NCBI GenBank assembly: GCA_027038255.1
Contig: JALVXQ010000218.1
Coordinates: 1 to 32,669 of the forward strand
Direction: 5' to 3'
DNA length: 32,669 nucleotides
Source: Sulfurimonas sp.
GTDB taxonomy: Bacteria > Campylobacterota > Campylobacteria > Campylobacterales > Sulfurimonadaceae
Shown here: positions 1 through 32,669 of the stretch, one piece after another
Position numbering within the stretch: the first letter of the stretch is position 1
How the letters are laid out: each line of letters opens with the position of its first letter
Program-made: the position numbers and the translations under genes
Notes under the pieces: generated by a model
Told to the model about the DNA's origin: nothing
The model's input: the letters and a program-made list of their open reading frames with translations, nothing else
Databases searched by the model: none

Positions 1-1194
1 CAAATAGACTATACAAAATATATCAATTATGCACTTATTGCTTATGCTTTTAGCTTTCCAATCTCAAAGGCTGCAACGAATCTATTTGAAGTTTTAGCAA
101 TTCTTCTTTGGATATTAGAAGGGAATTGGAAAGAAAAATTTGCACTCTATAAAACTAATCTTCTTAGTATTGCAATAGCTCTTTTAATAGGTTTTAGTCT
201 CTTGTCGATTCTTTGGCATGGAAATGCAGAAACAACACTTAGATATGTTGCAAAATATAGACATCTTCTTCTAATTTTTATTTTTTATACTTCTTTTGAC
301 AAAAAATACACATCACATATTCTCTCGGCCTTTTTAGCAGCTATGTTTATCAGTGAACTTACTTCGTACGCCATATTTTTTGAATTAATTCACTATAAAA
401 ACATCTCTCCTTCTGACCCGACTCCTTTTATGAGTCATATGACATACAGCACTATATTAGCATTTACAATTGCTATACTATTAGTAAGATTTTTCTACGA
501 AAAACATCTTAAATTCAAACTCTTCTATATCTTTTTCTTTCTTACAGCAACAACAAATCTCTTTATCAATGGTGGTAAAACAGGACAAATTATTTTTATT
601 ATTCTTATGTTCATCACTATATTTTCATTTATTAAACATAGATTAAAAGCCTTTTTTATAACAAGTTTACTCTTAGTCTCAACATTTTATCTTGCATATA
701 ATTTAAGTCCTAACTTCCACAAACGTTCCATCTTACTCTATAATGGTATTCATAATATCCTTGTAAACAATAACTATAATGCATCAGGTGGATACCGAGC
801 TGCATTAAATATTGTAGGAATAGAGACATACTTAGACAACCCTATTGTAGGGACAGGTATAGCATATAAAATGGCTGACCTAGATAAATATGTCAAACAA
901 CATAATTTTGGAATTGAAAACTTTAATAGATGGGCAGATTATCATGATGCTTTTCTTACAATAGCCGTTCAGTTAGGAATAGTAGGTTTATTTATCGTCA
1001 TATCAATTATCTATATGCTATTTTCTTTTAAATATAACACCAAAGAGTATAAAATTTTGAGCCTTTTATTTGCTACTTCCTTTGTAATATTCTCATTTAC
1101 ACATAATACATTTCACACCATGAACCCTATGATATTTTTTGCTCTTTTTGGAGGGTTTTTCAATGCACTCTCACGTGTGGATTCGCTCAAATAG
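1..1194 (+). CDS. O-antigen ligase / Wzy-like polytopic membrane protein, 5' end truncated by window edge
   Basis: The listed ORF starts at a TTG (202), but frame 1 is open from position 1 (QIDYTKYINYALIAYAFSFPISKAATNLFEVLAILLW...), so the gene begins upstream of the window. Many TM segments and a 'GTGIAYKMADL...HNTFHTMNPMIFFALFGG' C-terminus typical of the O-antigen ligase family. Confidence 0.75.
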   Translation, partial: QIDYTKYINYALIAYAFSFPISKAATNLFEVLAILLWILEGNWKEKFALYKTNLLSIAIALLIGFSLLSILWHGNAETTLRYVAKYRHLLLIFIFYTSFDKKYTSHILSAFLAAMFISELTSYAIFFELIHYKNISPSDPTPFMSHMTYSTILAFTIAILLVRFFYEKHLKFKLFYIFFFLTATTNLFINGGKTGQIIFIILMFITIFSFIKHRLKAFFITSLLLVSTFYLAYNLSPNFHKRSILLYNGIHNILVNNNYNASGGYRAALNIVGIETYLDNPIVGTGIAYKMADLDKYVKQHNFGIENFNRWADYHDAFLTIAVQLGIVGLFIVISIIYMLFSFKYNTKEYKILSLLFATSFVIFSFTHNTFHTMNPMIFFALFGGFFNALSRVDSLK

Positions 1195-2199
1195 CAGATC
1201 AATAGACTCCTTAAGTTTCTGCTGAGAAATATTTTGATGTTGATAGAGTTTTCCTTCATCAAATGAATCATACACGGCAATAAACTTTTCATTTTTTGGA
1301 TCAACAAATATTGGGTGTGTATAAGTAAAAAGTGTAAAAACATAGTTATCAAAAGCCATAGCCAGGTGCATAAGTCCTGTATCTGGAGTCACCATAAATT
1401 TACATAATTTTATAAGTGCTGCTATCTCTTCTATATGCATTGTTTTGAGTTTAATAAATGGAATAGCACTCGTTTGTAAAAATTCATCTATAAACCGCTG
1501 CTGTAAATATTCTTGAGAAGGATTACAAACAACAGCAGGAATATAAGCATATTTTTCATAGATATACTTCACTATAAAAAAATACTTTTCAAAAGTAAGA
1601 ATTTTATCCTCTTTACTCGAAGCCAAGTTTAAAATATAGAGTTTTTTAGAATCATACGGAAAAGTTTTCAGATAACTTTCTATTTCATCTCTCACAGTTT
1701 CATCCAAATCAAAAACTGGACGCAAAGAGAACTTCTTTTTAGATAAAGGCTCTACAATTGAAATCATAAATGAGCTCAGTGTCTGCTCATCACGCAAGCG
1801 ATGAGCATCACATTCATTTTTTACATTGTAGAGATACTTATTTTCCTTTTTACAAAAACCAAGTTTATATTTTGCAGATGAAAAAAAGACCATAGGCCGG
1901 GAAATACCACCATTGTAAAGATTTACCAACAGATCAAATTTCTCTTTACGCACTCGCAAAATTGATTTCACTTTTTTAAGATTTTGTTTAAGCTTATTCT
2001 TCTCTTTCGTTCTATCAAAGACTCTAATCTCATCTACATTCCGGTTATGCTTTAAGACAGCTTCTCCAATGGGATCCACCAAAACAGTGATTTTTGCTTC
2101 TGGGTACAGCTCTTTTAAAGCACGGATGACCGGTGTTCTTAATATTACATCACCCAAAAGTCCAAACATAATTATGCCAATGGTATGAATATCTTTCAT
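1171..2199 (-). CDS. Glycosyltransferase family 9 (ADP-heptose:LPS heptosyltransferase-like)
   Basis: N-term IGIIMFGLLGDVILRTPVIRALKELYPEAKITVLVDP and C-term VTPDTGLMHLAMAF are GT9 signatures. Start placed at the internal ATG (MKDIHTIG), giving only a small gap from the upstream gene; the listed ORF runs to 2241. Confidence 0.85.
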   Translation of the reverse strand: MKDIHTIGIIMFGLLGDVILRTPVIRALKELYPEAKITVLVDPIGEAVLKHNRNVDEIRVFDRTKEKNKLKQNLKKVKSILRVRKEKFDLLVNLYNGGISRPMVFFSSAKYKLGFCKKENKYLYNVKNECDAHRLRDEQTLSSFMISIVEPLSKKKFSLRPVFDLDETVRDEIESYLKTFPYDSKKLYILNLASSKEDKILTFEKYFFIVKYIYEKYAYIPAVVCNPSQEYLQQRFIDEFLQTSAIPFIKLKTMHIEEIAALIKLCKFMVTPDTGLMHLAMAFDNYVFTLFTYTHPIFVDPKNEKFIAVYDSFDEGKLYQHQNISQQKLKESIDLLFERIHT

Positions 2200-2209
2200 C
2201 TCTTGAGGA

Positions 2210-3295
2210 CTATATTTTCGTAAGCACATCATACAACTCACTTAACTGCTTTGATTTTGAAAACTTTTGCAATACTTTTGCATATCCATTCTCTTGAATC
2301 CTTCTTCTCAATGTATCTTCTTTATATAAAGTCTCTATTTTTTCTGCCAGATTATCACAACTTCCATCAAAAAGCAAGCCATCCACACCATCCTCTATAA
2401 TTTCCAAAGGTCCCCCTCTGTTTGTTGCTATCACAGGAACTCTATTTGCCATAGCCTCAATAACGACAAGACCAAAGGTTTCATTTTCCGTTGCAAGCAC
2501 ATTGATATCAAAAAGCTTCATATGTTCATTGACCTCTTTTGTAAAACCAGTAAAGATTATTTTATCTTCAATGCCCAACTCTTGTGTTTTTTCTTTTAAA
2601 ACTTTAGCATAACTCTCATCCATAAAAGAGCCCACTATAATGCCCTTAATGTTAAGGTCTTTGAGCTTACTAATAGCCTCTATAACTTTATACTGCCCTT
2701 TTCCTGCTTCGATTCTGCCAACTATACCTACAATAAACGCATCACTGAGATTATACTTTTTTTGCAGCTCGAGAACTTTTTTTTCATCAACATGGGGTAT
2801 TTTTGTTCCAAGGTAAACCGTCTCTATCTTTGGTCTTACATCATCTGGTATAAATTTTTCAAGCTGCTCTTTTACTTTTAAAGTCACTGCATGTATCATA
2901 TCTATATTTTTATAGAGCCATTTATGATAAAAATCATCTTTAAAGCGTGTCATTCCCATATGACGACTCTGCACAAGCTTTGGTCTGCGTTTGCTTAACA
3001 CTTTAGCCAACACAGCGGTAATCATATCTCGTGTCCAGTGAAAATGGAGGATGTCTATCTCATTTTCATCTATGTATTTTGCCAATTGCAAAGCAGGAAA
3101 AATAGGAAAAAGCTTATTTCTTTTCAAATGAAACTTATCTATATCTTCAAGATAATCATCTAATTTAGAGTGGGACGAGACAACTACTCTGCAGTTCGTC
3201 CTTTTTGAAAACTCTTCATAACAACTTGCAACAAACATCTCAAGTCCACCAAGATCTGGTGCTAAACAGAGTTCTAAAATATTTTTATTCTGCAT
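2210..3295 (-). CDS. Glycosyltransferase family 4 (GT-B)
   Basis: LGGLEMF..., GIVGRIEAGKGQ, ENETFGLVVIEAMANRVPVIATNRGGPLEIIEDG: classic GT4 E-x7-E motif region. Confidence 0.88.
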   Translation of the reverse strand: MQNKNILELCLAPDLGGLEMFVASCYEEFSKRTNCRVVVSSHSKLDDYLEDIDKFHLKRNKLFPIFPALQLAKYIDENEIDILHFHWTRDMITAVLAKVLSKRRPKLVQSRHMGMTRFKDDFYHKWLYKNIDMIHAVTLKVKEQLEKFIPDDVRPKIETVYLGTKIPHVDEKKVLELQKKYNLSDAFIVGIVGRIEAGKGQYKVIEAISKLKDLNIKGIIVGSFMDESYAKVLKEKTQELGIEDKIIFTGFTKEVNEHMKLFDINVLATENETFGLVVIEAMANRVPVIATNRGGPLEIIEDGVDGLLFDGSCDNLAEKIETLYKEDTLRRRIQENGYAKVLQKFSKSKQLSELYDVLTKI

Positions 3296-4319
3296 ATAAC
3301 TCTTCTAGCATTCTTGTAGTAGCGTGATACACTTCTTCAACCGATGGTGGAATAAAATTAGTATTAAAAACCACTTGATGTTCTTTCACTTTCGGAAGGT
3401 ATCGCATAGGCGATATATTCTGTACCCACATTAACCCTAATGTTGGAGCATTTGCGGCAATTGCCATATTTCTAATTCCTGTATCACCAACAATAACCAA
3501 AGAACTGGTTGCTAAATAATCATAAATTTCTTCTATCGGTAGAGCATCCTGATGAATAACATTTTCATTTTCTTGAAATGGCGTGTATATTGTATTAAAG
3601 TTTTCTTCTTCTTTAATACCTTTTAAAATAACATGATTATAATGTGGGTACCGCTTAATCATTACTTGTATAAGTTGTACGAACTTTTGTTCTTCCCAAC
3701 AACGTTGTGGCACAGAAGCACCAGCAAAGTATATAACAAAAGGGGTCTTCTTGTTACGTTTTTTATTTGTCAATGCATAGTTAAGTGGATAATGTTGCGT
3801 ATTAGCACCCATTATATTAATTTGATGCATCATACTCATAGTTTCGAGAACAAAATCACTACGAGGCACAGCAATATCATAAAAAATACGTCGTATCCAT
3901 CGATAAGGGTAACCTACTTTTATTTTTGTATTACTAAAAAGTATTAACATCAAACTTAAAGCACTATCTGTCAAATCAAACATTATATCTTGGGGAGGCA
4001 ACTCACGAATCTGATTACGTCTTTGAAAAAAGTTTGTTTTTTTATTTGTCTTTTGATCTTTTTTATCAACAATATGTATAACATCTACTAAATCTTCAGG
4101 CATACCATACATATAACAACGCATAACGCTTAGTGTAATTTTTGCATTAGGAAAAAATTTTCTTAATTCTAATAAAAAAGGACGCATCACTACAAAATCA
4201 CCAATAGCTGCATGCCGAACTACAGTCACCGATTGTATATCTTCAGGCTGCCTAGATGCTAAAAAATCTTTTGCTTTTTGTGATGCCCATGCACTGCCTC
4301 GTCTAAAGTTTAACTTCAA
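3285..4319 (-). CDS. Glycosyltransferase family 9 (heptosyltransferase-like)
   Basis: TVVRHAAIGDFVVMRPFLLELRKFFPNAKITLSV and VIVGDTGIRNMAIAANAPTLGL. ORF extends to 4358 (TTG), but that start lies on a promoter-like TATAAT. A TTG at 4317-4319 preceded by AAAAGG is a better start. Confidence 0.75.
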   Translation of the reverse strand: MKLNFRRGSAWASQKAKDFLASRQPEDIQSVTVVRHAAIGDFVVMRPFLLELRKFFPNAKITLSVMRCYMYGMPEDLVDVIHIVDKKDQKTNKKTNFFQRRNQIRELPPQDIMFDLTDSALSLMLILFSNTKIKVGYPYRWIRRIFYDIAVPRSDFVLETMSMMHQINIMGANTQHYPLNYALTNKKRNKKTPFVIYFAGASVPQRCWEEQKFVQLIQVMIKRYPHYNHVILKGIKEEENFNTIYTPFQENENVIHQDALPIEEIYDYLATSSLVIVGDTGIRNMAIAANAPTLGLMWVQNISPMRYLPKVKEHQVVFNTNFIPPSVEEVYHATTRMLEELYAE

Positions 4320-4333
4320 GCTAATACCTTTTC

Positions 4334-4358
4334 TTGTATAATTAACTCTATTATACAA
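4334..4358. promoter_or_regulatory. Symmetric divergent promoter candidate: perfect 9-bp inverted repeat TTGTATAAT-N7-ATTATACAA
   Basis: Arms 4334-4342 and 4350-4358 are exact reverse complements. Each contains a consensus TATAAT -10 box, one pointing to each divergent gene. Confidence 0.55.
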
Positions 4359-4377
4359 AATAAATTATGAGAACTCT

Positions 4378-5118
4378 ATGAAATACCAAATAAGTCCAGA
4401 ATATAGAACAAAATTAGATGATTTTGTAAAAAATATCAGAGACTATTTTAACAAAAACAAAAATACGATTCATAAAGCAAGAAATGAACTAAAAATTATT
4501 CCTTATCAAGGCGTAAACACCGTTGTAAAAGCTTTTAAAATTCCAAATGTCATTAACAAAATTGCCTATACTTTCTTTCGAGATTCAAAAGCAAAGAAAT
4601 CTTATCTCTATGCCCTAAAGATTCAAGAGTTTACGCCTGCACCTATCGGATACATAGAATTTTCCAGCAATGGCCTTTTAAATGAGAGTTTTTTTATCAG
4701 CGAAGAGTTTTCTTATGACTTTACTATTCGAGAACCACTTTTAGAGGCAGATTTTGAAGATAGAGAGGAGATTTTTAGAGCATTTGCACGTTTTACCCTG
4801 CAACTTCACGACAACAATATTTTTCACAATGATTACTCTCCGGGCAATATTCTCATACAAAAAACTCCATCAGGCTACATCTTTAAAATTGTCGATATCA
4901 ACCGTATGAAGTTCCTGAATTTGAATGAAGATATGCGTGCACAAAACTTTGCAAAACTCTGGGCGCATGATGAAATTTTAGAGATTATGGCTGATGAGTA
5001 TGCAAAACACCACTCCTGTTCACAAGATTTCAAACAAAAAGTACTCTACTACTCCAACAAAAACAAAAAGATTAAAAATTTCAAAAAAAGGCTTAAAGGA
5101 AAACCTGTCAATGACTAA
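4378..5118 (+). CDS. Lipopolysaccharide core kinase-like protein (WaaP/InaA-type protein-kinase fold)
   Basis: LHDNNIFHNDYSPGNILIQ...FKIVDINRMKF matches the catalytic H-x-D-x4-N and D-x-N/D-R motifs of the Kdo/WaaP kinase family. Confidence 0.75.
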   Translation: MKYQISPEYRTKLDDFVKNIRDYFNKNKNTIHKARNELKIIPYQGVNTVVKAFKIPNVINKIAYTFFRDSKAKKSYLYALKIQEFTPAPIGYIEFSSNGLLNESFFISEEFSYDFTIREPLLEADFEDREEIFRAFARFTLQLHDNNIFHNDYSPGNILIQKTPSGYIFKIVDINRMKFLNLNEDMRAQNFAKLWAHDEILEIMADEYAKHHSCSQDFKQKVLYYSNKNKKIKNFKKRLKGKPVND

Positions 5119-5872
5119 AATCTCCCATATTTCTTGTGTTATGATTGTAAAAAATGCTGAACCCACATTAAGAGATGTACTTGACGCCCTTCATTCATTT
5201 CAGGAAGTCATCGTTTACAGCAACAACTCCACTGACAAAACCGACACTATTGCAGCATCATATCCAAATGTAAAACTTATTCAAGGCGAATTTATAGGCT
5301 TTGGTCCGACAAAAAATCTTGCGGCCTCTCACGCAACAAACAGCTGGATCTTCTCACTTGATGCTGATGAAGTTGTGACAAAAGAGTTCATAGAAAATCT
5401 TGCGCAAACAAAACTCTCAAAAGAGTATGTTTACTCCATCTTACGCACAAATTTTTATAAAAAAAGAGAGATTAAACATTGCTGGGCAGCTGATGAGATC
5501 ATCCGCATCTATAACAAAGAGGTCACAGCTTTTACAGATAAACATGTTCATGAACATATCATGCAAAAAAGTCTGAAAAAAACAATGATTTTGGGACTTA
5601 TAAAACACTATACCTACACATCCATCGAGGAGTTCATTAATAAAGCCAACACCTACTCCACCCTCTTTGCACAAAACAATGCCGGCAAAAAAAGTTCATC
5701 TCCAAGTAAAGCCTTTTTTAATGGAGCTTACTCTTTCATCAAAACATACTTTTTCAAGCAGGGTTTTCGTGACGGCTATGTAGGACTTTTAATCGCCTAT
5801 AGCCACATGGTAACGAATTTCTATAAATATCTTAAACTCTATGAATTAAATGAAGAACTAAAGAGAAAGTAG
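5111..5872 (+). CDS. Glycosyltransferase family 2 (WaaE/KdtX-like)
   Basis: ISCVMIVKNAEPTLRDVLDALHSFQEVIVYSNNSTDKT...FSLDADEVVTKEF. Start at ATG 5111 (MTKISHIS) overlaps the upstream stop by 8 nt. The longer ORF from 4994 is mostly out-of-frame overlap with the kinase gene. Confidence 0.85.
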   Translation: MTKISHISCVMIVKNAEPTLRDVLDALHSFQEVIVYSNNSTDKTDTIAASYPNVKLIQGEFIGFGPTKNLAASHATNSWIFSLDADEVVTKEFIENLAQTKLSKEYVYSILRTNFYKKREIKHCWAADEIIRIYNKEVTAFTDKHVHEHIMQKSLKKTMILGLIKHYTYTSIEEFINKANTYSTLFAQNNAGKKSSSPSKAFFNGAYSFIKTYFFKQGFRDGYVGLLIAYSHMVTNFYKYLKLYELNEELKRK

Positions 5873-6823
5873 CTCTTTTCGCACGCTTTCAAACATTGTT
5901 TCTCTTTTGGACTTGTCTACCGGAAGCATATAATGTTTTTGCAGTTTTTTATCGCCTATACTTTTCCATCTCGCAGCACTCGCAAAGTTCGAATCTCCAA
6001 AAAATGTCATCGTTGCTGTTCCCACCAAAGAAGCAAGATGATAAGTTCCAGTGGAAGTTGAGACAAAAAGTTTAAAATTCGCTATAAGTTTTGCAAAATT
6101 GACGATGCCCTCATTTGAGAGGTGAAAAACTACTTTTTCACCTTCTAATCTCTTTTGCATATCCTCACGCAAGGCATTTTCATCAGGGCCAAAAGTCAGT
6201 ACAACATCATATTTCTCCTGTCTGAGAACATCACGAATGAGGATTTCATACTCATCTAAGTTCCAATTTGCATCGGATGAGCCGCCAAAACCGACATGAA
6301 AAGCTATCACTTCTCTTTTAATTCCATTTTTCTGACAAAACTGCTCATAAATAGCTTTACTGTCATCAAATTGCAATAGTGGCTTTGGATAGCTGATGTC
6401 AATGTCGCTAAATGCCTCACGTGCTAGTGCCAAGTTATACTCAAACTCTGCCATCTTCACTTCACTGCGTCGCTGTTTTATGCGGTGATTGTAAAAAATT
6501 TGTGCTATCTTTGTTGCCGGTGCGTAACGTTTCTTGATACCTGCCAAGAACTGTGCCAAAGCTACCCGTGTGTTTGAAAAGAGTGTAATTGAAAGGTCAA
6601 TTTTTGCAGATTTCAACTTGCGTGAGAGTTCAAACAGAGAGCTTTTGCCATCATCAACAAGCACCTCATCAATAAAGTCACATGCCTCAGCTAAGGCTCT
6701 GTTAAGCGGTGCAACAAGAACAATGACTCTATTTTGAGGATCATGCTTTTTTAACACATACATTGTTGGCAGTGCTGTGATGAAGTCTCCAAGTTTATCT
6801 GTTCGTACAACTAATATATTCAT
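5858..6823 (-). CDS. Glycosyltransferase family 9 (heptosyltransferase-like)
   Basis: MNILVVRTDKLGDFITALPTMYVLKKHDP and FVSTSTGTYHLASLVGTATMTFFGD are GT9 signatures. Confidence 0.85.
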   Translation of the reverse strand: MNILVVRTDKLGDFITALPTMYVLKKHDPQNRVIVLVAPLNRALAEACDFIDEVLVDDGKSSLFELSRKLKSAKIDLSITLFSNTRVALAQFLAGIKKRYAPATKIAQIFYNHRIKQRRSEVKMAEFEYNLALAREAFSDIDISYPKPLLQFDDSKAIYEQFCQKNGIKREVIAFHVGFGGSSDANWNLDEYEILIRDVLRQEKYDVVLTFGPDENALREDMQKRLEGEKVVFHLSNEGIVNFAKLIANFKLFVSTSTGTYHLASLVGTATMTFFGDSNFASAARWKSIGDKKLQKHYMLPVDKSKRETMFESVRKELLSL

Positions 6824-6828
6824 AAAGC

Positions 6829-7097
6829 AAGTACCTATCCAGAAGTAAAACCAACTAACAGCGATAAGAAAAAGGTACAGATATAAGGCAGATTTTTGAA
6901 ATCCTAGCCGTAGCTAAGATGAGAAAATCTAACGCAGTAGATGTGCCTTTTTCTTATCGCCCGTAGGGAGGCTTAAAATGATAACGATTACTGCGTTAAA
7001 AAGAGTTGAAGCTATTAATAGCTCCTGCCTCTTTTTGCCTTGTACTCATCATCATTTTAAACCTCTGTTATTTGGTTTTACTTCTGGATAGGTACTT
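6829..7097. mobile_element. MITE-like / structured element with 33-bp terminal inverted repeats and two internal hairpin arms
   Basis: 6829-6861 AAGTACCTATCCAGAAGTAAAACCAACTAACAG versus 7065-7097 CTGTTATTTGGTTTTACTTCTGGATAGGTACTT: reverse complements, 32/33. Internal: 6861-6879/6942-6960 (18/19, remaining pair G-U in RNA), 6968-6982/7051-7065 (14/15), 6930-6939/6989-6998 (10/10), 6998-7005/7029-7036 (8/8), palindrome AGCTATTAATAGCT 7010-7023. Confidence 0.75.
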
Positions 7098-7128
7098 AAT
7101 TTATCTTAATATGGCTATAATTGCACTT

Positions 7129-8421
7129 ATGAAAAAACCTTTTGCATGGGATGCCTATTCCGACCAGCCGGCACTGCTTACAGATAGAGATTTTAAAAAA
7201 AAGATGCGAAAAAAAGAACGTAACTCTCTTTTGTATACTATCGTCTCTGCACTCATTTTTCTGCCTCTCTCTTTGCTCGCGATGCCTTTTGTCAAAAGAA
7301 AAGAGATAGATACTACACATTTTTTCTCTTTGGGTGTCGATTTTGAACGAGAGAGAGCTCTCACGCAGGAGCTTTTAGAGGAACTTGAGGTAGAGTCTGT
7401 TTTACTTCGTTTAAAACTTTGGGAGATGGAAAAACTCCCAGAGCTTAAAACCTTTGTACAACAGAACAAAGAGAAAAAAATCATCTTAAAAATCATGCAG
7501 GACAGAGAGCATATAGAAGATTTGACACTGCTGCAAAGTGACCTGAGAACTATTTTTTCCGAGCTGCGTGAGCATGTTGACATCTTCGAAATCGGTACAA
7601 CCATCAACCGTGCCAAATGGGGATTTTTCTCTGCCGGAGAGTATCTACGGTTTTACAAGCTTGCCTATGATTTAAAAATCTCTGAATTTAAAGATATTAA
7701 CCTCATCGGCAGTGGTGTCATCGATTTTGAGCTCTACTACACGGTGCATACTCTTTTTAATTTCTGCAAATGCAAGTACGACGGTGTTGCCTCTTTGTTG
7801 TATGTTGACAGACGTGGTGCACCGGAAAACACGCAATTGGGATTTAACCTTACAGACAAAATCGCTCTGCTGAGCACTATGGTCTGGCTCAGCCCCAAAA
7901 CAAAACAAAAACTCTACATCACGGAGACAAACTGGCCTATCAGCGGCACCGCGCCCTATGCACCGACAAGTGAGTATGAGTGCGTAAGTGAAGAAGCCTA
8001 CAGTGACTATATGCTGCGCTACTATCTGCTCAGTTTCGCTTCCCAACAGGTTGATTCTCTCTCTTGGCACCAGCTTATTGCCCCTGGTTATGGGCTCGTA
8101 GACAATCGTGAAGGCATACACAAACGAAAAGCTTTTTATGTTTACAAATATATGTTTGCAACACTCCAAAATGCACAGTTCTTACGTCTTGATATTAAAA
8201 GAGGCTATTATATCATTCAATTTTGGATTGATGAACAACTTCTGCAGGTGCATTGGTCACTCAATGAGACAACTCTAAAAAATGAAGAGTTTTTTGAAGT
8301 TTACTCTAAAAGCGGAAAAAAAATAGAAGATGAGATACTTGAGATTGGTTCTGCACCACTTTATATCTTCATCACTAAAGAGGTCGGTCAAAAAGTCAAT
8401 GCAAGTGAGAGGATAGGATGA
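7129..8421 (+). CDS. Putative membrane-anchored glycoside hydrolase (TIM-barrel-like) in LPS locus
   Basis: Basic N-terminus plus one TM (SLLYTIVSALIFLPLSLLAMPFV), then a soluble domain with FEIGTTINRAKWG and YITETNWPISG resembling acid/base and nucleophile strands of GH clan A. The ORF extension to 7006 is encoded by the inverted-repeat element; ATG 7129 (or 7111) is more likely. Confidence 0.55.
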   Translation: MKKPFAWDAYSDQPALLTDRDFKKKMRKKERNSLLYTIVSALIFLPLSLLAMPFVKRKEIDTTHFFSLGVDFERERALTQELLEELEVESVLLRLKLWEMEKLPELKTFVQQNKEKKIILKIMQDREHIEDLTLLQSDLRTIFSELREHVDIFEIGTTINRAKWGFFSAGEYLRFYKLAYDLKISEFKDINLIGSGVIDFELYYTVHTLFNFCKCKYDGVASLLYVDRRGAPENTQLGFNLTDKIALLSTMVWLSPKTKQKLYITETNWPISGTAPYAPTSEYECVSEEAYSDYMLRYYLLSFASQQVDSLSWHQLIAPGYGLVDNREGIHKRKAFYVYKYMFATLQNAQFLRLDIKRGYYIIQFWIDEQLLQVHWSLNETTLKNEEFFEVYSKSGKKIEDEILEIGSAPLYIFITKEVGQKVNASERIG

Positions 8422-9389
8422 AAATACTGATAATTTTACCAAATTGGCTCGGCGATGCTGTAATGGCAACACCTGCCATTGAACTTTTAGCCAAACACTA
8501 TCCAAATGCGAAGTTTACTTTTGTCGGTAGTTATGTCAGCATAGAAGCATTGAAACACCATCCTCTCTGTGAAAAAGCAGTCATAGATGAGACAAAAAAA
8601 TCCTCTTCCCGTCTACTTGCAACATACAAACTCGCTCACGAACTTGGTCGTTTTAATATAGCAATAACATTTAGAAATCAACTACACTCTTCACTGCTCT
8701 TAAGGTTTACGGGAACGGTCTTCACTGTTGCCAAGCGTTCCTGGCACTCTCGCTTTTTACTTTCGCACACACCGAAAATAAAAGCCGATAAACATCTTGT
8801 AAAGCAGTATGCCGAGTTGGCAATGGTCAATGTCAATGATTTTAGAGAGGATGAGATTCCACCACTCAAGCTCTACATCAGACCAAAAACTTTTGAAAAA
8901 CCCACTTTAGGCATCAATGCTGGAGCTACTTACGGCAGTGCGAAACGTTGGTATCCGGAGCGTTTTGCAGCCGTAGCTACTGAGTATGCAGAGAAATATG
9001 ACATCATCATCTTCGGTGGTCCCAATGAGGTAGAAATGGCACAAGAGATCGAAGAGAATCTCAAAAAACTCGGTGTCACAAACTACACAAATCTCGCAGG
9101 AAAAACGAACATAGAAGAGCTATGTGCCAACATCGGAGGCTGTTCACTTTTCATTACCAATGACAGTGGACCGATGCATGTAGCAGCTGCCTATCAAGTC
9201 CCGACCGTCTCCATCTTTGGACCAACAAAATACAAAGAGACCTCTCAATGGATGAATGAAAAAAGTAAATTAGTGCGTAAAGAGATGGATTGTAGTCCGT
9301 GTATGAAAAGAGAGTGCCCCCTTGGACATCATGAGTGTATGAAAAGCATTACAGCCGACGAAGTTTCGCAGGCTGTAAAAGAGTTATAA
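8418..9389 (+). CDS. waaF: ADP-heptose:LPS heptosyltransferase II
   Basis: MKILIILPNWLGDAVMATPAIELLAKHYP, FGPTKYKETSQW, MDCSPCMKRECPLGHHECMKSI: characteristic of WaaF. Confidence 0.9.
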   Translation: MKILIILPNWLGDAVMATPAIELLAKHYPNAKFTFVGSYVSIEALKHHPLCEKAVIDETKKSSSRLLATYKLAHELGRFNIAITFRNQLHSSLLLRFTGTVFTVAKRSWHSRFLLSHTPKIKADKHLVKQYAELAMVNVNDFREDEIPPLKLYIRPKTFEKPTLGINAGATYGSAKRWYPERFAAVATEYAEKYDIIIFGGPNEVEMAQEIEENLKKLGVTNYTNLAGKTNIEELCANIGGCSLFITNDSGPMHVAAAYQVPTVSIFGPTKYKETSQWMNEKSKLVRKEMDCSPCMKRECPLGHHECMKSITADEVSQAVKEL

Positions 9390-9391
9390 AT

Positions 9392-9997
9392 CTAGAAACC
9401 TATCTTAAATCCTACATACCAGTAAGAGTTATATGTAAAATCACCACCATTTACGGCATAACCTTTATTGGCTTTGTAGTTCGTATCTAAACTTCTATAC
9501 CCTAATGTAATGCTTCCATTGTCAATAATCTCAATGTCATAACTTAAACGATATTCTAAATAGCTATCAGCATCACTAAATGAGAGTACAGACGGTGCAT
9601 AATAAAGCTCACCATTTAAGTACATTGGAACAAAATCATTGGCAGGAATCTTATATGCAAACTGAAGTCCTAACGGCACAGCCGCATAGTTCTGCGTAAA
9701 AGCAACTTTTGCACCCATTCCTATACGCATCCCTCTATTACCAACAGGACGCATCAAAAGAAAGTTTCCTTCAAAATAAGGTTTTAGATTAGCATAATCA
9801 TTATCTGAATGTGTATCATCCGCATTTAAAAACTTCGCACCAACAAACATGGTATTTGGCTCTACTGCGTCATTGAACTGACCCAAATCAAACTGTCCAC
9901 TTACTTCTAAGTCTTTATTGTTAATATTAATTTCACCTGTATGCATTGCAAATGCTGTTATCGCTGTTGCACTGAGGAGTGTAATCTTTTTTAGCAT
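9392..9997 (-). CDS. YfaZ-like outer-membrane beta-barrel protein
   Basis: Signal peptide MLKKITLLSATAITAFA, alternating amphipathic strands, terminal Phe (VGFKIGF), overall size about 200 aa. Confidence 0.6.
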   Translation of the reverse strand: MLKKITLLSATAITAFAMHTGEININNKDLEVSGQFDLGQFNDAVEPNTMFVGAKFLNADDTHSDNDYANLKPYFEGNFLLMRPVGNRGMRIGMGAKVAFTQNYAAVPLGLQFAYKIPANDFVPMYLNGELYYAPSVLSFSDADSYLEYRLSYDIEIIDNGSITLGYRSLDTNYKANKGYAVNGGDFTYNSYWYVGFKIGF

Positions 9998-11421
9998 GTC
10001 TTTCCTTGTATCTTTTCTATAGTTTTTGTTGTACTTTTGCCATCGACAAAGTCCACAAGTTTCAACTCTCTAGCAAATTCTGTACCGACTACGGTTTTAC
10101 CTTCATAGTCTCCGCCTTTGACAAGAACATCCGGTGCTATCATTTTAATGAGTTCATACGGAGTATCTTCTTCAAATGGCACAACAAAATCCACCGCTTC
10201 AAGAGCAGCAAGCAAGTAAGCTCTGTCCTCTGCAACATTGACAGGACGCGTAGGACCTTTGAGACGTGAAACGGAAGCATCAGAATTCAGACCAACTATC
10301 AAAATATCGCCAAAACTTTTAGCAATTTGAAGGTATTTTACATGTCCCACATGTAGGATGTCAAAACAACCATTTGTAAAAACGACTCGCTTCCCTTGTG
10401 ACTTATAACGCTTCACAATGGCATCAATCTCTTCAAATGTTTTGATGTGCGCATCTGAAGAACTTTTATGCAGACTCGCTTCATACTCCTCTATCTCATC
10501 GATTGTCACCGTAGCTGAACCAATTTTCCCTACAACCACACCCGCTGCAAGATTTGCAAATTTTGCCGTCTCATCTATATTTTTACATGCACTCAGCGCA
10601 TACGCGATGGAAGCAATGACTGTATCGCCTGCACCTGTTACATCAAAAACCTCTTTAGCAACTGTAGCAAAGCGTTTTAACTTCTCATCATAGATGGCAA
10701 TTCCATCTTCAGAGAGTGTAATAAGTGAAACAGTTAAATCACACTCACTTTTAAGCTGTAGCAGTGCCTCTTTAAGTGATACCTCATCATCTATATCTCT
10801 ACCAGTTGCGAGTTGTGCCTCTTTTTTATTGGGTGTTAAAAGATATGCCCCTCTGTATTTACTAAAGTCACTCCCTTTTGGATCCACTAAAACTTTGACA
10901 CCGTTTGCATTGGACAAAGAAATAACGCCCTGACATAACTCTTCAGTCAAAACACCTTTTCCATAATCAGACAAAATGAGCGCATCATACTCATTTATAC
11001 TTTTCTTTACAGAGTCTAAGATTTTTGCTACAGACTCTTTTTCTATGGCATTTTTACTCTCTTTGTCATAGCGTAATATCTGCTGACTCACGGCAATGAC
11101 ACGACTCTTTTTCGATGTTTTTCGCCCTTTTTGTATCATAAGGTTTTGTGTATCTACATCTATTGCACGCAGCATCTCACGCAGCTCTTCACCATTATCA
11201 TCATCACCAATCACACCGGCAACACTTACATCAGCACCGAGAGCTTTAAGATTATTGATGACATTTCCGGCCCCGCCGAGTACTGTTGTCTCTTTGGCAA
11301 TGTCAACAACCTGAACAGGTGCTTCGGGACTTATACGCTCACAACTTCCCCAGAGATAATGGTCTATCATCAAATCCCCAAGGACAAGTATTTTTGGCTT
11401 TGCCTCTTTTAAAATTTGCAT
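9991..11421 (-). CDS. hldE: Bifunctional D-glycero-beta-D-manno-heptose-7-phosphate kinase / 1-phosphate adenylyltransferase
   Basis: PfkB-type kinase (KILVLGDLMIDHYLWG, VFDVTGAGDTVIA) fused to a cytidylyltransferase-fold domain (VVFTNGCFDILHVGHVKYLQ). Confidence 0.95.
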   Translation of the reverse strand: MQILKEAKPKILVLGDLMIDHYLWGSCERISPEAPVQVVDIAKETTVLGGAGNVINNLKALGADVSVAGVIGDDDNGEELREMLRAIDVDTQNLMIQKGRKTSKKSRVIAVSQQILRYDKESKNAIEKESVAKILDSVKKSINEYDALILSDYGKGVLTEELCQGVISLSNANGVKVLVDPKGSDFSKYRGAYLLTPNKKEAQLATGRDIDDEVSLKEALLQLKSECDLTVSLITLSEDGIAIYDEKLKRFATVAKEVFDVTGAGDTVIASIAYALSACKNIDETAKFANLAAGVVVGKIGSATVTIDEIEEYEASLHKSSSDAHIKTFEEIDAIVKRYKSQGKRVVFTNGCFDILHVGHVKYLQIAKSFGDILIVGLNSDASVSRLKGPTRPVNVAEDRAYLLAALEAVDFVVPFEEDTPYELIKMIAPDVLVKGGDYEGKTVVGTEFARELKLVDFVDGKSTTKTIEKIQGKTC

Positions 11422-11423
11422 CG

Positions 11424-12443
11424 TTACTTTTTCACTTCTGTCTCATAAATGCGCTTTATCTCCGGCACATAGGCTTTGATGCCCTCTTCCATCTCATAAG
11501 CAGGGCTGTAATCAAGAAACTCTTTTGTATCTTCTATGTCAGCCTGCGTGAAGAACTGGTATGAACCGACATACGGATTTGGCATATACTCACACGTTGC
11601 AGATGTGCCAAGTTCTTTTTGTAAAATATTTACAATATCTTGAAAACTTCTCGCTTTGCCTGTGCCTACATTATAGACACCGCTCTTTTTCGGCGCCATC
11701 GCTTTAATGTTCGCCTGAATAATATCTTCTATATATATAAAGTCACGAAGAATCTTGTCACTTCCCTCAAAAAGACGCGGATTTTTTCCTGCTAAGAGCT
11801 GATGTCCAAACTGCAACACCATCGAAGCTGTCGTGTTTTTAAAATACTCACGTGCCCCATAGACATTGAAGTAACGAAGCCCCACAATGCTGATATCGGA
11901 ATTTTTCATATAATCATAGGCAATATTGTCCATCATCACTTTTGAAAAACCATACACATTGTTTGGCTCTTCATGCCCTACTTTAAAGGTATCACTCCCG
12001 CCATATGTTGCAGCAGAAGAGGCGTAGATCATGTTTGCATCGTGTGCCACGGCAAGGTCGAGCAGATCTTTAAAGGCATTAACATTTGTCTTTATCATCA
12101 GATCTTGCTCTAACGCCGTTGTATCTGAAATTGCCGCTTCATGAAAGATATAATCAAATTTATAATTCACTTCCAAATCTAAAAGCAGATCCTTATCATT
12201 AATATCACCACTGATAACCTCACCACCAAAGCCCAAAAGATTTTTAAAATGCCCAAATGATTTTAAATTGCCGTTACTCAGTGTCTCACCACTTCGAAAG
12301 CTATCTAAAATAACTACATGTGCATCGGGATGATTCTCCTGAAAGTAAAATGCAAGGTTCGAGCCAATAAAACCTGCCCCTCCTGTAATCAATATTGTCT
12401 TGTCTTTTAAATCTTCTTCAATGTATCGCATCTGCCCATCCAT
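11424..12443 (-). CDS. hldD: ADP-L-glycero-D-manno-heptose-6-epimerase
   Basis: ILITGGAGFIGSNLAFYFQENHP, SSAATYGG, YGFSKVMMD, LRYFNVYGAREYFKNTTASMV. Confidence 0.93.
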   Translation of the reverse strand: MDGQMRYIEEDLKDKTILITGGAGFIGSNLAFYFQENHPDAHVVILDSFRSGETLSNGNLKSFGHFKNLLGFGGEVISGDINDKDLLLDLEVNYKFDYIFHEAAISDTTALEQDLMIKTNVNAFKDLLDLAVAHDANMIYASSAATYGGSDTFKVGHEEPNNVYGFSKVMMDNIAYDYMKNSDISIVGLRYFNVYGAREYFKNTTASMVLQFGHQLLAGKNPRLFEGSDKILRDFIYIEDIIQANIKAMAPKKSGVYNVGTGKARSFQDIVNILQKELGTSATCEYMPNPYVGSYQFFTQADIEDTKEFLDYSPAYEMEEGIKAYVPEIKRIYETEVKK

Positions 12444-12544
12444 AATAAATTTATTTTAATAAAATGATACCTTTAAATTGATTAACAACTATTTAAGACT
12501 TAAACCAATATAATGTAGCTGAAACTTTATATTAAGGAAATAAA

Positions 12545-12832
12545 ATGAAAAAAATCGTAATCGCTTCAATCGCTACTTTAGCATTAGTTACAGCTGCATC
12601 TGCTGCAGTAAATGGAAAAGCATGTGCTGCATGTCATGGTGCTAACTGGGAAAAACACGCTATGGGTAAGTCTAAAATCGTTAAAGATATGACTCACGCT
12701 GAAATCGCTACTGCTCTTAAAGGGTACAAAGCTGGAACTTTCGGTGGACCAATGAAAGGTGTTATGAAAGGTCAAGTAGCTCGTTACTCTGATGCTGATT
12801 TAGAAGCTTTCTCACAAACTATCGGTAAATAA
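12545..12832 (+). CDS. Periplasmic class I cytochrome c (c553-like)
   Basis: Signal peptide MKKIVIASIATLALVTAASA, single CAACH heme motif, distal Met in GGPMKGVMKG. Confidence 0.9.
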   Translation: MKKIVIASIATLALVTAASAAVNGKACAACHGANWEKHAMGKSKIVKDMTHAEIATALKGYKAGTFGGPMKGVMKGQVARYSDADLEAFSQTIGK

Positions 12833-12844
12833 TTTCTGATACTT

Positions 12845-12875
12845 GAGTTGCCTTTCTGGCAACTCATCTTTTTTT
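12845..12875 (+). terminator. Rho-independent terminator of the cytochrome c gene
   Basis: GAGTTGCC-TTTCT-GGCAACTC perfect 8-bp stem followed by ATCTTTTTTT. Confidence 0.9.
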
Positions 12876-12878
12876 GGC

Positions 12879-13097
12879 CTATTCTGGTCGATACTCTTTT
12901 TTCTTTAGCTCTTCTTTTTTACGTTCTAAATTAGCAGCATCATTCAAATCATCAACACCATCAAATTTTACAGCATTTAAAAATTTCTCTTCATCATCAA
13001 ACTGTCCTTTTTTTATCGCCCACATTAGTGTAACAACCGCTATACTTCCGAGAAATATAGAGACACCCAGCATCATTGCAATTACCCAACTATCCAT
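12879..13097 (-). CDS. ccoS: cbb3-type cytochrome oxidase assembly protein CcoS
   Basis: Small protein, one TM, MLGVSIFLGSIAVVTLMWAIKKGQFDDEEKF motif, adjacent to ccoI. Confidence 0.9.
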   Translation of the reverse strand: MDSWVIAMMLGVSIFLGSIAVVTLMWAIKKGQFDDEEKFLNAVKFDGVDDLNDAANLERKKEELKKKEYRPE

Positions 13098-13100
13098 TTT

Positions 13101-15494
13101 TTACCCTTTATATCCAAATTTTATTCTCATAGAATTCCCAACCACTAAAAGAGAGCTCACACTCATTGAAATAGCTGCAATAAGCGGAATAATATAACCC
13201 GCCATTGCAAGAGGAATGGTTATAGCATTATAGACAAAGGAGAGTGCCAGATTCTCTTTTATCATTGTAAATGTTTTTTTAGCAATTTTAAAACTATCAC
13301 AAAGTGATACGAAAGTATCATTGAGAAGTACCACATCACTCACCTCTATGGCTATATCACTCCCGTTACCCATGGCTATGGCTATGTCGGAGTTGGCCAA
13401 AGCTAAAATATCATTGATACCGTCTCCTGCCATCACTGTTACTTTTTTACGCTCATGAAGTTTTTCTACAAAGGCTGCTTTATCCTGCGGTGTCAATTCA
13501 TATTCATACTGCTCAATTCCCACAAGTTCAGCTACTTTTTTTGCACTCGCTTGATGATCACCGGTAAGCATAATTACCTCTATGCCCATCTTTTTTATTT
13601 TTTCAATGGAAACTTTGGCATCCTCACGCGGCAGGTCAAAAAGTTCATACTTGGCAAGTAACTCTCCGGCGTAGGCAAAATAAAACTCACTGTTATGACT
13701 CTCACTTTTAACATCTATACCTATTGTCTTCATCAGTTTTGCATTCCCGCCTGCCAGCATTTTTCCTTCATACATGGCACTCACACCCTGTGATGGAATA
13801 TTTTGAAAACTTTGCAATTCAAAAGGCTCAAACCCTTCACTGTATATATAATTTGAGACACCTTTTGAGACGGGATGTTTTGAATTCAGAAGCAGTGAAA
13901 AAAGTAATACTTTGTCAAAAGAGTCAAAAAGCTCTTCATGCACGACTTGAGGCCTGCCTTTGGTAATTGTTCCTGTCTTATCAAGAAGCAATACATTCGC
14001 ATTTGCCATCGTCTCCAACTGTGCCGCCTCTTTAAATAATATGCCTCGTTTTGAGGCCATGGAGAGTCCGACCAAAGTTGCAACAGGTGTAGCCAAAGCC
14101 AGAGCACAAGGGCATGCGATGACAATAACAGCGATAGATATCATAAATGATTGTTCGAAATGTGATGAGTAGAGATACCAGCCGACAAAAGTAAAAAAAG
14201 AGAGTGCTAAAATAATTGTAGAAAAATATTCACTGAGTCTGTTGGCCAACTGCTGAATTTTAGGCTTGTTGTTCATAGCATTCTCAAGCAGAGCGACAAT
14301 ATTGCTCATCGTAGAGTGGGCAAAATCTTTTGTAACTCTGTACTTCACATCGGCATCAATGCTGACAGTCCCACTAATAATATTTTCACCAACTCTTTTA
14401 AAGACAGGCTCACTCTCTCCCGTGAGACTGGATTCATCAAAAGTTCCACTCCCCTCTACTATCTCACCGTCAAGAGCAATTCTTTCACCTGCATTTACAA
14501 GTACTATTTCATCTACAAGCACATCGTTAACATTTTTACTGACGACTTTTTTATCTTCAATGGTCTTGACATCATTTGGAAGGTGATGGTTCATAATGTC
14601 TAAAGTATCAGCAATACTCTTTTTACTCAAAACTTCTAAAAATTTACCAACAAGCACAAAGGTCACAATCATCGTTACCGAATCAAAATAGGCCTCACCA
14701 CTGCGTGTCACTGTTATGTATATAGAGTAAATATAGGTCAATATTGCCCCGGTTGCCACGAGTGTGTCCATATTGACCGTTTTTGTCTTCATCCCATAGT
14801 ACATACCACGAATAAAAGGCCATCCGCTGTAAAAAAGGACAGGAGTTGCAAGGACCCACTCTCCAATATTTAAAATATGCTTGATTTGGGGTGTTATCCC
14901 TGTAAAGTATCCGGCATACTGCGCGACCATAATCGTCATCATATTCATTGTTGCAAAGACTGCAACAGCGATACGCATGTAGTACTCTTTTCTCTCTTTA
15001 TCTGCTTTCACTTCTTGGAGTGAAGCATCATACGGGTACGCATTGTAGCCAATAGCCCGAATCATATCTATGATTTTAGAGAGTTTTACACTGCTGTCGT
15101 CCCAGATAATCTTTGCTTTATTGTTGGTGTAGTTTATGTTTGTCGCGACAACTCCGTCCATATTTGTCAGTGCTTTTTCATTGAGCCAGACACAGGCTGC
15201 ACAGTGAATCCCTTCAATAACCAAAGAGACTTCATGGAAACCGTCATTATCAACAGAGACAAAGCGTTCATAAAATGCAGGGGAGTCAAAATTTGCAGAG
15301 TCTTCATACTGCTCAGAAGGAGGAGCCAGTTTATTGCCTCCTAATTTATCATAAAAGCCATCTAGTCCTTCATCGCTAAGCAGATGAAAAACACCCTGAC
15401 AGCCATTACAGCAAAAGTAATGTCCCTCATCTTCTATCATTACATCTTTAGAGAATTCTAAATGGCAGTGGTCACACGCGATTTTTTCAGACAA
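13101..15494 (-). CDS. ccoI: Heavy-metal (Cu) translocating P-type ATPase CcoI/FixI
   Basis: HMA GIHCAACVWLNEK, CPC motif (IACPCALALATP), DKTGTITKGRP, MLTGDH, AGDGINDILALA. Preferred start TTG 15494 preceded by GGAAAG, giving an 8-nt overlap with the upstream gene; the listed ORF starts at 15554. Confidence 0.92.
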   Translation of the reverse strand: MSEKIACDHCHLEFSKDVMIEDEGHYFCCNGCQGVFHLLSDEGLDGFYDKLGGNKLAPPSEQYEDSANFDSPAFYERFVSVDNDGFHEVSLVIEGIHCAACVWLNEKALTNMDGVVATNINYTNNKAKIIWDDSSVKLSKIIDMIRAIGYNAYPYDASLQEVKADKERKEYYMRIAVAVFATMNMMTIMVAQYAGYFTGITPQIKHILNIGEWVLATPVLFYSGWPFIRGMYYGMKTKTVNMDTLVATGAILTYIYSIYITVTRSGEAYFDSVTMIVTFVLVGKFLEVLSKKSIADTLDIMNHHLPNDVKTIEDKKVVSKNVNDVLVDEIVLVNAGERIALDGEIVEGSGTFDESSLTGESEPVFKRVGENIISGTVSIDADVKYRVTKDFAHSTMSNIVALLENAMNNKPKIQQLANRLSEYFSTIILALSFFTFVGWYLYSSHFEQSFMISIAVIVIACPCALALATPVATLVGLSMASKRGILFKEAAQLETMANANVLLLDKTGTITKGRPQVVHEELFDSFDKVLLFSLLLNSKHPVSKGVSNYIYSEGFEPFELQSFQNIPSQGVSAMYEGKMLAGGNAKLMKTIGIDVKSESHNSEFYFAYAGELLAKYELFDLPREDAKVSIEKIKKMGIEVIMLTGDHQASAKKVAELVGIEQYEYELTPQDKAAFVEKLHERKKVTVMAGDGINDILALANSDIAIAMGNGSDIAIEVSDVVLLNDTFVSLCDSFKIAKKTFTMIKENLALSFVYNAITIPLAMAGYIIPLIAAISMSVSSLLVVGNSMRIKFGYKG

Positions 15495-15969
15495 CTTGAA
15501 ACTTTCCAATTGCAGGATTCTTTTGCAACTCCTGCCATGGTTTGACATAACCATTCATACAGATGTAAACACCGGCTATCTCTTGTGTCTGGGCAAATCC
15601 TATGGCCATACCAAGATTGAAACCTGCTTCTGACTTTTCAATACTGTAAGGCTTCATCGCCCCCGTTAATACAATCACTCTGTCATCAAAAATGGCATCT
15701 AAGAACTCCGCTGTCTCTTGCATCGTATCTGTTCCGTGAACAAGAACAAACTCCGCTTCCTCTGACTCAGAAATGATGCTCGCAATGCGTTTTCTATCTT
15801 CGGTGTCCATATCAAGGGAATCTTTATACACCACACCTGCCACCATATAATGATGCTTTATCGAAGCCATTATCTCATCAACGGCATCGTTATCGTAAGG
15901 GACTTCAAGCACCCCACTCTCTTCATTATATCTTTTGTTAAAAGTTCCACCGCTATTAAGTATTAACAT
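15487..15969 (-). CDS. Short asparaginase N-terminal-domain protein
   Basis: MLILNSGGTFNKRY, VLVHGTDTMQETAEFL, VIVLTGAMKPYSIEKSEAGFNLGMA: type I/II asparaginase N-domain motifs, but the ORF stops at about 160 aa without the C-terminal domain. ATG 15969 preceded by GGAAAG. Confidence 0.85.
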   Translation of the reverse strand: MLILNSGGTFNKRYNEESGVLEVPYDNDAVDEIMASIKHHYMVAGVVYKDSLDMDTEDRKRIASIISESEEAEFVLVHGTDTMQETAEFLDAIFDDRVIVLTGAMKPYSIEKSEAGFNLGMAIGFAQTQEIAGVYICMNGYVKPWQELQKNPAIGKFQVV

Positions 15970-16484
15970 CTTTCTTTCCAAATTTCATCTAATTTTTTTA
16001 CTATTTTACTTGCACATGAGCTTTTCGCACGAGAGAATTCATCAAAAAGATAAGTCTCACGCAGACCTGCATTGTGTGCTGCTTCAATGTCACGCTCTTT
16101 ATCACCTATCATTATAGAGTTTTTCAGATCTACATCAAATTCATCTGCAGCTTCAAGTAGCATTCCCGGTTTTGGTTTACGACAATCGCACTCCCCGGAG
16201 ATTTCAGGATGGTGCGGACAGTGGTAGACTTTTGTAATATGTATGCCCTCTTTCTCAAATGCTTCGAGCATCCACTGCGTGAGCTTGGCAAAATCCTCTT
16301 GGGTATAAAATTTACGTGCAATTCCCGACTGATTTGTCACAATGAAAATCAAATATCCCAAATCTTGATAATGACGGCAGAGTTCAAAAACACCCTCTAT
16401 AAACTCGAAATCCTCTTTTTTATAGAGATACTCTTTTTCAACATTAATAACACCGTCACGATCTAAAAAAAGAGCTTTTTTCAA
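15963..16484 (-). CDS. gmhB: D-glycero-beta-D-manno-heptose 1,7-bisphosphate 7-phosphatase
   Basis: ALFLDRDGVINVEKEYLYKKEDFEFIEG, HAD motif, CPHHPEISGECDCRKPKPGML (Zn-binding loop). Confidence 0.93.
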   Translation of the reverse strand: MKKALFLDRDGVINVEKEYLYKKEDFEFIEGVFELCRHYQDLGYLIFIVTNQSGIARKFYTQEDFAKLTQWMLEAFEKEGIHITKVYHCPHHPEISGECDCRKPKPGMLLEAADEFDVDLKNSIMIGDKERDIEAAHNAGLRETYLFDEFSRAKSSCASKIVKKLDEIWKERC

Positions 16485-16487
16485 GGT

Positions 16488-17078
16488 CTACGCACCTACT
16501 CCCTCACCAAAGGTCTCTTTTTCGATGATGTCACAAAGAATATGTCCGATGAGAATGTGCGACTCTTGAATGCGTGGTGTGGAGTTTGAAGGCACAACCA
16601 AAGCGACATCTGCCATTTTCGCCATCTCTCCGCCGTCACGACCTGTAAGTGCTACAGTAGTGATTCCTTTTTTCTTTGCACTCTCAAATGCTTTGATGAT
16701 ATTGACCGAGTTTCCGGATGTTGAAATACCAATAAAAATATCACCTGCTTGTCCCATCCCCTCTAATTGACGTGAGAAGACTTGATCATAACCATAATCA
16801 TTACCGATTGCTGTAAGGTTTGATGTGTCCGTTGTAAGTGCTAGAGATGGAATGGACGGTCTGTCAAAACCATAACGCCCGACGAGTTCTGCTGCAATGT
16901 GTTGTGCATCTGCCGCACTTCCGCCATTACCTGCCAAGATGGTCTTTTTATCGCCCTTGTAAAGCTCCACACACATCTGTGCCACTTCTTCAATCTTTTC
17001 TAAAAGCGCTTCATTTTCATAAACAGCCTGCTTTGTTTCATACGATTTTTTTATCTGGTCTTTAATATAGTTTTTCAT
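16488..17078 (-). CDS. gmhA: Sedoheptulose-7-phosphate isomerase
   Basis: ILAGNGGSAADAQHIAAELVGRYGFDRPSIPSLALTTDTSNLTAIGNDYGYDQVFSRQ. Confidence 0.95.
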   Translation of the reverse strand: MKNYIKDQIKKSYETKQAVYENEALLEKIEEVAQMCVELYKGDKKTILAGNGGSAADAQHIAAELVGRYGFDRPSIPSLALTTDTSNLTAIGNDYGYDQVFSRQLEGMGQAGDIFIGISTSGNSVNIIKAFESAKKKGITTVALTGRDGGEMAKMADVALVVPSNSTPRIQESHILIGHILCDIIEKETFGEGVGA

Positions 17079-17171
17079 AAATGCACCTAAATTATTATCT
17101 ACAAAATAATAGCATAGAATTGGTTACAAAGTGCTGCTTAAAAAGAGTGGAGGGGGAAAATTTATAGAAGT

Positions 17172-17198
17172 GAGTCAAAGAGAAAAACTCTTTGACTC
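17172..17198 (-). terminator. Hairpin downstream of aclA (possible terminator)
   Basis: GAGTCAAAGAG-AAAAA-CTCTTTGACTC: perfect 11-bp stem with 5-nt loop in the aclA/gmhA intergenic region. The T-tract following on the minus strand is weak. Confidence 0.6.
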
Positions 17199-17219
17199 GA
17201 AGATATTACAAAAAGAAAA

Positions 17220-19037
17220 TTAGTCTATTTTCTCAGCTTTTTTAACATCATAAAGAATATCATCCATTGGGTGACGATACATTGGCATTGCAAGACGTTT
17301 TTCATCAAGTACGTGACCGATGAATCCGATTGAACGACCAACGATGAAGAATGCATTAAGTGTACCTGATTCGATAAACTCGTTGATCTCTTCTTCAGAG
17401 TATCCAAGTGCTCTCCACATATCTACCATTAAGATACCAATAGTACCATCAACGTTAAGAATCAAGTTCTCTTTTTTACTTGTAGTAAGTGCCTCAACAG
17501 TTTTCGCATAGTCAAGAAGTGAATGACTTGGGAAATGCTCTGCTGCAAAATTCATAAGACCCGTTACACGTAAATCTGGATTTTTAAGAGATTTGATACG
17601 GTGACCGATACCCGGAACAGGAACACCCTGCTTTTTCATATACCCTAAAAATTCTGCCGGTGTAAGTTTGTTATCATCAGCATATTTAAAATATTTTGCA
17701 GCACCGTCGATTGCACCACCAAAACGTGGCCCAATTGTTAAAAGACCCGTTACAAGTGACTCAACAACACTTTTTCCAGCACGTGCAGTTACTTTTGCAT
17801 TGTGTGCCCCTGATACTGCCGGACCATGGTCAGCAACAGTTTTGATTACAGTCTCGATGAAGTCTGTAGCCCATTTTGGATACTGTTTTTTGAACCATAG
17901 AAGTGAAATTACATCACCGATTCCTTTACCTGTATCTGGAGTAGCAACTGAAGAGATAGGGAAACCTGCATATGTACACTCTTCACCTCTGTCATCAGAA
18001 ATAGTACAGATAAACTGTTTTGGACGACGTATTTTTGGCACAATATTCATATCTGGTTCTGGAATCTCACCAATAACACCATCTGCTTTTAGTTCTGCAT
18101 ATACTTCATTGATTGTAGCCGGTAGATCATTGAATGATTCCGGTACATAAATACCCGCTTCTGCCATTGCTTTGTTCTTTGCAGCTGCAGTTTCAGCATC
18201 AGCATTTGCAGACGCACCTGCGTGACCAAACTGTACACCTGAACTGAAGTGTTTAGCAATTGTACCAATACACCAAGCAATAACCGGTTTAGTAATTTGA
18301 CCATTTTTAATAGCATCGATTACTTTATACTCTTCAGTACCACCAACTTCACCAAGAAGTACCATATATTTTACATCTGGATTTTTTTCCATTCGAAGCA
18401 TATTGTCAATGAAAACTGACCCAACAAATCTATCTCCACCGATGGCAACACCCTCAGCAATACCATCAGCATTGAGCGCAATGATGTTTGAAAGTTCATT
18501 AAAAAGCCCACCTGAACGCGTTACAAGTCCACATGAACCTGCACGGTGCAGTTTTGAACGTACAATATTTTCAATAGTACCACCGATGTTTGCAATTTTG
18601 AATGCACCCGGAGCAATAGCACCAACAGTAGCAGGCCCGATTACTGTAACACCGGCTTTACGTGCTGTATTGTTCATTTTTCTTGCAAGTCTTTCAGGAA
18701 TACCTTCAGCAGTTACCATGATAGATTTAAATCCACCAAGTTCTACAGCTTCCATTGTTACATCATATGCAGTTCTAAAAGAACCAAAGTTTAAAAGAAC
18801 ATCAGCATTTGGATGATCTTGCTTTGCATCTGCCGTACATTTGTAAAGAGGCAGCATTATCTCTTCTGGTCCCCAGAAGAATTTCTCAAATTTATTACCA
18901 CTTGTTGGAGCTACGATAGCTGCAACCGATGGAGTATCTCTTTTAATTGTGTAATCATAATCAAGCATTCTCTGAATAGCAGTTTTGTTGTTGTTCCAAA
19001 AAATCGCTTGTGTATCTCTAGTATATAATTTTTCCAT
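17220..19037 (-). CDS. aclA: ATP-citrate lyase, catalytic (citrate-synthase-like) subunit
   Basis: VQFGHAGASANA (phospho-His loop), C-terminal citrate-synthase domain (GPAVSGAHNAKVTARAGKSVVESLVTGLLTIGPRFGGAIDGA, VPGIGHRIKS). Confidence 0.95.
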   Translation of the reverse strand: MEKLYTRDTQAIFWNNNKTAIQRMLDYDYTIKRDTPSVAAIVAPTSGNKFEKFFWGPEEIMLPLYKCTADAKQDHPNADVLLNFGSFRTAYDVTMEAVELGGFKSIMVTAEGIPERLARKMNNTARKAGVTVIGPATVGAIAPGAFKIANIGGTIENIVRSKLHRAGSCGLVTRSGGLFNELSNIIALNADGIAEGVAIGGDRFVGSVFIDNMLRMEKNPDVKYMVLLGEVGGTEEYKVIDAIKNGQITKPVIAWCIGTIAKHFSSGVQFGHAGASANADAETAAAKNKAMAEAGIYVPESFNDLPATINEVYAELKADGVIGEIPEPDMNIVPKIRRPKQFICTISDDRGEECTYAGFPISSVATPDTGKGIGDVISLLWFKKQYPKWATDFIETVIKTVADHGPAVSGAHNAKVTARAGKSVVESLVTGLLTIGPRFGGAIDGAAKYFKYADDNKLTPAEFLGYMKKQGVPVPGIGHRIKSLKNPDLRVTGLMNFAAEHFPSHSLLDYAKTVEALTTSKKENLILNVDGTIGILMVDMWRALGYSEEEINEFIESGTLNAFFIVGRSIGFIGHVLDEKRLAMPMYRHPMDDILYDVKKAEKID

Positions 19038-19046
19038 TTTAGCCCC

Positions 19047-20378
19047 TTACTTCTCTAATGCCATTCTAACGATGTCAGTAACGTGTGTTTCTGGTCCGTA
19101 CACTTCAATATAAAGCCCTAATCTATCTGCAGCTTCTTTAATATCTTTTAAGCCTTTTTCGTAGTTTGGTCCACCACGACGAACATAAATTTTCGTATTG
19201 TGTGCTTTGATTTTCTCTGCATTTTCTTCAAATGACTGAATGATACCTGTAAATGTTTTTGCAACATCTGTAAAGTTTGCAATAGCCCCACCAATGATTA
19301 AAATCTTATCTTGACCTTTTGGATCTTTATGACGCGTCATCAAATCAATGATAGTGTCAGCATAAAATTTTGTCTCACCTGTTGTAGGTCCACCTGAGTA
19401 CTCACCGTAGTTTGCGAGGTCTGCAATAGAACCACCGTTTGCTTCAGCAAAATCAGCGATAGTATCTGCATAAACAACAGAAGCGCCACCACCGGCAACC
19501 ATAGTCCAAACTCTACCCATTGGATTAAGAATAGTAAGCTTCAGTGAAGCACCAGACTTACTGTCAGCTTCAGCAATTGCTTTTTCTTCTGGAGATTGAT
19601 CTTCCATTCCAAATGCTGTAGGGTATTCTATATCACCCCATACATCTTTCATCAAGAATCCTGCTGTGTCATCAAGACGTGCAACAAGGTCAAGAATTGC
19701 CATATTGTTACCTTCAAGCATAACAATCGGATTAATTTCTAAATATGCGAAGTTCATATCTCTATAAAATCTAAAAAATGAGAATGCAAATGCTTCAAAT
19801 TGTGCTCTGTTCTCTGCTGGAATATCTGCAGGAATGTTTGCTTTAATCTCATGCTCGATGTCAGCATCTGTCATATCAATAGGAATTACTACTTCATTAA
19901 CTTTTTCATCCCAACCATCTTCAACTTCCATACCACCTTCAGCAGACATGTAGAGTACATCATCTTCACCAACACATGTAGCAGAAATGTAATACTCTTG
20001 CTCTTGAGAGTGTGGAGTAAACGGCTCAATAATGAAATGAGACAATGTACCGTGTTGTCCGGTAAGAAGTGTTGTCGGATGTGAGATTTTTTCATCAATC
20101 CATTTTGCAGCATCTTCTAATGTTACATCACCTGGTTTGTTTGTTTTAAAAAGTACTAAATCATTCTTCCCACGCTTACCAAACAACATATCTGGTTTTG
20201 CAACTAATGGTTCTTGTTTTAACCATTCAAAACCATGTTCTTCAGCCTTTGCTAAAAGTTCTGCTCCATTTGTAACAAGAACAGATTTGAATCCATAATG
20301 GAATCCACTAAAATATTTTTCCCACTGTTTAGAAAAAAGTGCTTTACCGTCGTATTCACGTATCGCTTTTTGAGCCAT
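19047..20378 (-). CDS. aclB: ATP-citrate lyase, ATP-grasp/CoA-ligase-like subunit
   Basis: ATP-grasp-like N-terminus, FAYLEINPIVML, VVAGGGASVVYADTIADFAEANGG; immediately upstream of aclA. Confidence 0.93.
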   Translation of the reverse strand: MAQKAIREYDGKALFSKQWEKYFSGFHYGFKSVLVTNGAELLAKAEEHGFEWLKQEPLVAKPDMLFGKRGKNDLVLFKTNKPGDVTLEDAAKWIDEKISHPTTLLTGQHGTLSHFIIEPFTPHSQEQEYYISATCVGEDDVLYMSAEGGMEVEDGWDEKVNEVVIPIDMTDADIEHEIKANIPADIPAENRAQFEAFAFSFFRFYRDMNFAYLEINPIVMLEGNNMAILDLVARLDDTAGFLMKDVWGDIEYPTAFGMEDQSPEEKAIAEADSKSGASLKLTILNPMGRVWTMVAGGGASVVYADTIADFAEANGGSIADLANYGEYSGGPTTGETKFYADTIIDLMTRHKDPKGQDKILIIGGAIANFTDVAKTFTGIIQSFEENAEKIKAHNTKIYVRRGGPNYEKGLKDIKEAADRLGLYIEVYGPETHVTDIVRMALEK

Positions 20379-20457
20379 AGAAACTCCCTATTTTGATATT
20401 TGTGGGTAATTCTAGCATAAACTCATTTAATAAATATCTTTGCTTTATCTTAACTTT

Positions 20458-21660
20458 CTAATTGCTCTGTTTAATGTTTAATTTTGTAACAGTAGCTTTG
20501 TAGAGAATTTTATTTTTGTAACTTATAGTTACATCTGCCTCTTTTTTGCTCTTGTTTGGCAGTTCTTTTAAGATGTTTTCTGTGCATTTTTTAACATCAT
20601 AGAAACGTAAACGCTTTTGCATCTTTTCATCTGCCGTTACACAGTGAATTCCTTTTGCTTTTAGCTTCTCTGCCAGCTCTTTTGCAATATTTACATTGTA
20701 GGCAAAATTCTTTTTAGGATTATCTAAAACGAGGTAGAGCTCTTTATTGAAAAAGACGACCAAAGTATTACTTATAAGAAGAACAAAGGCCAATATAAAT
20801 ATTGCTCGATAACCTCGCCGGTGCTCTTTAAGACGCACACGGTACGAACTTGCAAAAGTCTGCGCGGCCAGAGGAAGCGCAACAATCAGATAGGGTGCGA
20901 AGTGCTCTATATTTATTTTTTGACGAAACGAAACAAGCAGAGAAAAAAGCAGTGCTGTTGAGGCAATGTACCACATTTTGTCTCTTTTATCGGCAAGGTA
21001 GCGTCTGTAGAGCACATAAAAAAGATAGATAAAGATAACAGGAGTAAAAATAGCACTGTAAATACCGATGGTGTCTAAAAAATGACCTCTTGGAAAGCCG
21101 TAAATATCAAAACCATAGAGATAGGAGGAGAGGAAAAAAAGCATTATATTGTAAGCAAACTCTTTTTTGTGTTTGTGAAAGAGCGCATAGAGTGCAACTC
21201 CTAAAAAGAGGTAGACAAAACCTACATCAATCAAAGCATATACGAATAGCAGTAGATTTATAAAGAGTTTTGAACACTTCTCTTCAAGGTAGAGGTACAG
21301 AAGCAGTCCAAAGATGATAAGTCCGGCATGATTGACCATCAAGGCCGAACTGATAACACCGGGAAGCAGAACAAAAGTAAGCAGCAGCCAGAGTCTGTTT
21401 CGCTCACTTGTCAAATAACGACCTGAAACAAGATATATCAAAACAGCACTGAGCAGGTGCATCGCAATAAATACAAAGCGAAGCCCAAAGGCATTGTGTC
21501 CAAAAAGCGCTAAAGAGGATTTAACAAGCAGCTGCAGAAAAGAGAAATTTCCATAGAGTATATCTGCTCCACTTGAAGATATAGAAATATGAGAAGCCTC
21601 AAAGAAGAGAATAAGTGCATCTATTCCTAAAATCAGAAATAAGATGATTCTATATTTCAT
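20458..21660 (-). CDS. Polytopic membrane glycosyltransferase-like protein (ArnT/GT39-like)
   Basis: Many TM helices; LALFGHNAFGLRFVFIAMHLLSAVLIYLVSGRYL resembles the GT39/ArnT N-terminal region. Confidence 0.55.
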   Translation of the reverse strand: MKYRIILFLILGIDALILFFEASHISISSSGADILYGNFSFLQLLVKSSLALFGHNAFGLRFVFIAMHLLSAVLIYLVSGRYLTSERNRLWLLLTFVLLPGVISSALMVNHAGLIIFGLLLYLYLEEKCSKLFINLLLFVYALIDVGFVYLFLGVALYALFHKHKKEFAYNIMLFFLSSYLYGFDIYGFPRGHFLDTIGIYSAIFTPVIFIYLFYVLYRRYLADKRDKMWYIASTALLFSLLVSFRQKINIEHFAPYLIVALPLAAQTFASSYRVRLKEHRRGYRAIFILAFVLLISNTLVVFFNKELYLVLDNPKKNFAYNVNIAKELAEKLKAKGIHCVTADEKMQKRLRFYDVKKCTENILKELPNKSKKEADVTISYKNKILYKATVTKLNIKQSN

Positions 21661-22226
21661 AATTTTAAGAAGTTTCCTATCATCTCATGGCCATATTCAC
21701 TCATAATAGACTCCGGATGAAACTGTACACCGTAGATATTTTTGTCCTTGATTTTAAGCGCCATAATCTCTTCATCATCTGTTGAGTAGGCTTTAGGCTC
21801 AATCACATCCGGCAGAGTGTTTTTATCGACGATTAAAGAGTGGTAACGCGTCGCGACGAACTCACGCGGGAGGTCTTTAAAAATCGCACACTCTGAGTTC
21901 TGCTGCATCGTCGATGTCTTTCCGTGCATCATATTCTTTGCTCTGACAACATCCCCACCAAAAACCTGCGCGATGCTCTGATGCCCAAGACAAATACCTA
22001 AAATAGGCACTTTATCTTTAAAATGTTTAATAACATCAAGTGTAATCCCCGCTTCATCAGGAGAGGCAGGACCCGGAGAGATGATGATCTTCTCAGGATG
22101 CAGCGCTGCAATCTCCTCCACACTCATCTCATCATTTCTAATAACCTTCAGATCCGCACCAAGCTCACGGCAATACTGCACTATATTGTAAGTAAAACTA
22201 TCATAATTATCTATCATTAATATCAT
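21657..22226 (-). CDS. Anthranilate/aminodeoxychorismate synthase component II (glutamine amidotransferase)
   Basis: MILMIDNYDSFTYNIVQYCRELGAD, GICLGHQSIAQVFGGDVV, VQFHPESIMSEYG. Sequence alone does not separate trpG from pabA. Confidence 0.93.
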   Translation of the reverse strand: MILMIDNYDSFTYNIVQYCRELGADLKVIRNDEMSVEEIAALHPEKIIISPGPASPDEAGITLDVIKHFKDKVPILGICLGHQSIAQVFGGDVVRAKNMMHGKTSTMQQNSECAIFKDLPREFVATRYHSLIVDKNTLPDVIEPKAYSTDDEEIMALKIKDKNIYGVQFHPESIMSEYGHEMIGNFLKL

Positions 22227-22281
22227 ATTTTATTTTTTTCCTCAAAACTCTTATGCTGATTATATCAAATTAAAAATTAAC

Positions 22282-22884
22282 TTAGTATGTCTCTCTATGC
22301 ATCGCTACCAATTTTACATAATTACCACTATCTGCATTTTTTAGTGCTTGTATATATTCATCTCTTCTAGTATTTTCTTTAGAGAGTAAATTCTCTTGCC
22401 ATTTTACCGGCATAGAACCATTTTGTCTTAGGTAGATATTTGCTAACATTCTGCTCCATCTGCCATTTCCATTTTGAAAAGGGTGTATCTGTACCGCTCT
22501 GTGATGAATACGGGCAGCTGTTTCATAGATGTCATATGTTTTATATTCATCCCAATAAGCGATATCGTCTGCCAACTCTTTGAGTGCTGTAGGTACTTGA
22601 TACGCTTTTATCCCTATTGAGAGTTCACCTGATCTCAACTTGCCTGCCCACTCCCAAACATTACCAAACATCTCATAATGCAATTGCTGTAGCCATTCAT
22701 AAGTAAACGGTGCTATTTTTTTAGATGGTGGAGCTGAGAGATATTTCAATGTTGCAAGTGCTATATTGTTCGCTTCTGCCTCATATACTTCTTTGAGAGT
22801 ATAAACCCTATGGCTTGGTAGTTTGAGTCCTGATATCTCATCAAGTGGTGTAGCGTCATCTATAGGCTTTGTAGAGTTTATCAT
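22282..22884 (-). CDS. Fic/DOC domain protein of the 'mobile mystery protein B' type
   Basis: Fic motif HPFQNGNGRWSR, plus LHYEMFGNVWEWAGKLRSGELSIG and DDIAYWDEYKTYDIYETAARIHHRAVQIHPF. Confidence 0.9.
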   Translation of the reverse strand: MINSTKPIDDATPLDEISGLKLPSHRVYTLKEVYEAEANNIALATLKYLSAPPSKKIAPFTYEWLQQLHYEMFGNVWEWAGKLRSGELSIGIKAYQVPTALKELADDIAYWDEYKTYDIYETAARIHHRAVQIHPFQNGNGRWSRMLANIYLRQNGSMPVKWQENLLSKENTRRDEYIQALKNADSGNYVKLVAMHRETY

Positions 22885-23265
22885 TTAAGCTACCCAAAGA
22901 GTATTTTTGTAATCACCATGTAAAAACTCATTTTCATACATAGATATTATCTTTTTAAGACTAGCATCTTCTAAGCCTTGCATTTCAAGTGCTGATGTCC
23001 CTTGCACGATGGAAGCTAAATAGAGTGCTTTCTCTTTTGCTCTTTGTTTTTGTAGCTCTTTTAAGGGTATTTGTTCATTTCCTGCAAAATCCAAACCCAA
23101 AAGGTTTGTAACTGCCTCAATAGTGCTTAGTTTCACATCTTCATTTTTTAAAAGACGATTAATAGTACGAACTCCAACACCACTCAGCTTTGCTAAGTTT
23201 TCAACAGTGATGCCAAGCTGCTCTTTTCTAGCAATAATTTGCTCTATTAATTCTAAACGCTTCAT
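22885..23265 (-). CDS. HTH (XRE-like) regulator / putative antitoxin partner of Fic protein
   Basis: GITVENLAKLSGVGVRTINRLLKNEDVKLSTIEAVTNLLGL is a helix-turn-helix; 0-nt gap to the fic ORF (ends 22885, fic begins 22884). Confidence 0.85.
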   Translation of the reverse strand: MKRLELIEQIIARKEQLGITVENLAKLSGVGVRTINRLLKNEDVKLSTIEAVTNLLGLDFAGNEQIPLKELQKQRAKEKALYLASIVQGTSALEMQGLEDASLKKIISMYENEFLHGDYKNTLWVA

Positions 23266-23279
23266 AAGAACTCCTTGAT

Positions 23280-23302
23280 TGCCATTATGCCATAAATGGC
23301 AT
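23280..23302 (-). promoter_or_regulatory. Operator-like repeat upstream of the HTH-fic operon
   Basis: TGCCATTATGCCATAAATGGCAT: inverted repeat ATGCCAT-AA-ATGGCAT (23287-23302) plus an additional direct half-site TGCCAT (23280-23285), about 15-37 nt upstream of the HTH start. Confidence 0.6.
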
Positions 23303-23341
23303 TAAGAAATGTAAATTATATATAAAAGCATCACCTAATTT

Positions 23342-23998
23342 CTATTTTAAGTTTATTTTTTCTGGCATATGACCGAACAAGTCAAAAAAGATTTTGCTCA
23401 TGTCTATGTTTATTTGCTTTTTTACATAAAAATATTTTTTAACTTCATTATACTCATCCTGAGTTGTAGGAAAAATATTAATAAACTTATTATCTGCAAA
23501 AACAATGATGGCATCATAGAAACGATAACTCTTATAACTATCTTTATAAATATGAAACAAAAATTTATTAATCAGCAATGCTATATTCATATAAATTGCA
23601 ATTGGAAATAAAATATAAGACATCAATTTTCCGAAATCATTTGGATATTGGCTTTTATGGTATAAATCACTAAATGTTTTTCGTATCTCTGTTATATCAT
23701 TAAGATTTATCTTTTCTAAGATAATATCATTGTGAAGCAGTAGTATCTCATTATCAAGTAGTTTAACTTTTCTTTTTTTCTTTGTTTTTATATATCCATA
23801 AATATATGGAAACATCAATATTGGAAGAATTACAAACACATTAAAAGACAATGATTGTGAAGATATACCACCTGGATTGGAAATATATATTAAAATAACT
23901 AATGGAATTCCAGTTACTGTCCATAATGCCAGAAATAAAGGATTATAATCTTCAATAACAATTGGATTTTTATCATAATCCCTATTTATATTTTTCAT
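23342..23998 (-). CDS. Hypothetical protein with TM segments
   Basis: 218-aa ORF with two hydrophobic segments near the N-terminus and another about aa 125-145; 4-nt overlap with the upstream transporter gene. Confidence 0.6.
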   Translation of the reverse strand: MKNINRDYDKNPIVIEDYNPLFLALWTVTGIPLVILIYISNPGGISSQSLSFNVFVILPILMFPYIYGYIKTKKKRKVKLLDNEILLLHNDIILEKINLNDITEIRKTFSDLYHKSQYPNDFGKLMSYILFPIAIYMNIALLINKFLFHIYKDSYKSYRFYDAIIVFADNKFINIFPTTQDEYNEVKKYFYVKKQINIDMSKIFFDLFGHMPEKINLK

Positions 23999-25023
23999 TT
24001 TTTTTCTAAGCTTTCACCACTACCAAGTAAAACTGCTATCCATTTCGTATTGTCGTTAGCTGCAAATACAATTTTTGCCATGATGGTGAGTGGGATCGAG
24101 AGCAGCATGCCGACAAGTCCTAACAGCCATCCCCAAAATATCAAAGAGATGAAAACAACTAGAGTGGAGAGTCCTAAACCTCTTCCCATCACTTTTGGCT
24201 CGACAATAGAGCCGATGATTACATTTACTAAAAGATAAAGAACAGAGACGAGTAAGGCAGAAAAAGCACCTAACTGAACAAGTGTTATTAAAACTGCAGG
24301 AACGGCGGCGATGATAGAGCCGATGTTTGGAATGAAGTTGAGCAAAAATGCTAGAACACCCCATAAAAATGCATAATCCGTCCCTATTAACGTTAAAGCA
24401 ACATAGACTATGAAACCTGTTAAAAGAGATATAAGTGCTTTGATGACCATATAACTTTTTATCTGAGAAAAGATCTGGTTGATGTGTTTCATCGTTTCTT
24501 TATCTTTGTCTGCGAACTCTATTTTAGCACTAAAATGCTGTGATTCAAGCAACATAAAGACAACTGTCAAAACAACGATAAAACCATTTGTAAAGATGGA
24601 ACTGATGCCTTCTATAATGGCAGTTGAGAAGCGCATAATCTGCTTTGAGTTTATTAAACTGGATATTTCACTTGCAGGTATCTCCAGACCAAAGCCATTC
24701 ATGAAAGTTGCAAGAGACTCATAGTAAGTAGTCAATTTCGCGGCATAGAGGTCGATATTTGCACTAAATTGATGCACAGAAGTTCCGATGAGCTTTGCGA
24801 TGAGCGCCAAAAATATCAAGAACACTCCCATTACAAGCGTAATGGAAATGATGTCTGGAATGCCTTTTGAGCGAAAAAAGTTATAGGAAGGAGAAAGGAT
24901 AATAGCGATAAACAAAGAGAGTAAAAAAGGGACAATGATGACAGAAGCGAACTTCACACCTGCCAGTACAATTATAACACTTGCCATCACTATGAAATAG
25001 TAACCGAGTTGCGTCTCTTTCAT
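23995..25023 (-). CDS. AI-2E family transporter / PerM-like permease
   Basis: MASVIIVLAGVKFASVIIVPFLLSLFIAIILSP, LWGVLAFLLNFIPNIGSIIAAVPAVLI, VEPKVMGRGLGLSTLVVFISLIFWGWLLGLVGMLLSIPL. Internal ATG at 25023 preferred over the ORF start at 25191. Confidence 0.9.
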   Translation of the reverse strand: MKETQLGYYFIVMASVIIVLAGVKFASVIIVPFLLSLFIAIILSPSYNFFRSKGIPDIISITLVMGVFLIFLALIAKLIGTSVHQFSANIDLYAAKLTTYYESLATFMNGFGLEIPASEISSLINSKQIMRFSTAIIEGISSIFTNGFIVVLTVVFMLLESQHFSAKIEFADKDKETMKHINQIFSQIKSYMVIKALISLLTGFIVYVALTLIGTDYAFLWGVLAFLLNFIPNIGSIIAAVPAVLITLVQLGAFSALLVSVLYLLVNVIIGSIVEPKVMGRGLGLSTLVVFISLIFWGWLLGLVGMLLSIPLTIMAKIVFAANDNTKWIAVLLGSGESLEKK

Positions 25024-25034
25024 ACTCTTTTCCT

Positions 25035-25835
25035 TTATGTTTGTATCTCTTTTTGGTTGGTAAGTTGCTGCAGATAGTTTGAGATATTGATGAGTGAAAA
25101 TGTTACCAAAAATATCATAAGACCTGGAAAGAAACTCACCCACCATGCAATCTCCACAACATCTTTTCCACCGCTTAGAATCGTTCCCCAACTCATCTGC
25201 GGAGCAACGATGCCAAGTCCTAAAAAACTCAGCCCTGACTCTGCAAGTATAGCACCGCCAACACCAAAAGTAAAACTGACAAAGAAAATGGGTGCCAAGA
25301 GAGGTGCATAGTATTTCAAAAGTATTTTACTTTTTTTAACTTTTGCAATGTTGAGTATCTTAATGTAGGGCTGTGAGGTGATTTTAAAACTCTCAGAGCG
25401 AATCAGCCTCGCTGTTGTCATCCAACCTGTTATAGATATAATGACTATGAGTACCAGGGCTGAAGCATTAACATACGAAACAAGCGCTAATAGTAAAAAG
25501 AAGGTAGGAAAAGTTAAAAACAGATCAACAATAACAATAAAACTTTTATCCACAAGCCCACGAAAATATCCGGCAATAGAGCCAAACATAAGCCCGATAA
25601 ACGAAGCTATCAGAGCACTGCCCACACCAATCGTCAAAGAGACTTTCCCACCCTCAATCAAACGAGCCAATATATCTCGACCCAGTCTGTCAGTGCCAAG
25701 AGGATGCTGTAAGGAAGGTGCCAGCAAAATGGAGTGTGCGTCTAAAGCGTAAGGGCTCACATGGTAAAATAAAAAACCAAAAAAGGCAAAAAAGAAAATG
25801 GAAAAAAGTAAAACAATACTGATTTTAGGAACCAC
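25035..25835 (-). CDS. ABC transporter permease, DppC/OppC family
   Basis: HPLGTDRLGRDILARLIEGGKVSLTIGV, EAA-like loop AESGLSFLGLGIVAPQMSWGTIL. Confidence 0.9.
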   Translation of the reverse strand: MVPKISIVLLFSIFFFAFFGFLFYHVSPYALDAHSILLAPSLQHPLGTDRLGRDILARLIEGGKVSLTIGVGSALIASFIGLMFGSIAGYFRGLVDKSFIVIVDLFLTFPTFFLLLALVSYVNASALVLIVIISITGWMTTARLIRSESFKITSQPYIKILNIAKVKKSKILLKYYAPLLAPIFFVSFTFGVGGAILAESGLSFLGLGIVAPQMSWGTILSGGKDVVEIAWWVSFFPGLMIFLVTFSLINISNYLQQLTNQKEIQT

Positions 25836-25836
25836 T

Positions 25837-27717
25837 TTAGCGTTTGATTCCTAAAAGTGTCTGCAACATTTGGTCAACAGTAGTAATGACTTTGGCAGCC
25901 GCACTATAAGAATTTTGATATTTTATAAGATTGGTCATCTCTTCGTCAGTATTAACCTTTGATACTGAAAAATATTCCATTTCTGTGGCATTAAACTGTG
26001 CAGTTACTGTGTCATTTCTAGAAATAGCTGAGTTGGTAGATATACCTACATATGTAGCTGTCAAATCATACATGCCATAGAGTGTGGTATCATATGTTTC
26101 ATTCCCTACCTTAAACTCATAAGATTCAAATTGTTGTTGTACCATATCAAGTGCAACTCTATTATCTCCAGAAGAGGAGGAGTAACCCGCACGTATATTT
26201 GTAGGATTGTCTCTATATTCTTGTGCTAGTTGAATATTACTAGCACTATCTCCCTCAAAAAAACCTCCAAGCCCTGTTGCTCCAGCAAAGTTTGTCCCAG
26301 AGGAGAAACTTTCATCACTGAGCTTATCTTCGATTGCAAAAGTATACCCCTTAGATTGGGCATCTGAATTAACGCCTAACTCTAATCTCAATGTACCATC
26401 CGCTGCTGTTTGATAACCATAAGTCATAAAATCATCAATATCATTAGTAGCGTTATTGTCCCCATTATCATCTTTATTATCTGTTATTTGTCCTTCTATA
26501 GAGTTAGTTCCTGTAGCACCGGACATTGTTGTGGAGTTGTCTATATTAATCGGCCTTCTACTTACCTCATTTCCATCTATGTCATAAATAATAATATCAA
26601 ATGAACCTTCATTAATATTTAGATTTGAGTTTACTAAAGGAGCATCACTCGCAAGAGCCAAATCATTCGATTGCATTGATGTAGCCGCACTCTGTGCATA
26701 AAGATTGTTGGTGGATTCTATCAAGCCTTTGGCAAATGCATCTAAGTCACTTGCCGTCGTTTGCAATATACCATCTGTAGGCATACCGCTTGTACTATCT
26801 ATTGAACGTCCTCGTAAATCTAAAGAAGCACCAACTCTACCTCCTGTTATTTCCTCATTCATCGGAATCAAAACACCATCTTGACGTTCATACGAGATAT
26901 CATAAAATCCATAAGGATTATCACTATTTGTAAGTTTCAGTGGATGATATGTACTTCCATCAACAATGTTAAAACCATTGACACTCACACTATAACTACC
27001 AGAACTGATATTTGAATTACTGTCAAGCTGTATATTTGATTCTAGCTGTCCTTGATGTACATCTGCACCAATAAGACGTGAGAGATCCTTTTCTAGTAAG
27101 TTCCTTTGATCACGTAAGTCATTTGCAGTGTAGCCATCGCCTGCTTCTGCTACTTCTATGGCTGCATTTACGTCTGCTAGTTGTTTTGCTGTAGAATTTA
27201 CTTCATTGATATCTAAAGCCAATTGGTCATTTACTTGCTTTTGTAAACCTACAACTTGATCTTGAGTTTGTGTTATGTGTTGTGTTAAGGTTTGTGTCTG
27301 TTCAGCCAAAGCAACCTGAGTCGCATCATTATCCGGATTATCAGCAAATGTTTGCCACATATTGTAATACTCTGACATATCATTTTTAATTCCAACACCA
27401 TCAATATCTGGAAAATATGTTGAAAGTTCTTCTAACTTTTGTCTCTCATAATCACTATACTCTTTATCTGCTGACGCAGCTGAATATTTATCAAAGACAA
27501 AATTATCAAAGATTCTACTAATATCGTCAATTTCAGTTCCATTACTAACATTACCATCCGCTGTATTTAAAGGAGTCGCAGCAGATGTAACCACCCGTTG
27601 CCGAGTATATCCATCTACTTCTGCATTTGTAATATTATTTCCCGTAGTATTCACTGCTACTTGTGCAGCGTTTAATCCGCTATATCCAATATTTAATGTA
27701 TTAAAAAGTGATGCCAT
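25837..27717 (-). CDS. flgK: Flagellar hook-associated protein 1
   Basis: N-term SLFNTLNIGYSGLNAAQVAVNTTGNNITNAEVDGYTRQR; C-term EEMTNLIKYQNSYSAAAKVITTVDQMLQTLLGIKR. Confidence 0.95.
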   Translation of the reverse strand: MASLFNTLNIGYSGLNAAQVAVNTTGNNITNAEVDGYTRQRVVTSAATPLNTADGNVSNGTEIDDISRIFDNFVFDKYSAASADKEYSDYERQKLEELSTYFPDIDGVGIKNDMSEYYNMWQTFADNPDNDATQVALAEQTQTLTQHITQTQDQVVGLQKQVNDQLALDINEVNSTAKQLADVNAAIEVAEAGDGYTANDLRDQRNLLEKDLSRLIGADVHQGQLESNIQLDSNSNISSGSYSVSVNGFNIVDGSTYHPLKLTNSDNPYGFYDISYERQDGVLIPMNEEITGGRVGASLDLRGRSIDSTSGMPTDGILQTTASDLDAFAKGLIESTNNLYAQSAATSMQSNDLALASDAPLVNSNLNINEGSFDIIIYDIDGNEVSRRPINIDNSTTMSGATGTNSIEGQITDNKDDNGDNNATNDIDDFMTYGYQTAADGTLRLELGVNSDAQSKGYTFAIEDKLSDESFSSGTNFAGATGLGGFFEGDSASNIQLAQEYRDNPTNIRAGYSSSSGDNRVALDMVQQQFESYEFKVGNETYDTTLYGMYDLTATYVGISTNSAISRNDTVTAQFNATEMEYFSVSKVNTDEEMTNLIKYQNSYSAAAKVITTVDQMLQTLLGIKR

Positions 27718-27718
27718 T

Positions 27719-28147
27719 TTAAACCCTTATCTCAAGTACATTAGACTCTTTTGATGCGACTTTCTTATAACCATGCATTTCAGTTGGTACTAATCTTTCT
27801 AAAAATGTATTATATAAATTACTGACCACTACTACAAGTTTTGCATATTTTTTATTAACTTCATGTAGTCTAGCGAGTTCTATTTTTAACTCTTTAAGTT
27901 GTTTATGCTGTTGTTCATTAAGTAAATTTTGGAGTTCTACATCAGGATTTGCGGTCATTAAAGAAGATATTTCATGATCTATCATCGCTTTTTTCGTCTC
28001 AAAAGCTTTGAGTTTCTCTTCTTTGAGAGAGAGTCTCTCAAATTGTGGGTCATGCTCTGCTTTTTTTATATCTTCTATATCTGACTCCGTTATTTTAATT
28101 AAATCTCGTAAATCTTCTAAAGCATTTTGTAAGTGATGAGTAAGCAT
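27719..28147 (-). CDS. flgN: FlgN-like flagellar export chaperone
   Basis: 142-aa coiled-coil protein between flgM and flgK, the position of FlgN; sequence similarity not checked. Confidence 0.6.
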   Translation of the reverse strand: MLTHHLQNALEDLRDLIKITESDIEDIKKAEHDPQFERLSLKEEKLKAFETKKAMIDHEISSLMTANPDVELQNLLNEQQHKQLKELKIELARLHEVNKKYAKLVVVVSNLYNTFLERLVPTEMHGYKKVASKESNVLEIRV

Positions 28148-28173
28148 CCCAAACCTCCATATTTTTTAATTAC

Positions 28174-28383
28174 TTAAAGTAACTCGTCTGCCATTTTTGT
28201 AGCTAAAGCCGACAAGTCAACTTTATATTCACCGGCATCAATAGCCTCTTTAAGTTTTTCTATTTTGTTCTGACTAGCATCTTGTGATGTAGTCAATTTA
28301 GCGTTTGCTTTTATCTCTTTGTTGTCATTCAAACTATTTGCATAAGCACTGCGCATAGCTGAACCATTGATATTTGAAATCAT
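28174..28383 (-). CDS. flgM: Anti-sigma-28 factor FlgM
   Basis: 69 aa, IEKLKEAIDAGEYKVDLSALATKMADELL is the FlgM C-terminal motif. Confidence 0.85.
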   Translation of the reverse strand: MISNINGSAMRSAYANSLNDNKEIKANAKLTTSQDASQNKIEKLKEAIDAGEYKVDLSALATKMADELL

Positions 28384-28425
28384 ATCTTGTCCTTCTAATC
28401 TGTTAGAGTATATCTTTATACAGCC

Positions 28426-28453
28426 ATATCGACAAATTTACAATTTCATTAAG
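28426..28453 (-). promoter_or_regulatory. Candidate sigma-28-type promoter upstream of flgM
   Basis: Minus strand CTTAATG-N15-CGATAT about 40-70 nt upstream of flgM ATG; CGATAT matches the FliA -10 core but the -35 and spacing are imperfect. Confidence 0.35.
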
Positions 28454-28470
28454 CATAACACTACTCTTTT

Positions 28471-28779
28471 TCATGAATTTTTACGACTTAAATAGTCATA
28501 TAACATTTGTGAAAAACCAAAACTCCCCGCACTCGCTTTTGAGAGTTCATCTCTGTACATTGATTTATATATTTTATCCCCTGGATCATTCTGCGATGCG
28601 AAAAGATCATTATCATCTTTCATCGCATTATCCATCAACATTTTAACTATAACAGCTTCAAAAGCATCTGTCTGTTTGCGCAGCGCTTTATCTTCTGCGT
28701 GAGGATTAATTTTTGGTATATCTCTGTTTTGTGTTACCAACTGTGCCTGTGAAGAGAGTTCATTCAATCCATAATCCAT
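28471..28779 (-). CDS. flgJ: Rod-binding protein FlgJ (N-terminal domain only)
   Basis: TDAFEAVIVKMLMDNAM...DPGDKIYKSMYRDELSKASAGSFGFSQMLYDYL. Confidence 0.8.
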   Translation of the reverse strand: MDYGLNELSSQAQLVTQNRDIPKINPHAEDKALRKQTDAFEAVIVKMLMDNAMKDDNDLFASQNDPGDKIYKSMYRDELSKASAGSFGFSQMLYDYLSRKNS

Positions 28780-29825
28780 TATATTACCTTCAACTCAGCA
28801 GAGATACTGCCGGCACTCTTCATCGCCTCTAAAATCGAGATGATATCTTTCGGTGTAGCCCCCAATTTTTGTAAAGAGCGTACAAGATTTGCCACAGTTG
28901 TTGTTCCTTTTTTCATATATACTTTATCTTCATTCATTCCTATCACCAGGTTATTGTCTACTTTCATAGAACCCTGTGGCTGTGATGGAGTATCTTGCTC
29001 AACTATTTTTATTGTTATGTCACCATGTGTCAATACAATCGGACTCAGTTGTATATCCACCCCAGCAACGATAGTTCCAGTTTTTTCATTGATGATGATT
29101 TTTTTCTTTGGCTGATAATTCATATCTATATTTTGCACTTCTGCCAAAAATTCAATCATAGAACGGTTTTGAGGACGTTTAAGTTTAATGCTGCGTGAGT
29201 CCATTGCCACCGCTACTTGTGTATTGTAAAAGGCATTAATGGCTTTTTGAACCGCTACCGCATTTTCAAAACCGGAATCTTTAAGCGAAAGGGTCGCATA
29301 CTTCTGATGAAAAAGGTCAATGTTAATCTCACGCTCTATAAAACCACCGTTAAATACAATACCCGTCGTTGGATGTGTCTCAGCGCCGGAACCTCTTTGA
29401 TTGAGTCCACCGATACTAAGCGGTCCTTGTGCCAGTGCATAAATCTTTCCGTCCACCCCTTTCATAGGTGTCATCAAAAGTGTTCCCCCTTCTAAAGATT
29501 TTGCATCTCCGATGGAAGAGACCGTTACATCAAACTTGTCACCCTGCCGAGCAAAAGGTTTCATAGTCGCAGTAACAACAACCGCTGCAACGTTTTTAGA
29601 CTTAATGTCGATGGGGTTCATATCGATATTCATCGCTTTGAGCATATTGGAAATTGATTGAAGTGTAAATTTTGAAGTCGTTCCGTCACCTGTCTTTTTA
29701 AGACCAACAACTAAAGAGTAACCGATTATCTGATTTTCTCGAACACCAACGATGTTGGAGACATCACTAATCTTCGTTGCATAAAGGGACGATATAAAAA
29801 GTAGTAAAGTAAAAAAATATTTCAT
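28779..29825 (-). CDS. flgI: Flagellar P-ring protein FlgI
   Basis: Signal peptide; IVGVRENQIIGYSLVVGLKKTGDGT, MTPMKGVDGKIYALAQGPLSIGG, LVRSLQKLGATPKDIISILEAMKSAGSISAEL. Confidence 0.95.
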   Translation of the reverse strand: MKYFFTLLLFISSLYATKISDVSNIVGVRENQIIGYSLVVGLKKTGDGTTSKFTLQSISNMLKAMNIDMNPIDIKSKNVAAVVVTATMKPFARQGDKFDVTVSSIGDAKSLEGGTLLMTPMKGVDGKIYALAQGPLSIGGLNQRGSGAETHPTTGIVFNGGFIEREINIDLFHQKYATLSLKDSGFENAVAVQKAINAFYNTQVAVAMDSRSIKLKRPQNRSMIEFLAEVQNIDMNYQPKKKIIINEKTGTIVAGVDIQLSPIVLTHGDITIKIVEQDTPSQPQGSMKVDNNLVIGMNEDKVYMKKGTTTVANLVRSLQKLGATPKDIISILEAMKSAGSISAELKVI

Positions 29826-29867
29826 TTTGCATAAATCCTTGAACCGTTATCAAGAATTTAGCAATTT

Positions 29868-30473
29868 TTATTCCATCTCTTCAGATACGAGGTAGCTGAG
29901 CGAGGTATTTCCAAATTTTTTAGATTTTTTTATTCTGTATGCCCCTAATTTTTGCGGTATTTCCAGACCTGTCATATGTTCTATAATAATCATTCGGACA
30001 CTCTCAATCGGCAAAGAAGCAATCAACGCCATCGTTTTATCATAAATATCTTCCATCCCCTCACGGATGCTAAAAGGCGGATCAATGTAGAAGTAAGCCT
30101 TCTCTTTTGTTTTTTTCAAACGTGCAAGCACTTGCGTGATATTTTCAAAACTATTCCCTGCAAAAACTTCACAAGCTGCAGGCTCTGTCAAGGCGATATT
30201 TTGCTTTAAAACTTTGAGCGCATCGCGATCTTGTTCCATAAAATATATCTGCTTTGCACCGCGGCTCAGAGCTTCAAGACCGATGGAGCCTGAACCGGAA
30301 AAGAGCTCAACAAAAGTTGCATCGATGATGTCAAACTGCAAGGTGTTAAAGAAAGACTCCAACACTATCGCTTTTGAGCTGCGTGTAGTCATTTTTGAAG
30401 GAAGCTGCAGAGTCTTTCCTCTGTATTTGCCAGCGATGATTTTTTTTGTAAGTTTTTTAGAATTATTTTTCAT
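29868..30473 (-). CDS. rsmD: 16S rRNA (guanine(966)-N2)-methyltransferase
   Basis: IIAGKYRGKTLQLPSKMTTRSSKAIVLESFFNTL, FVELFSGSGSIGLEALSRGAKQIYFME, YFYIDPPF. Confidence 0.9.
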   Translation of the reverse strand: MKNNSKKLTKKIIAGKYRGKTLQLPSKMTTRSSKAIVLESFFNTLQFDIIDATFVELFSGSGSIGLEALSRGAKQIYFMEQDRDALKVLKQNIALTEPAACEVFAGNSFENITQVLARLKKTKEKAYFYIDPPFSIREGMEDIYDKTMALIASLPIESVRMIIIEHMTGLEIPQKLGAYRIKKSKKFGNTSLSYLVSEEME

Positions 30474-30846
30474 AAAATGCTTTCACTGCCCGTAAAATAT
30501 TTGCCTGATACTCCTGCGTGAGAGACTCTATGCGTTTTTGTAAAATAGAAAAGTCCATAGACTCCTCCTCTTTGTACTCTGTTTTTATTTCCATTGCTTC
30601 TGCTTCATCTCTACCATAGAGATCATTATATTTTTTCTCAAGTGCCAAGATAAGCTGTGATTTTGAAAATGGTTTTTGCAGATCTGCTTCTGCTTCACTA
30701 CCGACATAAAAACAGCGTTCATCTCCCAAACAGGTCTCATCTCTAATAATAATGTCACACTTCTTTGAAGCACTCAAATATTTCGTCAAAAACAACTCTA
30801 AAGACTTTTGCAACAGTGGTGACTGGCATTCAACAGCAACTCTCAT
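30463..30846 (-). CDS. Conserved-looking hypothetical protein
   Basis: 127-aa ORF overlapping rsmD start by 11 nt and 9 nt from the exonuclease gene; no recognisable motif. Confidence 0.7.
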   Translation of the reverse strand: MRVAVECQSPLLQKSLELFLTKYLSASKKCDIIIRDETCLGDERCFYVGSEAEADLQKPFSKSQLILALEKKYNDLYGRDEAEAMEIKTEYKEEESMDFSILQKRIESLTQEYQANILRAVKAFYEK

Positions 30847-30855
30847 ATTTATCCT

Positions 30856-31572
30856 TTAGTTACTCAAATAGTACTCAATCGAGTACCGAAAATCATCATC
30901 CAAATTTTCAAGACTTAGCATCCACATCAAATAATTACGATCATTCATCGCAATATCTTCAATGTATCTGCCGCTGTACTTTCCAAAAGAGAACTTCTCA
31001 AGCAGTACATTTTCAAAACTCAGTGCATTCATCTTCTCTATGTCGACAAGCTGCGTGAAATAATCAAAAAGCAACTTAATAACAACAGTATCACTGAGTG
31101 CATGATGCGCAACCAAAGCATCTTTAATTCCACACAATTTTTTTGTATTTTGCTCATTTTTATAGAGTTTAAGTTCATAACGCAAAAACTCCAAAGTAAA
31201 TATCTCACATTCAGGAACAAGATGTTTCACCACTTTGAGTGTATCTATAATTTTACCATGCCATGTTAAACCGCCGGATGCCAACATTCCTAAAACAAAA
31301 GCAGCATTATGGACAATCAAAACATTCTCTTCAGAATTTTGCTCTTGCAAAAAAGTAAAAATTTCACTCTCACGCAAAGGAGCTTTCTCTGCAATCATCT
31401 CATTTGTGATGTTGTGCAATGCAGAAGCAGAAGGTGGAATCTTTTTTCCCTCATTGACAAATTCTAAACTACTTCTCACGCAAGAGTCCTCTTCAAAAAC
31501 AAGCATCCCCAAGGAGCAAATCTTATCTTCTCTTTCAAAACCTGTCGTTTCAATGTCTAAAAAAATCAGCAC
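30856..31572 (-). CDS. DnaQ-like 3'-5' exonuclease (DEDDh)
   Basis: MLIFLDIETTGFEREDKICSLGML (Exo I), VHNAAFVLGMLASGGLTWHGKIIDTLKVVKHL (Exo II), HHALSDTVV (Exo III); C-terminal FGKYSGRYIEDIAMNDRNYLMWML motif. Confidence 0.88.
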   Translation of the reverse strand: MLIFLDIETTGFEREDKICSLGMLVFEEDSCVRSSLEFVNEGKKIPPSASALHNITNEMIAEKAPLRESEIFTFLQEQNSEENVLIVHNAAFVLGMLASGGLTWHGKIIDTLKVVKHLVPECEIFTLEFLRYELKLYKNEQNTKKLCGIKDALVAHHALSDTVVIKLLFDYFTQLVDIEKMNALSFENVLLEKFSFGKYSGRYIEDIAMNDRNYLMWMLSLENLDDDFRYSIEYYLSN

Positions 31573-32120
31573 TTCACTATCCTGATGCTTTTACAGCGTG
31601 CTGCCATAAAGATAAAAGAGAAATACCCGCCCGCTAAGATAAAAGCATAGAGAACATAGATGTTAAACCAGTCAAAAAGTGTTTCATAAGGCGTAAAGAT
31701 GTAGGTTATTATCAAAGCTAAAACCATAAAACTGCCTACTATCCAGATAAGCAACATGAACCACTTTCTCCATACCTTGACCAAATCACCATAGCCGATA
31801 AATTCAAGATAGCCTTCTTCTGTATCTTTCTCTTTGGAACATTTTTTGAGTCGCAGCATATGCCCTGCGTGACAGCGGTTAAAAAGGTACTTTACACTGC
31901 GAAACAGTGCAATGAGAACGGCTAGATTTAAGGCAATGAAAAACCAAAATAGAAAAACATCCAAAAGAGCCGCTCTAATTTCTGCACTGAAACTCGGCAC
32001 TCCCTGTTTCACATATATTACGAGTGTTATAAGCAGGGCAAAAACAGCAGCTAAAAACAAAGAGCACAAAACAACCCGTAGAGCCCAAAAAAACCACAAC
32101 TTCAAGTAAAATTTTTGCAT
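31566..32120 (-). CDS. Hypothetical membrane protein
   Basis: 184 aa with about four TM segments in a compact co-directional block. Confidence 0.65.
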   Translation of the reverse strand: MQKFYLKLWFFWALRVVLCSLFLAAVFALLITLVIYVKQGVPSFSAEIRAALLDVFLFWFFIALNLAVLIALFRSVKYLFNRCHAGHMLRLKKCSKEKDTEEGYLEFIGYGDLVKVWRKWFMLLIWIVGSFMVLALIITYIFTPYETLFDWFNIYVLYAFILAGGYFSFIFMAARCKSIRIVKC

Positions 32121-32537
32121 CTACAGCTGCTCAAGCATTCCGTGATAGTGTTCTAGATTTATAAAACTTTTCTCAAAACGGTACCGAATGACAAACTCTA
32201 CTATTTTGTCTTTAAGCGCACTCTCGACACTCTCCACACGACCAAAGTAAGCCAGAGAGATATTTTTACTCTTAACGGCGGCATTTTTATCGTAAGCAAT
32301 GGCTAGAATCTGCAGGTATTTTCCCTCTTTTATTGCACCTAAATTCTCTTCTTGCAAAGAGACTCCAGAGAGGTTTATAGCCTTAAACTCAAAAAGTGCT
32401 TGCATACTCTGCACTTTTTCATCGATTCCTATCTCAGAGTAGAGCTCTTTTAGCCGCTCAAGATTATTTTTTCTAGCAAGTTCATAAGAAGATATTTTAT
32501 TGGTTAAATTTTTTAGTCTCTCTAGCGCTGAGCTCAT
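32121..32537 (-). CDS. Hypothetical protein
   Basis: 138-aa ORF directly abutting the downstream membrane-protein gene (0-nt gap); coiled-coil N-terminus. Confidence 0.65.
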   Translation of the reverse strand: MSSALERLKNLTNKISSYELARKNNLERLKELYSEIGIDEKVQSMQALFEFKAINLSGVSLQEENLGAIKEGKYLQILAIAYDKNAAVKSKNISLAYFGRVESVESALKDKIVEFVIRYRFEKSFINLEHYHGMLEQL

Positions 32538-32576
32538 CTTATTTCCTACTTTTCTTTACAATTCTTTATACTTGAG

Positions 32577-32620
32577 TATTAATGATAGTATATCAAATTT
32601 AAGATATAATATCATTAATA
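32577..32620 (+). promoter_or_regulatory. Long AT-rich inverted repeat containing a TATAAT -10-like box upstream of the right-edge gene
   Basis: TATTAATGATAGTATATC (32577-32594) / GATATAATATCATTAATA (32603-32620): 17/18 complementary arms, 8-nt spacer; TATAAT at 32605-32610. Confidence 0.55.
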
Positions 32621-32641
32621 TTTTTACAGCTAAAGAGAACT

Positions 32642-32669
32642 ATGGACTACTTAAAGATCAAGGGCAAAT
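32642..32669 (+). CDS. Start of a CDS truncated by window edge; possibly MurA (MDYLKIKGK...)
   Basis: ATG with upstream AAAGAGA; first codons MDYLKIKGK resemble MurA N-termini. Only nine codons visible. Confidence 0.4.

Follow-up and report, generated by a model that had tools for sequence, protein, structure and literature searches.

A two-armed inverted-repeat element between divergent genes of Sulfurimonas sp. and its probable kinship with ERIC repeats

The stretch of DNA analysed here, termed the window, comprises 32,669 nucleotides of the genome of Sulfurimonas sp. (contig JALVXQ010000218.1) and harbors a 269-bp element at 6829-7097, which lies between two divergent genes with start codons at 6823 (minus strand) and 7129 (plus strand), as the first-pass annotation had placed them. 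The features of the locus are as follows, where R1 denotes a covariance model of the arm, whose E-values are rough.

5858-6823, minus strand: gene for a glycosyltransferase of family 9 (heptosyltransferase; Pfam PF01075, 1.2e-16), its start codon 5 nt from the element
6829-7097, no strand: the whole element, with four full copies in the genome and empty orthologous sites
6829-6861, plus strand: left terminal inverted repeat (TIR) of the AAGTACCTATCCA end type, 32/33 identical to the right end; this end is conserved in the copies
6863-6958, sense on the plus strand: arm 1, with AAGGCA at 6885-6890 and TAACGCAG at 6930-6937 (R1 81.0 bits, E 7.2e-15; this arm is not itself a row of alignment A3, in which close relatives of it are rows)
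6960-6968, plus strand: linker mini-hairpin CCC-GTA-GGG, with CCCNNNGGG kept across phyla
6970-7063, sense on the minus strand: arm 2 (R1 76.4 bits, E 9.1e-14, on the minus strand)
7065-7097, minus strand: right TIR, matching the left end
7129-8421, plus strand: divergent flanking gene without a Pfam match, with orthologs in 38 of the 61 relatives searched

Elsewhere in the window (22282-23265, minus strand), a Fic/DOC-domain protein adjoins an Xre-type HTH protein in a toxin-antitoxin-like pair.

The inverted-repeat ends of 33 bp, the two self-complementary arms, the mini-hairpin between them and the palindrome of arm 2, all described from the letters by the first-pass annotation, were found in the sequence where it had located them, and a repeat search lengthened the terminal match to 40 nt at 93% identity. 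Arm 1 is closed by a 19-nt stem, in which 6861-6879 pairs with 6942-6960. Folded as RNA, the plus strand of the element reached -119.9 kcal/mol (z -14.5 against dinucleotide shuffles) and the minus strand -130.3 (z -17.0), while the plus strand folded as DNA gave -67.7 (z -14.4). The element encodes no clear protein, as had been noted, and has no transposase gene; the 471-aa frame that begins at a TTG within the element and continues into the downstream gene is mechanical. Only 5 nt separate the left end from the start codon of the heptosyltransferase-like gene, so that any transcript of this gene initiated on the far side of the element would include all of it in the leader, arm 2 then being in sense.

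Arms 1 and 2 are homologous, inverted versions of a single hairpin module of about 95 nt, which is constructed in the order outer stem, C-AAGGC-R, inner hairpin, Y-AACGMAG and outer stem, with CCC-NNN-GGG between the modules; read on the plus strand, the loop of arm 2 appears as CTGCGTTA (6991-6998) and TGCCTT (7036-7041). This homology bears on a fourth complementarity, TAACGCAGTA/TACTGCGTTA, from which a switch between alternative folds had been proposed. The pairing is real, and it arises because both inverted-homologue arms carry the conserved internal-loop sequence, so that no fold switch need be assumed. In a related copy, L021 (G007:C216:9234-9522), about 20 extra bases in arm 2 give a second CCCNNNGGG-like hairpin.

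The earlier remark that no second copy was seen did not hold, for the same genome (2.26 Mb in 350 contigs) contains four full copies, the three further ones at 94, 85 and 84% identity, plus partial matches, and full copies with the same outer end occur also in relatives of the genus. In several sister species the orthologous divergent gap is short and devoid of the element; it reads ATTCATAAAG-TTATTTTATCTTAAAATGGCTATAATTGCACTT-ATG in genome G022 and ATTCATAAAGC-[element]-AATTTATCTTAATATGGCTATAATTGCACTT-ATG in the window, and the gap of the closest ortholog (G007, 92%) is likewise empty. The element was therefore inserted between the divergent genes in this lineage and is no conserved regulator of the two genes. 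The other copies lie at unrelated loci in divergent (31), codirectional (24 plus 24) and convergent (16) gene contexts. Short, without a transposase gene, bounded by TIRs, present in multiple copies with conserved ends and absent from an orthologous site, the element has the features of a MITE, as the first-pass annotation had surmised, and the window copy indeed lacks an intact target-site duplication.

More divergent matches had the interior in common and other ends, for instance GGGCACCTCTAAAAA, CTGACCTTA and AAGTGCCTAACC. One genome per GTDB species was then searched with a pattern built solely from the loop motifs and the central mini-hairpin (AAGGCR-N28-56-TAACGMAGW-N16-46-CCCGWAGGG), which retrieved at least 119 stretches. 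The matches listed come from Vibrio, Shewanella, Acinetobacter, Alteromonadaceae, Photobacterium, Thiodiazotropha, Serratia, Desulfoluna, Sulfurimonas and other Campylobacterota, together with single records from Bacteroidota and Lentisphaeria, and most of these listed matches are full elements with TIRs, commonly of 264-272 bp. Their spacing is nearly constant (AAGGC, 37-39 nt, TAACGMAG, 21-22 nt, CCCNNNGGG, 21-22 nt, CTKCGTTA, 37-39 nt, GCCTT), in a count that entered some elements twice, once per strand. In L008, L011, L012 and L015, and in Desulfoluna loci such as L089 and L121, the AAGGC/TAACG loop is retained in one arm only, the other arm being a hairpin that lacks it.

Searches with R1 revealed 38 arms in the genome of the window, and matches in 52 of 100 relatives, in 7 of 30 genera. 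Within the order of Shewanella KJ10-1, 32 of 59 genomes gave matches, with as many as 70 arms listed for a single genome. No matching family was found in Rfam for the elements searched, no match in phages, and none to the Shewanella element in E. coli; two matches on viral contigs were set aside, as they do not pair and look like chance. Plasmid matches of the gamma elements are few, the full-length ones lying on very large, unannotated replicons. The open-access literature yielded no description of a two-armed family, and earlier accounts of single families, for instance in Shewanella, may exist.

The terminal repeats vary independently of the core. Copies from Shewanella (G105, G106) end in GGAAGGTGCGAATAAGTC, the first 16 bp of which are identical to the end of IS5A of E. 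coli K-12, and many of them are flanked by YTAR duplications. In several copies of the GGGCACCTCTAAAAA class of Campylobacterota the flanking duplications are 4 bp long (TTAA, TTCA and TGAA, for example), and a 1270-bp insertion sequence of the same order possesses the end of this class, together with an IS5-family transposase and a TTAA duplication. The likeness to the IS5 family is confined to the terminal 16 bases or so, which are all that the 1270-bp insertion sequence and the GGGCACCTCTAAAAA elements have in common; the elements lack a transposase, and their core is not derived from the insertion sequence. In the GGGTCTGTTGATC class, TA duplications lie within YTAR-like targets, which suggests mobilisation by another type of transposase.

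The end of the window copy, AAGTACCTATCC, differs from the IS5 type and belongs to no class with 4-bp YTAR-like duplications, so that only its sister classes are of IS5 type; the flanks of the AAGTACCTATCC class suggest a TA duplication. The proposed search for a transposase by the element's ends came back empty, no partner insertion sequence with AAGTACCTATCC ends being found in the 61 genomes searched, and a scan of the IS630 family pointed to no clear partner for GGGTCTGTTGAC ends. One core is hence common to elements with different ends, and an origin of the ends from a named transposase family is shown for the IS5-type ends only.

Several further repeats were encountered in these searches. 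In genome G026 a short inverted repeat, TAAGTGCCTCTCC, occurs some 30 times or more (e.g. L200:1392-1420 and L206:1311-1372), and its end resembles the outer end of the window element; its sites were considered as partner ends and set aside, since they appear to form part of a separate short repeat, often close to gene ends, which could be terminator-like or REP-like. Genome G067 has numerous copies of a repeat of about 160 bp (e.g. L192:203-363) whose AAGGGAACCTCTAAAAA ends recur in nearby IS5-family copies; this is a separate, ordinary-looking MITE. In G063, a 172-bp short form (L198:163-334) bears GGGCACCTCTAAAAA ends, as do the 267-269-bp copies of that genome.

Selection on the structure of the arms is revealed by covariation. 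The arms were aligned in sense (5'-AAGGC...YAACGMAG-3'), giving 66 arms that differ by more than 25%, a set in which arms from a single element do not count as independent. The only invariant columns are GGC, AAC, and the A and G of the internal loop; the stems differ completely between arms with pairing kept, and 33 of the 35 predicted pairs have changed on both sides. Of the cells, 87.7% pair, compared with 49% after shuffling and 35-43% when the partners were slid (covariation score 0.953 vs 0.228). The aligned arms had been partly filtered for pairing, but this filter does not account for the result: when 121 loci were picked out purely by sequence motif, 113 of them were paired at no fewer than 9 of the 18 stem positions (mode 14). 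Pairing extends to the loop borders, where the residue after AAGGC co-varies with the residue before AAC (A-U 49, G-C 9, G-U 7, A.C 1) and the C preceding AAGGC pairs with the final G of YAACGMAG (C-G 60, U-G 6). The earlier view of a MITE-like element with more internal pairing than transposition in trans needs is thus supported, and the checks proposed with it, on multiple copies, empty orthologous sites and covariation, all turned out positive.

The mismatches further disclose which strand is folded. A palindrome selected only as double-stranded DNA is expected to hold G.T and A.C mismatches in equal number. Among 78 elements oriented by the linker, a count that includes related copies, the ratio of G.T to A.C was 82/15 in the stem of arm 1, 6/64 in that of arm 2 and 59/54 in the TIRs. 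Within 70 non-redundant arms read in sense, for which kinship was handled by the 25% divergence filter alone, the loop-proximal 13 stem positions held 80 G.T against 7 A.C (p about 1e-16), and still 28 against 6 (p 2e-4) once the wobble-rich positions 6-8 were omitted; G.T was in excess in 48 arms, A.C in one, and 21 were tied. No bias appeared at the stem base, positions 14-19 (25:25). Since the direction of the bias is opposite in the two arms and the TIRs lack it, each arm is selected as a single-strand fold, of RNA or ssDNA, each DNA strand having one sense arm; the TIRs, in contrast, behave like double-stranded transposase sites.

As to the nature of that strand, U.G is the commonest pair at one position. 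G.T is the mildest mismatch in DNA as well, and the bias is therefore no proof of RNA. In one-armed copies the sense arm is unbiased with respect to flanking transcription (7 vs 10), so that a role in the local mRNA is not favoured. Taken together, the data favour RNA over ssDNA only moderately, and RNA is regarded as the somewhat likelier of the two.

ERIC repeats have been known since 1990-91. The mechanism of their transfer was still described as not elucidated in 2007 (PMC2759123), and an orientation-dependent effect on the stability of flanking mRNA, via RNA folding and RNase E, has been reported (PMC2229807), which suits a strand-specific RNA module. Like the window family, ERIC (also IRU or RU-1) is intergenic, with TIRs and one long stem bearing a C-AAGGCG / CAACGCAG loop. 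The E. coli copy (sequence from PMC2759123), when reverse-complemented, reads ...GAGTTGCAGC-AAGGCG-...-CAACGCAG-CTGCAGCTTG..., with the C-G closing pair present and the co-varying pair in its G/C form. Other ERIC copies likewise carry the C-AAGGC-R / Y-AACGNAG internal loop on a stem, the last loop base varying in several. R1 matched ERIC copies at this loop, though with weak scores: 17.8 bits for one copy (E 0.005, in a small set) and 13.5 bits for two that align in a shifted register, the remaining copies scoring lower. At 127 bp with TA at the ends, ERIC has ends that resemble those of the TATACCC class of two-armed elements, agreeing with the best of them at 19-21 of 27 positions and with other elements less well; beyond the first 7 nt, the shuffle p is 5e-5 to 1e-3.

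ERIC differs in having one arm rather than two, an apical hairpin of about 56 instead of 38 nt, no CCCNNNGGG linker and a range confined to enterobacteria and relatives. On these sequence resemblances, common descent of ERIC and the two-armed elements is considered quite probable, and ERIC would probably represent a one-armed relative of the two-armed family. The window element, with two arms, 269 bp and other ends, is therefore a relative of ERIC and not an ERIC itself.

Other known systems share parts of this anatomy. REPINs and BIMEs likewise contain two inverted hairpins, one in sense on each strand; they are described as short palindromes that carry GTAG or CGTC tags and are linked to Y1 transposases (PMC3116915, PMC3733652), and so differ in anatomy from the present family with its IS-type TIRs, target duplications and ~95-nt modules. 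The CIR repeats of Caulobacter and Brucella, by their published description (PMC2229807), resemble it in having two long inverted repeats that form arms connected through a linker, but the same description gives them a GANTC motif in a loop and no terminal stem between the ends. An integron attC site, a folded ssDNA with AAC boxes, was set aside because AAC lies here in the internal loop rather than at the arm ends.

The explanation preferred here, held with slightly better than even confidence, is that the element is a MITE of a widespread ERIC-like superfamily with exchangeable ends and modules selected as single strands, the folded strand being likelier RNA. A transposase provided in trans would recognise the terminal repeats as double-stranded DNA, and these repeats would be exchangeable around one core, which is found inside two classes of IS5-type ends, as judged by matching ends and target duplications, and inside ends with TA duplications. 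The module would fold as the single strand 5'-AAGGC...YAACGMAG-3', so that either strand, once exposed or transcribed, would have one correct module. Read-through transcripts in either direction may thereby present one module to a conserved host factor, for example an RNase or an RNA-binding protein, and the element could benefit, for instance by tuning or insulating transcripts around its insertion. The first-pass interpretation is partly supported; beyond it lie the strand-specific arms, the variation of the TIRs independently of the core, the spread over several phyla and the probable inclusion of ERIC.

A possible though less probable alternative is that the arms act as folded ssDNA, with one sense arm per strand, recognised whenever DNA becomes single-stranded, as on the lagging strand or during conjugation or transformation, by such agents as a structure-specific nuclease or recombinase, a primosome or RNA polymerase; mobility itself may use the fold. 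The two-fold inverted layout, the independence of selection from local gene orientation, the strict Watson-Crick pairing of positions 11-13 with almost no G.T, and the strong folding of the strand as DNA are all consistent with it. By contrast, the commonness of wobble pairs, including the prevalent U.G, is typical of RNA, the IS5-type ends and duplications point to ordinary double-strand DDE transposition, and no cognate single-strand recombinase surfaced in searches directed at other targets.

That the element is an ordinary MITE, whose functionless palindromes are upheld by template switching or arm-to-arm gene conversion, is very improbable. Such processes do homogenise bacterial inverted repeats, and the TIR mismatches are unbiased; yet the arms' strand bias is opposite, and gene conversion as the sole upkeep is rejected because of it, while the loop residues stay invariant and the spacing fixed over several phyla despite unrelated stems. 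Least credible of all is the domesticated insulator or leader of divergent LPS genes that the first-pass annotation had envisaged, for although the element fills the divergent gap and ends 5 nt from a start codon, the gap is empty in sister species including the closest, copies occur at unrelated loci in every gene arrangement, and arm sense is unbiased relative to flanking transcription.

If the preferred explanation, a superfamily of structured MITEs, is carried further, and the chances of this appear about even, the elements would form a cross-phylum class of structured satellites, in which a strand-specific module of about 95 nt, independent of the transposase, acts on conserved host machinery and was enclosed, more than once, by ends from different IS families, with ERIC as a one-armed offshoot. 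The family also shows that in a bacterial MITE a single-strand structure under selection can persist across phyla even as the ends differ, unlike what one would expect if it were simply an insertion sequence with an internal deletion. Since the two-armed family links an ERIC-like fold to IS-like ends, its origin and function become testable.
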